The notes below the pieces were generated by a model. The model was not told the origin of the DNA and made no database searches. It was given only the letters and a program-made list of their open reading frames with translations. Shown in pieces: positions 1 to 64,000 of a stretch of DNA of 64,000 nucleotides; position 1 is the stretch's first letter; each line of letters starts with the position of its first letter. Source of the stretch: Allosphingosinicella indica (lineage in GTDB: Bacteria > Pseudomonadota > Alphaproteobacteria > Sphingomonadales > Sphingomonadaceae); NCBI RefSeq assembly GCF_900177405.1, contig NZ_LT840185.1, positions 1,045,501-1,109,500 on the forward strand, written 5' to 3'. Made by a program: the position numbers and the translations under genes.

Positions 1-1
1 C

Positions 2-127
2 GGCCGCTTCCTCGAGAAGCACGGCCGATCCGGCGTTCCCCTCTACCTCTGGTATGCACCCGGCAAGCCGGTTGAGGTGCTGCCGCAGGTCCTGACCCCC
101 AGCCGCCTCACCGAACTGAAGATATAG
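2..127 (+). CDS. DsbD-like thiol:disulfide interchange protein, C-terminal end (partial)
   Basis: Only the last 41 codons are in the window, reading GRFLEKHGRSGVPLYLWY and ending in PSRLTELKI. This tail resembles the C-terminal thioredoxin-fold domain of DsbD/DipZ-type reductases, which move electrons across the inner membrane to periplasmic disulfide proteins. The stop lies 9 bp before the next gene, with its ribosome site (AGGAGAGA) between, so the two are probably one operon. The next product is an exported redoxin, which fits a shared redox role. The family call rests on a short tail and is moderate. Confidence 0.6.
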   Translation, partial: GRFLEKHGRSGVPLYLWYAPGKPVEVLPQVLTPSRLTELKI

Positions 128-136
128 GAGAGAGAC

Positions 137-742
137 ATGAAACCGATCCTCGCCATCGCCGCCGCAGTCGTGCTGGCCGCGCCCGCGATCGCCGCCGTCC
201 AGGTCGGCCAGGCCGCCCCCAACTTCAAGCTCAACGATGCCGACGGCAAGGTCGTCACCCTCTCGGACTTCCGCGGCAAGACCGTAGTGCTCGAATGGCA
301 CAACCCCGGCTGCCCCTTCGTCCAGAAGCATTACAAGAGCGGCAACATGCAGAAGACGCAGGCCGCCGCCGCGAAGGACGGCGCGGTGTGGCTGACGATC
401 AATTCCGGCGCGCCTGGCAAGCAGGGTCACATGTCCGGCGCGGAAGCCAAGAAGCTGGTCGCCGACGAGAAGGCGCGTTCGACCGCCTATCTGCTCGATC
501 CCAAGGGCGTCGTCGGCAAGGGTTATGACGCCAAGACCACCCCGCACATGTACATCGTCGATGCCAAGGGCACCCTGGTCTACGCCGGCGGGATCGACGA
601 CAAGCCGACCGCCAATGCCGCCGACATCGCCGGCGCGCGCAATCATGTCGCCGCCGCGCTCGCCGAGATGAAGGCCGGCAAGCCGGTCTCGATCTCGACC
701 AGCCGCCCCTATGGCTGCGCGGTCAAATATCCGGAGGCGTGA
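137..742 (+). CDS. Exported redoxin / thioredoxin-family protein
   Basis: A 201-aa protein with a Sec signal peptide (residues 1 to about 20, cleavage after AIA-A) followed by a peroxiredoxin-like thioredoxin fold. The active-site region reads HNPGCPF with a single Cys59. A second Cys (about 194) lies in the C-terminal PYGC motif, as seen in PRX-like-1 proteins that lack a CXXC pair. It is expected in the periplasm as a thiol peroxidase or reductase partner. A strong AGGAGAGA site precedes the ATG. It follows a DsbD-like gene by 9 bp, which would supply its electrons. The substrate is unknown. Confidence 0.8.
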   Translation: MKPILAIAAAVVLAAPAIAAVQVGQAAPNFKLNDADGKVVTLSDFRGKTVVLEWHNPGCPFVQKHYKSGNMQKTQAAAAKDGAVWLTINSGAPGKQGHMSGAEAKKLVADEKARSTAYLLDPKGVVGKGYDAKTTPHMYIVDAKGTLVYAGGIDDKPTANAADIAGARNHVAAALAEMKAGKPVSISTSRPYGCAVKYPEA

Positions 743-798
743 GCCACCACCATCGCCGCCGCTGTTGACCTGCAACGCGGCGGCGATATGGCGCGGCC

Positions 799-1803
799 AT
801 GCGCTTCTTCTCCGACAATGCCGCCGCCGTCTGCCCCGAGGTGATGGCGGCGCTTACCGAAGCCAATCACGTCGACACCGCTTATGACGGCGATGCGCTG
901 AGCAAGCGGCTCGACGACGCTTTCTCCGATCTGTTCGAAACCCGCTGCCGCGCCATCTGGGTGGCGACGGGGACGGCGGCGAACAGCCTGGCGCTGGCGG
1001 CCTTGTGCCCGCCTCATGGCGCGATCGTCTGTCACCGCGACGCGCATATCCAGAACGACGAATGCGGTGCGCCCGAATTCTATACCCACGGCGCCAAGCT
1101 GCTGCTCGCCGACGGCGAGGGCGCGAAGCTGACGCCGGAGACGATCCGCGCGCTGCTCGCCGGGGTGCGCGACGATGTGCATCAGGTGCAGCCCGCCGCG
1201 CTCTCGATCACCAACGCCACCGAATATGGGCTGGTCTACACGCCCGATGAGGTGAAGGCGCTGGGCGATCTGTGCCGCGAGAAAGAGCTCGGATTCCACG
1301 TGGACGGCGCGCGCTTCGCCAATGCGGTGGCGCGACTCGATTGCCGCCCAGCCGACCTGACGTGGCGTGCGGGCGTCGATGCGCTGAGCTTCGGCTTCGT
1401 CAAGAATGGCGGCATGTCGGCCGAGGCGCTGATATTCTTCGACACCGCGCTTGCCGACGCGACACTCTATCGCAAGAAGCGCGCAGGCCACCTGCTCTCC
1501 AAGGGCCGCTTCCTCGCCGCGCAGATCCTGGCGATGCTGGAGGACGGCGTCTGGCTGCGCAACGCCCGCGCCGCCAACGATGCCGCGGCGCGGATCGGGG
1601 CGGCAGCCGGCGGAGATCGCCTCGTGCTGCCGGTCGAGGCGAACGAGGTGTTCCTGCGCGTCACGCCGGAAGAAGCAGCCGCGCTCCGCGATCAGGGCTT
1701 CGACTTCTACGACTGGGGCCCGGGCGAGGCGCGGCTGGTCGCGAGCTGGGACCAGCGGCCGGAGGACGTTTCCGCGCTCGCCGCCGCCATCGCCGCGCTC
1801 TGA
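799..1803 (+). CDS. Threonine-aldolase family PLP-dependent lyase
   Basis: A 334-aa fold-type I PLP enzyme of the L-threonine aldolase / beta-eliminating lyase family, of normal length. It shows the substrate-loop start (SDNAAAVCPEVMAAL), the HVDGAR segment, and the probable PLP-binding Lys202 in FGFVKNGGMS. Family members cleave L-threonine or L-allo-threonine to glycine and acetaldehyde, though related lyases act on other beta-hydroxy amino acids, so the substrate is not fixed by sequence. The ATG at 799 has a poor Shine-Dalgarno but is the only start that keeps the conserved N-terminus. The exporter gene follows after 23 bp. Confidence 0.82.
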   Translation: MRFFSDNAAAVCPEVMAALTEANHVDTAYDGDALSKRLDDAFSDLFETRCRAIWVATGTAANSLALAALCPPHGAIVCHRDAHIQNDECGAPEFYTHGAKLLLADGEGAKLTPETIRALLAGVRDDVHQVQPAALSITNATEYGLVYTPDEVKALGDLCREKELGFHVDGARFANAVARLDCRPADLTWRAGVDALSFGFVKNGGMSAEALIFFDTALADATLYRKKRAGHLLSKGRFLAAQILAMLEDGVWLRNARAANDAAARIGAAAGGDRLVLPVEANEVFLRVTPEEAAALRDQGFDFYDWGPGEARLVASWDQRPEDVSALAAAIAAL

Positions 1804-1826
1804 GTGCGATCCGCCATGACGAAGGG

Positions 1827-2735
1827 ATGATGGCACCGCGGGTGCTGATCCCCTTCATCGTCGTCACTCTGATCTGGGGATCGACCTGGATCGTCATCAA
1901 GGACCAGCTCGGCGCGGTCCCGCCCACCTGGTCGGTCGCCTATCGCTTCACCGCCGCCGCCGCCGCGATGTTTTTCTATGCACTGTGGAAGGGCGTGCCG
2001 CTCCGCATCGGAAGGCGCGGGCATTTGTTCGCTCTGTCATTCGGGCTTCCGCAATTCTTCCTGAACTTCAACCTCGTCTACGCGGCCGAACATTACATCA
2101 CCTCGGGCCTCTGCGCCGTGCTGTTCGCGCTGCTGCTCGTTCCCAATAGCGCGCTTGGCTGGCTGTTCCTGAAGCATCGGATCACGCCGCGCTTCCTCGC
2201 CGGATCGGCGATCGCCACCGCCGGCGTCGCACTGCTCTTCGTGCAGGAGATGCGCAGCACCGCGCTCGCGCCGGGGGCGGTGCTGCTCGGCATCGGCCTA
2301 ACCCTCGCCGCGGTGCTCTCCGCCTCGGTCGCCAACATCCTCCAGGCGACCGAGCGCGCGCGATCGATGCCGGTGGAAGGCGCGCTCGCCTGGGGCATGG
2401 CCTATGGTGTCGCCGCCAACATCCTCCTCGCGCTCATCCTCTACGGGCCGCCGGCGATCGAATATCGCGCGGGCTATTGGGCAGGCGTGCTCTACCTCGG
2501 CCTCGTCGCCTCGGCGCTCGCCTTCCCGCTCTACTTCGGCGTCATCCGCGCGGTAGGGCCGGGCAAGGCGGCTTATTCCAGCCTGCTGGTGCCGATCATC
2601 GCGATGGGCTTTTCGACGGTGCTGGAGGGCTATCACTGGTCGCCGCTCGCCGTCGCGGGCGGCGTGCTGGCGCTCGTCGGCCTGTTTGTCGCGCTCAAAG
2701 CACGGCGGCCCAATCCCGTGCCGATCGCCGATTAG
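1827..2735 (+). CDS. DMT-superfamily (EamA) transporter
   Basis: About 302 aa with ten predicted membrane helices and two EamA repeats. The opening TLIWGSTWIVIKDQLG is typical of RhaT/YdcZ-like drug/metabolite exporters. The frame is open far upstream, but GAAGGG sits directly before tandem ATGs at 1827/1830, so translation begins there. It lies 23 bp after the aldolase-type gene and may be co-transcribed. Its last 4 bases overlap the end of the convergent M23 peptidase gene. The substrate cannot be told. Confidence 0.85.
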   Translation: MMAPRVLIPFIVVTLIWGSTWIVIKDQLGAVPPTWSVAYRFTAAAAAMFFYALWKGVPLRIGRRGHLFALSFGLPQFFLNFNLVYAAEHYITSGLCAVLFALLLVPNSALGWLFLKHRITPRFLAGSAIATAGVALLFVQEMRSTALAPGAVLLGIGLTLAAVLSASVANILQATERARSMPVEGALAWGMAYGVAANILLALILYGPPAIEYRAGYWAGVLYLGLVASALAFPLYFGVIRAVGPGKAAYSSLLVPIIAMGFSTVLEGYHWSPLAVAGGVLALVGLFVALKARRPNPVPIAD

Positions 2736-3835
2736 TCCGGGAAACGAACAACGCTGTTCGGCCCCGGCAGGACGGGCTTTCCGTCCGACGGCGCGAGCGG
2801 CTGCCACCGCCCGCCCTTCGCGAAGGCGTCGATCGACGGATAGGCACCGATTTCCCGGACGCCGTCGATCGCGAACGGAAGCCCTTCCGCACCGAGCGGT
2901 GAATTGGCGTCGGCGATGTGGAAGTGCAGGTGCGGCTCGGACCCCTGGCCGGTGAAGCCCAGCGCGCCGATCTCCTGCCCGCGGCGCACCCTGTCGCCGA
3001 CGCGCACCTTCAGTCCCGGCTTTAGATGCTCGTAGAAGGCATAGCGGCCGCCACCGATGTCGATCGCGATGTAATTGCCGGTGGCGTCGGCGAGCGTCTC
3101 GACGCCCTGAGGCGCGATGGTGCCCGGCTCCGCGACATCGTCGCGCGCGGCGATCACGATGCCGTCGGCAACGGCGAGCACCGGCGCGCCATAGCCGTGC
3201 GATGCGGAAAGCGGCTGGCCGCGGCCTTCGCCGCGCGTCGTCCCGCCCTTGGCGCCGAGCTTGAGGAAATCGACCGCGAACCGGCCCGGTATCCGCGCCT
3301 TGCCGCCCACCGCATAGACGACGCGGCGGTGGCCGCGCTCCATGCCCGCATCATAGACCGCCGCCCACGGCCCGCCGCGGAGAGGCGGGCCGATCGCGAC
3401 CGCTGGCTTGCCGACCGTGGCCCGCACATCATCCGCCAGCAAACCGTCCGCGCCGACAATCCGGTGCGCGATGAACTCGGGCGGCGCGCCCGCGACCGTC
3501 AGATCGAGATAGGCGATGACGCGCTGGCCGGGCGCCACGATCGCAAGTCCCGCGCCCGCCCGTATCCCCGCGCGCCCGAGTGCAACGTCAAGCGTGGCGC
3601 CCTCGAGCCGCGCGAGGCGCTTGCCATCCGCGGTGACCTCGATCGCCGCGATCTCCAGCGGTTCGGCGGCAAAGTTGGTGAGGTGAAGCTCGTAGGCCAG
3701 GCGCTGGCCGTCGCGAACCGGAACGGGCTGCGGCGGATGGGGGACGCTGATGTCGAACCCCTGCCGGACCGGCACGGCAGGCGGAACAGCGGCGAGCAAC
3801 GCCAAGGCGGCGGCGATCAGAAGCGAAATGCGCAA
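2732..3835 (-). CDS. M23-family metallopeptidase, exported
   Basis: A 367-aa protein with a signal peptide (residues 1 to about 22), an N-terminal beta-rich region, and a C-terminal LytM/M23 peptidase domain. Zinc-ligand motifs are visible: RFAVDF stands in place of the usual HxGxD first motif, a variant known in a subgroup of M23 proteins, and HLHFH is the second motif near residue 320. M23 enzymes cut peptide cross-bridges of murein in the periplasm. Whether this one is active depends on the variant first motif. It is convergent with the DMT exporter (4-bp overlap) and divergent from the TauE gene. Confidence 0.82.
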   Translation of the reverse strand: MRISLLIAAALALLAAVPPAVPVRQGFDISVPHPPQPVPVRDGQRLAYELHLTNFAAEPLEIAAIEVTADGKRLARLEGATLDVALGRAGIRAGAGLAIVAPGQRVIAYLDLTVAGAPPEFIAHRIVGADGLLADDVRATVGKPAVAIGPPLRGGPWAAVYDAGMERGHRRVVYAVGGKARIPGRFAVDFLKLGAKGGTTRGEGRGQPLSASHGYGAPVLAVADGIVIAARDDVAEPGTIAPQGVETLADATGNYIAIDIGGGRYAFYEHLKPGLKVRVGDRVRRGQEIGALGFTGQGSEPHLHFHIADANSPLGAEGLPFAIDGVREIGAYPSIDAFAKGGRWQPLAPSDGKPVLPGPNSVVRFPD

Positions 3836-3894
3836 CGCCCGTCTCCCACGATCCGCCCCTTCCGCCCGCCCTGGGAAATGGGTAGCGAAGGCGG

Positions 3895-4812
3895 GTGGAC
3901 ATCTACCTCCCCATCGCCGGGCTTTCCGTCAATGCGCTGGTGATCGTCGGGCTGGGCGGGATCGTCGGGCTGCTGACCGGGATGGTGGGCGTCGGCGGCG
4001 GCTTCCTCACCACGCCGATCCTGATCTTCTACGGCATTCCCCCCGCGGTGGCGGTCGCTTCCGCGACCACCCAGATCACTGGCGCCAGCGTCTCCGGCGT
4101 CATGGCGCACCAGCGCCGCAAGGGCGTCGACTATCGCATGGGCGCGGTGTTGATCGCAGGCGGCATCCTCGGCTCGCTCGCCGGCGGCGCGCTCTTCCGG
4201 CTGCTCCAGAACAGCGGCCAGATCGATACCGTCATCGCCTTGCTCTACGTGCTGCTGCTCGGCAGCATCGGCGCGCTGATGGCGAAGGAAGCGGCGATCG
4301 CGCTCGGCCTGATCAAGGCGAGCGAGAGGGCCACCGCCAAGCCCGCCAAACGCCACAATCCGCTGATCGCGATGCTGCCGATGCGCTGGCGCTTCTACCG
4401 CTCGGGCCTTTACATCTCGCCGCTGGCGCCGCTGCTGCTCGGCTTCCTGTCGGGCGTGCTGACCGTGCTGCTCGGCATCGGCGGCGGCTTCATCGTCGTT
4501 CCGGCGATGATCTACATTCTCGGCATGTCGACGCAGGTCGTCGTCGGCACCTCGCTGCTGATGATCCTCGCGGTCACCGCTGCCACGACGATGGTCCACG
4601 CCACCACCACCAAGTCGGTCGATATCGTCCTTGCCGCGCTGCTGCTTCTGGGCAGCGTGATCGGCGCGCAATATGGCGCACGGTTCGCGCAGAAAGCGAA
4701 GCCCGAACTGCTCCGCCTGCTGCTCGCTATCATCGTCCTCGCGGTGGCGGCGCGGATGGCGATCGGCCTCGGCTGGCGTCCTCCCGAAATCTACACGGTG
4801 CAATTGCTGTGA
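3895..4812 (+). CDS. TauE/SafE-family sulfite/sulfonate exporter
   Basis: A 305-aa polytopic inner-membrane protein with two TauE/SafE repeats, each led by a glycine-rich GMVGVGGGF or GIGGGF loop. The start is GTG (3895). Nearby upstream ATGs are out of frame. Family members export sulfite, sulfonates or related anions. The stop overlaps the GTG of the next gene (GTGA), so the two are translationally coupled. The partner is the TIGR02186 membrane-anchored protein that accompanies this TauE type in alphaproteobacteria. Confidence 0.85.
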   Translation: MDIYLPIAGLSVNALVIVGLGGIVGLLTGMVGVGGGFLTTPILIFYGIPPAVAVASATTQITGASVSGVMAHQRRKGVDYRMGAVLIAGGILGSLAGGALFRLLQNSGQIDTVIALLYVLLLGSIGALMAKEAAIALGLIKASERATAKPAKRHNPLIAMLPMRWRFYRSGLYISPLAPLLLGFLSGVLTVLLGIGGGFIVVPAMIYILGMSTQVVVGTSLLMILAVTAATTMVHATTTKSVDIVLAALLLLGSVIGAQYGARFAQKAKPELLRLLLAIIVLAVAARMAIGLGWRPPEIYTVQLL

Positions 4813-5570
4813 GACTGCCCCGCGCCGCCTTCGCCGCGTTGATCGCGCCGCTCATGATCAGCGCCACCGAGCCCGTGCTGGTGCCCGACGTCTCACAGCG
4901 CGACATCCAGATCCGCTACTCCTTCACTGGCGCGGAGCTGCTGCTGTTCGGTGCGATCCTCTATCCGCGCGGCCAGGTGCCCGACGATCCCGCCGACATT
5001 GCGGTGGTGGTGAAGGGCCCGCTCGAGCCGATCCTGGTGCGCGAGAAGCAGAAGGTGGCGGGCATCTGGATGAACGTCGAGAGCGAGCGGTTTCGCTCCG
5101 CGCCCTCCTTCTACGCGGTCGCCTCCTCGCGCCCGCTACCCGAGCTGGTCGATGACCGGATGGCGGCGATCTACGAGCTGGGGCTCGATTATCTCCAGCT
5201 CTCGCCCGGCGCGGGCGGCACGGCGGAGATGCGGCGCCGCTTCGAAGGCGGACTCATCGATCTCAAGAAACGCGCGCAGCTTTATTACGAGGACCCAAAG
5301 GGCGTCGAGATCAGCGAGGGCGTGCTCTATCGCGCACGCATCCCCATTCCAGCGCGCGTGCCGGTCGGCAAGTTCACGGCGGAGACCTTCCTGATCCAGG
5401 ACGGCCGCGTGGTCGCGGGCGCGGTGCGCGACATCAATATCGAGAAGCTGGGCTTCGAGCGGTTCGTCGCCGACAGTGCCGATCGTCATTCCTGGCTCTA
5501 CGGCCTCGCCGCGGTTGCGCTTGCGCTCCTGCTCGGCTGGGGCGCGAGTGCCGTCTTCCGCCGCCAGTAA
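4809..5570 (+). CDS. TIGR02186-family membrane-anchored protein
   Basis: About 253 aa, with an N-terminal signal segment, a soluble periplasmic domain (about 25-220) and one C-terminal membrane helix (about 228-248) ending FRRQ. The sequence matches TIGR02186, an alphaproteobacterial family of unknown biochemical role that is found next to TauE/SafE transporters. The GTG start at 4809 overlaps the TauE stop by 4 bp. Longer readings into tauE in this frame are not supported. An accessory role in anion export is inferred from linkage only. Confidence 0.8.
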   Translation: MRLPRAAFAALIAPLMISATEPVLVPDVSQRDIQIRYSFTGAELLLFGAILYPRGQVPDDPADIAVVVKGPLEPILVREKQKVAGIWMNVESERFRSAPSFYAVASSRPLPELVDDRMAAIYELGLDYLQLSPGAGGTAEMRRRFEGGLIDLKKRAQLYYEDPKGVEISEGVLYRARIPIPARVPVGKFTAETFLIQDGRVVAGAVRDINIEKLGFERFVADSADRHSWLYGLAAVALALLLGWGASAVFRRQ

Positions 5571-5660
5571 GAGGCCGCGCATCACGGGAAATCAGTTGTT
5601 TACGCATTTCGCGTAGCTCTCGGCGCTTCATGGGCCAGTGCAGCCAGGGATGACGCGCGA

Positions 5661-7346
5661 ATGACCGACATGATGAACCTCCACGGCGCTTTCCCGCGCG
5701 ACGAGGATGCCGGCTACACGGGCGCCGCCCGCCCGGCTCCGGTAGCGGCGCAACGCGAGGCCTTCGGCACCGTCATCGAGATCACCGGCGCCGGCGCGCG
5801 CATCCAGATCGACGGCCGGCGGCTGCGCGATCTCGCCAGCGACCCGGACCCGAGCGTCGCGCTTTCCGGCCAGGTCGGCAGCAACGTTAAGCTCGGCTTC
5901 AACCGCCGCTGGCTGGTCGCCACCGTCCGCAACCTCAAGATGACCGACGCCGCCGGCGACATGGTCATCGCCGACATCGACTTCCTCGGCGAAGGCGACG
6001 AGGGCGAAGGCGGAAGGCTCGCCAACTTCAAGCGCGGCATCACCGGCTATCCGATCCCGGGCGTCCGCGTCCACGCCGTCACCGGCGGCGATCTGAAACA
6101 GATGTTCGCCACCGACGACCGTCCGCACATCGAGATCGGCACCGTCTATCCGACGAAGGACGTCCGCGGCGCTCTCTATATCGACGCGCTGCTCGGCAAG
6201 CATTTCGCTTTGCTGGGATCGACCGGCACCGGCAAATCCACCTCCGCCGCGCTCATCATGCACCGCATCTGCGAATTGGCGCCCGAAGGCCATATCGTGA
6301 TGGTCGATCCGCACGGCGAATATTCGGCCGCGTTCAAGGGCCATGGCGAACTGTTCAACGTCGACAATCTCGCCATGCCCTACTGGCTGATGAACTTCGA
6401 GGAGCATTGCGAAGTGCTGCTCACCACCACCGGTGCGGACCGGCAGCAGGATGCCGACATCCTCGCCAAATGCCTGCTCATCGCGCGCGGTAAGAACCGT
6501 TCCGCCGAGGGCATCACCAAGCTGACCGTCGATGCGCCGATCCCTTATACGCTGACCGACCTCTTGGGTGCGATCACCAACGAGATGGGGCTGCTCAACA
6601 AGGCGACCGACACCGCGCCCTATATGCGGCTCAAGACCAAGATCGACGAGCTGAAGACCGATCCGCGCTACAGCTTCATGTTCTCCGGAATGCTGGTTGC
6701 GGACAGCATGCAGGGCTTCATCGCCAAGATCTTCCGCCTGCCCGCCAAGGGCAAGCCGATCTCGATCGTCGACGTCTCCGGCGTGCCGTCGGACATCGTC
6801 TCCGTCGTCGTCTCGGTACTCTCGCGCCTCGTCTTCGATTACGCGATCTGGTCGCGCAACGAGCTGCAACGCCCGGTGCTGCTCATCTGCGAGGAAGCGC
6901 ATCGCTACGTCCCCGCCGACAAGACCTCGACCGGCCAGGCGGTCCGCAAGATCCTCGAGCGGATCGCCAAGGAAGGCCGTAAGTATGGCGTCAGCCTCGG
7001 CCTCATTACCCAGCGCCCGTCCGATCTTGCCGAGGGCGTGCTCTCGCAATGCGGCACGATCATCGCGATGCGCCTCAACAACGACCGTGACCAGGCGTTC
7101 GTGAAGAGCACGATGCCGGAAGGCGCGCGCGGCTTCCTCGACGTCATCCCGGCGCTCCGCAACCGCGAGTGCATCGTCTGCGGCGAGGGCGTCTCGATCC
7201 CGATCCGCGTGACGTTCGACGATCTCGAGCGCGATCGCTGCCCGGCCTCGTCCGACCCGTTATTCTCCGCGCTCTGGAAACAGACGGGCGACGAGGAAGC
7301 GATGATCGGCCGCGTCGTCAAACGCTGGCGCTCCCAGGGGCGCTAA
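5661..7346 (+). CDS. HerA-like ATPase (DUF87 helicase family)
   Basis: A 561-aa ATPase with a small N-terminal HAS-barrel-like domain (about 35-150) and a RecA-type core. Walker A is GSTGTGKST (about 186-194) and Walker B is LLICEEAH. The QRPSDL motif lies near residue 455. HerA proteins are hexameric DNA translocases that usually work with NurA or other nucleases, but no nuclease gene is adjacent here. It appears to be a stand-alone chromosomal gene, separate from the HerA-type ATPase of the mobile element at 53.1-54.4 kb. Confidence 0.82.
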   Translation: MTDMMNLHGAFPRDEDAGYTGAARPAPVAAQREAFGTVIEITGAGARIQIDGRRLRDLASDPDPSVALSGQVGSNVKLGFNRRWLVATVRNLKMTDAAGDMVIADIDFLGEGDEGEGGRLANFKRGITGYPIPGVRVHAVTGGDLKQMFATDDRPHIEIGTVYPTKDVRGALYIDALLGKHFALLGSTGTGKSTSAALIMHRICELAPEGHIVMVDPHGEYSAAFKGHGELFNVDNLAMPYWLMNFEEHCEVLLTTTGADRQQDADILAKCLLIARGKNRSAEGITKLTVDAPIPYTLTDLLGAITNEMGLLNKATDTAPYMRLKTKIDELKTDPRYSFMFSGMLVADSMQGFIAKIFRLPAKGKPISIVDVSGVPSDIVSVVVSVLSRLVFDYAIWSRNELQRPVLLICEEAHRYVPADKTSTGQAVRKILERIAKEGRKYGVSLGLITQRPSDLAEGVLSQCGTIIAMRLNNDRDQAFVKSTMPEGARGFLDVIPALRNRECIVCGEGVSIPIRVTFDDLERDRCPASSDPLFSALWKQTGDEEAMIGRVVKRWRSQGR

Positions 7347-7352
7347 AGGCTT

Positions 7353-7377
7353 CGGATCGAAGTGGTACTTCGATCCG
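7353..7377. terminator. Perfect hairpin between convergent genes
   Basis: An 11-bp perfect stem (CGGATCGAAGT / ACTTCGATCCG) with a GGT loop lies between the ends of the HerA-like gene and the M23 peptidase gene. There is no long T-run, so it is a candidate bidirectional terminator or 3' stabiliser rather than a textbook one. Confidence 0.6.
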
Positions 7378-7398
7378 GGATTTCAGAAAGACAAGGGT

Positions 7399-8925
7399 TT
7401 AAGCCCCGTTCGCGGTTTTCGCGGGGGTCTCGGCGGTTGCCTGCTGGACCGGCTGGGCGCGGCCGCCCACCGGCACCGCGAGCAGCGACTTGAGCTGCGA
7501 GCGGAAGCGGGCGAGATCGGCGCCGGCGAGCTGGGCGCGGGTGGTGAACTTCACCGAGGCCGGATTGATCGCCGCGCCGTTGCGGTACATCTCGTAGTGG
7601 AGATGCGGACCGGTCGAGAGGCCGGTCGATCCGACATAGCCGATCACCTGGCCGCGGCGGACCTGGGAACCGGCGCGCGCGACGATGCGGCTCATGTGCG
7701 AATAGGAGGTGGCGAGCCCGCCGCCATGATCGATCCGCACCTGCTGGCCATAGCCGCCATGCCAGCCGGCACCGCTGACGCGGCCGTCGCTGGCGGCGAG
7801 GATCGGCGTGCCGTAGCCGGCGCGGAAATCCATCCCCTTGTGCATCCGCGAATAGCCGAGGATCGGGTGGCGGCGCATACCGAAGTTGGACGAGACGTTG
7901 CCCGGCACCGGCCGCTGCAACATGCCGGTGGTCTTGCCGACGCCCGACGCCTCGAACCACTGGGTGCGGCCGTCCTGATCCCACTGCATGAGCTGCAGGT
8001 TCTTGCCGCGGCTGCGCGACAGGCCGGCGTAGAGGAGCTTGCCCGATTCCGTCTCGCCGGTGGCGGCGCGGCGGTGCTCTAGGATGATGTCGAAACGGTC
8101 GTCGGCGCCCAGCGTATCGATGCCCGTCTGGCTGGCGACGGCGCGGATATAGCCCTCCACCGCCTTGGCGGGGGCGCCGGCGGCGCGCGCCGAGCGATAG
8201 AGGCTGGAGCCGATGCGGCCGGTGATGCGGAGCGGCGTATCGTCCACCGCGATCGGGATGGGGCGGACGGCGAGACGGCCGTCGACGCGCTCGACCGCCA
8301 TCTTGAGATCGAAGCGGGCGCGGAAAGTCAGCAGATCGAGCGGACGCGCGACCTGGCGGTTGGGGCGGCGGCCGAGCGTCACGTCGAGCACGGTCCCCGG
8401 CTTGATGTCGGTGAGCGGCAGCACGCCGGAGATCATGCCCGCGATCTGCTGCGCCTCGCCCGCGCCGACGCCGGAGCGTTCGAGGACGCGCGCGAGACCG
8501 TCACCGCGCGCCAGCGTCGCGAGCAGATCGACGCTCGGCCGCTCGGGCGTGTCGGTCAGCGGCTCGACCGCGTCGGTCGGCGCCATGCGGCGGCCGGTAT
8601 CGCCGCCGAAGGCGAGCGGCGCGATGGCGAGCGCGCGGGATTCCTCCCACTGCGCATCGGTGAGCTTGGGCGTCGAGGCGACGGCGATCGGCTCGAGGCC
8701 CGGCGCGAAGCTCCACGCCGCGAAGCACAGCGCGGTACAGGTCGCGAGGCCACGCAGCCATTCGCGCGAGCCGATGCGGACGCCGAGATCGACGACGAAT
8801 TCGAGATCGCGCGAACGGTCCTGAAGATCGGAAACGCGGGTGCCGAAACCCTTGGGCGCGCGGGGACGGCCAATGGCGTGATCGAGGCTGAGCGCCGCTG
8901 CACCCGCAGCCGGCCCGCCATTCAT
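7399..8925 (-). CDS. Membrane-anchored M23 metallopeptidase
   Basis: About 508 aa. A cytoplasmic N-terminus is followed by a membrane anchor (about residues 57-76), a long periplasmic middle region and a C-terminal LytM domain with HKGMDF and HLHYE zinc motifs. The layout matches murein DD-endopeptidases such as MepM. I chose ATG 8925, preceded by GGAAA; an upstream TTG at 8943 is in frame but has no ribosome site. The gene is divergent from the helicase gene, with 246 bp between. That spacer shows only a triple TAAAG direct repeat near 9029-9042. Confidence 0.85.
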   Translation of the reverse strand: MNGGPAAGAAALSLDHAIGRPRAPKGFGTRVSDLQDRSRDLEFVVDLGVRIGSREWLRGLATCTALCFAAWSFAPGLEPIAVASTPKLTDAQWEESRALAIAPLAFGGDTGRRMAPTDAVEPLTDTPERPSVDLLATLARGDGLARVLERSGVGAGEAQQIAGMISGVLPLTDIKPGTVLDVTLGRRPNRQVARPLDLLTFRARFDLKMAVERVDGRLAVRPIPIAVDDTPLRITGRIGSSLYRSARAAGAPAKAVEGYIRAVASQTGIDTLGADDRFDIILEHRRAATGETESGKLLYAGLSRSRGKNLQLMQWDQDGRTQWFEASGVGKTTGMLQRPVPGNVSSNFGMRRHPILGYSRMHKGMDFRAGYGTPILAASDGRVSGAGWHGGYGQQVRIDHGGGLATSYSHMSRIVARAGSQVRRGQVIGYVGSTGLSTGPHLHYEMYRNGAAINPASVKFTTRAQLAGADLARFRSQLKSLLAVPVGGRAQPVQQATAETPAKTANGA

Positions 8926-9171
8926 GTTTCCGAACTGATACAAGAAGGAAAAATGCCCCCTGCGCTGCGCGCAATGACCCCATGCCGCATGTGCGGCGCC
9001 CGTGCGAAGGACTGTGGGGAAACAGGGTTAAAGTAAAGTAAAGCGCCGCTTCCTCACGGAATCGCTGCGGCGAAAGGTGCGTGCGCGGGGATGAACGGAG
9101 CCCGGATTCGGGTTACCGCAGGGTGGTTTGCGGCGTTGCTTTCCGCCCTCGCCGCGCCAATCTAGGCAGAT

Positions 9172-11659
<2,488 letters not shown>

Positions 11660-11667
<8 letters not shown>

Positions 11668-11953
11668 GACGCTGCGGCTCGACAAATTCCTGTGGTTTGC
11701 GCGCATCGTGAAGACGCGGGCCTTGGCACAGGCAATGGCGGAAGCGGGGCGAATCCGCATGGACGGCCGCATCCTCGATCGTGCCCATGCCCCGGTCCGC
11801 TCCGGCGACGTGCTGAGCTTCGCGCAGCGCGGCACCGTCCGCGTGATCCGTATCCTCGCGCTCCCCGACCGCCGTGGCCCGCCCGACGAAGCGCGGGCGC
11901 TCTATGAGGCGGTTTCCGAGCAGCCGTTGACGAGCGGAGGCGGGCAGGATTAG
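11660..11953 (+). CDS. S4-domain RNA-binding protein (Hsp15-like)
   Basis: A 97-aa protein with an S4 fold at the N-terminus ([16 protein letters not shown]), like the ribosome-associated heat-shock protein Hsp15. It starts with GTG at 11660 inside the end of the helicase gene (8-bp overlap), so it is translationally coupled to it. Hsp15 binds 50S subunits carrying nascent chains in E. coli. Here a role in RNA metabolism with the helicase is equally likely. The ferredoxin gene follows after 25 bp. Confidence 0.85.
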
Positions 11954-11978
11954 GGCGAAGGCAGGGAGAAGCCGCGCA

Positions 11979-12317
11979 ATGACCTATGTCGTCACCGAAG
12001 CCTGCATCCGCTGCAAATATATGGATTGCGTCGAAGTGTGTCCGGTGGACTGCTTCTACGAGGGCGACAACATGCTGGTTATCAACCCCAGCGAGTGCAT
12101 CGACTGCGGCGTATGCGAGCCCGAATGTCCGGCCGAAGCGATCCTGCCCGATACCGAAAACGGGCTGGAGAAGTGGCTGGAACTCAACGCCACTTATTCC
12201 GCCGAATGGCCCAACATCACCCGCAAGCGCGAATCGCCTGCCGATGCCGATGAGCACAAGGGTGAAGACGGCAAATTCGATAAATATTTCAGCGCCGAAC
12301 CGGGCCAAGGCGACTGA
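11979..12317 (+). CDS. fdxA: 7Fe ferredoxin FdxA
   Basis: A 112-aa ferredoxin with two cluster-binding cysteine sets: CIRCKYMDC with a following CPVDC, and [12 protein letters not shown]. This is the pattern of the [3Fe-4S][4Fe-4S] FdxA family, and the alphaproteobacterial tail ([10 protein letters not shown]) is present. It is a small cytoplasmic electron carrier, often essential, with unknown main partner. It lies 25 bp after the S4 gene, probably on the same transcript. After it, 225 bp of noncoding DNA lead to carD and include a TTATAC-like -10 near 12394. Confidence 0.93.
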
Positions 12318-12542
12318 TCCTGCCCCTTTGGGCGAAGGACGGCCGCGCTTTGGTCAGAAATGGCCCACCGGCCTAGTTTTTCCGTCGCATCTATGTTATA
12401 CGATTGTCATCGACGCGGGTGCTTCTCTGCGCCCGCACAAGCGCAACCACGAAGAATCGCCGCACATCGGTTTACGACTCGCGTCTGGTGGGGGGATGCG
12501 AACCGTCCCGAACAGCGGCCATTTCCACGGAAGGTTTGATAG

Positions 12543-13082
12543 ATGGCAGCGAAGGCGTTGAGCTTCGACGTTGGCGATTATGTCGTATACCCCAAGCACG
12601 GCGTAGGCCGCGTGGTCGAGCTGCAGAGCACCGACATCGCCGGAATGCAGCTTGAACTCTATGTGCTGCGCTTCGAAAAGGAAAAGATGACGCTGCGCGT
12701 TCCGACCAACAAGGCGGAAAGCGTCGGCATGCGCAAGCTGTCCTCCGACAAGACGCTGAAGGACGCGCTGGAAACGCTCAAGGGCAAGCCCAAGGTGAAG
12801 CGCACCATGTGGTCGCGCCGCGCGCAGGAATATGAAGCGAAGATCAACTCGGGCGATCTCATCTCGATCGCCGAAGTGACGCGCGATTTGTTCCGTGCCG
12901 ACGATCAGCCCGAGCAGAGCTATTCCGAGCGCCAGATCTTCGAGGCCGCATCGAGCCGCCTGGCACGCGAACTGGCCGCGATGGAGCAGGTCGACGAGCC
13001 GAAGGCGCTCGAGCAGATCCTCGAAATCCTGAACAAGGCCGCGGCGATCTATAACAAGGACAAGGTGGCCGCGGAAAAGTAA
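12543..13082 (+). CDS. CarD/CdnL-family RNA polymerase-binding regulator
   Basis: A 179-aa CarD_CdnL_TRCF-type protein. The N-terminal Tudor-like RNA-polymerase interaction domain (about 5-65) opens with FDVGDYVVYPKHGVGRV. A helical DNA-binding C-terminal domain follows. Family members bind the RNAP beta subunit and stabilise the open complex at rRNA and other promoters. It is a single gene with its own leader and is closed by a clear intrinsic terminator at 13112-13142. The length is typical of alphaproteobacterial CdnL. Confidence 0.93.
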   Translation: MAAKALSFDVGDYVVYPKHGVGRVVELQSTDIAGMQLELYVLRFEKEKMTLRVPTNKAESVGMRKLSSDKTLKDALETLKGKPKVKRTMWSRRAQEYEAKINSGDLISIAEVTRDLFRADDQPEQSYSERQIFEAASSRLARELAAMEQVDEPKALEQILEILNKAAAIYNKDKVAAEK

Positions 13083-13111
13083 GCCGCGAACCTTTGGCGA
13101 ACGCATGACGG

Positions 13112-13142
13112 GGCGGTCCTTCGGGGCCGCCCTTTCTGTTTG
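13112..13142 (+). terminator. Intrinsic terminator after carD
   Basis: A 9-bp stem (GGGCGGTCC / GGGCCGCCC, one G-T pair) closes a TTCG tetraloop and is followed by TTTCTGTTT. It is a textbook Rho-independent terminator, placed 30 bp after the carD stop. Confidence 0.9.
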
Positions 13143-13202
13143 GGAGTTGCGCCGATCGTGGCCCTTCTGTATTGTTTTGCTAACACAGCAGGGAGACTAT
13201 CG

Positions 13203-13925
13203 ATGCGCATCATCGCCATCGCCGCCGTTCCGATCCTCGCACTCGCCGGATGCAACATGGTCGCCGACGCCCAGCGTGGCGGGGACGACGATGCACCGCG
13301 CGGCACTGCCGAGCGCAGCTTTCAGGTCGGCGCGTTCGAGGGCGTGTCGCTCGCCGGGCACAATGATGTCGAGGTGAAGGTCGGAGGCCCCGTCTCGGTC
13401 CGCGCCGTCGGCGATGCCGCAGAGCTCGACCGGCTGGAGATCGAAGTGCGCAACGGCACGCTCCGCATCGGCGAGCAGCGCAACATCGGCACGCACCGCG
13501 GCAAGGCGGTGATCTACGTGACGGTGCCGTCGCTCAGCGCCGCCGCGATCGGCGGATCGGGCGACATGAAGATCGACCGCGCCGAATCGCGCCGCTTCGC
13601 CGGATCGATCGGCGGATCGGGCGACATGGAGATCGGCCAGCTCAAGGCGGGCGAGGCCTCCTTCTCGATCGCCGGATCGGGCGGCATCAAGGCGGCCGGC
13701 ACCGCCGACAGCGCCGAAACATCGATCGCGGGATCGGGCGACATCGATCTCGCGGGCCTCACGGCCGGCGACGCAGACATCAGCATCGTCGGATCGGGCA
13801 ACACCAGCATCCGGGCAACGCGCAACGCGACCGTATCGATCATGGGATCGGGCGACGCGAAGATCAGCGGCGGCGCGCGCTGCAAGATCAGCAAGATGGG
13901 TTCCGGCTCCGTCGATTGCGGCTGA
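13203..13925 (+). CDS. GIN-domain (DUF2807) lipoprotein
   Basis: About 240 aa. The N-terminus carries a lipobox (ILALAGC), so the mature protein is probably a lipoprotein anchored at Cys17. The rest is a right-handed beta-helix GIN/DUF2807 domain built of repeats around GSGD, GSGG or GSGN, spaced about 20 residues apart. The DNA repeats are almost identical copies of GGATCGGGCGACAT starting at 13554, 13614, 13674, 13731, 13791 and 13845. The start ATG follows AGGGAGACT. The gene lies 52 bp before a second GIN-domain gene. Function of the family is unknown; envelope adhesion or sensing is a guess. Confidence 0.82.
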   Translation: MRIIAIAAVPILALAGCNMVADAQRGGDDDAPRGTAERSFQVGAFEGVSLAGHNDVEVKVGGPVSVRAVGDAAELDRLEIEVRNGTLRIGEQRNIGTHRGKAVIYVTVPSLSAAAIGGSGDMKIDRAESRRFAGSIGGSGDMEIGQLKAGEASFSIAGSGGIKAAGTADSAETSIAGSGDIDLAGLTAGDADISIVGSGNTSIRATRNATVSIMGSGDAKISGGARCKISKMGSGSVDCG

Positions 13926-13977
13926 GGCGGCGCGGATATTGAGGCCGCGTTAACCTTTTACGTTCATCAACGGGGAC

Positions 13978-14673
13978 ATGAACCGCATCCCCGTCGCGCT
14001 TCTCTTCGCCGCTCTCGCCCCCGCGCCTGCCGCGGCGGCGGAGCGGCGCTTTACCGTCACCGATTTCGACCGGGTCCAGATCGACGGGCCGTTCGAAGTG
14101 CGCCTCGTCACCGGCAAACCCAACGGCGCGATAGCGCGCGGCGATACACGCGCGCTCGATTCGGTGTCGATCGAGGTTCAGGGCAAGCTGCTCAAGGTAA
14201 AACCCAGCCTGTCGCGCTGGGGCGGCTATCCCGGCGAGGCCACTGGCACTCCGGTCATCGAGCTTTCGACGCGCGATCTCGCCAGCGTGTTCGTACGCGG
14301 CACGGGCAGTCTTTCCGTCGACAGCGTCAAGGCGATGAAGTTCGAAGCTTCGCTCTCGGGCAGCGGCGCGATCGCGATCGGCCGTATCGAGGCCGACCGG
14401 CTCGATCTCGCGCTGCTCGGATCGGGCGGCATCACGATCGCGGGCAAGGCGAAGACGCTGCGCGCCTCCATCCAGGGCCAGGGCGATCTTGCCGCCGAAG
14501 GGCTCGTGTCCGAGGATGCGCAGATCAACGCCGGCACCACCGGCCGGGTCATGACCACCGTCAACCGCGCCGTGAAGGTCAATTCCGCAGGGTCCGGCGA
14601 TGTCGAAATCGCCGGCAAGGCCGCCTGCACCGTCACCGTCCGCGGCAGCGGACGGGTGATGTGCGGACGCTAG
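13978..14673 (+). CDS. GIN-domain (DUF2807) exported protein
   Basis: A 231-aa protein with a cleavable signal peptide (residues 1 to about 20, APAAAAE) and a beta-helix GIN domain. GSG turns recur (SGSGAIAIG, LGSGGITI, SAGSGDVEI). It is a diverged paralogue of the preceding lipoprotein and lacks a lipobox, so the pair probably makes one anchored and one soluble or surface form. It is convergent with the DUF1489 gene, with only 3 bp between. Function unknown. Confidence 0.8.
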   Translation: MNRIPVALLFAALAPAPAAAAERRFTVTDFDRVQIDGPFEVRLVTGKPNGAIARGDTRALDSVSIEVQGKLLKVKPSLSRWGGYPGEATGTPVIELSTRDLASVFVRGTGSLSVDSVKAMKFEASLSGSGAIAIGRIEADRLDLALLGSGGITIAGKAKTLRASIQGQGDLAAEGLVSEDAQINAGTTGRVMTTVNRAVKVNSAGSGDVEIAGKAACTVTVRGSGRVMCGR

Positions 14674-14676
14674 AGC

Positions 14677-15078
14677 TCAGATAAGCGCCAGCGTCGCGAG
14701 CTGCCGCGCCATCGCGGGCGGCAATTCCAATATGCCCGCCACCCCCTCGCCGAGATCGGCGGGTGCGTCTTCCGCATTGAGATAGCGCCAGCCCTGATGC
14801 GCGCGCTTTGGCGCCGCCGTCAGCGGGACGACCGCCGGATCGAGCCGGATCAGCGTCCGCCGTTCGGCCGCGTCCTCGAACCCCAAGATCTCCTGCCGTG
14901 CGATGATGCGGTGCTTGACGATCCAGAACAAAGATCCGCCAATCAGCTCGTCCGCGCGCTTGGGGCGGAAGCGGGTAAGCACCGGCACGAACCCATCGCG
15001 CATCCGCCGCGCCTGCCGGTTGCGCAGCGCCGAGAAGCTCGCGCAGCCGACGGCGACCTTGCTGATGTGGAGCGGCAT
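14677..15078 (-). CDS. DUF1489-family protein
   Basis: A 133-aa cytoplasmic protein matching DUF1489, a family almost confined to alphaproteobacteria. Typical features are the start LHISKVAVGC and the SLFWIVKHRI segment. No catalytic motif is visible and the function is unknown. It lies 31 bp after the mgtE start on the same strand direction, so it reads as the downstream gene of an mgtE-DUF1489 unit. Confidence 0.85.
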   Translation of the reverse strand: MPLHISKVAVGCASFSALRNRQARRMRDGFVPVLTRFRPKRADELIGGSLFWIVKHRIIARQEILGFEDAAERRTLIRLDPAVVPLTAAPKRAHQGWRYLNAEDAPADLGEGVAGILELPPAMARQLATLALI

Positions 15079-15109
15079 GGCGGCGATATGGCGGCGCGCG
15101 CCAATCGCT

Positions 15110-16540
15110 TCAATGGCTTACCAGCCCTGCCGCGACCGCAAGGCCGAGGAAGGCGAGAAAGCCCATCGAATCAGTGATCGTGGTCACGAACACCGAGGAG
15201 GCGACGGCGGGATCCTGGTTGAGCCGATCGAGCAGCAGCGGCACCAGCACGCCCGCCAACCCGGCGATGACGATGTTGATGAGCATCGCGACCGCGATCA
15301 CCCCGCCGAGCGCCGGGTTGCCGAACACCAGCCCGGCGCCGATGCCGATGAGGATGGCGATCGTCGCGCCGTTGAGCAGCGCAAGCCGTATCTCGCGCCA
15401 GATGGTGCGCAGCGAGTTGGACCGGGTGAGCTGGTTCATCGCGAGCGCGCGCACCGCCACCGCCATCGTCTGCGTGCCCGCATTGCCGCCGATCGAGGCG
15501 ACGATCGGCATGAGCACGGCGAGCGCGACCATCTGCTCGATCGCGGCGCCGAACAAGGCGATGATCGACGATCCGACCAGTGCGGTCAGCAGGTTCGCCG
15601 CCAGCCAGCGGACGCGTGCCTTGTAGCTGTCGCGCAGCGGCTCGTTGATGTCGCCCTCGCCCGCGCCGGAGAGCAGCAGCACGTCTTCGCCCGCTTCCTC
15701 CTGGATGATGTGGACGATGTCGTCGACGGTGATCATGCCGACGAGACGCCCCGCGGGATCGACCACCGCGGCGGAAATCAGCGCGTATTTCTGGAAGCGG
15801 AGCGCCACTTCCTCCTGGTCCATATCGACCGGGATCAGCGTCTGCTCGCGCTGCATGAGATCCGCCATCGCGAAATTGCGCGGCGTGCGGAGGATCCAGC
15901 TCAGCGCGACCGAGCCGACCGGATGGTGCTGCGGATCGACGACGAACACTTCCCAGAAATCGGTGGTCAGCTCGTCCTCGGCGCGCAGGAAATCGATCAC
16001 CTGGCCGACCGTCCAATGCTCCGGCACCGCGATCGGATCGCGGCGCATCAGGCGTCCGGCCGATTCCTCGGGGAAGGTCAGCGCCTCTTCGATCGCGGCG
16101 CGATCGTCCGGCTCCATGGCGCTGAGGACGGCGGCCTGCTCGTCCGCCTCCATGTCCTCGATCATCGCGACGGCGTCGTCGGTATCGAGCTCGCCGGCGA
16201 TCTCGGCGACCTGGTGCGGTTCGAGCGCGTCGATCAGCTCGTCGCGCACCCAGTCGTTCATCTCCGCGAACACGTCGCCGTCGAGGAGGTCGGCGACCGC
16301 GGCGGCAAGCGCGCGGCGGTCATCGCGGTCGATCAGCTCGAACAGGTCGGCAATGTCGGCGGCGTGGAGCGGCTCGACCAGCGCGCGCGCGCCCTCATTG
16401 TCGCCGGCTTCGACACGGTCGATCACTTCGCGGACGAAATCCGGGTTCATCCGGTCGTCCTCGTCGTGGCGCTCGGGCGGCGGTGTCGGCGGGGTGGGGA
16501 CAGTCTGCGCGATGGGGGTATCGATTTCGCTGTCGCTCAT
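15110..16540 (-). CDS. mgtE: MgtE-family magnesium transporter
   Basis: A 476-aa Mg2+ channel/transporter. The order is an acidic N-terminus, an MgtE_N superhelical domain (about 35-165), paired CBS domains (about 170-295) and a C-terminal five-helix membrane domain (about 320-476) containing GGNAGTQT. The N and CBS domains act as the Mg2+ sensor that closes the pore when cytosolic Mg2+ is high. The start ATG follows GGAGAGGGCG. The 123-bp spacer to the cyclophilin gene is too short for a classical Mg2+ riboswitch and shows no such structure. Confidence 0.92.
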   Translation of the reverse strand: MSDSEIDTPIAQTVPTPPTPPPERHDEDDRMNPDFVREVIDRVEAGDNEGARALVEPLHAADIADLFELIDRDDRRALAAAVADLLDGDVFAEMNDWVRDELIDALEPHQVAEIAGELDTDDAVAMIEDMEADEQAAVLSAMEPDDRAAIEEALTFPEESAGRLMRRDPIAVPEHWTVGQVIDFLRAEDELTTDFWEVFVVDPQHHPVGSVALSWILRTPRNFAMADLMQREQTLIPVDMDQEEVALRFQKYALISAAVVDPAGRLVGMITVDDIVHIIQEEAGEDVLLLSGAGEGDINEPLRDSYKARVRWLAANLLTALVGSSIIALFGAAIEQMVALAVLMPIVASIGGNAGTQTMAVAVRALAMNQLTRSNSLRTIWREIRLALLNGATIAILIGIGAGLVFGNPALGGVIAVAMLINIVIAGLAGVLVPLLLDRLNQDPAVASSVFVTTITDSMGFLAFLGLAVAAGLVSH

Positions 16541-16663
16541 CGCCCTCTCCTCGCGCGGTCCGGCGCCCTCCTAGGCCGGTGGGGCGGCGCTGTCGATAAG
16601 CGGCGAGGGGTGGCGCGGGCGGGTTTCGGCCCCTAAGTGCTCGCCAGACCACAGGAGATATCC

Positions 16664-17119
16664 ATGTCCGAACAGACCCTCGTCCTTTCGCTCGATTCCG
16701 GCGGCGACGTCGTCATCCGCCTGCGCCCCGATCTCGCGCCCGGCCATGTCGAGCGGATCACAAAGCTCGCCAAGGACGGTTTCTACGATGGCGTCGTCTT
16801 CCATCGCGTCATCCCCGGCTTCATGGCGCAGGGCGGCGACCCGACGGGCACCGGCACCAGCGGATCGAAGGAGCCCGACCTCAAGGCCGAGTTCAGCGAC
16901 GAGCCGCATGTCCGCGGCACCTGCTCGATGGCGCGGACGATGAACCCGGACAGCGCCAACAGCCAGTTCTTCATCTGCTTCGACGACGCCCGCTTCCTCG
17001 ACCGCCAATATACGGTGTGGGGTGAGGTGACCGAGGGCATGGAGCATGTCGATGCGCTGCCCAAGGGCGAGCCGCCCGCCACGCCGGGCAAGATCGTGAA
17101 GGCCGAAGTCCGCGACTAA
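16664..17119 (+). CDS. Cyclophilin-type peptidyl-prolyl isomerase
   Basis: A 151-aa compact cytoplasmic cyclophilin. Active-site motifs FHRVIPGFMAQGGDP and NSQFFICFDD are intact. It catalyses cis-trans isomerisation of X-Pro bonds. The frame is open 27 bp further upstream, but the CAGGAGAT ribosome site places the start at ATG 16664. The gene is divergent from mgtE and convergent with the LysR gene, 12 bp away. Confidence 0.92.
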   Translation: MSEQTLVLSLDSGGDVVIRLRPDLAPGHVERITKLAKDGFYDGVVFHRVIPGFMAQGGDPTGTGTSGSKEPDLKAEFSDEPHVRGTCSMARTMNPDSANSQFFICFDDARFLDRQYTVWGEVTEGMEHVDALPKGEPPATPGKIVKAEVRD

Positions 17120-17131
17120 GGCATGCGCCGC

Positions 17132-18022
17132 TCAGGCCGCTGCCTTGAGTTCGCCGCTTCCGGCGATGCTGGCGAACAGCCAGTCGTGGAAGATGCGCAC
17201 CGGGCGGCGGCCGAGCGCCGAACGGCGGCACGCGAACCAATAGCCGTAGGGCGTGTCGATCCGCGCGCCGAACAGCTCTACCATGCGGGGATCGTGCGCG
17301 TCGCGGAAATGGCTGTCGAGCATCAGCGCGACGCCGAGCCCCTGCGCCGCTGCCTCGAGCATCAGCGGCCCCGAATCGAAATAGTCGATCGCCGCGGGCT
17401 GCAGACCGGACACCCCCATCGCATCGCGCCACATGTCGAAGATGTCGGCCATGTCGCGGTGGAGAAATACGGTTGCCGCGGCGAGATCGGCGGGCCGGGT
17501 GTAGCCGAGATCGGCCGCGGCGATGGCGACGATCTGGTTCACGTCGATCCGCCGCGCATACAGGCTGCTATCGACCTCGCTGGTCAGCACGATCGCGGCA
17601 TCGACACCTTCATCGAGGCGGGCGAGGCCGTGCGCGGCGGTATCGATGTCGATGTGCAGCTCCGGATGGGCTGCGCGAAGCTCGGCGAGCCGCGGCATCA
17701 GCCGCTGCGACGCGAACAGCGGCAGCACCGAGAGACGCAGCCGCATCAGCTCGCGCTCGCCGCGCGCCCGCTCGATGGCAAGGCCGAGCGCGTCGAGCGA
17801 GGGGCCGACCTCGACGAGCAGCCGCTCGCCCTCGGGATTGAGCCGCACCGACTGATGACGCCGCTCGAACAGCGGATGGCCGACGTGACGCTCGAGCGAT
17901 TGCAGCCGCCGGCTGAGCGCGGGCGACGAAAGCGACAGCGCTTCCGCCGCGCCCTTCACCGATCCGGTCCGCGCGACCTGCACAAAGGCCTCGATCGCGG
18001 TCAAAGGAGGAAGCCTGCGCAT
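17132..18022 (-). CDS. LysR-family transcriptional regulator (GcvA-like)
   Basis: About 296 aa. The N-terminal winged HTH starts with LPPLTAIEAFVQVARTGS, the GcvA/AmpR-like opening. A LysR substrate-binding domain fills residues about 95-290. The start at ATG 18022 is set by GGGGAGAGG just upstream; a longer reading to 18136 adds a Cys-rich, unlikely N-terminus. The next gene rightward is on the other strand, but a small RNA candidate and repeated TTGCA words (18083-18150) lie in the spacer and may be its targets. Effector unknown. Confidence 0.86.
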   Translation of the reverse strand: MRRLPPLTAIEAFVQVARTGSVKGAAEALSLSSPALSRRLQSLERHVGHPLFERRHQSVRLNPEGERLLVEVGPSLDALGLAIERARGERELMRLRLSVLPLFASQRLMPRLAELRAAHPELHIDIDTAAHGLARLDEGVDAAIVLTSEVDSSLYARRIDVNQIVAIAAADLGYTRPADLAAATVFLHRDMADIFDMWRDAMGVSGLQPAAIDYFDSGPLMLEAAAQGLGVALMLDSHFRDAHDPRMVELFGARIDTPYGYWFACRRSALGRRPVRIFHDWLFASIAGSGELKAAA

Positions 18023-18149
18023 ATCCTCTCCCCTATATGGTGCGCCGCACGCACACCGCGGCAGGCAAAATCCGCGGTAAAGCGCGGTTATGATTGCACC
18101 AGATGCAACCAATAGCATATCATTTCGCACTTGCACAATGATGTTGCAT

Positions 18150-18228
18150 TAGCGAAAAAGACCTCGCCTTTCAGGCATCCTCTCCTAAACTTTCAAAGGG
18201 TCGGCCCTCGGGTCGGCCCCTTTTTTTT
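18150..18228 (+). ncRNA. Candidate small RNA with intrinsic terminator
   Basis: The spacer between the LysR gene and the CDC48-like gene ends in a strong terminator: GGGTCGGCCC (18198-18207) pairs through two G-T wobbles with a second GGGTCGGCCC (18210-18219), followed by eight T (18221-18228). No plus-strand gene precedes it for 1 kb, so it must end a short transcript. Before it lie a small GCC/GGC hairpin and a single-stranded C/U-rich stretch (ATCCTCTCC) resembling an anti-Shine-Dalgarno seed. The design recalls the alphaproteobacterial suhB/MmgR (alpha-r8) family; that link is a guess. The 5' end is approximate. A leader attenuator for the CDC48 gene is the alternative. Confidence 0.55.
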
Positions 18229-18289
18229 GCCCACAAAGCTGGAACCCCGTCCGCCGATCCTTATTTGCCTCGCAGGGCAAGGAGACATC

Positions 18290-20602
18290 ATGGCCGACGA
18301 GGAAAAGGGAGCCGGGCGGCTCCAGGTCGCGAATATGCGGCCGGATGACAGCGGACGCGGCCTGGCGCGTATCCCCCGGGCACTGATGAAATCGCTCGGC
18401 CTCGGCGAAGGCGATGTGGTCGAGATCGGCGGCAAGCGCACCACGCCTGCACGCGCGGTCTATCCCTACCCCGAGGACGAAGGGCTCGACATCGTCCGCC
18501 TCGACGGCCTGCAGCGCGCCAATGCCGAGATCGGATCGGGCGATTATGTCGAGATTCGCAAGGCTGAATCGAAACCCGCGCAGCGCGTCGTGCTGGCGCC
18601 CGCGCAGAAGAACCTCCGCCTCCAGGGCTCTTCGAACGCGCTGAAGCGCAGCTTCGGGATGAAGCCGGTGACGGCGGGCGATATCGTCGCGACCACGGGC
18701 CAGCAACAGATCAACCGCGGCGACATCCCGCCAGAGCTCAGGCAGATGATGAACGCGCCGGCGTTCGCGCTGCAGGAAATCCGCCTCACCGTCGTGTCGA
18801 CCAGCCCCAAGGGCATCGTCCACATCGACCAGAATACCGAAGTCGAGCTCCGCTCCGAATATACCGAGGCGAAAGAGACGCGCCGCGCCGACGTCACCTA
18901 TGACGATCTCGGCGGCATCGGCGGGACGATCGACCAGCTCCGCGAAATGGTCGAGCTGCCGCTGCGCTATCCCGAAATCTTCGAGCGGCTGGGCGTCGAT
19001 CCGCCCAAGGGCGTTCTGCTCCACGGCCCGCCCGGCACCGGCAAGACACGGCTTGCGCGCGCCGTCGCCAACGAGAGCGATGCGAGCTTCTTCCACATCG
19101 CCGGCCCGGAGATCATGGGCTCCGCCTACGGCGAAAGCGAGAAGCGGCTGCGCGAGGTGTTCGAGGAGGCGGGCGCCAACGCCCCCTCGATCGTGTTCAT
19201 CGACGAGATCGATTCGATCGCCCCCAAACGCGGCCAGGTGACTGGCGAGGCGGAAAAACGGCTCGTCGCGCAGCTTCTCACGCTACTGGACGGGCTGGAG
19301 CCGCGCGCCAACGTCGTCGTCATCGCCGCCACCAACCGGCCGGAAGCGATCGACGAGGCGCTGCGCCGCCCCGGCCGCTTCGACCGCGAGATCGTCGTCG
19401 GTGTCCCCGACGAGAACGGTCGGCGCGAGATCCTCGGCATTCACACCCGCGGCATGCCGCTGGCGCAAGGCGTCGAGCTGGTGCAGCTCGCGAAACAGAC
19501 CTACGGCTTCGTCGGCGCCGACCTTGCCGCGCTGACCCGCGAGGCGGCGATCGAGGCGGTGCGGCGGATCATGCCAAAGCTCAACCTCGAGGAAGGCACG
19601 ATCCCGCCCGAGGTGCTCGAGACGCTTTCGGTCACCCGCAGCGATTTCGAGCAGGCGCTGAAGCGCGTCCAGCCCTCGGCGATGCGCGAAGTGATGGTGC
19701 AGGTGCCCAATGTCGGCTGGGACGATATCGGCGGGCTAGACGACGCGCGCGAGCGGCTCCAGGAAGGCGTCGAGCTGCCGCTGAAGGATCCGGACGCTTT
19801 CCGTCGCCTCGGCATCCGCCCGGCCAAAGGCTTCCTGCTCTACGGGCCGCCGGGCACCGGCAAGACCCTGCTCGCCAAGGCGACGGCGCGCGAGGCGCAG
19901 GCCAATTTCATCGCCACCAAATCCTCCGATCTCCTCTCCAAATGGTATGGCGAGAGCGAGCAGCAGATCGCGCGCCTGTTCGCGCGTGCACGGCAGGTCG
20001 CGCCGACCGTGATCTTCATCGACGAACTCGACAGCCTCGTCCCCGCGCGCGGCGGCGGCATGGGCGAGCCGCAGGTGACCGAACGCGTGGTCAACACCAT
20101 CCTCGCCGAGATGGACGGCCTGGAGGAATTGCAGTCGGTGGTGGTGATCGGCGCGACCAATCGGCCCAATCTGGTCGATCCCGCGTTGCTCCGGCCCGGC
20201 CGGTTCGACGAGCTGGTCTACGTGCCCGTCCCCGACCGTGCCGGGCGGCGGCGCATACTTTCGATTCACACCGCGAAGATGCCGCTCTCGAGCGACGTCG
20301 ATCTCGACGATTATGCGGCGCGGACCGAGCGGTTCACCGGCGCCGACCTCGAGGATCTCGTCCGCCGCGCAGGCCTCTTCGCGCTGCGCGATTCGCTCGA
20401 TGTCCGCGAAGTCACCGACGCGCATTTCGAGAAGGCGCTTGCCGACACTCGCGCGTCCGTCACGCCCGAGATGGAAACCGAATATGAGAAGATCCGCAGC
20501 AAGCTGAAGCAGGACGCCTTCGCGGCGGGCGGCATCGGCTTCGTCCAGCCGGGGATGCTCACTCCGCGCGGGTCGAAAGGTTCGGCCGCAGAAGCAGACT
20601 GA
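18290..20602 (+). CDS. CDC48/VAT-like double AAA+ ATPase
   Basis: About 770 aa. A CDC48-type N-domain (double-psi barrel plus substrate-binding lobe, about 10-190) is followed by two AAA modules with Walker A GPPGTGKT near residues 246 and 519. Walker B is VFIDEID and IFIDELD. This is the architecture of archaeal VAT and eukaryotic p97, which unfold proteins for degradation. Bacterial copies are scattered and their substrates unknown. The start at ATG 18290 follows AAGGAGACATC. The gene ends 44 bp inside the convergent MFS gene. Confidence 0.9.
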   Translation: MADEEKGAGRLQVANMRPDDSGRGLARIPRALMKSLGLGEGDVVEIGGKRTTPARAVYPYPEDEGLDIVRLDGLQRANAEIGSGDYVEIRKAESKPAQRVVLAPAQKNLRLQGSSNALKRSFGMKPVTAGDIVATTGQQQINRGDIPPELRQMMNAPAFALQEIRLTVVSTSPKGIVHIDQNTEVELRSEYTEAKETRRADVTYDDLGGIGGTIDQLREMVELPLRYPEIFERLGVDPPKGVLLHGPPGTGKTRLARAVANESDASFFHIAGPEIMGSAYGESEKRLREVFEEAGANAPSIVFIDEIDSIAPKRGQVTGEAEKRLVAQLLTLLDGLEPRANVVVIAATNRPEAIDEALRRPGRFDREIVVGVPDENGRREILGIHTRGMPLAQGVELVQLAKQTYGFVGADLAALTREAAIEAVRRIMPKLNLEEGTIPPEVLETLSVTRSDFEQALKRVQPSAMREVMVQVPNVGWDDIGGLDDARERLQEGVELPLKDPDAFRRLGIRPAKGFLLYGPPGTGKTLLAKATAREAQANFIATKSSDLLSKWYGESEQQIARLFARARQVAPTVIFIDELDSLVPARGGGMGEPQVTERVVNTILAEMDGLEELQSVVVIGATNRPNLVDPALLRPGRFDELVYVPVPDRAGRRRILSIHTAKMPLSSDVDLDDYAARTERFTGADLEDLVRRAGLFALRDSLDVREVTDAHFEKALADTRASVTPEMETEYEKIRSKLKQDAFAAGGIGFVQPGMLTPRGSKGSAAEAD

Positions 20603-21827
20603 GCGCCAGCGCCGCCATCAGCAGCGCGACCGCGATGAACGGCGCGGCCATGCCGAGGCCATAGAGCCCGATGCCGATCGCGGGCGCGGCAATATAGGCC
20701 ATGCCGTTGACCGAGGTGACCATCCCGGCGACGGCATTCTGCTCATGCGGCGCGACGGCGAGTGAGGCGCCGCTGGTGAACCCCGGCCGGAAGAAGCCGA
20801 AGCCCAGCGAGAAAACCGCGAAGCCGAGCGTGATCTCGTAGATGCCCGATGCATAGCCGGTGATCAGCGATCCCGCCGCCGCCAGCACCGCGCCCCAGAT
20901 CACCATCCGCCGCGGCCCGAGCGCGAGCTGCGGGATCAGCCACCATTGCGCGAGCAGCGATGCGCCGGCGCTCACCATAAGCACGATCGCGATCCACTGT
21001 TGCGCGTCGGCGAGCGGCACGTCCATCCGGTCGATGACCAGAAAGCCGATGACGCCGAACAGCGCCGCCTGCCCGTGCCCGCCGACCACGCCGATGACGT
21101 GCCAAGGCAGCACGCGCGGGTCGCGCCAGCGTAGCGGCAGGTGCGGCGCCTCCTCCGCCGGCATCGGCGCACCGCCGCCGATCGATGGATAAGGCGCGAT
21201 CGGCCCGCGGGCGGGGTTGCGCGGGGTATCGTCGGGCAGGCGCGCGACGAGCGCGACGAGCATGATCGCGCCGATCCCGGCAAAGACGATCATCGGCGCA
21301 GCAAGGCCGAGCGGCGGGAAGATGAAGAGCGGCGCCACCGCCGGGCCGATGATCGTGCCAAGCCCGAAGGCCGATGCGATGGCCGCGAGCGCGTTGGTGC
21401 GCTGATCCCCCTCCGTCCGCGCGGCGACATAGGCCTGCACCGCGGGCGGCGATGCGGATCCCCATGCGCCATAGACGCCGCGGCCGAGGATGAAGACCAG
21501 GAAGACGATCCCTGGGGTCAACCAGTGGAGCAGCCCGGCGGCGAGGATCGCGCCGCACATCAGCATCGAGACGATGAAGCCGTAGAGGCCGACTCGCATC
21601 AGCGCGCGCCGCCCGCGCTGGTCCGCGCGGCGCGCCCAATAAGGCGCCGCGACCACCCAGATCACCGCGCTCAAGCTGAAGGTCAGCGCCACATAGATGT
21701 CGGCGACACCAAGCTCGCGGCCGATCGCGGGGAGCAGCGATTGCATCGCCGTATTGCCGGCGGCAGCGACCACCGTCACGCCGAACAGCAGGGCGAACCG
21801 CTCGCGCGGGATGCCGTATCCGCTCAT
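20559..21827 (-). CDS. MFS transporter
   Basis: About 422 aa with twelve predicted helices. The loop 2-3 motif is WARRADQRGRRALM, and GRGVYGAWGSA is in the fifth helix region. It is a major-facilitator carrier of the TetA/multidrug-like group; the substrate is not deducible. ATG 21827 is the first start in a hydrophobic-compatible context. A longer reading to 21929 would add a Cys- and Arg-rich non-membrane tail. It is divergent from the methyltransferase gene (139 bp apart) and overlaps the end of the CDC48-like gene by 44 bp. Confidence 0.85.
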   Translation of the reverse strand: MSGYGIPRERFALLFGVTVVAAAGNTAMQSLLPAIGRELGVADIYVALTFSLSAVIWVVAAPYWARRADQRGRRALMRVGLYGFIVSMLMCGAILAAGLLHWLTPGIVFLVFILGRGVYGAWGSASPPAVQAYVAARTEGDQRTNALAAIASAFGLGTIIGPAVAPLFIFPPLGLAAPMIVFAGIGAIMLVALVARLPDDTPRNPARGPIAPYPSIGGGAPMPAEEAPHLPLRWRDPRVLPWHVIGVVGGHGQAALFGVIGFLVIDRMDVPLADAQQWIAIVLMVSAGASLLAQWWLIPQLALGPRRMVIWGAVLAAAGSLITGYASGIYEITLGFAVFSLGFGFFRPGFTSGASLAVAPHEQNAVAGMVTSVNGMAYIAAPAIGIGLYGLGMAAPFIAVALLMAALALSLLLRPNLSTRAE

Positions 21828-21966
21828 TGCCGCCGCGCCGGATCGCGGTGCGGTAACGGCCTTCCGCACATTGTCATATTTCCGGACCGGGCATGGGCCG
21901 CACTTGCCATCCGGGCGTTGTTTTGCCAACGCGAACCTTCATGCCCAACGGCAACGGACGATCCTG

Positions 21967-22584
21967 ATGACCCTTTCGGCAGAACAAGCCCGGCGCAAAC
22001 GATCGGTCCTGGGCAAGCTGGAGACCGATCCGCGCTGGCAGTTCCTGCGGGGTTTTGTGAAGCATCCGGTGATGGTGGGCTCCGTCATTCCGTCATCGGG
22101 CGTGCTGATGGACAAGATGCTCGGCCCGGTCGATTGGGCGGCGTGCAAGCTGTTCGTCGAATATGGCCCCGGCGTCGGCACCTTCACCCAACGCATCCTC
22201 GACAAGCTGGCGCCCGACGCCACACTCATCACGATCGACACCAATGCCGATTTCACCGACTATCTCGGCAAGAAGATCCGCGACAACCGGCTGATCGCGG
22301 TGACCGGATCGGCGGCGGACGTGCGCACGATCATGGCCGATTGTGGCTTCGACCATGCCGACTACATCCTTTCGGGCCTGCCCTTCTCGACGCTTCCGCC
22401 CGGCATTGGGCCGAAGATCGCGCGCGAGACCGCCGCGGCGCTGCGCCCCGGCGGCGCGTTTTTGGTCTATCAATTCTCACCCAAGGTGAAGCAGTTCCTC
22501 ACCCCCCATTTCGAGCGCATCGACCGCGGCTTCGAATGGATCAACGTGCCCCCGGCAACTCTGTTTTGGGCCTGGAAGGACTGA
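21967..22584 (+). CDS. PmtA-like phospholipid N-methyltransferase
   Basis: About 205 aa class I SAM-dependent methyltransferase. The SAM-binding motif is VEYGPGVGTFT, and the start region (FLRGFVKHPVMVGSVIPSS) resembles Rhodobacter-type phosphatidylethanolamine N-methyltransferases, which make phosphatidylcholine in steps. These enzymes also resemble rRNA adenine dimethylases, so the lipid role is inferred. The frame is open upstream, but the conserved region begins after ATG 21967. It stands alone between the MFS gene and the zinc-ribbon gene. Confidence 0.75.
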   Translation: MTLSAEQARRKRSVLGKLETDPRWQFLRGFVKHPVMVGSVIPSSGVLMDKMLGPVDWAACKLFVEYGPGVGTFTQRILDKLAPDATLITIDTNADFTDYLGKKIRDNRLIAVTGSAADVRTIMADCGFDHADYILSGLPFSTLPPGIGPKIARETAAALRPGGAFLVYQFSPKVKQFLTPHFERIDRGFEWINVPPATLFWAWKD

Positions 22585-22611
22585 CCGCCGCGTGACGTGC
22601 GGCGGAAGGCG

Positions 22612-22902
22612 TCAGTCGAACAATTCCTCGAGGAAGCTCTTGCGCCGTTTGCGGTAGGGCTTGTCATGCCCCGAATAGCCGCCGCCGAACCCCGGCTGCG
22701 GCGCCTGCGCGCCACGCGGCGGATCATAATCACGGTCGGGAAGGTTGTTCGCCGCACTCCGCTCGATGATCTTGTCGAGCTCGCCACGATCGAGCCACAC
22801 GCCGCGGCACAGCGGGCAGTAATCGATCTCGATCGACTGCCGCTCGCTCATCACCAGCGGCGTGTTGTCGATCGGGCAGAGCATTTCCTTGTCCGGACGC
22901 AT
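22612..22902 (-). CDS. TFIIB-type zinc-ribbon protein
   Basis: About 96 aa. The zf-TFIIB domain has LCPID near the start (the second ligand position is Asp, a common variant) and CPLCRGVWLDRGELD. The C-terminal half is Gly/Pro-rich, then basic, ending KRRKSFLEELFD. Start ATG 22902 has AGGGAG at ideal spacing; ATG 22917 is also in frame. Function of such small proteins is unknown. The upstream region holds two contiguous palindromes (22962-22997), probably shared with the divergent small-protein/PspC genes. Confidence 0.83.
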   Translation of the reverse strand: MRPDKEMLCPIDNTPLVMSERQSIEIDYCPLCRGVWLDRGELDKIIERSAANNLPDRDYDPPRGAQAPQPGFGGGYSGHDKPYRKRRKSFLEELFD

Positions 22903-22961
22903 ACCAAGCTCCCTCATGTCGTCGGCTCGACGCTTACGGACGGCGCGTGATGGCATCAAGC

Positions 22962-22997
22962 TTGTCCGAATTCGGACAATTGTCCGGGCACGGACGA
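22962..22997. promoter_or_regulatory. Two back-to-back 18-bp operator palindromes
   Basis: TTGTCCGAATTCGGACAA (22962-22979) is a perfect 18-bp palindrome. It is followed without a gap by TTGTCCGGGCACGGACGA (22980-22997), a second, imperfect copy of the same dyad. They lie between the divergent zinc-ribbon gene and the 34-aa protein/PspC unit, 60 bp from the former. The spacing of exactly two helical half-sites suggests cooperative binding of a dimeric repressor or activator. The regulator is unknown. Confidence 0.7.
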
Positions 22998-23173
22998 AGG
23001 TGAACACCAAAAGCTGGCGATTTTTACCGAACATTGGGCTGCGTTCATCGGGGTGAAAGGTTCGCCCCGATGCGAAGTGGCGGATTTCCGCCGCTTTCGG
23101 GAATTGGCACGGCTTCTGCAAATCCCTTGGCATGGCACCGGACAGTCCGGCGCCGCACAAAGGGAGACTTCAA

Positions 23174-23278
23174 ATGACCTATGTTTCGCTCAACCAGATC
23201 GCCGCTTCGATCGTCGGCGCGCTCATCGCCAGCAGCCTGTTCGTCGCCGCCGCGACCGGCCCGATCCCCTTCGCCTGA
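23174..23278 (+). CDS. 34-aa single-helix membrane peptide
   Basis: A short ORF from ATG 23174 to TGA 23278, beginning MTYVSLNQIAASIVGALIAS and ending TGPIPFA. AGGGAGA lies 8 bp before the start. One membrane helix covers about residues 8-28. Codon use matches the chromosome. It precedes the PspC-domain gene by 35 bp, so the two are probably co-transcribed and share envelope-stress duty. Homologous short proteins are likely missed by annotation. Function is not known. Confidence 0.6.
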   Translation: MTYVSLNQIAASIVGALIASSLFVAAATGPIPFA

Positions 23279-23313
23279 TCGTTCGAACCTCCATCCCGCA
23301 AAGGGGATAGACC

Positions 23314-23499
23314 ATGACCGATCGCTACCTGCTCGACAAAGACAATGCCAAACTGATGGGCGTCTGCGCCGGGCTTTCAAACCACAGTGGCATGGACGCG
23401 ATGGGCGTCCGCATCATCGCCGTCCTGCTGCTGTTCCTCCTCGGGCCGATCACCATCCTGGCGTATCTCGCCACCGGCCTCCTCGCCAACAGCCGCTGA
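23314..23499 (+). CDS. PspC-domain membrane protein
   Basis: A 61-aa PspC-domain protein. It has the signature KLMGVCAGLSNHSGMDAMGVR followed by a helix (about 33-57). In enterobacteria PspC works in the phage-shock response to inner-membrane damage. No pspA, pspB or pspF lies nearby, so here it is a stand-alone short form typical of sphingomonads. AAAGGGGATA precedes the ATG. It is convergent with the alpha/beta hydrolase gene, with a GAGCGC/GCGCTC hairpin at the junction. Confidence 0.85.
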   Translation: MTDRYLLDKDNAKLMGVCAGLSNHSGMDAMGVRIIAVLLLFLLGPITILAYLATGLLANSR

Positions 23500-23513
23500 G
23501 CGCCCGCCCGCGC

Positions 23514-24365
23514 TCAGCGCGCGAGGAAGGACTTGAGCGCCGCGGCAAAGGCCGCAGGCTGATCGAGCATCACCATATGGCCGCTGTTCGCGATCCGCGT
23601 CAGCCGCGCCCCCTTCGCCCCCGCATAAGCGCTGCGATAATCGCGGACGATCACCGCGGGATCGACCCCGCCGCCCGCTGGCGGCGTCGCATAGACTACC
23701 TCCATCGGCGCCGCGATCCGCGGCAGCTCCGGCTTCAGATCGATGAGCGCTAGCTCGTGCATCGCCTGTGCGACCACATCGGGATCGCTCCCCGTCGCCG
23801 CCGCGCCGCCGCCGAAATTGCCCATCAACCCCTCCATCAGCCGCCGCCCGCCGGGCGACGAAGTGAAGATCGAGCGCAGCGAATCCGCCAGCGGCCGGAT
23901 CGCCGCGGCGTCAGACCCGACGAGGCCGGCGGGCGCGGGCAGCATGTCGACCACCATCAGCTTGCCGACCCGCGCCGGATGCCGTGCCGCGAGCATCATC
24001 GCCACCGTGCCGCCCATCGAATGGCCGACAATCGCGGGGCGGACGAGCCGCTGATCGGCGATGTAGCGCGCGATCTCCGCCACCAGCGGCTGGATCACCG
24101 CACTATTCGCGTTGCCGCCCGCCGGCTCGCCCGCGAAGCCCGCGACCTGCAGCAGGTGGTAGCGATAGCCCGGCACCGCCGTCACCGCATCGCTCCACAC
24201 CGATCGCCCGGCGGTGAGGCCGGGGATCAGTAGCACGTCCGGCCCCGATCCGCGCACCCGCACAGAGAAGCGCGTCGGGCGCCATGACGCCGCCTGCGCC
24301 AGCACGGGCGCGGCGCCCAGAACCCCGAGCGCGAGCGCCGAAAGCGTGAAACTGCGTCTATCCAT
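23514..24365 (-). CDS. Exported alpha/beta hydrolase
   Basis: About 283 aa. The N-terminus MDRRSFTLSALALG looks like a Tat-type signal (twin Arg) with cleavage near APVLA-Q. The fold shows the nucleophile elbow GHSMGG and a C-terminal HMVMLD segment with the probable catalytic His. Substrate unknown; esterase- or peptidase-like activity in the periplasm is expected. ATG 24365 gives the clean signal sequence; the reading from 24449 does not. It is divergent from polA. Confidence 0.8.
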   Translation of the reverse strand: MDRRSFTLSALALGVLGAAPVLAQAASWRPTRFSVRVRGSGPDVLLIPGLTAGRSVWSDAVTAVPGYRYHLLQVAGFAGEPAGGNANSAVIQPLVAEIARYIADQRLVRPAIVGHSMGGTVAMMLAARHPARVGKLMVVDMLPAPAGLVGSDAAAIRPLADSLRSIFTSSPGGRRLMEGLMGNFGGGAAATGSDPDVVAQAMHELALIDLKPELPRIAAPMEVVYATPPAGGGVDPAVIVRDYRSAYAGAKGARLTRIANSGHMVMLDQPAAFAAALKSFLAR

Positions 24366-24447
24366 GACTGGGCGGCTAAACGGCTGCGCTTGAACCTCCG
24401 CTGACAGGTCTCCCCAATGCCGGGCGACTAGGCTAGACCGGCGCGTC

Positions 24448-27204
24448 ATGGCCTCCCCGCATCTCTATCTGGTCGACGGATCCAGCTACATCTTCCGTGC
24501 CTTCCACCGGCTGCCGCCGCTCACCAACCGGCACGGCCTCAACGTCGGCGCGGTCTACGGCTACACCACGATGCTGTGGAAGCTGGCCGAAAGCCTGCAC
24601 AAGGCGGACGGGCCGACGCACCTCGCCGTCATCCTCGATAAGTCGGAGAGCACGTTCCGCAACGCGCTTTACCCCGAGTACAAAGCGCACCGCCCGCCGC
24701 CGCCGCCCGAGCTGGTGCCGCAATTCCCGCTGATCCGCGACGCGACGCGCGCCTTCTCGCTGCCGTGCATCGAGGAGGACGGGCTGGAGGCGGACGACAT
24801 CATCGCCTGCTATTCCAAGGCCGCGATCGCTGCCGGCTGGCAGGTGACGATCGTCAGCTCCGACAAGGATCTGATGCAGCTCATCGAGCCGGGCTTGGAC
24901 ATGCTCGACACGATGAACGATCGGCGGATGGGCCGCGACTATGTGATCGAAAAGTTCGGCGTCCCGCCCGAGCAATTGGGCGAAGTGCTCGCGCTGATGG
25001 GCGATGCGGTGGACAATATCCCCGGCGTCCCCGGCATCGGCCCCAAGACGGCATCGAAGCTGATCCAGGAATTCGGCACGGTCGAGGCGGTGCTCGCCGC
25101 CGCGCCGGACATGAAGCCGTCCAAGATGCGTGACAATCTCATCGCCCACGCCGATGCGGCGAGAATGTCGCGCAAGCTGGTTGAGCTGGTGTGCGACGCG
25201 CCGCTCCCCGAACCGCTCGAAGACCTGTCGATGAAGGGCATCCCGGAAGAGCCGCTGCGCGCCTTCCTTGAGGATCACGGCTTCAAGTCGCTGCTCTCGC
25301 GTCTCTCGGCCACCGCGCAGGCGGCGGCGCCCGCGGCCGCAGCGGCGGTGGAGGCGCGAAGCGACGATCCGCCGATCGACCGCAGCGGCTACGAGACCAT
25401 CACCGACGAAGCGGCGCTCGACCGCTGGATCGCGGAAGCGAGCGCTCAAGGCTATGTCGCGCTCGATACCGAGACCAATTCGGTCGATTGCGTCAGCGCG
25501 ATCCTGGTCGGCATCAGCCTCTGCACCGCGCCGGGCCGCGCCTGCTACATCCCCTTGGAGCATGGCGGGCACGACATGCTTTCGGAGCGGCCCGACCAGC
25601 TCGCCGCCGCCACCGTCCTCGGCAAGCTGAAGCCGCTGCTGGAGGATCCGGCGACGCTCAAGATCGGCCACAATTTCAAGTTCGACTGGGTGGTGCTCGA
25701 TCGCCGCGGCATCTGTGTCGCGCCGCTCGACGACACGCTGGTGATGAGCTTCGATCTCAACGCCGGCGGGCTCGCCAGCCACGCGATGGACGATCTCGCG
25801 GTCGAGCATCTCGACCACCAGCCGCTGACCTACAAGGAGGTGTGCGGGGCGGGGAAGAAGCAGATCCCGTTCAACGAGGTGCCGCTCGATCGCGCCACCG
25901 AATATGCCGCGGAGGATGCCGAGATCACGTTCCGGCTATGGCAGCGGTTCAAGCCGCGGCTGGCGCACGAGCGCGTCGCACGCGTCTACGAGCTGGTCGA
26001 CCGGCCGCTGGTGCCGGTGATCGCGCGGATGGAGCGCGAGGGCGTGAAGGTGAACCGCGACGAGCTTTCGCGGCTGTCGGCCGAGTTCAGCGAGCAGATC
26101 GCTGCGCTGGAGGAAAAGATCTGCGGCGAGGCGGGGTGCAAATTCACCATCGGCAGCCCCAAGCAGCTCGGCGACATCCTGTTCGACAAGATGAAGCTCC
26201 CCGGCGGCCGCAAGGGCAAGTCGGGCGTCTATTCGACCGACGTCAATGAGCTGGAGCGGCTGGCGCGCGACGGCGCTCCGATCGCGCGGCTGGTGCTCGA
26301 CTGGCGCCAGCTCACCAAGCTCAAGACCACGTATACCGATGCGCTGCAGCAGCAGATCAATCCCGATACGGGCCGCGTCCACACCACCTACAGCCTGTCC
26401 GGCGCGCAGACCGGGCGGCTATCCTCGACCGATCCCAATCTACAGAACATCCCGATCCGCACTGAGATCGGCCGCCGCATCCGCGACGCCTTCATCGCCG
26501 AGGAAGGCCATGTCATCCTGGCGGCGGACTATAGCCAGATCGAGCTCCGCCTCGCCGCACATATGGCCGACGTGCCCGAGCTGAAGGCCGCGTTCGCCGA
26601 AGGGGCCGACATCCACAACATCACCGCGCGCGAGCTGTTCGGCACGGTCGACCGCGACACCCGCGGACGCGCCAAGACGATCAATTTCGCGATACTCTAT
26701 GGCATCTCGCGTTGGGGGCTCGCCGGCAGGCTCGAAGTGACCGCCGAAGAGGCGCAGGCGATCATTGACCGCTATTTCGAGCGCTTTCCCGGCATCTCCA
26801 ACTACATTGCCGAGACGCTGGAGAAGGCGCGTTCCACCGGCTTCACCACCACTTTGTTCGGCCGCAAGACGCATTTCCCCGGCCTCAAGTCCAAAGTGCA
26901 GCACGAGCGACAGGGGGCGGAGCGCGCCGCGATCAACGCGCCGATCCAGGGCACCAGCGCCGACATCATCAAGCGCGCGATGGCGCGGATGGGGCCGGCG
27001 CTCCGCGACGCGGATCTCGCCGGCGTGCGCATGCTGATGCAGGTGCATGACGAGTTGGTGTTCGAAGTCCCCGCCGCCGAGGTGGAGCAGGCCTCCGCCG
27101 TCATTTGCGCCGTGATGGAAGGCGCCGCCGAGCCCGCGATCCGGCTCAGCGTGCCGCTCGGCGTCGAGGTCGGCACCGGCGCCAATTGGGGCGCCGCGCA
27201 TTGA
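24448..27204 (+). CDS. polA: DNA polymerase I
   Basis: A 918-aa full-length Pol I. It has a 5'-3' exonuclease domain (about 1-290), a 3'-5' exonuclease domain with DTE (VALDTETNS) and a family-A polymerase domain. Motif A is DYSQIELR (D694), motif B has K743 before INFAILYG, and motif C is VHDELV (D868). It fills gaps and removes RNA primers. Its stop overlaps the TTG start of the flippase gene. It is a useful internal standard for the divergent polymerase-like protein at 47,440-48,861. Confidence 0.97.
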   Translation: MASPHLYLVDGSSYIFRAFHRLPPLTNRHGLNVGAVYGYTTMLWKLAESLHKADGPTHLAVILDKSESTFRNALYPEYKAHRPPPPPELVPQFPLIRDATRAFSLPCIEEDGLEADDIIACYSKAAIAAGWQVTIVSSDKDLMQLIEPGLDMLDTMNDRRMGRDYVIEKFGVPPEQLGEVLALMGDAVDNIPGVPGIGPKTASKLIQEFGTVEAVLAAAPDMKPSKMRDNLIAHADAARMSRKLVELVCDAPLPEPLEDLSMKGIPEEPLRAFLEDHGFKSLLSRLSATAQAAAPAAAAAVEARSDDPPIDRSGYETITDEAALDRWIAEASAQGYVALDTETNSVDCVSAILVGISLCTAPGRACYIPLEHGGHDMLSERPDQLAAATVLGKLKPLLEDPATLKIGHNFKFDWVVLDRRGICVAPLDDTLVMSFDLNAGGLASHAMDDLAVEHLDHQPLTYKEVCGAGKKQIPFNEVPLDRATEYAAEDAEITFRLWQRFKPRLAHERVARVYELVDRPLVPVIARMEREGVKVNRDELSRLSAEFSEQIAALEEKICGEAGCKFTIGSPKQLGDILFDKMKLPGGRKGKSGVYSTDVNELERLARDGAPIARLVLDWRQLTKLKTTYTDALQQQINPDTGRVHTTYSLSGAQTGRLSSTDPNLQNIPIRTEIGRRIRDAFIAEEGHVILAADYSQIELRLAAHMADVPELKAAFAEGADIHNITARELFGTVDRDTRGRAKTINFAILYGISRWGLAGRLEVTAEEAQAIIDRYFERFPGISNYIAETLEKARSTGFTTTLFGRKTHFPGLKSKVQHERQGAERAAINAPIQGTSADIIKRAMARMGPALRDADLAGVRMLMQVHDELVFEVPAAEVEQASAVICAVMEGAAEPAIRLSVPLGVEVGTGANWGAAH

Positions 27205-28736
27205 GCACGGCCGCGCCGGCCGACAAGGATATTGCCGCGCTGGCGCGGGGCGGGCGGACGAACTTCTTCGGCTTCCTGCTGCGGCTCGCCGCGCGGCTAC
27301 CCTTCCTGTTCGTCGCCGGCCGTTTCTACGGTGCCGAGGCGCTCGGCCGCTTCGCCTATGCGGTGCTGATCGTCGAATTCGCCGCGCAGCTCGCGACGCT
27401 GGGGCTGAAGCGCGGGCTGGCGCAGCAGCTTTCGAATACCGAGAAGCCGCACGTCTGCGTCGTCTGGGATGCGATGCTGGTCGCCTTCATCGCCTCCGCG
27501 GTGGCGAGCGCGATCCTCATTGCTTTTCCGCAGGCGATGTTCCCCAACAGCCCGATCAACGGCATCGAATGGCTGCTGCCGCTGATCGTCTTCGCGATCG
27601 CGGGCTCGGACATCGCGCTCGCCGCGCTCGCCTATCAGCACAACGTCAAGGCGACGGTGACCGCGCGCGCGATCGTCGAGCCGTGGACGATCAGCATCGC
27701 GGCGACGCTTCTCTTCTTCACTCTCTCCAAGCGCGACGGCCTCATCATCGCCTATGTGCTGTCGATGGTCGCGGCGCTGGGCGCGTCGCTCTGGCCGCTG
27801 TTCAAGGCCTATGGCTGGCCGCACGGCTGGCGGCCCGAAGTGCGCGGCCTCTGGGCGCTGACCCGGCGCAACATGCCGCTCGCCGCCGCCGACGCGATCG
27901 AATGGGGATCGCGCCGCATCGACATCGCGATCCTCGGCCTGTTCTTCTCGCCCGCGATCGTCGGCATCTATTATGTCGCGCAGCAGGTCGCGAGCCTGCC
28001 ACAGAAGCTCAAGACCAGCTTCGATCCGATCCTCGGCCCGGTCATCACGCAGAAGCTCGCCGAAGACGATAAGCCGGCGGTGGCGAGGCAGGTCCGCCAG
28101 GTCGGCTTCTGGATCATCGCCGCGCAGGTCGGCATCGCGCTCGCGCTCGGCATCCCGGGCGAGGCGGTGATGGGCCTCGTCGGCCCCAATTTCGTCGGCG
28201 GCACCGCGGCGCTCGGCTTCCTGCTCGCGGCGGAAGCGGTGGCGGCGACCGCGGTCGTCTCCGAAGCCGCGCTCGTCTACGTCGCGCGGCACCGCAATCT
28301 GATGATCTCGTTGGCGATGGTCGCGGTGCAGGTCGCGCTATCGATCGCGCTGATCCTGGCCGCGCGCGCGGCGCAATGGCCGGAAAGCTGGCAGGCGGCG
28401 GGGCCGGCGCTGGGGCTGATGCTTGCGCTCGGCTTGTCCTCGATCCTGAAGGCGCGGCTGCTCTCGCGCCTGCTCGGCGCGCCCGTGCAGGGGTGGCGCT
28501 GGCCGCTCGTCTGGGCAACGGGCGCCGCCGTCGTCGTTGGCTGGTGCTTCACCTTGCTGCCGCCAAATCTCGAATGGGTCGAGCTGGTGTTCGGCATCCC
28601 GGCGATCCTGGGCGCCTTCGGCTACATCATGTGGCGCAAGGGCTTCACCCGCGAGGACCGCGCGCTGTTCCGCAGCCACGCGCCCGAGGAAGACGCGACG
28701 CTACCCCCTGCGAAGCTGGCACCGCGCGAAAGCTGA
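27201..28736 (+). CDS. Oligosaccharide flippase-family membrane protein
   Basis: About 511 aa with twelve or more predicted helices. It resembles Wzx/RfbX-type polysaccharide flippases, with the early [20 protein letters not shown] region. Such proteins turn lipid-linked oligosaccharides over the inner membrane. The start appears to be TTG 27201, overlapping the polA stop (TTGA), so translation is coupled; the open frame further into polA is not meaningful. It is an unusual partner for polA and probably has a second promoter. Convergent with purH. Confidence 0.8.
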
Positions 28737-28748
28737 GCTTCCTTCCGC

Positions 28749-30320
28749 TCAGTGGCGGAAGTGGCGCATGCCGGTGAAGACCATGGCGAGTCCCGCCTCG
28801 TCGGCTGCGGCGATCACCTCGTCGTCGCGGATCGATCCGCCCGGCTGGATCACCGCCGTCGCCCCCGCCTCGACCGCGGCGAGCAGCCCGTCGGCGAAGG
28901 GGAAGAAGGCGTCCGAAGCGACCGCCGAGCCGATCGTGCGCGGCTCGCCACAGCCCGCTTTCTCCGCCGCATCCTTGGCCTTCCACGCGGCGATGCGCGC
29001 GGATTCCAGCCGGTTCATCTGCCCCGCGCCGATGCCCGCGGTGGCGCCGTCCTTTGCGTAGACGATGGCGTTCGACTTGACGTGCTTCGCGACCGTCCAG
29101 GCGAACAGGCAGTCCTTCAGCTCCTGCTCGGTCGGCGCGCGCTTGGTCACCATGCGCAGTTCGTCGCGGGTGATGCCGCCATTGTCGCGGGACTGGAGCA
29201 GCATCCCGCCCGCGATCGATTTGATCGTCAGTCCCGGCCGCGCCGGAGCGGCGAAATCGCCGCACAGCAGGAGGCGGAGGTTCTTCTTGCGCGCGAAGGC
29301 GGCGCGCGCCGCATCGTCGGCGCCCGGCGCCACGACGACTTCGGTGAAAATCTCGCAGATCGCTTCCGCCGTCGCGCCGTCGAGCGGCCGATTGCAGGCG
29401 ATGATGCCGCCGAACGCCGACACCGTGTCGCAGGCGAAGGCGGCGCGATAGGCGTCGAGCAGCGTCTCGCCGCTCGCCACGCCGCAGGGGTTGGCGTGCT
29501 TGACGATTACCACCGTCGGTGGGCCGTCCTTGAATTCGGCGACCAGCTCGAGCGCGGCATCGGCGTCGTTGTAGTTGTTGTAGCTGAGCTCCTTGCCCTG
29601 CAGCTGCTCGGCCTGCGCGATCCCCGGGGTGGCCGGGCCGGCGGGAACGTAGAGCGCGGCGCGCTGGTGCGGGTTCTCGCCGTAGCGCAGCTCCTGCGCG
29701 CGGCGCACGGGAATCGCGACCGTCTCGGGGAAGATCTCGCCCTGATCGGCGAAGGCGAACCACGAGGCGATGGTCGCATCATATTGCGCGGTGAGCGCGA
29801 ACGCTTTCGCCGCGAGCCGCTTGCGATCCTCCAGCGTGGTCTCGCCCTTGGCTACGAGCGCATAATCGGCCGGATCGGTGACGATCGCCACACTCGCGTG
29901 ATTCTTCGCGGCCGAGCGGACCATCGACGGTCCGCCGATGTCGATATTCTCGATCACCTCGTCGCGCTCCGCGCCGCGCGTAACGGTCTGCGCAAAGGGA
30001 TAGAGATTGACGACGACGAGATCGATCATGCCGATGTCGTGCGCTGCCGCCGCTTCCTCATGCGCCGCATCGCCGCGCACCGCGAGCAGGCCGCCGTGAA
30101 CCTTGGGATGCAGCGTCTTCACCCGCCCGTCCATCATCTCGGGAAAGCCGGTAAGATCGGAGATGTCGCGCACTTCCAGCCCCGCACCACGGAGCGCCTT
30201 GGCGGTGCCGCCGGTGGAGACCAGCTCGACGCCTTGTCCGGCCAACGCCTGCCCCAGTTCCGCCAGCCCTTCCTTGTCGGAGACGGAGAGCAAAGCGCGG
30301 CGAATCTTCACGGTGGACAT
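28749..30320 (-). CDS. purH: Bifunctional AICAR formyltransferase / IMP cyclohydrolase
   Basis: A 523-aa PurH of normal length. The N-terminal MGS-like IMP cyclohydrolase domain (about 1-200) starts [12 protein letters not shown]. The C-terminal AICAR transformylase domain includes LRYGENPHQ and KHANPCGVA. It performs the last two steps of purine synthesis, giving IMP. It is the last gene of the minus-strand run from htpX, 60 bp after the heparinase-like gene, and may also have its own promoter. Confidence 0.96.
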
Positions 30321-30380
30321 GGGTTACTTTCGATGGATGCGGGAATCGGTGCCGCCCATAGCGGCCCGGGCGTGTCGTAG

Positions 30381-32120
30381 CTAGCGCGCGCGCTTCAGCG
30401 TCCAGGCGACGGTGGTGCCATCGGGCGGCGTCTCGCCGGTGATGACGAGCTGCTGGGTGCCGTGCGGCTTGGCCGCGCCGTCGACCCACAGGCTGTCCTC
30501 GATGCCGAGCGCGCCGCCGCGCGCCTTGAACTGCCAGACCGCGCCGCCCTTGATGCGGAGCAGCGCGCCCTGGCCGTCGGCGGTGCTGGTCACCTCGACG
30601 CCCGGCGCGAGGTGGAAGCGGATCGCGAAGCCCGTCGGCTCGGAGCGCCGGCGTCGGCCCTGCGCGATCAGCCGGTCCTCCCCCTCCAGCGCCAGCCCGT
30701 CAGCGGTGAGCGCGAGCTGGCGCTGATGGACGAGGCCGAAGCGGCGGACGTAACCGTCGTGCCCGGCCTCGACCACCGTGCCGGCGGTGTCGTCGCGGCC
30801 GAGCTCGACCTGGCCGACGCCTTTGCCGAGCGAGCCGTCGTCATGGACCGCGGTGGAGTTGCGATCGCCAAGCGTGAGCGTCGAATGCGCCGCGGTGGTG
30901 CGCAGCGCGCGGACCAACTCGGCGGGTAGCGCCGCCTTGGCGGCGCCGACGCCGCCGCAATTGACGATCAGCCGGTTGCCGCCATCGCTCAATTCGAACG
31001 CCAGCGTCGAGGCGCAGCCGCCGGCGAGCGCGCGGCTGGGCGGCGGCGGTGCGGCGTCGAATACCGCCGTCACCGATTTCGCCGCGAGCCGCTGATAGCC
31101 CCAGCCGCGCGCCTGGCGCAGCGCGCCGGCCTCGACTCCCGATCCTTCGAGCACGGTGGCGACGGTGCGCGGATCGAGCCCGTTGCCGCCCTGCCAGCTC
31201 GACAGCCCGCCATCGCCGAGGATGATCGTGCGGAGCGCGGAGGCAGCGCCCTCCAGCGCATCGCCGATCGCGTCGGGCATTTCTTTGCGCGCCGCGAAAT
31301 AGGCGGCGCGGACCTGCGCCAGCACCTCGACCAGCGCAAGCTGTTCGGTCGGCGAGCGGCTGACGAGGCCGCCGTCCTCATGCTGCGCCGCCTCCAGCGC
31401 GCGGATCATACCCGCCTCGCCGCGGCCCTGCCGCACCGGCCCGCCCTGCACGACCAGCGCGGCGGCGATCACGCCCGCCCAGGCGGTGATCCGCGGTAGC
31501 CCCTCGGGCGCGCGATCGGCGCTCTTGTCGAGATGCCGCGCGCCGCGCGCCAGCGTGTTGAGCACGGCGGAGCGGTAGACGATGTCGCGGCTGGAAAGGA
31601 TGTAGGGCGCGTAGGCCGACCAGAAGAGGATGCGACGGCCCCACAGGTCGGCGCGCCACGCCCGCTCGCCGCACCGCTCGGCGCAGCTTTCCAGCCAGTG
31701 GCGGGTGATCCCCTCGACCAGCTTTGCCGCATTCTCGCGCGTCGCCGCCGCCGCAACGTCGCGCAGCCAGGCGAAGCTCTGCAGATGATCGGAGAAATCT
31801 GGAGCGAAGGTGGGATCGTTGAAGGCGAGCCGCGCGACTTCGACGCTGCGCCCGCCAAAGGCGATCTCGCCCGCCAGGATCGCCTCGCCCGCTGCCTTGT
31901 CGCCGGCAATTGGATCCTTGGGCACCGCGAGCAGCTTCAGCGGGAAGCGGCCGCGCAGGCGCAGCTTGTGCAGCGGCGTCCGCCACGACAGGCGGTGAAG
32001 CCGGTAGGCAAGCCGCTCGGCGAGCGAGACGCCGCGATCGTCGCCGACGCGGATCAACCTCTTGCCGGAGCCGATCTCCTGCTCCTCCGGCCTGGGGTCG
32101 ATGCGCTCCAGCAGGCTCAT
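30381..32120 (-). CDS. Heparinase II/III-family protein
   Basis: A 579-aa protein with an all-alpha (alpha/alpha toroid) N-terminal half and a C-terminal beta-sandwich typical of heparinase II/III-like polysaccharide lyases. It lacks a signal peptide, as do the widespread proteobacterial members found in the rsmB-rpe-purH region. Heparin is not the expected substrate. A role on a cell-envelope or intracellular polysaccharide is more likely. Its ATG overlaps the rpe stop by 4 bp (ATGA). Confidence 0.85.
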
Positions 32121-32779
32121 CCCCCGCGCAGGCCCCGGATATTCTCGTCGTAGCGTTCCGGCCCGCCGCGGAAGGTGGCGGTGCCGGCGACCAGCACGTC
32201 CGCCCCCGCCGCGATCGCGCGCGGCGCAGTCGTGGCATCGATACCGCCGTCCACCTGGAGATCGATCGGCTTGCCGATCTTGTCGATCTGCTTGCGGATC
32301 GCTTCGATCTTGCGGAGCTGGCTGTCGATGAAGCTCTGCCCGCCGAAGCCGGGGTTGACGCTCATCACCAGCACCAGATCGACCTCCTCCAGCACATAAT
32401 CGAGCATCTTGGCCGGGGTGCCGGGGTTGAGCGAGACGCCCGCCTTCTTGCCGAGCGCCTTGATCGCCTGGATCGTGCGGTGGAAGTGCGGCCCGGCTTC
32501 TGGGTGGATGGTGATGATATCCGCCCCCGCCTCGGCAAAAGCCCCGAGGAACGGGTCGACCGGCGCGATCATCAGATGGACGTCGAAAGTCTTGGCGCTG
32601 TGCGGGCGGAGCGCCTTCACCACCCCCGGGCCGATCGTGATGTTGGGGACGAAATGGCCGTCCATCACATCGACATGGATCCAGTCGGCACCGGCCGCGT
32701 CGATGGCGCGCACCTCCTCGCCCAACCGGGCGAAGTCGGCGGAGAGGATGGAAGGGGCGATCCGGACCGTCTGTTGCAC
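32117..32779 (-). CDS. rpe: Ribulose-phosphate 3-epimerase
   Basis: About 220 aa TIM-barrel enzyme. Motifs [25 protein letters not shown] and SVNPGFGGQ contain the metal ligands and active-site Asp. It interconverts ribulose-5-phosphate and xylulose-5-phosphate in the pentose-phosphate pathway. The start is GTG 32779, with AAGGATT upstream; a reading to 32977 would add an Arg-rich extension that overlaps rsmB. The gene sits 49 bp after rsmB and is translationally coupled to the heparinase-like gene. Confidence 0.95.
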
Positions 32780-32828
32780 GACGGAATCCTTAACCGCGCG
32801 ATTCGCGCGCTTCAAGGAAGCGGGCGAG

Positions 32829-34103
32829 TTATCCCCCGCTAATTCGCCTGAACCGTGCGATGAAAAAGCCGTCCGCACCGCCCTCGGCCTCCAGCGTGCC
32901 GGGGAGAAGGCGCAAATGCCCATCCACCGGCTGCGCGATGCCGCCGATCTCGTCCGCCGAAATCGGCTCGGGCGCATAGTCGCTGCGGGCGGCGAGGAAG
33001 GCTTCGGCGACCCGCTCGCCTTCTTCCCGCTCGAGCGAGCAAACCGAATAGACGAGGCTGCCGCCGGGCTTCAGCCAGTCCGCGGCGCGCGCCAGCATCG
33101 CCGCCTGGCCCGCTGAGAGCTCGGCGATGGCGCGCGGGCGGACACGGTGGAGCACATCGGGATGGCGGCGGTAGATGCCGGTCGCCGAGCAAGGCGCGTC
33201 GAGCAGGATCGCGTCCACCGGCTCCGGCGGCGCCCACGCCATGACGTCGGCGGTCACCACCTGGGCAGAGAGGTGCGTGCGCGCCAGATTGTCGGCAAGT
33301 CGCGCGAGACGACTTTCCGAGGCATCGACCGCGGTGACTGCAAAGCCGGCGGCGGCGAGCTGCATCGTCTTGCCACCAGGTGCGGCGCAGAGATCGAGCG
33401 CGCTCCGCCCCGCGCCAGCGCCGAGCAGCCGCGCAGGGAGCGAGGCGGCGATGTCCTGCACCCACCATTCGCCCTCGCCATAGCCCGCGAGCCCCGCCAC
33501 CCCCGTGCCAGCCGCGAGGCGGAGGTGACCGGGAAGCAAGCTAGCGCCTTCCAATGCCGGCGGCCGGTCAGCGGGAAAGCTGAGATCGAGCGGCGGCGGC
33601 GCGGCGATCAGCCTAGCGGCGGCCGCGGCGACCTCCTCCCCCCAGGCATGCGCCCAGCGCACAGCGACGAGATCGGGCAGGGTGGGCGGATCGGGGAGCG
33701 CGGCACCCTGCCGCATCAGCGTTCCGAACACGCCGTGGACGAGCTTGCGCGGTCCACCATCGATCAGCGGCAGCGCGGTCGCGATCGCGGCGTGCGGCGG
33801 CGTGCCGAGCGCGAGCGCCTGGACCAGCGCGATGCGCAGCGCGAACCGCGCCTTGGCATCGTCGGGCAGGCGCTTCTTCGTGGCGCTGTCGATCAGCGCA
33901 TCGAGATCGGGCAGGCGGCGGAGCGTCTCCGCCGCGATGGCATGGACCAGCCCCCGGTCCTCCGCCTTGTCGAGATCGCGCGCCGCCGCGTCGAGCGCCG
34001 ATTCCAGCGGCAGCCCCTTGCGCAGCACCGCATCGAGCAGCCGCAACGCCGCCCGCCGCGCGGGGACGCCGGCTCCATCGGGTGCGCGCTTGGCGTCAGG
34101 CAA
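32829..34103 (-). CDS. RsmB-family 16S rRNA (cytosine-C5) methyltransferase
   Basis: About 424 aa. An N-terminal NusB-like domain (about 15-140) precedes a Rossmann methyltransferase domain with [11 protein letters not shown] (SAM site), DAPCSATG and YSVCSLE, the two-cysteine signature of m5C RNA methyltransferases. The E. coli enzyme modifies C967. The best start is TTG 34103, which has GGAG nine bases upstream and overlaps the preceding small gene by 8 bp. ATG 34169 would overlap it by 74 bp. Confidence 0.88.
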
Positions 34104-34341
34104 AATAGACGGCTCCGGTGATGGCGGAGGCCCAAAAAGCCGCGCCGACCACGATCGCCGCCCATGCATAAACGCCGCGCTCGTCAGTCGGCCAATGCTC
34201 GCCGTACATGAGGGAATAGCTGCGCACTTTGAGCGCGCCGCCGGAGAGGCCTCGCAGAACGACGTAGCCCGTCAGCCAACAGAATCCGAAAACTATCGTG
34301 CCGACGACAAACTCGACGAGCCAGTCGAACAGGAAGCTCAT
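34096..34341 (-). CDS. 81-aa two-helix membrane protein
   Basis: A small protein with helices at about residues 8-30 and 58-78 and a charged middle (GEHWPTDERG). No family recognised. It starts exactly one base after the htpX stop and its end overlaps the rsmB start, so it is embedded in the operon. The position next to the membrane protease HtpX suggests a small membrane accessory protein, but nothing in the sequence proves this. Confidence 0.7.
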   Translation of the reverse strand: MSFLFDWLVEFVVGTIVFGFCWLTGYVVLRGLSGGALKVRSYSLMYGEHWPTDERGVYAWAAIVVGAAFWASAITGAVYFA

Positions 34342-35271
34342 TCAGCGCCGCCCGTGCGGATCGAGCGCGCTGGTGCGGCGGCGGGTGACCGGCACTGCGG
34401 TTCCGGCCCTCTGCCGCGCCACCTCGGCGAGCGGCGGCGGGGCGGCGAGGCCCATCTCGTCCGCCATCGCCTCCAGCGCGGCGATGCGGTTGCCAGTGTC
34501 GGGGTGCGTCGAGAACAGGCTGTCGCGGCCGGTGCCCGACGGCACGATATAGAGCGAGGCGGCGGCGGGGTTCCGGAGGCTCACCGGATTGGGGACGCGG
34601 GCCGCGCCCTGCGCCAGCTTGGCGAGCGCCGAAGCGAGCGCGCGCGGGTTGCCGCTGATCTCCGCGCCGCCGCGATCCGCGCCATATTCGCGGGTGCGGC
34701 TGATCGCCATCTGCACGATCATCGCCGCGAAGGGCGCGACGATCACTGCCGCGATCATCGCCAGCATGTTGCCGCGATTGTCGCCGCCGCGGAAGAACAG
34801 CCCGAAATTGGCGAGGAAAGAGATCGCGCCCGCGATGGTCGCGGTCATCGTCATGATGAGCGTATCGCGGTTCTTCACATGCGCGAGTTCGTGCGCCATC
34901 ACGCCCGCAATCTCGTCGCGGCTCAATATCTCCATCAGCCCGGTCGTCGCGGCCACGGCGGCATTGTCCGGGTTGCGGCCGGTGGCGAAGGCGTTGGGAT
35001 GCGGCGAATCCACCACATAGACCTTGGGCATCGGCAGCGCGCCGCGCTGCGCGAGGCCGCGGACGATATCGACGAGCTGGCCCGAGGTGACCTCGCGCGC
35101 ACCGTGCATCTTGAGCACGATCTTGTCGGCATTCCAGAAGGTGAAGAGGTTCATCGCCGCCGCGATGCCGAGAGCGATCAGCGCGCCGCCGGATCCGCCG
35201 ATCGTGTAGCCCAGCCCCATGAACAGCGCCGTCAGCGCCGCCAGCAGCATCACCGTCCTCAAACCGCTCAT
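34342..35271 (-). CDS. htpX: Zinc metalloprotease HtpX
   Basis: A 309-aa M48 protease. Two N-terminal helices are followed by the catalytic domain with HELAH (residues 127-131) and third zinc ligand Glu195 in REYGAD, and two more helices (about 140-190). HtpX degrades misfolded membrane proteins together with FtsH in quality control. It is the first gene of a minus-strand operon (htpX, 81-aa protein, rsmB, rpe, heparinase-like, purH). It is divergent from the DUF1674 gene, 65 bp away. Confidence 0.94.
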
Positions 35272-35336
35272 CTTGCCTATCGTCTCCTCGATGCGAATAT
35301 GGGGCGCGACACCCCTTGCTGCAATCGGAAGCGCTC

Positions 35337-35504
35337 ATGCCCGCCCGCCGTCCGCCCCACCTGAAACCGCCCGCCCACTGGACGAACGAACCACCGCCCG
35401 CGCCGGAGAAAGCGCCGCAAGCCGATGAGCATGGCGGCCCCAAGGGCCGCGAGCCGACGCGTTATGGCGACTGGGAGAATAAGGGCATCGCCTGGGATTT
35501 CTGA
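35337..35504 (+). CDS. DUF1674 (SdhAF4-like) protein
   Basis: A 55-aa protein. The conserved C-terminal block GGPKGREPTRYGDWENKGIAWDF belongs to DUF1674, the family of the succinate dehydrogenase assembly factor SdhAF4. The Pro-rich N-terminus is variable. ATG 35337 has GGAAG just upstream. It is divergent from htpX and convergent with gpsA (2 bp between stops). A role in flavinylated SDH assembly is inferred from the eukaryotic family. Confidence 0.82.
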   Translation: MPARRPPHLKPPAHWTNEPPPAPEKAPQADEHGGPKGREPTRYGDWENKGIAWDF

Positions 35505-35506
35505 GG

Positions 35507-36487
35507 CTAAAGCCCCTCGGCCCTGAGCGGTCGCGACAGCAGGTTTTCCACCACCGCATCGACCGACGCGCTTCCGGCAAGCAGATCGCACACCGCGCCT
35601 ACGATCGGCATCTCGACCCCGGCGTCCGCCGCGGCCTGGCGCAACACCGGCGCGGTGAAGGCGCCTTCGGCCACCGTCTTGCGGTCGGCGAGCAGCGCCT
35701 TGGCGTCCGCTCCCTCGCCCAGCCCCTTGCCGAGCGCGAAGTTGCGCGAGCTGGTCGAGGAGCAGGTGAGGACGAGATCGCCGAGCCCCGCGAGGCCGGC
35801 CAGCGTTTCCGCCCGCGCGCCGCGCGCAAGGCCGAAGCGCGTCATCTCCGCAAACCCGCGCGAGATAATCGCGGCGCGCGCGTTCTGCCCGAGGCCGCGA
35901 CCCTCGACCACGCCGCAGGCGATCGCCAGCACGTTCTTGACCGCGCCGCCGATCTCGGCGCCGGTGAGGTCGTCGGACAGATAGGGCCGGAAATTGGGCC
36001 GCGCGATGCGAGCCGCCACCGCCTCGCCCGCCGCTTGGTCGGCGATCGCCAACGTCACCGCCGCGGGCAGTCCCGCCGCCACTTCATGGGCGAAGGTGGG
36101 GCCGGACAGCACCGCGATCGCCGCTGCCGGCTGCGCCTCGTGCGCGACCTGATGCATCAGCTTGGCGCTGCCTTCCTCGATCCCCTTCGAGCAGAGCACG
36201 AGCGGGACGGCGAGCGCGGGGAGCCCGGCAAGGACGCGGCGCATATGCTGCGCGGGCGTGACGACGAGCAGCGCCTCGCATCCCGCGAGGTCGTCGAGCG
36301 CGTCCGTCGCGCGGATCGCGGTGGAGAGCGAGATGCCGGGCAGGAAGACGCTATTCTCACGGCGGAGATTGACCGCCTCGACCACTTCCGGCTCGCGCGC
36401 CCACAGCAACGTCTCCTCGCCACCGGCCGCAGCGACCTGCGCAAGCGCCGTGCCCCACGCGCCCCCGCCGATGACGCCGATCCTCAC
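35507..36487 (-). CDS. gpsA: Glycerol-3-phosphate dehydrogenase [NAD(P)+]
   Basis: About 326 aa. The nucleotide-binding start is [14 protein letters not shown]. The catalytic domain includes [18 protein letters not shown] and the Lys in GAVKN. It reduces dihydroxyacetone phosphate to sn-glycerol-3-phosphate for phospholipid synthesis. It begins with GTG 36487 overlapping the tsaD stop by 4 bp (GTGA). The open frame upstream, inside tsaD, is not coding in this frame. Confidence 0.95.
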
Positions 36488-37518
36488 GCCTTCACCCCGG
36501 CGCCGCGCACTGCCTCTGCCGCCGGATCGAGCGGCCAGCGCGCCCGCGCCGGCGCGTCCAGTCCGTCGACCATCCCTTCTTCGAAGCGGAGCGCCCCGGC
36601 CCAGGCGATCATCGCCGCATTGTCGGTGCAAAGCCAAAGCGGCGGCGCGACGAAGGGCAGCCCCGCCTCCCCGGCGAGCGTGGTAAGCGCGGCGCGCACC
36701 GCCCCGTTCGCCGCCACGCCGCCGGCGACGACCAGCGCGGTCGCTTGCGGAGCAGCGTCGAGAGCGCGGCGCGTGCGATCGACCAGGCAATCGACGACCG
36801 CCTGCTGGAACGAGGCGGCGATGTCGGTGACGCTCCATCGCTCCGCCTGATGCGCGCGGAGCACCGCGCTCTTGAGGCCGGCGAAGGAGAAATGCGGCTC
36901 GGCCGATCCGACGAGAGGCCGGGGCAGCGGCACGGCGCGCGGATCGCCCTCCGCCGCCGCGCGCTCGACCGCCGGACCGCCCGGAAATCCCAAGCCGAGC
37001 AGCTTCGCGCTCTTGTCGAACGCTTCGCCCGCCGCGTCGTCGATCGTCGTGGCGAGACGGCGATAGGCGCCGACGCCCTCGACCAGCAGCAACTGGCAAT
37101 GCCCCCCCGAGACAAGCAGCAGCAGATAGGGGAAATCGAGATCGGGGTGGCTCAGCATCGGCGACAAGGCATGGCCTTCGAGATGATTGACCGCGACCAG
37201 CGGCTTGCGCGCGGCGAGCGCCAGCCCCTTGGCCGTAAGCAGCCCGACCATCACGCCACCGATCAGCCCCGGCCCCGCAGTCGCGGCGATCGCATCGACG
37301 TCCGCCAGCGTGACATTGCCCTCCGCCAGCACGTCCTCGACCAGCGCGGGGAGGATATCGACATGCGCGCGTGCCGCGATCTCAGGCACCACGCCGCCAT
37401 AGGGGCGGTGCTGCGCCTCCTGGCCCGCGAGCTTGTGCGCGATCAGCCGGCGATCGGACGTCACCAGCGCCGCCGCCGTCTCGTCGCACGAGGATTCGAT
37501 GCCGAGGATGAGGCTCAT
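36484..37518 (-). CDS. tsaD: tRNA N6-adenosine threonylcarbamoyltransferase TsaD
   Basis: About 344 aa ASKHA-fold protein. It shows [13 protein letters not shown] at the start, the metal-binding HLEGH and GGHCQL. With TsaB, TsaC and TsaE it makes t6A37 in tRNAs reading ANN codons. The start ATG 37518 is set by homology; the frame continues upstream over the divergent hemC gene, which is noise. The tsaD-gpsA pair opposite hemC-hemD-mitofilin is a recurrent alphaproteobacterial arrangement. Confidence 0.95.
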
Positions 37519-37617
37519 CCCCGTTCCCTGCCATCGCGGCGGGTTTGGGAGCAAGCCCCGCACGGCGATGGGCGCGGGCTGGCACCGCCGGAACAATAGC
37601 GCTAGCAGAGGCGCCGC

Positions 37618-38529
37618 ATGACCCTGCCGCTTCGCATCGGAACCCGCGCCTCCCCGCTCGCGATGGCGCAGACGCGGCTCGTCGCCGACGCGCTGCGCGC
37701 TGCGCACGGCTGGGGGCCGGAGCGGATCGAGATCGTGCCGATCACGACCAGCGGCGATACGATCAAGGACCGCCCGCTCGCAGACATTGGCGGCAAGGCG
37801 CTGTGGACCAAGGAGCTGGACCGCGCGCTGGCCGAAGGCATCACCGATATCTCGGTCCATTCGATGAAGGATGTCGAGACGCTGCGCCCGGCCGAGCTGC
37901 GGATCGCGGCGATGCTGCCGCGCGCCGACGTGCGCGACCGGCTGATCGGCGCCAAAAGCCTGGCTGTGCTGCGCGAGGGCGCGACCGTCGGCACCGCATC
38001 GCCGCGCCGCGCCGCGCAGCTCCGCCGTATCCGCCCCGATCTCGCCATCACGCTCTTCCGCGGCAACGTCGCGACGCGGCTGGCCCGGCTCGACAAGGGC
38101 GAGGCGGATGCGACTTTGCTCGCCGCCGCTGGGCTCGACCGGCTCGGCCATCCCGAGATCGGCGTGCCTCTCGACGATCTGCTGCCCGCGCCGTCGCAGG
38201 GTGCGGTGGGCATCGAGACGCTGGCCGCGGCCAAGCGGACCGTTGCGCTGATCGAAGCGATCGACCATCGCGACACCCACGTCTGCGTTGCAGCCGAGCG
38301 GTGCCTGCTCGAAGGCCTCGGCGCGGACTGCCACTCGCCGGTCGCCGCGCTCGCGGTAATAGCGGACGGCCAAGTCCATCTCCGTGCCGAGATCCTCAAT
38401 GCCGACGGCAGCCTCAGCGAAGCGGGCGAGGCGCGGTTCGACGCTGGCGACGGGGACGCGCCGCGCGCGCTCGCCCGGCAGTTGCTCGATCGCGCCGCGC
38501 CCTCGCTGCGTGCGCTGTTTGGAGCGTGA
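37618..38529 (+). CDS. hemC: Hydroxymethylbilane synthase
   Basis: A 303-aa porphobilinogen deaminase. Motifs are [22 protein letters not shown] and the dipyrromethane-cofactor Cys in GADCHSPV. It polymerises four porphobilinogens into hydroxymethylbilane. The stop overlaps the GTG of hemD (GTGA), giving translational coupling between consecutive haem-pathway enzymes. Confidence 0.96.
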
Positions 38530-39203
38530 AGCTCTTCATTCTCCGCCCGCAACCCGGCGCCGACCGGACCGCGGCAAGCGCCGCCGCACTGGGCCTCGAT
38601 CCAGTGATCGCGCCGCTCTTTTCAGTGATGCCGATCGCCTGGGATGCGCCGGAGCCCGCCATTTACGATGCGCTGATGCTGACCAGCGCCAATGCTGCGC
38701 GCCACGCAGGTGAGGACCTGCTCCGATATGCGAACCTGCCCTGCTATGCGGTTGGCGAAGCGACAGCGGACGCCGCGCGCGACAGCGGTCTGCCTGGCAT
38801 CCGTGTCGGTCCTTCCGATGGCAATGCGCTTGTCACAATGATGGCGGCGGACGGCATCACATGCGCGCTGCATCTCGCCGGTGCCGATCGCACGGTCGTT
38901 GATGCGCAGGGAATCGCGATCGACGTATGCACGGTCTATCGTTCCGAGGCCGTCGCGAAGCTCCCAAGGGCAATCGCAGCAGGCGGCATCGCCTTGCTGC
39001 ACTCGCCGCGCGTCGGACGCGTGCTGGCGGAGCTCGCCTCTGCCGAGATCCGCGCACGGCTGACCCTCGCGGCGATCAGCACTGCCGCCGCCGAAGCTGT
39101 GGGCAAGGGCTGGCGCGGCGTGCATGCCGCCGCCGCGCCCCGCGACGCGGCGTTGCTGGAGCTTGCCGCAAAGCTGTGCCAGAAGGGCGCGGGGCAGGCG
39201 TGA
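38526..39203 (+). CDS. hemD: Uroporphyrinogen-III synthase
   Basis: A 225-aa HemD-fold protein beginning (GTG) [15 protein letters not shown]. HemD proteins are poorly conserved; the call rests on the RPQPGA opening, the MLTSANAAR segment, length and its place immediately after hemC. It closes hydroxymethylbilane with inversion of ring D. The next gene follows after 12 bp. Confidence 0.9.
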
Positions 39204-39215
39204 AGAGGGCACATC

Positions 39216-40112
39216 ATGGAGCATGATCCCGTCGAGGGCGTGGTGCGGCAGCGATCGCTGCTGTCGCGCGTCTGGCTGCCGCTGACCGCCTTCCTGCTCG
39301 GCCTCGCGGCCGCCGCCTGGCTGCTCGCCAACTGGAGCGCCGCGGCGCGCTACATCGGCGTCCAGCCCGCGGCACCGGCGCCCATCCCGGTAGTGGACGT
39401 TCCGCCGCCCGTCGTAACGATTCCCGCCCCCGCCAATCCCGCCGACGGCCAGACGGTGGTGATTGATCCCGAAATCACCCGCCGCGTCGGCCAGCTCGAG
39501 CAGCGCGTCGTCGCGATCGACGAGCAGTCGCGCTCCGCCGTCGGCAATGCCGATCGCGCCGAGGGGCTGCTCGTGGCCTTCGCCGCGCGCCGCGCGCTCG
39601 ATCGCGGCGTTGCGCTCGGCTATCTCGAAGGGCTGCTCCGCCAGCGCTTCGGCACCAGCCAGCGGCAGGCGGTGGCGACGATCATCACCGCCGCGCAGCA
39701 GCCGGTAACGCTCGAGGAATTGCAGCAGGGCCTGCAGGAAGTCGGCCCGCAGCTCACCGGTGCGGCGCCCGACCAGAGCTGGTGGGACGCGCTCAGAACT
39801 GAAATGGCCGATCTCATCACCGTGCGGAAAGCGGGCACGCCGCCGACCATCCCCGCCGAGCGGCTGCAGCGCGCCAAGCGACGGCTCGATGCCGGCCAGG
39901 TCGACGTCGCGCTGGCGGAAGTGCTGCGCATGCCCGGCCGCGGCCATGCCACCGCCTGGATCGGCGATGCCCGCCGCTACGTTTCCGCCCGCCGCGCGCT
40001 CGACACGATCGAGACCGCCGCGCTGCTCGAACCGCGCACCCCGCGCGTCGAAAATCCGGACACGCCGGCGGACGCGACCACCCCGCGTCCCGAGGCCGTA
40101 CCCGCCCCATAA
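39216..40112 (+). CDS. COG4223 / mitofilin (Mic60)-like membrane protein
   Basis: A 298-aa protein with one N-terminal membrane helix (about 20-42), a Pro-rich linker (about 50-80) and a long helical domain ending in a mitofilin-like C-terminal region. Alphaproteobacterial Mic60 homologues are encoded directly after hemD, as here, and shape intracytoplasmic membranes in species that have them. This copy is short and has a reduced coiled coil, so membrane-shaping ability is uncertain. It ends before a large hairpin at 40117-40151. Confidence 0.75.
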   Translation: MEHDPVEGVVRQRSLLSRVWLPLTAFLLGLAAAAWLLANWSAAARYIGVQPAAPAPIPVVDVPPPVVTIPAPANPADGQTVVIDPEITRRVGQLEQRVVAIDEQSRSAVGNADRAEGLLVAFAARRALDRGVALGYLEGLLRQRFGTSQRQAVATIITAAQQPVTLEELQQGLQEVGPQLTGAAPDQSWWDALRTEMADLITVRKAGTPPTIPAERLQRAKRRLDAGQVDVALAEVLRMPGRGHATAWIGDARRYVSARRALDTIETAALLEPRTPRVENPDTPADATTPRPEAVPAP

Positions 40113-40116
40113 AGAA

Positions 40117-40151
40117 GCACCCGCCGCGGAACATTACGCCGCGACGGGTGC
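40117..40151. terminator. Large hairpin after the hem operon
   Basis: A 7-bp outer stem (GCACCCG/CGGGTGC), one mismatch, and a 5-bp inner stem (CGCGG/CCGCG) close a loop of eight bases. It lies 4 bp after the last gene of the hem operon and in front of the convergent DUF6607 gene. No T-run follows, so it is a probable bidirectional or Rho-aided end signal. Confidence 0.55.
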
Positions 40152-40252
40152 CGTAGCGGCCGGCAGGGGGCTCTGGCCGCCCTTGCCATCTTCTTGCAGG
40201 TTGCGGCGCCCGGGGATGGCAGGATTGGGCGCCGCGTCGCTCGCCTTCGGGA

Positions 40253-41239
40253 TCAGCGCTGGGCGAGCGAGCTCCGTGTCGCGCCGGAAATTTTGGCGCG
40301 CGCTTCCGCGATGGCCGCGGATTCTTTGATCTTGCCGTCGACGATCTCGTTGCCGATTTCGAGCAGTCGGCCGCTGATCACGGTGCCGGTCTGCGCTTCC
40401 TCTTGCACCGTGACGCCGCGATTGTCGGCGATCGCCTTGTCCCAGGCGGTGCGCACCGCGGCCCAATAGCCCTTGGTGCGCGCCCAATAATCGTCCGCCG
40501 CCTTCACGTCGAAGCCGTCGAACTTCTCATAGGTGTTGAGCACCGATTCCTGGACGAAGGGGACGATCTTCCCGTCGACCATCCCTTCCTTGATATTGTC
40601 CTGCCAGTGGATCCAGCCGGTCGGCGTCGGCGAGTGGCGGTTGATGCCGAGGTAGCGGTCGTAGACGGGATTGCGGATCGCATCGCGGCGGGCGAGCGGG
40701 CGGAGCGTCCAGTTGCTGCGCCAGCGGCGGATGCCGCCCTCGTCGGTCCATTGTCCCCAACCGGCATAGCGCGGGCTGTCGTCGACCTGATAGACGGTCT
40801 GCGACCAGCGGCTTGCGCGCATCCGCTGCGGCACCTCTTCCAGCTTCCAGCGGCCCTTCGCATCGTAGACGAGGACGCTTTCCGGCTCGTAGACCCAATC
40901 CTGCCGCCAGTGCTTGATCACCATCGGCTCGCCGTCGGCATCGACGACCAGCAGGTGCTGGAGGCGGATCACCTTGCCGCTATCCTCGATGACGCGCACC
41001 ACCTCGTGCCCGCCCGACGTCTTGGCGTCGATCGGCTTGTAGTCGGGCCGCCAGCTTGTCGTCTCGCGCATGTCGAAGCGGACCTTGAAGTTGCCCGCCA
41101 TCGCCAGGATGTCCTGCCGGTCGCGCTGGAAGGAGGCGGCCTCGGCCGCGGCTTCACGCGGCTTGACCGGCCCGTCGGCGAGCGCGGGGGCGGCAGCAGA
41201 GACGAGGAGGGCGAGGGTGATCGATCGGGTGAAGTTCAT
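40253..41239 (-). CDS. DUF6607-family exported protein
   Basis: A 328-aa protein with a signal peptide (residues 1-21, APALA-D). The body is Trp/Tyr/Arg-rich (HWRQDWVYEPESV, GRWKLEEVPQRMR) and matches DUF6607, a family that usually lies beside haemoglobin/haem-type TonB receptors, as here. The gene starts 15 bp after the receptor stop, so the two form an operon. The job is unknown; haem or iron handling outside the cytoplasm is inferred from linkage. Confidence 0.72.
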   Translation of the reverse strand: MNFTRSITLALLVSAAAPALADGPVKPREAAAEAASFQRDRQDILAMAGNFKVRFDMRETTSWRPDYKPIDAKTSGGHEVVRVIEDSGKVIRLQHLLVVDADGEPMVIKHWRQDWVYEPESVLVYDAKGRWKLEEVPQRMRASRWSQTVYQVDDSPRYAGWGQWTDEGGIRRWRSNWTLRPLARRDAIRNPVYDRYLGINRHSPTPTGWIHWQDNIKEGMVDGKIVPFVQESVLNTYEKFDGFDVKAADDYWARTKGYWAAVRTAWDKAIADNRGVTVQEEAQTGTVISGRLLEIGNEIVDGKIKESAAIAEARAKISGATRSSLAQR

Positions 41240-41254
41240 TTCTCTGGTCCCTTG

Positions 41255-43522
41255 TTAAAAGCGCGCGCTGATCGACACGCTGGCGTTGCGGCCGGGCTGG
41301 GTGAAGGCGTCGGCGATGGCGGTGGTGCTGGCGAGCCCGGCGACGTCGCTCCACCAGGCATATCTGGCGTCGAGGATGTTGAAGATGCCGGCGCGCAGGG
41401 TGAGCGCCTCGCCGATCCGCACGAATGCTGTCGCATCGACGATGGTAAAGGCGTCGGGCAGATAGCAGGAGGGGGTGCAGAGCCCGCGGCTGCGCGCCTC
41501 GCTCTTGCCCGCGCTGTGCGTCATCGTCACGTCGCCGCCGAAGCGATCGTCGACGGCGCGCCAGCCGATGCCCGCGACGAGCTTGAGTGGATCGACGCTC
41601 GCCAACGGCGTCCGCGCGCCGCTCGGGTCGATCACGTCGCCCTTGGCGTAGCTTAGTGCCAGCGTGCCGGTGAAGCCCGCGGGCATGCGGCCGTGCAGCC
41701 GCGCCTCGGCGCCGCTGATCTTGACCCTATCGAGATTGATGAACTGGTAGACCGCCGGGTCGGTGGGGGTGAAACTTCCGCCCACCACCTCCTGGCTGAT
41801 GAAGTTGCGATAGCGCCCGGTGAAGGCGGTGAGCGACAGATCGACCGCCTCGCCGCCGTAGCGGACGCCGCCCTCGAAGGTGCGGCTCGTCTCCGGCTTC
41901 AGATCCGGGTTTGGCTCCGACGTGTAGCCGAAGGCGAGATTCTCGAAGAACTGGTTCACCTGCGTCGGCGCGGGGGCCTTGAAGCCCTGTGCGTACTGGC
42001 TGAACAGATTGACCCCGCCGCCGACCTTCCACAGCGCGCCGAACTTGGGCGACACGCGCGATCCATCCTGCCCCGTCGCCGGGAAATTGGGGAGCAGCGG
42101 GTCTTCGCGCGGATCGAGCTTGTAATAGTCGAAGCGGAGCGCCGGATAGAGCGTCAGCCCGCTCGTGCCGATGGCGATCTCGTCGCCCGCGAACAGGCCA
42201 AGCAGGGTGAAATCGGTGACCGGGAAGGCGCGGGTCGGGAAGACCTCGCCCGCGGGCGGCACGGTGCCGTCGCGCAGCCCCTCCTGCCGCGTCTCGCTAT
42301 AGTCGGCGCCGAGCACGAAGCGGTGGGCGATCGTCCCGGCGGCGAAATTGCCACGCAGCTCGCCGCTGGCGCCGATGACGCGATTGTCGAAGGTGTTGAG
42401 CCGCTCGCGATCGGCGAGGACCGTGCGGTCCTCGAAGGTGAACTGGCGGTTGCGGCCGTCCTGCCAATAGGCGCCGAGCGAGGCGTGATCGATCGTGCCG
42501 CTGCCCTCCCACGTCCAGTCGAGCCCGATCCGGTCGCGCTTCACGCTGTCGCGCGCGTCGAGCCGCGCCACCGCGGCGGTGATGCCGGACAGCACGTCGC
42601 TGGTAACGCGCGTGCCGAGATGCTCGCCGGTCAGGCGGATGCGGTGATCGCCATTGCCCCAGACGAGCTTGCCGAGCAGCGCGTTCGATTCGCCGTCCTG
42701 CGGGTTGGGCGTAGTGCGCGCCGGGCCGGTGACGTCGTTGTCGCCCTGATTGTCGAGCTCCTTGAAATCGCGCCGGGTATAGGCCGCCATCGCCGACCAT
42801 TGGCCGGAAGCGCCCGCGACCACCGCGGTCTCCGAAAACTCCTCGTCCGCCGAGCTGTAGGACGCGCGGGCGAGCCCGGCGATGCCGTCGCGCCCGGCCA
42901 GGAAATCGGCGGGATCGGAGGTGATGAAGCTGACTGCGCCGGCAAGGCCGTCGCTGCCGTAAAGCGCCGAGGCGGGGCCGCGCAGGATCTCGACCGACTT
43001 GACCAGGCCGACGTCGACATAGTCGCCGCGCCCCGCAAGCTGCGCGCCGAAGCCGAAGCCATCGGGCACGCGAATGCCGTCCACCTGGATCAGCACGCGG
43101 TTGCCGCCGAGGCCGCGGATGGTGAAGCCGCTGTTGCGATCGCGCCCCGTTGAACCCAGCGCCGCGCCGAACCGCGCCGGCGAGCGGGGTACGCTCACGC
43201 CGGGCTCGTAGCGGACGAGATCCTTGACGTCGGTGACGAGCTGTTGTGCGATCTGCTCGGCATCGATGACGCTGACCGTCGCGGGCGCATCGAGCACCGC
43301 AATCGGGGTGCGCGTCGCGGTGACGGTGATCGCCCGGCTGCCCGGGATCGATCCGTAGCGCAGCGGCACCGGCGCGTAAGTTTCCTCCGCGGCCTTCGCC
43401 GCATCCGTTTGCTCGCCAGCCTCCTGCTGCGCCGCGGCGCTCTGCGCATTGGCGGGCGCACCGGCCATCATCGCCACAATCAGCGCACCCCGAGACATGC
43501 TCCCCGACACCCCTATTAACAC
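41255..43522 (-). CDS. TonB-dependent haemoglobin/haem-type receptor
   Basis: About 755 aa with signal peptide, a plug domain (DLVRYEPGVSVPR, VLIQVDGIRVPDGF) and a 22-strand barrel ending in Phe (SVSISARF). The FxAP and NPDLKPETS motifs found in haem/haemoglobin receptors are present (FKAPAP, NPDLKPETS). It imports haem or an iron complex across the outer membrane. GTG 43522 has GGGGA at good spacing; ATG 43498 is an alternative with a too-close SD. A Fur-like palindrome lies 26 bp upstream. Confidence 0.88.
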   Translation of the reverse strand: MLIGVSGSMSRGALIVAMMAGAPANAQSAAAQQEAGEQTDAAKAAEETYAPVPLRYGSIPGSRAITVTATRTPIAVLDAPATVSVIDAEQIAQQLVTDVKDLVRYEPGVSVPRSPARFGAALGSTGRDRNSGFTIRGLGGNRVLIQVDGIRVPDGFGFGAQLAGRGDYVDVGLVKSVEILRGPASALYGSDGLAGAVSFITSDPADFLAGRDGIAGLARASYSSADEEFSETAVVAGASGQWSAMAAYTRRDFKELDNQGDNDVTGPARTTPNPQDGESNALLGKLVWGNGDHRIRLTGEHLGTRVTSDVLSGITAAVARLDARDSVKRDRIGLDWTWEGSGTIDHASLGAYWQDGRNRQFTFEDRTVLADRERLNTFDNRVIGASGELRGNFAAGTIAHRFVLGADYSETRQEGLRDGTVPPAGEVFPTRAFPVTDFTLLGLFAGDEIAIGTSGLTLYPALRFDYYKLDPREDPLLPNFPATGQDGSRVSPKFGALWKVGGGVNLFSQYAQGFKAPAPTQVNQFFENLAFGYTSEPNPDLKPETSRTFEGGVRYGGEAVDLSLTAFTGRYRNFISQEVVGGSFTPTDPAVYQFINLDRVKISGAEARLHGRMPAGFTGTLALSYAKGDVIDPSGARTPLASVDPLKLVAGIGWRAVDDRFGGDVTMTHSAGKSEARSRGLCTPSCYLPDAFTIVDATAFVRIGEALTLRAGIFNILDARYAWWSDVAGLASTTAIADAFTQPGRNASVSISARF

Positions 43523-43545
43523 CGCTATTCCCCGCTGTTTTGATA

Positions 43546-43562
43546 TTGCGAATGATTCGCGG
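43546..43562. promoter_or_regulatory. Fur-like operator upstream of the haem receptor
   Basis: The sequence TTGCGAATGATTCGCGG contains the perfect dyad GCGAAT-G-ATTCGC and fits the AT-centred 'GAATNATTC' pattern of iron-regulated promoters. A second related segment (CTCTTATGAGAATGAG) follows at about 43572-43587. The site lies between the divergent receptor and CocE genes. Iron-dependent repression of the receptor is inferred; Irr or another regulator is possible. Confidence 0.6.
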
Positions 43563-43667
43563 TCTCAAATACTCTTATGAGAATGAGTGTCAACAGCAAG
43601 ACTGTCGGTCGGTTGACTTGCCGGTTGAGGACAATATTGTCCTGATCAGGACATTGGGGAGGCGGTC

Positions 43668-45446
43668 ATGCGGGCATTGAGATCGATCGTGGCGGCGTTC
43701 GCTCTGGCGATCGCCACACCGGGGGCCGCTGCCGAGCCGAACACGCCGGATGCCGCCAAGATCGCTTTCCGCTGGGACGTGAAGATTCCGCTGCGCGACG
43801 GCACCCAGCTTAGCGCCAACGTCTATCTGCCCAAGGGGCAGGCCGCCCCCGCGCCCTGCATCTTCACGCTCACCCCCTATATCGCGCAAAGCTATCACGA
43901 CCGCGGCGTCTATTTCGCCGCGCACGGCCTACCGTTCCTGACCGTCGACGCACGCGGCCGCGGCAATTCCGAAGGCACGTTCCGCCCGCTGATCCAGGAG
44001 GCCGAGGACGGCCACGACGTCGTCGAATGGCTGGCGAAACAGCCCTATTGCAACGGCAAGGTATCGATGTGGGGCGGCTCCTACGCCGGCTACAACCAGT
44101 GGGCCGCGGCCAAGGAAGCGCCGCCGCATCTTGCCACCATCGTCCCCGTCGCCTCGCCCTATCCCGGCGCCGATTTCCCGGCGCGCAACAACATCTTCTA
44201 CCCCTATCTGCTGCAATGGCTGAACTTCACCTCGGGCAAGGCGTCGCAGGGCAATATCTTCGGCGACGGCGACTTCTGGGGCGCGATCGCGCGCCGCCGG
44301 TTCGAGGAGGGCGTGGCGTTCAACACGCTGGAGCGCGAGCTGGGCGGCGATCAGGCGACCCTGCGCGAGTGGATCTCTCACCCCGCGGTCGATGCCTGGT
44401 ACGACAGCTATGCGCCGACCGACGCGCAGTTCCGCGCTTTCTCGATGCCGATCCTCACGATCACCGGCAGCTACGACGGCGATCAGCCGGGTGCCTTCGC
44501 CTTCTACAAAAAGCATATGGCGCTGGGATCACCTGAGGCGCGCGCCAATCATTATCTCATAGTCGGGCCATGGGACCATGCCGGCACCCGCACCCCGCGC
44601 GCCGAAGTCGGCGGCCTCACCTTCGGCAAGGAGAGCCTCGTCGATCTCAACAAGCTCCACGTCGACTGGTACAATTGGACGATGGCGGGCGGCGCCAGGC
44701 CCGCCTTCCTCGAAAAACGCGTCGCTTATTACGTCATGGGCGCCGATCGCTGGCGCTATGCCGACACGCTGGAGGGCGTGACCGCCGAGGAGCGGCCCTT
44801 CTATCTCGATTCGGATGGCGGCGGCGCGACGCGGGTGATGGCATCCGGCGCGCTCAATCCGGCACGGCCCGGCGCGGGCAGGCCCGACCGCTACGTCTAC
44901 GATCCGCGCGACACCTCCCGCGCGGCGCTGGAGGCGAGCATCGATCCCTCGCTGCTCACCGACCAGCAGCTCGTCCTCGCCGGCGACGGCAAGCAGCTCG
45001 TCTATCACAGCGCGCCGTTCGACAAGGATACCGAAGTCTCGGGCTTCTTCCGCCTCTCCGCCTGGATCGCGATCGACACGCCCGACACCGATTTCCGAGC
45101 CGCGGTCTACGAGATCGACGGCACCGGCCGCAGCATCCTCCTGACCGACGATATCAAGCGCGCGCGCTTCCGGGAAAGCCCGCGGCAGGCGAAGCTCGTC
45201 ACCACCCGCGCGGCGCAGCGCTATGATTTCGACAGCTTCATGTTCGTCTCGCGCCGCATCGCCAAGGGCAGCCGACTCCGCCTCGTCATCGGCCCGCTCA
45301 ACTCGATCTGGACGCAGAAGAACTACAACAGCGGCGGCGACGTCTCGGCGGAAACGATGGCCGACGCACGGCCGGTGACGGTTACGCTCCACCACGACCG
45401 CGCGAGGCCAAGCGCTCTCTATGTACCGATCGGCCAGCCGGAATAA
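43668..45446 (+). CDS. CocE/NonD-family exported hydrolase
   Basis: A 592-aa serine hydrolase with signal peptide (about 1-22). The X-Pro dipeptidyl-peptidase-type alpha/beta domain has the nucleophile motif GGSYAG, a DARGRGNSEG segment and a GPWDHAG motif carrying the catalytic His. A C-terminal jelly-roll domain follows (about 380-590). Family members hydrolyse esters, amides or dipeptides; the natural substrate is open. GGGGAGG precedes the ATG. It is the last chromosomal gene before the mobile element. Confidence 0.87.
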   Translation: MRALRSIVAAFALAIATPGAAAEPNTPDAAKIAFRWDVKIPLRDGTQLSANVYLPKGQAAPAPCIFTLTPYIAQSYHDRGVYFAAHGLPFLTVDARGRGNSEGTFRPLIQEAEDGHDVVEWLAKQPYCNGKVSMWGGSYAGYNQWAAAKEAPPHLATIVPVASPYPGADFPARNNIFYPYLLQWLNFTSGKASQGNIFGDGDFWGAIARRRFEEGVAFNTLERELGGDQATLREWISHPAVDAWYDSYAPTDAQFRAFSMPILTITGSYDGDQPGAFAFYKKHMALGSPEARANHYLIVGPWDHAGTRTPRAEVGGLTFGKESLVDLNKLHVDWYNWTMAGGARPAFLEKRVAYYVMGADRWRYADTLEGVTAEERPFYLDSDGGGATRVMASGALNPARPGAGRPDRYVYDPRDTSRAALEASIDPSLLTDQQLVLAGDGKQLVYHSAPFDKDTEVSGFFRLSAWIAIDTPDTDFRAAVYEIDGTGRSILLTDDIKRARFRESPRQAKLVTTRAAQRYDFDSFMFVSRRIAKGSRLRLVIGPLNSIWTQKNYNSGGDVSAETMADARPVTVTLHHDRARPSALYVPIGQPE

Positions 45447-45480
45447 CCGGCCAGCGCTAACAACTATCGCATGTGATGCA

Positions 45481-45528
45481 TGGAGCGGGCGAAGGGATTC
45501 GAACCCTCGACCCCAACCTTGGCAAGGT
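45481..45528. repeat. Left attachment site: truncated tRNA-Gly copy
   Basis: This 48-bp segment equals 56741-56788 base for base and stops inside the anticodon stem, after which the sequences diverge (GGTCGG here, GGTTGT in the intact gene). It is a 3' tRNA fragment on the minus strand, not a functional gene. It marks the att core used by the integrase. Confidence 0.92.
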
Positions 45529-45645
45529 CGGCATCAGCCGTTTTCCGGCGGCTTTCTCGTTACTGTCATTCCCGGATTTCCGCGATTTCTCAAACTCACG
45601 CGTTTCTGCCGTTTTTGAGCGTTTCCGGGGTTTATAGACGTTCCA

Positions 45646-45720
45646 AGTGGGGATAGAGCGGGGTGGACTTTTGGTCCATTTCCGGTTATAATAATGATAT
45701 ACCCCACTGGATTCCCCACT
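45646..45720. repeat. AGTGGGG boxes, candidate integrase arm sites (left end)
   Basis: Three copies of the AGTGGGG word lie between attL and the integrase gene: AGTGGGGAT at 45646-45654 on the plus strand, and ACCCCACT (45701-45708) and ATTCCCCACT (45711-45720) in inverse orientation. Two further copies lie at the right end (56675-56693). Matching words at both ends of the element suit arm-type binding sites of a lambda-like integrase. Confidence 0.6.
45664..45692 (+). promoter_or_regulatory. Integrase promoter with overlapping palindrome
   Basis: TGGACT (45664-45669), a 17-bp spacer and TATAAT (45687-45692) form a good sigma-70 promoter pointing at the integrase gene. The dyad TGGAC-N5-GTCCA (45664-45678) covers the -35 box and may be an operator for a repressor or the integrase itself. 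Confidence 0.6.
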
Positions 45721-45773
45721 GCAAGTTCGGAGGTGCCAGCCGGGGAAAGCAACCCCTCAACGGAGCGATAAGA

Positions 45774-46976
45774 ATGACAAATGCGCGACGCCCGGTCGGC
45801 CGCCCCGGCCGCTATGCCAAATACGAGAAACTGGAAGCCTCACTCCCCGCCCGAATGACGAAGCGCCCGGTCTATTGCGACGGGATCGGCCTGTTCAAAG
45901 GCAGCAAGGCGAGCACGGTCTGGGTCAAGATCAGGATGCCCCACGGCGGCGTCTATAAGGGCCGCACGGTGCCTCTATCAGGCTCCATCGAGCACAAGGC
46001 AGGCAACCGGGCCTCTTGGACGTGGCAGCAGCTAGAAGCCGAGCGGGACCGCCTACAGGGCCTAGCCGATCGCGGCGAGCCACTGGAAGCCGTCCAGGCG
46101 GAATCCTTCGCCAGCTTCGCAACGGACTGGCTCGAACGGAAAAAATCGACGCTCAAGGGCTACGGCGTCACCAAGGGCCATATCGCCACGGCGCTGATCC
46201 CGACGTTCGGCAAGAAGGCGCTGGACGCGATCACCGTTGGCGATGTCAATCGCTGGATCGGCAAGCAGCGCGCTAACCTCGCGCCCGCCACGGTGCAAAG
46301 ACAGCTAAGCACGTTCAATGCGATCATGAATGATGCCGTTCGCAACGGCCTGATCGAGCGAAACCCGGCCACACGCGCCGACAAGATCAGAGGCGTCGAG
46401 CCGAGACAGCGTTTTGTCACTGAGGCGGAATGGCAGACGATCCTTGCGACCTGCGAACGCATCGAGCGAGAGCAGGAAGAGAAGCGGGAGCAAACGCCGC
46501 AGCGGATCAGGGGCTGGCTCCGGCACTATGTCGCATGGGCCTACAATTCGGGGATGCGGCGAGCGGAGATACTCGCGCTGACATGGGCCAATGTGCGGGC
46601 CGTCGATGCCGAGCACGTCGTGGTCGAGGTGCTCAATTCCAAGAACGGCAAATCCCGCTTCGTCAGCTGCACCGCGGAAATGCGGTCGATCCTAGAGGCG
46701 CTCGAGAAGCTGGATCGCCCGGGGGGAGACAATCGGCTTTTCCCTGTGTCGATCACGACGCTGAAACGCGCCTTGACTGCCCTGTGGAAGGCGACAGGGT
46801 TGAAAGACGTGCGCCTTCACGATCTCCGCCGCAGCCATGCGACAATCCTCATCAACAAGGGGATAGACGTTCGCACCGTGGCAGGGCGCCTTGGACATAC
46901 CGGCACTGCCATGCTGGCCAAGCACTACGCCGTGGATCGCGGCGACAAGGAAGCGGCGGCCGCGTTCGCCGCATAG
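45774..46976 (+). CDS. Tyrosine-type site-specific integrase
   Basis: About 400 aa. An N-terminal region with AP2-like DNA-binding features is followed by a SAM-like core-binding domain (about 105-190) and the catalytic domain. Catalytic residues are visible: Arg in NSGMRRAEIL, HDLRR, GHTG and the Tyr in KHYAV. It cuts and joins the tRNA-Gly att core. The start ATG 45774 follows CGGAG; the frame runs further upstream through the promoter and is not used. Position at the left end, pointing inward, is usual for tRNA-targeting islands. Confidence 0.93.
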   Translation: MTNARRPVGRPGRYAKYEKLEASLPARMTKRPVYCDGIGLFKGSKASTVWVKIRMPHGGVYKGRTVPLSGSIEHKAGNRASWTWQQLEAERDRLQGLADRGEPLEAVQAESFASFATDWLERKKSTLKGYGVTKGHIATALIPTFGKKALDAITVGDVNRWIGKQRANLAPATVQRQLSTFNAIMNDAVRNGLIERNPATRADKIRGVEPRQRFVTEAEWQTILATCERIEREQEEKREQTPQRIRGWLRHYVAWAYNSGMRRAEILALTWANVRAVDAEHVVVEVLNSKNGKSRFVSCTAEMRSILEALEKLDRPGGDNRLFPVSITTLKRALTALWKATGLKDVRLHDLRRSHATILINKGIDVRTVAGRLGHTGTAMLAKHYAVDRGDKEAAAAFAA

Positions 46977-47074
46977 TCTCTGGCGGGGAAGCGAGCGCCT
47001 AGTCCGATGTCTAGCAAAGTCTAGCGGACTGGCCTCGCTACCGGCCCCCAACGGGCCGATATATCCGTTTTTTC

Positions 47075-47103
47075 TTGACAAATCCGCCGTTTTCGGATAT
47101 AAT
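47075..47103 (+). promoter_or_regulatory. Perfect consensus sigma-70 promoter with dyad operator
   Basis: TTGACA (47075-47080), exactly 17 bp, then TATAAT (47098-47103). Both hexamers are perfect, which is rare in GC-rich alphaproteobacteria. The spacer holds ATCCG...CGGAT (47082-47086 / 47094-47098), and another ATATCCG lies at 47061-47067. The promoter drives the small HTH gene and the polymerase-like gene and is probably tightly repressed. Confidence 0.75.
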
Positions 47104-47223
47104 GGAGGTATGGATAGAGGGGATTTCCCTTCTTCCATAAACCCCAAAATCAGAGCCGATCCACCGTTCGAAGCCCGCGCTTCGCAACGGTGTTTTCGCT
47201 CGTCCCAATAAGGAGAAGAGCTC

Positions 47224-47424
47224 ATGTCAATTGAGCCGGAATTTTTCACCGACAAGGATGTTGCCCGGAAGCTGAATCTGTCGCCGTCATGGGTGCGGGG
47301 TCAGCGGCACAAAAGAGCTAAGGGGCTGCCCCACATCCTCGACGTGGATGCCAGATACATCGGCACTTGCCCCCGCTATGTGAAGGCTGAAATCGACGCC
47401 TTCGTTGCCGCCATCGCGGCCTGA
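47224..47424 (+). CDS. AlpA/excisionase-like small HTH protein
   Basis: A 66-aa protein with a MerR-like winged HTH (FFTDKDVARKLNLSPSWVRGQR). Such proteins act as excisionases or as activators (AlpA) of the integrase in integrative elements. AAGGAGAAG gives it a very strong ribosome site. It lies 120 bp after the perfect promoter and 15 bp before the polymerase-like gene, so both are one transcript. It may itself bind the CGGAT dyads of that promoter. Confidence 0.75.
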   Translation: MSIEPEFFTDKDVARKLNLSPSWVRGQRHKRAKGLPHILDVDARYIGTCPRYVKAEIDAFVAAIAA

Positions 47425-47439
47425 ACGGAGCAGCAACCA

Positions 47440-48861
47440 ATGTATCATGACAGGATGCTGGCGGCGCGTGGCGTCGCCGGATGGGCGGATACGCGCCTCG
47501 TTGAGGCCATTCCCGTTGATCGGGCACCGATGGAGCCGAAGCAGGACGCGAACGCCTCCAGCGGTTTCCTAGCGCCTTTGGGAGAGTGGTTTGACGAAGA
47601 TTATGACTTCACCGGGCCGGAAGGTGATGCTTTTGCCGACGCCTTGCTGGCCCAGGTCGAAGCGATCGAGGTCCGAAAACGGGCACGGCGGCAAGCCGAT
47701 GTCGACAATCATCAGACCTTCCTCCGTAAGCTGGCTGCCAACGGCTTCCGGGCCTTCCGTAGCTACCATCCGCCTTTGGTCGCGGTGCAATTGGCGCCGC
47801 ACGCCTATCGCGGACGCGCTGGCTGGCTGAACGGCGTGGCGATGAAGCGCGAGCTGGAACTGTTAAGGGAAGCGGGACTCGTCGAAATTAACATTGGCGT
47901 GTGGGGCGAAGCCTCCACGACCTATTCCGTGACGCCGGATTTCATGATCGCCGCGATCAGGGCTCGACTGACGGGCCGCAACATCACGCACCGTCTGGAG
48001 CCTCACCGGCTCGTTCGACTCTATCGAACCAACAGCGACGATGGCGACTTGATCGCCTTCGAGCCTGACGATCAGACGCGGCGATGGACAGAGCAAATCG
48101 ACGCCTACAATCGCTTTGTCGCGGCACAGGACGTCGCAATGGACCTGTCTAGTCGGGATAAGGCCAGGTTGCTCGCCCAGATGAACGCCGGGCGGCGGGA
48201 AGGCATTCCGCGACTCAAGCAACCGGACCTGACGAACAAGAGCCTGTTCCGGCAGTTCAACGAAGGATCCTTTGAAGCCGGCGGGCGGCTCTACGGGGCG
48301 TGGTGGATCAACTGCCCGAAGGAATTTCGTCCGATGATCAGGATCAACGGCAAGCCGACGGTGGAACTGGATTTCTCCGGTTGTGCAGTCCGCATGTTGT
48401 ATCACGAGAAGGGAATGGCGTTCGAAGGCGATCCCTATTTTCTGGAAGCCCTCGACGCCTGCGAACGGGAGCATGACCTTCGCAAGAGTCATTTCCGGGA
48501 AGGCGTGAAGCGGTTGACCCAAGCCCTGATCAACGGATGCGAGGGCGGCAGTCCCGAACGGATCAGGCTAACGAAAGAGGAAGCCGTAAGGCCCTATTTC
48601 AAGCAATCCCATGTTTTGGAGATGATCAGGGCCAAGCATGAACCGATCGCCCAATCGTTCCAGACCGGCGCTTGGAGATGGCTGCAAAGGGCGGACTCCG
48701 ACATTGCCTTGTCGGTTATCCACAATCTGATGGAGAAGGGGATCGTCGCTTTACCGATCCATGATTCCTTCATCGTCGCTGAAGGCGATAAGGAGGCGCT
48801 GAGACTGCAAATGACGGTCAGCTATCTTGATCAATTTGACCATGAACCAGTGATCAACTGA
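47440..48861 (+). CDS. Polymerase-like protein with family-A/T7-type palm motifs (unrecognised family)
   Basis: A 473-aa protein that I cannot place in a named family. Residues about 115-170 look like a winged helix (RELELLREAGLVEI). The C-terminal 180 residues carry, in order, VELDFSGCAVRML (Asp311; motif A), REGVKRLTQALING (Arg353, Lys357, Asn365-Gly366; motif B/O-helix) and PIHDSFIV (Asp442; motif C). The R-x3-K-x7-x-G spacing equals that of Pol I and T7 RNA polymerase. The motif A position that is Glu710 in Pol I is Ala316, and motif C is HDS, as in T7 RNA polymerase, not HDE. A compact template-dependent polymerase or primase-polymerase for element replication is inferred. GGAG precedes the ATG. 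Confidence 0.65.
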   Translation: MYHDRMLAARGVAGWADTRLVEAIPVDRAPMEPKQDANASSGFLAPLGEWFDEDYDFTGPEGDAFADALLAQVEAIEVRKRARRQADVDNHQTFLRKLAANGFRAFRSYHPPLVAVQLAPHAYRGRAGWLNGVAMKRELELLREAGLVEINIGVWGEASTTYSVTPDFMIAAIRARLTGRNITHRLEPHRLVRLYRTNSDDGDLIAFEPDDQTRRWTEQIDAYNRFVAAQDVAMDLSSRDKARLLAQMNAGRREGIPRLKQPDLTNKSLFRQFNEGSFEAGGRLYGAWWINCPKEFRPMIRINGKPTVELDFSGCAVRMLYHEKGMAFEGDPYFLEALDACEREHDLRKSHFREGVKRLTQALINGCEGGSPERIRLTKEEAVRPYFKQSHVLEMIRAKHEPIAQSFQTGAWRWLQRADSDIALSVIHNLMEKGIVALPIHDSFIVAEGDKEALRLQMTVSYLDQFDHEPVIN

Positions 48862-48951
48862 ATGGAATAGTGACGGAGTGAAGGGGAATTCGGGGGAGTC
48901 CCTTCATTCCAGATAGTCCGTAAGCACGCAGCTAAGCCACCATCCGTAGCT

Positions 48952-49404
48952 TTAATTCATCACACCCGGCTTCCAGCTGATAATCGGCACCATATCTGCT
49001 TCGGTTCCTGGCCGGGATCGCAGCTCAGGATCGGTTTCGCGCTCGTAGGCCCCACGGGTCCAGATCATCACCCAGAGCTTCGGCATGAACAGGGACACAG
49101 CCTTGGCGACGGGCTTCAGATTCCTTCTCGTCCAGAAAATGAGGGCCTCTTCATCGTCCCCGATGCCTCTTTCCCTGAAGACCGCCCACAAGTGCGCAAA
49201 ATCCAGCTTATGCGTGATGCAACCGACCGTGCCCACGGGCAGTTTCCGACATTCCAACGACACGATCGCATAGGGTCGACACGTGCCGACCTCAACGAAT
49301 TTGCCGTCCGCGATCCGTGCTCCGAATTCTCTGAACTTCCGCACGCGGCAAAGCTCGCCGTCGATTGCAGCCCAGTCGCGATCCGATCGGAGAACCTTAT
49401 CCAC
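48952..49404 (-). CDS. Hypothetical protein (150 aa), coupled to membrane gene
   Basis: No family recognised. The protein is mixed alpha/beta, soluble, with segments GELCRVRKFREFGARI, YAIVSLECRKLPVG and LWVMIWTRGAYERET. I place the start at GTG 49404, which overlaps the stop of the upstream membrane gene by 8 bp (GTGGATAA) and has GGAAAG before it. A longer frame to 49476 would overlap that gene fully. It is convergent with the polymerase-like gene. The coupling suggests the two proteins act together. Confidence 0.6.
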   Translation of the reverse strand: MDKVLRSDRDWAAIDGELCRVRKFREFGARIADGKFVEVGTCRPYAIVSLECRKLPVGTVGCITHKLDFAHLWAVFRERGIGDDEEALIFWTRRNLKPVAKAVSLFMPKLWVMIWTRGAYERETDPELRSRPGTEADMVPIISWKPGVMN

Positions 49405-49705
49405 GGCTTTCCAAGGCTTCGATGGTCCGATTGCTCCATCGAAACAGCAGGAATGACACAGCTGTAGTAGCCCCAAGGCTCAAGAGGAAGGTTGCACCTG
49501 GCACCTCGCTCCATGACCGGCGGGCTACTACCACCGCCACAATCCCAATAATCAGGATGGCGTTGGCTACAAGGAAGAGACCCGACGCCAATTGGATCGC
49601 TCCAAGGGCGAAACTCCCGAGCATATTGACCGCGCCCTCGGCCCTCTGCCGTTCAAGATCGGGAGCTGCGGGCCGAGCCGTGTCAGCAGGGGATTCCTCG
49701 ATCAT
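49397..49705 (-). CDS. Two-helix membrane protein (102 aa)
   Basis: An acidic N-terminus (about 1-28) is followed by two membrane helices (about 36-60 and 72-90) and a short tail. No family recognised. GGAAGGA precedes the ATG at good spacing. It is the first gene of a two-gene unit with the 150-aa protein, divergent from the XRE regulator. A membrane effector or anchor within an element-encoded module is possible but unproven. Confidence 0.65.
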   Translation of the reverse strand: MIEESPADTARPAAPDLERQRAEGAVNMLGSFALGAIQLASGLFLVANAILIIGIVAVVVARRSWSEVPGATFLLSLGATTAVSFLLFRWSNRTIEALESRG

Positions 49706-49791
49706 CGGCGTGTCCTTCCACCAAGCCCAACGTGGAATGAGGTATAATAGCCCGTGGACTGAAAAGCACCATCCATCGCCTAAGCTGGCGG

Positions 49792-50022
49792 ATGGACGAA
49801 GGGGCGATCCTTCAGGAACTGGGCACTAGGATCAGGGCGCAGCGCAAGCGTATCGGCCTGACGCAGGAGGCCCTGGCCTTGGTGGCGAACGTGGACCGTT
49901 CCTATTACGGCGCTGTCGAGCGCGGAGAGCGCAACGTCACCTTCACTGTCCTTTGCCGCCTGTGCATCGCCCTTCGATGCGACGTAGCCGCACTGACCGA
50001 AGCACTTCCGCCCGGCGAGTGA
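49792..50022 (+). CDS. XRE-family transcriptional regulator
   Basis: A 76-aa Cro/C1-type protein made of a single HTH domain (TRIRAQRKRIGLTQEALALVANVDRSYYGAVERGER). It probably represses element promoters. A TATAAT at 49743-49748 lies 44 bp upstream. The gene is divergent from the two small coupled genes and sits between the replication-like half and the ATPase/nuclease operon, a usual place for a module repressor. The ribosome site is weak. Confidence 0.85.
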   Translation: MDEGAILQELGTRIRAQRKRIGLTQEALALVANVDRSYYGAVERGERNVTFTVLCRLCIALRCDVAALTEALPPGE

Positions 50023-50037
50023 CGCGCGAGCCATGTC

Positions 50038-50069
50038 CTTTGCGTGGAGCAGGGATAGGCGACGCAAAG
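50038..50069. repeat. 8-bp inverted repeat after the XRE gene
   Basis: CTTTGCGT (50038-50045) and ACGCAAAG (50062-50069) are separated by 16 bp. It may be the 3' hairpin of the XRE transcript or an operator. The rest of the 240-bp spacer up to 50262 shows no gene that I can support. Confidence 0.4.
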
Positions 50070-50262
50070 ACCAGGCTCGGCATCGCGCCGGGACGTGATG
50101 CTTGAGCTGGTGGACAGGAACGTCGCTTAGGCGGCGTCTACGCGCATCGAGTTACGCAGGGCCAGCCCGCCGCTCGACCGCAGCTGACCCAAATAAGGTG
50201 GCGGTCGAATCCGCTCGTCCCTCTAACGCAACCAAGCCCCTGATTAGGATGTGTTACCGCGA

Positions 50263-51408
50263 TCAATGTCCCATGATTTTCTCGGCGATCTCCCGAGTGA
50301 TCACGTCGCCTGACTCTACGCCGTGACGCCGGATAGCTCGTTCAAAGACTCTCTTACACTGAATAAACATGCTCCTTGGTGTGAGAGAGGTCTGATCCTC
50401 CACGATTGCCTCCACGGCTTCGGTGGAGAAGGGATAGAAGGTGTCGACATGCGAGGAGCCCGCCGTGCGATAGTAATTCAGTTGTGATCGCAAAAACTCT
50501 ACGGCCATGGCATCCGAGAGCATCGGGACCTCGATATAATCCCGCGTGAGGCGCTTCAGTAGATGGTTCGGCATCACCGCCTCGATCAAAGCGGTTGCGG
50601 CCGTGAAGCTCATCATCAAGCAGAACCGGTAAGGTAAGCCGTTTATCAGTTCGCGCAGACCGGAAAAGACTAAGTCGCTTTCCGAGGTTTTTGCCTCCAG
50701 CAGCATCTCACATTCGTCTAAAAAGAAGTAGATTGACTCTTTAATCCTCTTACCGTTCGGAAACTCGGCGGTGAGTACCCGAAAGAAATCACCCAACACC
50801 TTGGCCGCCATGAAATCTGAGTCAATTTTCCCTTCGTACTCAGGCCCATCGCACCTATCGGCGCCGGTGAGAAACTCAAATACCTTTGACCCTGGCCTCG
50901 TCCCTCGCGCCAAAAGGCGCGCCATGGGGCGGTCGCTCTCTTTAAGTTGATTATAGGCCTCTTCGTAGAAGGTGCCCTTGTCCTTGATACCGCCCATTCC
51001 CTTTTCATGAGCGAGCTGCTCGACGATCTCGTCTATCGTGCGAGCTATGGCAGAGCAGTAGGCAGAAAGCGTGTCGCGTCCAATGCTTTGGACAATATAC
51101 TTTGCTAGATTTTCAAAATTCAGCTTGTTTGCGACCCGCGGACGTTCAAGGTAAACCGCCAGTGAATCAAAATCGTTGGGACTCTCACAGATTAGGGTTC
51201 TCAGATAGCGCAAGGCATGGCTTTTGCCTGCCCCCAATTCGCCATTTATTACGATGAATTCACTGACTCCTATATCTCTGGCGCGTACGCCTTTGACAAT
51301 ATCTACAAGCTCATCTCGCAGTTCATGGTCGCCCGCCCAGTTGTGCACGCTGCTTTCTGGAGCGATCGGAAATGGATCTTGCCTGAGATCATAATCCTCA
51401 AATTTCAT
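50263..51408 (-). CDS. AAA/P-loop ATPase, last gene of five-gene operon
   Basis: A 381-aa ATPase. Walker A is GELGAGKS (Lys62) and Walker B is YFFLDECE (Asp231-Glu232). The N-terminal DPFPIAPESSVHNWAGDHEL and the overall plan recall ExeA/TniB/Orc1-like AAA proteins that load partners on DNA. A helical C-terminal lid or winged domain is likely (about 290-381). The ATG overlaps the PLD gene stop by 4 bp (ATGA) and has GGGAG. No known defence family is assigned; it may recruit or regulate the PLD nuclease. Confidence 0.75.
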   Translation of the reverse strand: MKFEDYDLRQDPFPIAPESSVHNWAGDHELRDELVDIVKGVRARDIGVSEFIVINGELGAGKSHALRYLRTLICESPNDFDSLAVYLERPRVANKLNFENLAKYIVQSIGRDTLSAYCSAIARTIDEIVEQLAHEKGMGGIKDKGTFYEEAYNQLKESDRPMARLLARGTRPGSKVFEFLTGADRCDGPEYEGKIDSDFMAAKVLGDFFRVLTAEFPNGKRIKESIYFFLDECEMLLEAKTSESDLVFSGLRELINGLPYRFCLMMSFTAATALIEAVMPNHLLKRLTRDYIEVPMLSDAMAVEFLRSQLNYYRTAGSSHVDTFYPFSTEAVEAIVEDQTSLTPRSMFIQCKRVFERAIRRHGVESGDVITREIAEKIMGH

Positions 51409-51953
51409 ATCGTTTCTCCCGCGCCCGCTGGCTTATGCCGATGAACCCACGCTGGGAAGGTGAGAGCACCGTTCCCCGTCATGCGAGCCAACTCCCTCTC
51501 GCAGGGTGAAGCCGGACCGACGCCTTCTAGTTCGGCCATAACCTCGTGGTTCCTCTCCAAGCCACCTATCGTGAAGTTGGCTGAGCCGACAAAGCTGCGG
51601 AAGTGACCCTTTGAGTATTCGATGTGGTACATTTTCGCATGCAGGTACGGATTGGCCCTTATGAAGAAGCTGATCCCGTCCGCATCAAGCCTCCGAGCTG
51701 TGTCGAGACTCATAGCGGCGCTGTCGACACCGGGAGGGCGCGTTATGATGACAATCTCACCGATACCTCGCCGCTGCAAAAATCCGCAAAACTTGATTAT
51801 GTTGTCAAAAGGCTTCGGCAGAAGGTGAAAGTATGGGGAGCAGATTGTGATCCGCTCTATACTCTCGCTTAAGGACGATACAAACCTTCTATAAAATTCA
51901 CGAGTTGCATACACTTCTTGAAATGTAACTCTGTTCTTACGAGGCCCGATCAT
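51405..51953 (-). CDS. PLD-superfamily nuclease-like protein
   Basis: A 182-aa protein with one phospholipase-D domain. His105 and Lys107 (LHAKMYHIE) form the HxK motif, the usual Asp four residues later is Glu112, and GSANFT (123-128) plus Glu137 complete the site. One domain per chain means it should dimerise, as Nuc and BfiI do, and many such proteins cut DNA. GGGGGAG precedes the ATG. It lies 23 bp after the unknown gene and overlaps the AAA gene, and it is the probable nuclease of this operon. Confidence 0.8.
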   Translation of the reverse strand: MIGPRKNRVTFQEVYATREFYRRFVSSLSESIERITICSPYFHLLPKPFDNIIKFCGFLQRRGIGEIVIITRPPGVDSAAMSLDTARRLDADGISFFIRANPYLHAKMYHIEYSKGHFRSFVGSANFTIGGLERNHEVMAELEGVGPASPCERELARMTGNGALTFPAWVHRHKPAGAGETI

Positions 51954-51976
51954 TCGTGCTCCCCCAATAGCCTCAT

Positions 51977-53092
51977 CTACCTGACCCTGTAAAAGCCCAC
52001 CTTCCCCTTAAGAGCAGAAAGGCGGTCGAATTGGTCCCGGTAACTCCTAAAAACCTCGTCTACCGTCAATAGCTCGTCGTAATGGACCTTATCTCGATAT
52101 GATCTGAACTTAATATATTCCAGCGGTAGCTCTAGCGATGCCTGCGATGCGTGGATTAATCGGGCAAAGGGATACGCTGCCACCATGATTTTAGCCACGT
52201 CAGGAGCCAGAGCCGTGATCTGGTCCGACGTAGCTTCATCCGTGGCTACTGAGAAGTTGAACTCGTCCTCAAACGGGCCACCGATGACATAATCTGGCCT
52301 AACGTGAAGCGCCTCTTGGATGCCGCGTGGGGGGCCCAACCAGAAATAGTTGTTTCCCGGGAGGAGCGCCCCGAGGGCGTCAGAACCGAATGCTGTTAAA
52401 CGGCCAGCATCATCAACCATCCCGAAGGATTGAAGCCACCCCCTTCGAGGGGTCGCGTGATGACGGGCGGTATTCCTCGTAAACACTTCCACCTTATGCG
52501 CTTGGCCTCGGGCCTTTGCAGGCGAAATCCACGATAACTTGGAACTGATCCGATCTTGTAAGATCGCTTCCGGGAATGCCCCTTGAAGCCAGCGTTCACG
52601 CTCATTCCGTAACTGCTGAAAGAATGTGACATAGTAGTCGAACAGATTAATATCGCCGCTGTCCCGGTAGTGCATTAACAAGGCGACAAGAGAGTCTGCA
52701 TCTGCCAGGAAAGCGATGCGAGCTGCAAAGAAACTGGAGAACTCAGGGTTATCTATCCGACGGGATGACAATAACGATCGGCCCAATTCTGTCGGTGAAA
52801 ATCTCTGGAGGCGCGCCTCGCGTCCCGACGTCTGCTGAACGATACGCATTGCGCGGGCGAAAGAAATAATTTCGGCGAGATAATCATCCGTTAGGTCTGA
52901 TTGATTGCCCCCCTCGCTTTGCGACGAGCGCAGGAATGCGATAATCTCCTCTTTGACCGCAGAGGGCCTGTCATGGAAAACCTCCAGGACCGAAAGAATG
53001 CGATCAAGGTCATAAGCCGCTGTAGTGTACCCGATATGGCGCGATAACGCGCGAGCCAACGCATCTTCATTCTCGGTTCGATTGCCGATCAC
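51977..53092 (-). CDS. Hypothetical protein (371 aa), third gene of operon
   Basis: No family recognised. The N-terminal 110 residues look helical with a winged-helix flavour (LARALSRHIGYTTAAYDLDR, LQRFSPTELGRSLLSS). The middle has a basic DNA-contact-like stretch (NTARHHATPRRGW), and the C-terminus is mixed. It starts with GTG 53092 overlapping the HerA-type gene stop (GTGA), so it is coupled to that ATPase. It may be a specificity or sensor subunit, but this is a guess from position. Confidence 0.55.
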   Translation of the reverse strand: MIGNRTENEDALARALSRHIGYTTAAYDLDRILSVLEVFHDRPSAVKEEIIAFLRSSQSEGGNQSDLTDDYLAEIISFARAMRIVQQTSGREARLQRFSPTELGRSLLSSRRIDNPEFSSFFAARIAFLADADSLVALLMHYRDSGDINLFDYYVTFFQQLRNERERWLQGAFPEAILQDRISSKLSWISPAKARGQAHKVEVFTRNTARHHATPRRGWLQSFGMVDDAGRLTAFGSDALGALLPGNNYFWLGPPRGIQEALHVRPDYVIGGPFEDEFNFSVATDEATSDQITALAPDVAKIMVAAYPFARLIHASQASLELPLEYIKFRSYRDKVHYDELLTVDEVFRSYRDQFDRLSALKGKVGFYRVR

Positions 53093-54435
53093 TTAGGCGT
53101 TGCCCCGCCATGCGCGGTGGTGCGGGGGCGAACTCGTGCGAGAAATATCCGACTGCTTGCGCCATCGGCTATGACACACTCACCTGGTCCGAGGCTGCGG
53201 ATGACATCTGCGAGCGAGCAGCCGGATTGGCTGTCCACGTCGTAATCTACTGAGGCGCGCGTGGGCATGCGGGCGATAGCAGCCGACAAATCTGCATCAA
53301 ACCCGAGCATGTGAGTAAGGGTGAGATCGACCTGGCTCATCAGTTTGGAGTTTACTGCCGAGGGCTGCTGAGTTGCAAAAATCAGAGATAGGCCGGCATC
53401 GCGCCCGCGCTTCACATAATCGATCAACGGACCTGTCGCGGCAGTCGCACCGTCCGACGGCACGAGTACGTGCGCTTCGTCCAGTACAATCCAAAGTCGT
53501 CGGGTTAGAGCAATGCCGTCATCAGAGAGCCGATTCCCCGTGCGTGCGGCAACCTTGCGGGCCTGCTGTACGCGGCCCATGCGATCTGCCGCGAGCCTCG
53601 AAATAACCCCAACCACAAGGCCGCGAACGGACTCAGCGAGGTTCCGCATGAGTACGACCGTCAGCCTACCTTTCTGAAGAAGCTCATCGATGCTCAGTCC
53701 AGTGGAGCCGATTATTTCCGTATGCGCGAGGCTTTCGAGGCGCCAGCGCAGCCCGTCCACAGTCCCTTGCTGATAATTTGAAAGCGGGCCAGCCCCGTCA
53801 CAAAGGTCTGCCAGCCCTTCTGGGGTGCTCCCCGGACTGGTATCCAAAAGAGTGATCAGTGCCTGTCCCATTGGGGAGAATCGTTCTAGCTCCAAGATGG
53901 CGAGCCAGTCCGCATGGGTCAGCTGAGAAGCGGAGAGTGAGAATGAAACGGCTTCCGGGACCTGGGTGTCGCTACATTGCGGGATCCAAACCTGAACTCC
54001 TTCAATGTGCTCAGGCTGTAAACCCCACGCCGTAAGCTCTTGCACCTGTGCCTGGTCGGTATCAAGCGAAGGGTCTGGCTTGTATGCAAGCGTCCAAAAC
54101 TGGTCCTGCACGTCGAAAACGATGCCTGCGTCCGTCACATCCGCCCGTGAGGGACCAAATATCCCTTCGAGAATTACTCCTAAGTCGTAGCTCTTCCCAC
54201 TACCTCGGCTCCCGAAGATGCCAATCACGTGGGGAAATTGGATATCCAGCTGCACGTTATAATCAAGGAGATTGCCGGTGCGGCTTTGCTCTAAAACCTT
54301 GCCGACAAAAGCGAGGTTAATTTCCGAGGCTTCGCGGCGGCCTAGAAGAACGGATTTGCTTTTCTGATCGGTAAAGAAGTTACCTGGGGCTCTCGTTTGA
54401 TACCTAGTGCCAGTTATAAGCTTCTTATATTTCAC
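53089..54435 (-). CDS. HerA/FtsK-type ATPase of the element
   Basis: A 448-aa ATPase of the HerA/DUF87 kind. A short N-terminal barrel-like region precedes Walker A GSRGSGKS (Lys81), Walker B LWIVLDEAH (Asp319-Glu320), a VKRGRDAG arginine segment and the ATQQP sensor motif. Such proteins form DNA-pumping hexamers and in defence operons pair with nucleases, SIR2 or other effectors. The GTG start (54435) overlaps the GNAT-ABC gene by 11 bp. It shares only the core motifs with the chromosomal HerA-like protein at 5.7 kb. Confidence 0.82.
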   Translation of the reverse strand: MKYKKLITGTRYQTRAPGNFFTDQKSKSVLLGRREASEINLAFVGKVLEQSRTGNLLDYNVQLDIQFPHVIGIFGSRGSGKSYDLGVILEGIFGPSRADVTDAGIVFDVQDQFWTLAYKPDPSLDTDQAQVQELTAWGLQPEHIEGVQVWIPQCSDTQVPEAVSFSLSASQLTHADWLAILELERFSPMGQALITLLDTSPGSTPEGLADLCDGAGPLSNYQQGTVDGLRWRLESLAHTEIIGSTGLSIDELLQKGRLTVVLMRNLAESVRGLVVGVISRLAADRMGRVQQARKVAARTGNRLSDDGIALTRRLWIVLDEAHVLVPSDGATAATGPLIDYVKRGRDAGLSLIFATQQPSAVNSKLMSQVDLTLTHMLGFDADLSAAIARMPTRASVDYDVDSQSGCSLADVIRSLGPGECVIADGASSRIFLARVRPRTTAHGGATPK

Positions 54436-56272
54436 CGAGAACGCCTTCCCGCATAGTAGGTCTGTCGCCTCGACGAAGCATCACAACGCAGCCAGGTGCT
54501 ATAAAGTTTGCCAGTCGATCGTATGCAGCCGTGGCCAGCACGCACGCGACGTTATGCTCGAGCACAAGCGACCGTAGGCCCTTGCAAACAGCCCGCGCGC
54601 TGAACCTGTCCAGAGACTCGCAGAAGTTGTCAATCAAGATAATCTGCGGTTTCACGAGCACGGCTAGGGCCACCTGCAACCGATAACGCTGGCCAGAGCT
54701 AAGCGTCCAAATAGGCCGAACCAGCAGCTGGGGTTCCGCAAGGCCACATCTCGCCGTGACCGCCAGGAACGACGGTAGCTGCCCATCCCTCAGGTAGTCC
54801 AATGGAGTTAGGTTTGGATCGAGCGTCGGAAGGGACGTGACCCGCGCGACGCCGCTAGCTGACCCGGAAATTGTTAGAAATCGCTCGCACCGTGGCGCCC
54901 CCGTGAGAAGTTGCTCAACAGCACCGAGGAGGAGGGATTTCCCAGAGCCGCTTGCTCCGCAGACCAGCGTCATCTCTCCCGCTCTCAACGAAAGCGATAG
55001 CCCTTCGACAACGGTGGAACTGACAGACGCTCCGACAAAGCCGAAAGCGTCTTGCAGCGTCCTCGCCTCAGAGGTTTGCAAAATTCCGGAGGACACCGTG
55101 ATATTGATGTCATCAAGACGCCAAATTTTTGGCTCAGACGGCAGGCGGGAAGAATTTGGGCCTCGCGTACCGTGCAATGTCGATGCCCGTGCCGAAACAT
55201 AGGCCTCGGCGGCTTGGGTGAGACCAGTCACATAACAAGGCTTAGGCCTCCGGTTCAGATTATGGAGAGCCTCCCACGACTCCTGGTCCAAGAGAGCCGG
55301 ATCATACTGGAGCCGGCCAACGGTTTCCTCCAATGAGAAACCCGTATCGCTGATAAATTCCAGGAGCTTTGCTGCGTACGAGCGTTGTAGGCTCATGATC
55401 CCACCTCCGCCTTGTGGCATTCCCCTGAGTCCCTTGGCAGACATAGCTTTCCGGACGAGGTAGTTCATGTCCTTAGAAACGCGGTGCTCGTTGCCTTCCG
55501 TGTCTCCCATGTAGGTAAATTGCCGTCCGACGAACGGGTAAAACCGGAGCATGTCGGCGGTAATTTCTAGGAAGCGAGGCCGATATCCGCCGTAGTTCCA
55601 TCTTTCTCCGGCGTACTTTCGCGCTGCTTCAGCAAAAAGCGATGCCAGCCCGAGGCCCCTAAGTTCGGGGTGAATGACAAATCGCGATATTCGGCAAATG
55701 AGATTAGAATACTTCCTGGACGTTAGTCGGTCCCAGTCTCTCCAGTATATTCCTGATGGCTCGGAGTAAGGGGCAGCAAAGAACCTTTTCCGGGCTGAAT
55801 TTGCTATCATACTCGATGAAAGCTCAATAAAGCCGACGACTCGGGGGAGATCAGGCGCTTCAACTGTTCCGATTATCGGCACGGTTCTCCCAGCCCCGCC
55901 GCCCCCGCGATAGTGGAACTGCCGCAGTTGCTGAAAGAGCTCCTGCTCCTCAGCCGTCTCGATCTCCTTGAAGGTGACGAGGAGGTCGAGAGCCCCGAGT
56001 TGCAGCCGGGAAGTTTCCGTCCATGGCGCTGTGTGGTCGATCCAAAGCCTATCGCGGCTGACGTAGGCTGTCAGCGAGTCGTCGCACAGGGAGACGACAT
56101 CACCCTTCCCAATAGGCAAATACCGTCGGCTCGAAAAAGTTCGCCCATCTGCGAGTTTGAAGGTTGACGCGTGGGTCGAAATCGAACGGCTAAGAACGAC
56201 CGTGGAGGGGCGGCCCGCCTCTGTGCGCCGGGAAACCGGTTCCTGCTGCGATACGCCGTCGTGGTAGCCCAT
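54425..56272 (-). CDS. GNAT acetyltransferase-ABC ATPase fusion (COG2401-like)
   Basis: A 615-aa fusion. Residues about 95-280 form a GNAT domain with the acetyl-CoA loop VIHPELRGLGLA (199-210). Residues about 385-610 form an ABC ATPase with Walker A GASGSGKS (Lys445), signature LSSGQ (524-528) and Walker B ILIDN (Asp548). The residue after Asp548 is Asn549 instead of the catalytic Glu, so hydrolysis may be slow or lost. COG2401 is defined as exactly this fusion; its role is unknown. It heads the five-gene operon. ATG 56272 has no clear ribosome site but is the only start before the conserved part. Confidence 0.75.
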   Translation of the reverse strand: MGYHDGVSQQEPVSRRTEAGRPSTVVLSRSISTHASTFKLADGRTFSSRRYLPIGKGDVVSLCDDSLTAYVSRDRLWIDHTAPWTETSRLQLGALDLLVTFKEIETAEEQELFQQLRQFHYRGGGGAGRTVPIIGTVEAPDLPRVVGFIELSSSMIANSARKRFFAAPYSEPSGIYWRDWDRLTSRKYSNLICRISRFVIHPELRGLGLASLFAEAARKYAGERWNYGGYRPRFLEITADMLRFYPFVGRQFTYMGDTEGNEHRVSKDMNYLVRKAMSAKGLRGMPQGGGGIMSLQRSYAAKLLEFISDTGFSLEETVGRLQYDPALLDQESWEALHNLNRRPKPCYVTGLTQAAEAYVSARASTLHGTRGPNSSRLPSEPKIWRLDDINITVSSGILQTSEARTLQDAFGFVGASVSSTVVEGLSLSLRAGEMTLVCGASGSGKSLLLGAVEQLLTGAPRCERFLTISGSASGVARVTSLPTLDPNLTPLDYLRDGQLPSFLAVTARCGLAEPQLLVRPIWTLSSGQRYRLQVALAVLVKPQIILIDNFCESLDRFSARAVCKGLRSLVLEHNVACVLATAAYDRLANFIAPGCVVMLRRGDRPTMREGVLGEI

Positions 56273-56740
56273 TCGGGGGTTCTAACACCGGCACTTCGGT
56301 CTGACCAGGCCCGAAAGGTTCCGTACCAGCGGCCCCCGGCACCGAGGCGGAAGTATGCGAGAGGGCGCTCTCTCTTGTTTCATCGTCTTTTTGGCTCCGG
56401 AGAACGGTGGCGGCATGGTTCATCTGAACATCCATCGCTGACAGTCAATCTGTTGAAGGACGCTAATTTTCTAATTTTTTATCTCGGACGAGAGGCCGGT
56501 TTACAAACGCGGCAGGAGGATGCGATTCCACCCCTCCCCCCCACCGGGGGGGGCCCTACTGCGAAGGAATCTTTGCCGGTCCCGTGCGGGGCAAGGGCGC
56601 TCGGTCCCGCAGTGCTTGGCACTGCCTTTGCCGAGTCACAGGGTGGCAAACGAGGGGGATTTATGGCGTTGGCGAGTGGGGATACAGTGGGGCGATTCTC
56701 GCTATCGCCGTCACAGTCGCTTGTAAGTCATTGAGAAGAC
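56273..56740. other. Noncoding right end of the element
   Basis: This 468-bp stretch has no gene that I can support. It should hold the promoter of the five-gene operon: TTGACT with 17-bp spacing to AGATGA, reading leftward around 56411-56442, is a weak candidate. A C7-ACC-G8 hairpin lies at 56536-56553, and two AGTGGGG boxes at 56675-56693 match those at the left end, so the final part is probably the attR arm region. Confidence 0.5.
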
Positions 56741-56788
56741 TGGAGCGGGCGAAGGGATTCGAACCCTCGACCCCAACCTTGGCAAGGT
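56741..56788. repeat. Right attachment site within tRNA-Gly
   Basis: The second copy of the 48-bp direct repeat, forming the 3' part of the intact tRNA-Gly gene from the anticodon stem to CCA. Integration therefore rebuilt a complete tRNA gene at this end. Confidence 0.92.
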
Positions 56789-56815
56789 TGTGCTCTACCC
56801 CTGAGCTACGCCCGC
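56741..56815 (-). tRNA. tRNA-Gly(GCC)
   Basis: A 75-nt tRNA read on the minus strand. The acceptor stem GCGGGCG pairs with CGCCCGC, followed by discriminator T and encoded CCA. The D-arm holds AGCTCAGGGGTAGAGC, the anticodon arm CCTTGCCAAGG has anticodon GCC, and the T-loop is GGTTCGAATCC. It is the integration target of the element to its left. Upstream (56825-56865) lies a nested GGCCGGA/TCCGGCC dyad of unknown role. Confidence 0.97.
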
Positions 56816-56980
56816 TCAAAGCTGGGCCGGAGGGAGGATCGCGGCGGTGCCGCGGCCTTCCGGCCTGTCAGGTGAGGCGGGCTGCTAGCACCCTTGTATC
56901 GGGGCGGCAAGCCCCCGATTGCGCTTGGCATCGCGGGGCGGAACACCACATACAGGCCGCGACGCAAGGAGAGTGCGATA

Positions 56981-57892
56981 GTGGCGACATTGGGAATGAC
57001 CGCCGAGGAACGCGAGGCGATCGAGCGGTTCAAGCGCGACGTGATCGAGCCGTCGATGACGAACCTCGTGATCCTCGATTTCTGGGCCGAATGGTGCGGG
57101 CCGTGCAAGCAGCTCACCCCGGTGCTGGAAAAGGTCGCCGCCGACCATGCCGATCGCGGCGTGCGGCTCGCCAAGATCAATGTCGACGAGGAACGCGCGA
57201 TCGCCGCGCAGTTCCGCGTCCAGTCGATCCCCACAGTCTACGCCGTGTTCCAGGGCCAGATCGTTGCTGATCTGACGCCGGCGCGCACCGAAAGCCAGCT
57301 CGTCCGGATGCTCGACCAGCTCCTCGCCCAGCTTCCCGTGCAGGGTGAGGCGCAGGCGGCGGAGGCGGAGCTCGCGCCGCTGATCGAGATGGCCGAGGCG
57401 GTGCTGGCCGAGGGCGATGGCCCCCGCGCCGTCTCGATATTCGAGCAGCTCCGCGCGATGGCGCCCGACAAGCCCCAGGTGATCGCCGGGCTCGCCCGCG
57501 CGCTGATCGCCGACGGGCGCACCGACGATGCGCGCGTCGCGCTCGATGCGCTGCCCGAGGCGACGGCGGCCGATCCGGCCGTGCAGCGCGCCCGTTCCGC
57601 ACTCGAGCTCGCCGCCGCCGCGCCTGCGGGTGCCGACACCGCGGCGCAGGAAGCGCGCGTAGCCGCCGATCCCGACGATCACGAGGCGCGCTTCGAGCTG
57701 GCCGGGGCGCTGATGGCGGCCGGCAATCGCGACACCGCGGCCGACCATCTGCTCGAGATCGTCCGCCGCGATCGCGAATGGAACGAGGGCGCGGCGCGCA
57801 AGCGCTTCCTGCAATTGCTCGAAGTCGTCGGCCTCGAAGATCCCTGGGCGGGCGCGCAGCGGCGGCGCCTTTCCGCGATCCTCTTCACCTGA
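56981..57892 (+). CDS. YbbN-like thioredoxin-TPR co-chaperone
   Basis: About 303 aa. The N-terminal thioredoxin domain has an intact WCGPC active site (Cys39, Cys42). A TPR-like helical C-terminus (about 125-300) follows, the plan of CnoX/YbbN, which protects proteins from oxidation and hands them to GroEL. The GTG start at 56981 has AAGGAG nine bases upstream. The stop overlaps the next ATG (ATGA), beginning a coupled three-gene unit. Confidence 0.9.
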   Translation: MATLGMTAEEREAIERFKRDVIEPSMTNLVILDFWAEWCGPCKQLTPVLEKVAADHADRGVRLAKINVDEERAIAAQFRVQSIPTVYAVFQGQIVADLTPARTESQLVRMLDQLLAQLPVQGEAQAAEAELAPLIEMAEAVLAEGDGPRAVSIFEQLRAMAPDKPQVIAGLARALIADGRTDDARVALDALPEATAADPAVQRARSALELAAAAPAGADTAAQEARVAADPDDHEARFELAGALMAAGNRDTAADHLLEIVRRDREWNEGAARKRFLQLLEVVGLEDPWAGAQRRRLSAILFT

Positions 57893-58521
57893 TGAGCCTG
57901 CTGCGCGTCCCCGTCTTCCCGCTGGCGGGCGCCTTGCTGTTCCCGCGCGCGCAACTTCCGCTGCACATCTTTGAGCCGCGCTACCGGGCGATGGTGCGCG
58001 ACGCGATGGCGGGCGACCAGCTCATCGCGATGGTCCAGCCGCGCGACGCGAAGGACAAGCCGGGGCTGTTCCCCGTCGGCTGCATCGGCCGGATCGAGGC
58101 CTCCGAGGCGCTCGACGATGGCCGGTTCAACATCGTGCTGGAGGGGCTGACCCGCTTCCGCATCGCGCGCGAGGCCGAGGTCGAGACGCCGTATCGCCAG
58201 ATCGACGCGGATCGATCCGCCTTCACCGCCGATGACGACGAGCCCGAGCCGCTCGCCATCTCGCTGCGCGCGGATCTGGAACAGGAATCGCGGCGCTATG
58301 CCGATGCGCTCGGCTATGCGGTCGATTGGGGCGCGGTCGCGCGGCTCGACGACGAGATGCTGGTCAACGGCATCGCCCAGATCGCGCCGTTCGACACCGG
58401 ATCGAAGCAGGCGCTGATCGAAGCGCCGGACATCTCCCATCGCGCCGACCTCCTCGTCCAGTTCATGCAGTTCCAGCGCATGATGCCCGGCGGCGCCGAC
58501 GGCCCCGCGACGCTGCAATGA
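57892..58521 (+). CDS. LON substrate-binding-domain protein
   Basis: A 209-aa protein made of the Lon N-terminal (LAN/PUA-like) domain alone: [29 protein letters not shown]. It lacks the AAA and protease domains, as in the widespread stand-alone family. A role in protein quality control is assumed because of the domain and its coupling to the YbbN-like gene. Both ends overlap neighbours by 4 bp (ATGA). Confidence 0.87.
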
Positions 58522-58739
58522 GCATCGATCCCGCGCTGCTCGCCAAGCTCGTCTGCCCGCTGACGCGCACGCCGCTCCGGCACGAGGGCGACGAACTGAT
58601 CTCCGACGCCGCCGGCCTCGCCTTCCCGATCCGCGACGGCGTGCCGGTGATGCTGGCCGAGGAAGCGCGTTCCTTAAGGTCCTCCCCCGGCAAGCCGGGG
58701 GAGGGGGACCGTCCGAAGGACGGTGGAGGGGTCTGCTGA
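58518..58739 (+). CDS. Trm112-family protein with repeat-encoded tail
   Basis: A 73-aa Trm112p-like protein. The core [23 protein letters not shown] and [16 protein letters not shown] is complete by about residue 51. In this protein only one clear Cys remains of the zinc site, usual for proteobacterial YcaR-like members. Residues after about 54 ([19 protein letters not shown]) are encoded by a palindromic intergenic repeat that has supplied a new stop. The family activates methyltransferases in eukaryotes; the bacterial role is unclear. Confidence 0.8.
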
Positions 58740-58803
58740 GTCCGAGTTGCCCCTCCACCATGCTGCGCATGGTCCCCCTCCCCTGCGCTTTGCGCAGGGG
58801 AGG
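58681..58803. repeat. Palindromic intergenic repeat cluster (REP-like)
   Basis: Four hairpins in a row: CCCCCGGCAAGCCGGGGG, CCGTCCGAAGGACGG, CCATGCTGCGCATGG and CCCCTGCGCTTTGCGCAGGGG. The outer parts are mirror-like (GGAGGGGGACC...GGTCCCCCTCC), so the unit is an inverted pair of two-hairpin elements. Such repeats are common in sphingomonad spacers. It covers the end of the Trm112 gene and ends at the ubiH-type stop, so it may also terminate both. Confidence 0.8.
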
Positions 58804-58804
58804 A

Positions 58805-60025
58805 TCAGATCGGAAGCCCGCGTAGCAGCAGCGGCAGTTCGCCCGATTCGCCGCGGGCTTCGGCCATCAGCCGGTCCTTGAGCGGCCCGACGCGCTCGAC
58901 GACGCCCATCCCGAACCGGCGCAAGACTGAGGCGGCGCGGCCCGGCACGCCGTAGAGCCGCGTCAGCCCGTCGGTCGCGGCGGCGACCATGAAAGTGTCG
59001 AGGCTCCGCCACCGCTCGTAGCGTTCGAGCAGCGCGGCATCGCCCAGGTCCATGCCGATGCGCGCACCCTCGACGATCACTTCGGCGAGCGCCGCGGCGT
59101 CGCGGAAGCCGAGGTTGAGCCCCTGGCCCGCGATCGGATGGATGCCGTGCGCCGCATCGCCGACCAGCGCCAGCCGTTCGCCGGTGATCGTCGCCGCATG
59201 GTGAAAGCCGAGCTTGTAGCTGAACCGCGGCGCCGTGATTTCGACCGCGCCGAGGAAGCCGCCCATCCGCTTCTCCACCTCCGCCGCCAGCGCTCGCGGC
59301 GGCAGGTCCATCACCGCCGGCCCGTCCTTGGCGGCCACCGACCAGACGATCGCCGAGCGGTGGCGCCCGTCCTCACCCGGCAGCATGGGCAGAATCGCGA
59401 ATGGCCCGGCCGGGTAGAAGATCTCGTAAGCTGTGTTGCCGTGATCCGTCTCGTGCGTGACGGTGACGACGATCGCGGTATGATCGTAGCTCCAGCGCGC
59501 GAGCGGAATGTTCGCCGCCTCGCGCGTCGGCGACATGCGCCCTTCCGCCCCGACGATCAGCGGCGCCGCGATTGTGCGGCCGTCCGCCAGCGTCACCCGC
59601 GCGCCCGCGCCGTCGCGTACCACCTCGGCCGGACGTGCGGGCATCAGCAGCGTCAGATTCTCCGATGCGAGCGCGGTCTCGCGCAGCGCCGCGCGGATCA
59701 GCCGGTTCTCGAACATGATGCCGAGCGGGCGGTCGTCCTCGGGCGTCTCGAACAGGATCCCGCCGGGCCTGAGGCCATCGCTGACGCGGATCGCGCCGAT
59801 CGCGCAGCCCATCCCCTCCAGCCGCGCGCCGACGCCGATCGCCTCGAGCATCCGCCACGATGCGCTCGCCACTGCCGTCGCGCGCCCGTCATAGGTCGGC
59901 GCAAGCTGGCTCGCAGGATCGGCCGGATCGACGACGATGGTCGAAACGCCGTGCCGGTCGAGCGCGATGGCAAGCGTGAGGCCGACGAGCCCGCCGCCGA
60001 GGATGATGACGTCCGCGCGTTCCAT
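58805..60025 (-). CDS. UbiH/UbiF/COQ6-family FAD monooxygenase
   Basis: A 406-aa flavoprotein hydroxylase. It has ILGGGLVGLTLA (FAD Rossmann site), the DG-type motif near VGAEGRMS and GDAAHGIHPIAGQGLNLG (second FAD motif). These enzymes hydroxylate the aromatic ring in ubiquinone synthesis; which carbon this one attacks is not clear from sequence. The ATG at 60025 gives the conserved start. It is convergent with the Trm112 unit across the repeat cluster and divergent from ftsK. Confidence 0.9.
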   Translation of the reverse strand: MERADVIILGGGLVGLTLAIALDRHGVSTIVVDPADPASQLAPTYDGRATAVASASWRMLEAIGVGARLEGMGCAIGAIRVSDGLRPGGILFETPEDDRPLGIMFENRLIRAALRETALASENLTLLMPARPAEVVRDGAGARVTLADGRTIAAPLIVGAEGRMSPTREAANIPLARWSYDHTAIVVTVTHETDHGNTAYEIFYPAGPFAILPMLPGEDGRHRSAIVWSVAAKDGPAVMDLPPRALAAEVEKRMGGFLGAVEITAPRFSYKLGFHHAATITGERLALVGDAAHGIHPIAGQGLNLGFRDAAALAEVIVEGARIGMDLGDAALLERYERWRSLDTFMVAAATDGLTRLYGVPGRAASVLRRFGMGVVERVGPLKDRLMAEARGESGELPLLLRGLPI

Positions 60026-60152
60026 CGCTCCGGTCTAGCGATGCAGCGGAGCAACGCCAAGCGCCCGGCGACGCCATGACCGCCCGCCGCGCTTGACCGG
60101 GGAGTCCGCGAGGGCGCATGAGGTGGCCGGGGAACATAGCGGGCACGAGGAC

Positions 60153-62497
<2,345 letters not shown>

Positions 62498-62498
<1 letters not shown>

Positions 62499-62520
62499 AC
62501 CCCGCGGAACCGTGGGGGTT
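62498..62520 (+). terminator. Hairpin between ftsK and lolA
   Basis: AACCCC(G)CGG pairs with CCGTGGGGGTT around an AA loop with a bulged G. It touches the ftsK stop. No T-run follows, so it may lessen rather than stop read-through into lolA, 55 bp on. Confidence 0.45.
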
Positions 62521-62574
62521 CAGTGGGCATTCAACCCGGATTGCTAGACACGCCCCCGTAACAGTTCGGAGACG

Positions 62575-63201
62575 ATGATGACGCGCAGCGTTTCGCGCAC
62601 CCTTTTCCTGGCCGCCGCAGCGGCGGTGCTGAGCGTGCCCGTCGCGGCGCAGCAGACGTCGCCGCTGGCGCAGGCGCAGGGCCATCTGAAGGCGGTCGAT
62701 ACGATGACCGCCGATTTCGCGCAGACCGGCCGCAACGGCCGCACGCTGACTGGCACCATCACCATGAAGCGGCCGGGCCGCGTCCGCTTCGAATATGCCA
62801 AGGGCATCCCGATGCTGATCGTCGGTGACGGCAAGGCGCTGACCTTCATCGATTATGAGGTGAAGCAGGTGTCGCGCTGGCCGATCGGCACCTCGCCGCT
62901 CTCGGTGCTGCTCAACCCCGACAAGGATCTGCGCGGCGTCGCCAAGGTGACGCGCAACGACAGCCAGGTGCTTCTGGTCGAGGCGAAGGACCGTCAGCGG
63001 CCCGAATTCGGAACCATTACCATCGCTTTCGCCAAGGTGCCGAGCGCGCCGCAGGGGCTGATGCTGCAGGGCTGGACGACGATCGACGCGCAGAACAATC
63101 GCTCGACGATCAAGCTCACCAACCAGCGATTCAACGTCGCAGTGGCCGATTCCGCCTTCCGCTGGACCGACCCGCGGCCCAACCGTGGCCCGCGCGGCTG
63201 A
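62575..63201 (+). CDS. LolA-type outer-membrane lipoprotein carrier protein
   Basis: A 208-aa periplasmic protein. A signal peptide (about 1-25, VPVAAQ) precedes a LolA-like half-barrel, with the MTADFAQTGRNGRTLTG and KRPGRVRFEY segments typical of the family. LolA carries lipoproteins from LolCDE to the outer-membrane acceptor. Tandem ATGs (62575/62578) follow CGGAGACG. Linkage of ftsK and lolA is common in proteobacteria. A structured spacer follows. Confidence 0.88.
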   Translation: MMTRSVSRTLFLAAAAAVLSVPVAAQQTSPLAQAQGHLKAVDTMTADFAQTGRNGRTLTGTITMKRPGRVRFEYAKGIPMLIVGDGKALTFIDYEVKQVSRWPIGTSPLSVLLNPDKDLRGVAKVTRNDSQVLLVEAKDRQRPEFGTITIAFAKVPSAPQGLMLQGWTTIDAQNNRSTIKLTNQRFNVAVADSAFRWTDPRPNRGPRG

Positions 63202-63249
63202 TTTTTCGGTTTCTGAACGAAATTGTTAACGCCATTCATCGGCGCGACA

Positions 63250-63400
63250 GGAAAATGGGCCTAATAGGAGGGCTGCAATTGCAGGGCTTGTAACCGGGTT
63301 TTCCCCCTGTTTCCCGACCGGGCTCCTGCAATTGACCTCGCGTAGCAAACGCTAGGTTGGCCCTCGCTCCACGCCCCCGGAGCGGGGGCCTTACCTTTTT
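63250..63400 (+). ncRNA. Candidate structured RNA with three-way junction
   Basis: Three helices tile this spacer almost without gaps. P1 is GAGGGC (63268-63273) with GCCCTC (63360-63365). P2 is CAATTGCAGG (63276-63285) with CCTGCAATTG (63325-63334), with an inner CGGG/CCCG pair. P3 is ACCTCGCGT (63335-63343) with ACGCTAGGT (63349-63357), one mismatch. A terminator follows at 63373. The segment lacks coding signs. It could be a free small RNA, a 6S-like RNA or a leader of the exonuclease gene. Ends are approximate. Confidence 0.5.
63373..63400 (+). terminator. Intrinsic terminator before exonuclease III gene
   Basis: GCCCCCG pairs with CGGGGGC around a GAG loop (63373-63389), followed by CTTACCTTTTT. 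It could end lolA transcripts or the structured RNA. Confidence 0.7.
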
Positions 63401-63425
63401 GGGGCCGCGCGGCTACATCGCCCCC

Positions 63426-64000
63426 ATGTCCCGCCCCGATCCGCAATCCAACCTGAAGATCGCATCCTGGAACATAAATTCGGTGCGCGCGCGCGCCGGG
63501 ATCGTCGAGCAATTCCTTCGCACCGAGCAGCCCGACATCCTATGCCTCCAGGAAACGAAGGTGATGGACGACGCCTTCCCGCGCGATCTGTTCCAGCGGC
63601 TCGGCTACAAGCACATGGTGCTGTGCGGGCAGCGGATGCACCACGGCGTCGCGATCCTTAGCCGCCTACCGCTCGCCAATGTCGACAAGCATGACTGGCA
63701 GGCGAATGGCGAGGCGCGACATGTCGGCGTCGATCTCGAATGCGGGATCCGGCTGGAAAATGTCTATATCCCCGCCGGCGGCGACATCCCCGATCGCGCG
63801 CTCAACCCCAAGTTCGGCCAAAAGCTCGACTTCCTCGAACGGATGACGCGCTGGTCGGAGACGACAAAGCGGCCGACCATCATGGTCGGCGATTTCAACG
63901 TCGCGCCGCTCGAATGCGATGTCTGGAGCCACAAGGCGCTGATCAACGTCGTCAGTCACACGCCTGTCGAGGTCGCGGCGCTGACCGGGCTGCAGCAGAG
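63426..64000 (+). CDS. xth: Exonuclease III (partial, 5' part)
   Basis: The first 191 codons of an ExoIII-type AP endonuclease run off the window end. Motifs seen: IASWNINSVRAR, CLQETKV (metal-binding Glu), YIPAGGD and MVGDFNVAP (catalytic Asp-Asn). It repairs abasic sites and blocked 3' ends. ATG 63426 lies 37 bp after the terminator stem; the ribosome site is weak. Typical full length is about 260 aa, so roughly a quarter is missing. Confidence 0.93.
   Translation, partial: MSRPDPQSNLKIASWNINSVRARAGIVEQFLRTEQPDILCLQETKVMDDAFPRDLFQRLGYKHMVLCGQRMHHGVAILSRLPLANVDKHDWQANGEARHVGVDLECGIRLENVYIPAGGDIPDRALNPKFGQKLDFLERMTRWSETTKRPTIMVGDFNVAPLECDVWSHKALINVVSHTPVEVAALTGLQQ

Follow-up and report, generated by a model that had tools for sequence, protein, structure and literature searches.

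DivPolA2 was described by Yutin et al. in 2024 in 110 barbaviruses and in further phages, and it is named in Rheinheimera phages (PMC11348598). In the passages of this paper that characterise it, the protein has an intact palm, neither a homologous thumb nor an exonuclease, and an N-terminal domain without known relatives, and it is proposed to act as a repair DNA polymerase or an RNA polymerase. The same paper reports swapping of DNA polymerases in phages, for which immune escape or replicon incompatibility is suggested (PMC11348598). Among mobile elements, the self-synthesising ones are given as B-family based (PMC7385651). In the PICMI satellites, the genes follow the order int, alpA, prim, and deletion of prim lowers the copy number (PMC10803314). 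Within the open-access literature, the term divPolA2 was found only in Yutin et al. 2024 and its preprint.

The window (i.e. the whole stretch of DNA analysed here, 64,000 nucleotides from Allosphingosinicella indica) contains an element of ~11.3 kb, at positions 45482-56788, flanked by a 47-bp exact repeat of part of a tRNA-Gly(GCC). An earlier note, made from this DNA alone, had placed a polymerase on a mobile element; its ends are now mapped at these repeats. The element is organised as follows:

45482-45528, no strand: attL, 47-bp exact copy of part of tRNA-Gly(GCC) (repeat search)
45663-46976, + strand: tyrosine integrase, 437 aa (PF00589, E = 3.4e-21)
47224-47424, + strand: AlpA/excisionase-like small helix-turn-helix protein, 66 aa (HTH_17, E = 0.0019, below the curated cut-off)
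47440-48861, + strand: divPolA2-type polymerase, 473 aa (ORF translation, motifs, profile and model comparisons)
49792-50022, + strand: small Cro/C1-type HTH protein, restriction control-protein-like (HTH_3, 5.1e-13; PADLOC control protein, 6.1e-14)
50263-56272, - strand: five-gene cargo operon (Pfam; PADLOC mad8 5.5e-18, ZacB 3.8e-10, mad3 9.6e-9)
56742-56788, no strand: attR, 47-bp repeat inside tRNA-Gly(GCC) (repeat search; tRNA at 56741-56815, - strand)

The cargo operon encodes an ABC-ATPase protein, a HerA-like ATPase, a 371-aa protein, a PLD-like nuclease and an AAA ATPase. It weakly resembles mad3/mad8 of MADS as well as other PLD/HerA defence parts, and, judging by these matches, may be an undescribed defence system. 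All nine congeneric loci examined have an identical 75-bp tRNA (9/9) and also the conserved downstream gene (9/9); the outermost cargo gene of the element is absent from their 1.5-kb flanks (n = 9). The upstream gene of the window was not found in the nine congeneric loci examined; as this gene is absent there and the integrase lies beyond the reach of the flanks, no exact empty site is established. One of the congeneric loci (L366) has a second partial copy of the tRNA.

We propose that the polymerase is the replication protein of the element, origin-binding and possibly self-priming, a reading to which sequence, models and analogy together give about an even chance. The winged helix would bind the origin, or would bring the enzyme to the excised circle; the palm would make a primer and/or extend a primer into DNA, and the excised element would thereby be copied before re-integration or packaging. 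In this role, which we judge the most likely one, the enzyme would be the A-family equivalent of the piPolB of pipolins or of the PICMI primase. This role is suggested by the position of the gene, comparable to that of prim in PICMIs (PMC10803314) and of piPolB in pipolins (PMC7385651). It is also suggested by the content of the element: among ten other proteins of the element (three without a Pfam match), Pfam recognised no primase, relaxase or capsid gene, nor any other replication protein. Likewise, no other candidate was recognised in the element of a relative, L101, which by ORF pick consists of int, pol, a type ISP restriction enzyme and one unassigned 209-aa protein. Two observations count against this role: no origin-like iterons were found at 46960-47445 or 48850-49800, and the phage members of divPolA2 are reported to co-occur with a replicative PolB, sometimes as two or three paralogues (PMC11348598).

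The regions of the polymerase used below are the following; counts are rows of a wide family alignment of 193 unique ORFs from 206 of 207 loci, each denominator being the rows with letters at that position:

47692-47934, + strand: winged-helix-like region, residues about 85-165 (AlphaFold model, Foldseek)
48280-48288, + strand: GGR motif, residues 281-283 (G282 184/186, R283 183/185; hhalign partner, PolA TGR)
48364-48387, + strand: motif A, residues 309-316 with E309, D311 and gate position 316 (D311 185/186; hhalign partner, PolA DYSQIELR)
48430-48438, + strand: D331-P-Y333 motif (D331 178/186, Y333 182/186)
48496-48537, + strand: motif B, residues 353-366 with R353, K357 and N365 (R353 182/187, K357 185/187, N365 157/187)
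48760-48768, + strand: motif C, HDS, residues 441-443 (H441 183/187, D442 186/188, S443 167/188; hhalign partners, HDE in PolA and HDS in T7-like RNA polymerases)

All the residues on which the earlier note had based its palm (DFSG with D311, R353, K357, G366, and HDS with D442) are where it had placed them, and its spacings are exact, with 42 residues from D311 to R353 and 85 from K357 to D442. The two aspartates are conserved among homologues (185/186 family rows for D311, 186/188 for D442), as that note had expected of a true palm, and 181 of the 184 rows with letters at the positions of D311, K357 and D442 carry all three residues. In a smaller alignment of 22 sequences of the order, the window's own included, R271, G281, G282, R283, R297, E309, D311, Y333, K357, L415, H441 and D442 are invariant (22/22). 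The palm motifs are near-invariant across the family and are not due to chance. Motif B, read as R-x3-K-x8-G, stands in part: R353 and K357 are conserved, while G366 is found in only 16 of 187 rows. G281-G282-R283 had been overlooked, and D331-x-Y333, matched by eye only, resembles the DIH/DIY of PolA and T7 RNA polymerase. The chromosomal PolA of the window is a separate protein, as had been claimed (D694, R739/K743, VHDE at 866-869; spacings of 45 and 125 residues): its N-terminus is different, and its motif B to motif C stretch counts 125 residues against 85 in the element's polymerase.

With the single protein as query, no Pfam family was found at E<=10, so that neither PF00476 nor an exonuclease was matched, and searches of NCBIfam and of PDB sequences gave no match; nor did the 22-row family profile match any PDB sequence. 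Six weak Pfam matches among the 22 members (best 0.035, one member each), none to a polymerase, were taken as chance. An AlphaFold2 model of the full protein, built with the 22-row alignment, has a pLDDT of 88.2 and a pTM of 0.83, residues 1-45 being of low confidence. In this model, D311 lies near the end of the strand 305-312 and D442 in the turn that joins strands 438-440 and 443-447, the placement expected of a palm. In a Foldseek search of the PDB, the seven matches at E<=0.001 are without exception A-family DNA polymerases, and the first 30 rows are all A-family DNA polymerases or mitochondrial/T7 single-subunit RNA polymerases, with low TM-scores (0.23-0.34 of the query). The fold comparison suggested by the earlier note thus gave these two groups as the best resemblance of the predicted model. 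Rows 31-50 also include DNA polymerase alpha (B-family) and herpes helicase-primase subunits, which we count against the replication role.

Profile-profile comparison points the same way. In hhalign against the window PolA, GGR, D311, R353, K357, the Q416 helix and HDS pair with TGR, D694, R739, K743, the Q helix and HDE, and this register is kept with 25 rows (P = 0.0027, score 34.5) as well as with 55 rows (P = 0.041, score 26.0); the scores are weak in both cases. A diverse 17-row set of T7-like RNA polymerases aligned in the motif C region only (score 48, P = 5.9e-5), and a narrow set of 75 T7-like rows aligned in the wrong region, with the motifs unpaired (P = 0.02). Among 22 reversed or shuffled controls, all gave P = 0.065 or worse, with a best score of 24.3, near the 26.0 of the 55-row PolA run; four further controls of the 25-row run (the integrase and three reversed) gave P = 0.13 or worse. 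PolA and RNA polymerase, which are known relatives, gave P = 0.24, so hhalign is here at its limit and the evidence lies in the motif register rather than in the P-value. A link with family B, considered because the family motif A (D-x-x-x-L-H-P) resembles the PolB motif DxxSLYP, was dropped: the T4 PolB profile, a narrow one of 15 close rows, gave no match, and we claim no family B kinship. By its motifs and predicted fold, the protein is an A-family/single-subunit-RNA-polymerase-type palm with minimal fingers and no recognised exonuclease, i.e. a small, strongly diverged relative of both DNA polymerase I and T7 RNA polymerase. The complete, compact palm of the earlier note is thus borne out by the conserved motifs, the Foldseek matches and the hhalign register. 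This palm identity, together with the near-invariant catalytic residues, counts in favour of a replication role.

The main rival to replication, and a serious one, is a dedicated single-subunit RNA polymerase, whose winged helix would read an element promoter and whose palm would transcribe element or cargo genes; we rate it as unlikely. The HDS of motif C is shared with T7 RNA polymerase, as the earlier note had stressed; this triplet is typical of the family (S in 167/188 rows), and as a sign of RNA synthesis it is suggestive only. Position 316 (motif A +5) corresponds to the ribonucleotide-gate position of Pol I. Its Glu is found in 1 of 187 rows, which suits an RNA polymerase, but the usual residue is His (140), followed by Gln (15), Phe (9) and Ala (7), and the Gly of T7 RNA polymerase is found in only two rows. 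Few relatives thus share the Ala316 of the window, and the family norm is neither the Pol I nor the T7 residue. The use of ribonucleotides, which the earlier note had read from Ala316, gains no support from a position at which most relatives have His. Similarly, motif B +8 is Asn in 157/187 rows and Tyr in 2/187, where both T7 RNA polymerase (Tyr639) and the window PolA have Tyr. The best profile match is indeed the diverse T7-like set, local at motif C (score 48, P = 5.9e-5), whereas the narrow set of 75 rows left the motifs unaligned. Two of the 22 members matched a PHROG 'RNA polymerase', with a best E of 0.015 and among several weak PHROG matches, and an RNA polymerase was raised for divPolA2 by Yutin et al. 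(PMC11348598); on the other hand, a transcription enzyme need not adjoin an integrase.

The N-terminal domain was also modelled alone (residues 46-262, 21 rows; pLDDT 90.5). Against the PDB, Foldseek gave no match at E<=0.001 for this model (best E 0.022), and 46 of the 50 rows listed, classified by their names, are winged-helix regulators (Fur, PerR, MarR, ArsR, CodY and others). The model therefore makes a winged helix at residues about 85-165 probable. A DNA-binding-like N-terminus favours the reading of the polymerase as a replication protein, and the weak scores count against it.

The earlier note had called the protein unrecognised, which does not hold, since the family is already published as the divPolA2 of phages (PMC11348598). 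The protein matches phrog_4756, whose function is unassigned there (E = 1.6e-30), as do all 22 members (22/22). With tblastn, 71 phage records were found using the window protein as query, and 290 using an Aeromonas phage homologue, 115 of them from Rheinheimera phages. The BFVD matches include a Barba31A protein, and a Barba19A protein passes the family profile and sits in the family tree. On the Rheinheimera phage, Barba31A and Barba19A matches, we file the protein under divPolA2. Its intact palm motifs, its one N-terminal domain and the lack of a Pfam exonuclease are divPolA2 traits, and the model also lacks a homologous thumb, as is stated for the phage proteins (PMC11348598).

Members of the family are found in both bacteria and phages. 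At E<=1e-3, 22 of 296 genomes of the order hold a member; at E<=1e-6, the class has members in 28 of 385 genomes and the phylum in 24 of 398, the window genome being counted in each. Among viral contigs, the window protein alone found no relative, and the family profile found 49 loci. In a midpoint-rooted FastTree tree of 179 rows (67 of 176 inner branches starred, long branches flagged), the window falls in a 106-row fork holding 101 of the 132 bacterial rows, apart from a 23-row fork with all six named-phage rows. Two Vibrio phage ICP1 members are annotated as hypothetical (L207:7179-8846 and L206:7803-9107), gp100 in the reference and another in isolate 1992_Ind_M4, the latter on a distant branch of the tree. 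Some loci have two family members, in tandem in L137 (8241-9578 and 9827-11161), and also in L135 and L023.

Then, we investigated the genes next to the polymerase in other bacteria. A 13-row profile, centred on the order to which the window belongs, gave 322 relatives in GTDB contigs, of which the best 80 (79 loci) were kept; neighbour counts refer to 79 fetched loci and the window (n = 80), with ORFs chosen by length, no gene-calling model being used. A tyrosine-integrase profile, seeded with the window integrase and iterated at E 1e-3, matched 65 of the 79 fetched loci and the window, by the profile's own scores. The polymerase is usually beside an integrase in bacteria: the nearest one is upstream on the same strand in 29 loci, downstream and opposed in 29, and otherwise placed in 8. 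Among the 49 fetched loci that extend for at least 3.5 kb to either side, 36 have an integrase edge within 3 kb, against four PF00589 matches in all, the window integrase among them, in the window's own genome (2.81 Mb), which supports a replication role. Polymerase and integrase distances are also correlated (Mantel r = 0.70 over 46 pairs, a value reached in 0 of 2000 permutations), which supports it too through co-inheritance, but r is 0.26 for distant pairs, so that the deep co-inheritance signal is modest. The latter value is counted against replication, as is the fact that the 79 loci are the best of 322 relatives.

An AlpA-like gene immediately precedes the polymerase in six loci of a close clade (the window and L077-L081), with a 4-nt overlap at the polymerase start in L078, L079 and L081, and in five of the six the integrase lies upstream of both on the same strand; we count both arrangements in favour of replication. 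On the other side are the 14 of 80 loci without a match to the iterated integrase profile, several of which are on short contigs, the restriction of AlpA-like homologues to 6 of 80 loci (none outside the close clade at the threshold used), and L080, where the near integrase is downstream. Apart from integrases, 148 nearest neighbours from 37 of the 49 loci were classified, in a tally of the best 25 of the 79 Pfam families and the best 25 of the 202 PADLOC families; resolvases (7), mad2 (6), methyltransferases and Zorya-type MotB (2) are among the commonest. The seven resolvases of these 148 neighbours (37 loci) are serine resolvases (PF00239), and from these matches some elements may use or carry serine recombinases.

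We also looked for element ends in the relatives. A tRNA scan of 12 loci found one or more tRNAs in six of them, seven in total, and a direct repeat elsewhere in the locus for five of these seven: 51 bp in L081, 42 bp for the tRNA-Arg of L134, 20 bp in L101, 18 bp in L113 and 17 bp in L126. No direct repeat was found for the tRNA of L078, whose contig ends inside int, or for the tRNA-Pro of L134. The window and five relatives are thus elements delimited around int and pol, about 9-13 kb each (8.8-12.8 kb for the relatives), with about 4 to 13 ORFs. The cargo is a type ISP restriction enzyme in L101, a type I R-M system with DUF4268 in L126, an Mrr/ResIII helicase-nuclease in L134, a type I R-M system in L113, and a DrmMII/type II-like DNA methyltransferase with PDC-M33A in L081; L077, which has no mapped ends, carries a type III R-M system. 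These tRNA-derived repeats bounding int and pol, with varied cargo, are further support for a replication role. Two sister elements lie at tRNA-Cys (L101:3420-13233 and L126:392-13235), with 69% identity between their polymerases and 67% between their integrases, and their cargo differs.

The polymerase gene itself differs strongly between otherwise similar elements. Compared with the closest relative, L077 (polymerase at L077:1048-2478), a MAG contig beginning inside the integrase, the polymerase has 47% amino acid identity, against 91% for the AlpA-like protein and 95% for the available part of the integrase; with L081, from Erythrobacter sanguineus DSM 11032, the values are 42%, 73% and 70%, respectively. 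At the DNA level, the window and L077 have 86% identity as far as 47419, at the end of the AlpA-like gene; the value is 68% for a 537-bp stretch of the polymerase gene and again 81% for a 276-bp piece further on (49742-50015). With one MAG contig as the closest comparison, these sequences look like the result of a replacement of the polymerase gene in place, or of its very fast divergence. Such divergence between relatives, like the defence-type cargo of the elements, would also suit a cargo or anti-phage enzyme travelling near the integrase, a polymerase making a protective or toxic product. We consider this improbable, as the cargo changes while int and pol stay (type ISP in L101 vs. type I in L126; 69% and 67%) and no PADLOC model matches the polymerase. 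A repair polymerase filling gaps after recombination on excised or integrating DNA is very unlikely: adjacency to the integrase would fit, and repair is proposed for phage divPolA2 (PMC11348598), but the host already has PolA and a winged-helix DNA-binding domain was judged more typical of an initiator.

Returning to the polymerase as a replication protein, a broader proposal is possible but tentative, and rather doubtful as a whole: these would be a family of elements as yet undescribed, integrated at tRNA genes, carrying defence systems and defined by a polymerase of winged-helix/A-family type that starts DNA without a separate primase, and thus an A-family counterpart of pipolins, in which the polymerase gene would be swapped in place, perhaps for replicon identity or escape from host or phage immunity. 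Judged against the open-access literature, the polymerase family is known, while the setting in defence-carrying bacterial integrative elements, the winged-helix-like N-terminus in this polymerase family and the divergence of the polymerase between otherwise similar elements are new, none of the three having been found in print there. DivPolA2 was described in 2024 without a settled job, and small bacterial elements offer a natural and genetically simple setting for testing its function. These elements are also vehicles for restriction and other defence systems in Proteobacteria. We know of no helper phage for the window element.

Compared with DNA polymerase I (PF00476) and T7 RNA polymerase (PF00940, which we take to be its family), the window protein has the same motifs A, B and C and an upstream GR motif, in the same order; if self-priming, it would be a compact enzyme between the two. 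Phage divPolA2 is like it in having an active-looking PolA-type palm without a homologous thumb or exonuclease, and both resemble DNA and RNA polymerases (PMC11348598). However, the phage genes are described as additional genes in variable neighbourhoods, whereas here the gene lies beside the integrases of small bacterial elements, and the N-terminus, without known relatives as presented in that paper, is here winged-helix-like, with weak scores (PMC11348598). The PICMI satellites are alike in their small size and their core of int, alpA and a replication gene, but this gene is a DUF3987/DUF5906 primase, in the place of which a divPolA2 polymerase is found here (PMC10803314); of this core, the window element has int and an AlpA-like protein (HTH_17 below the cut-off), with no primase recognised. 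Pipolins are likewise integrated at tRNA genes and encode a tyrosine recombinase and their own polymerase, besides a varying set of other genes; their piPolB is a B-family enzyme with reported priming, whereas the palm is here of the A-family/single-subunit-RNA-polymerase type by its motifs (PMC7385651). Were it self-priming, the self-synthesising elements would gain an A-family branch with the window polymerase.
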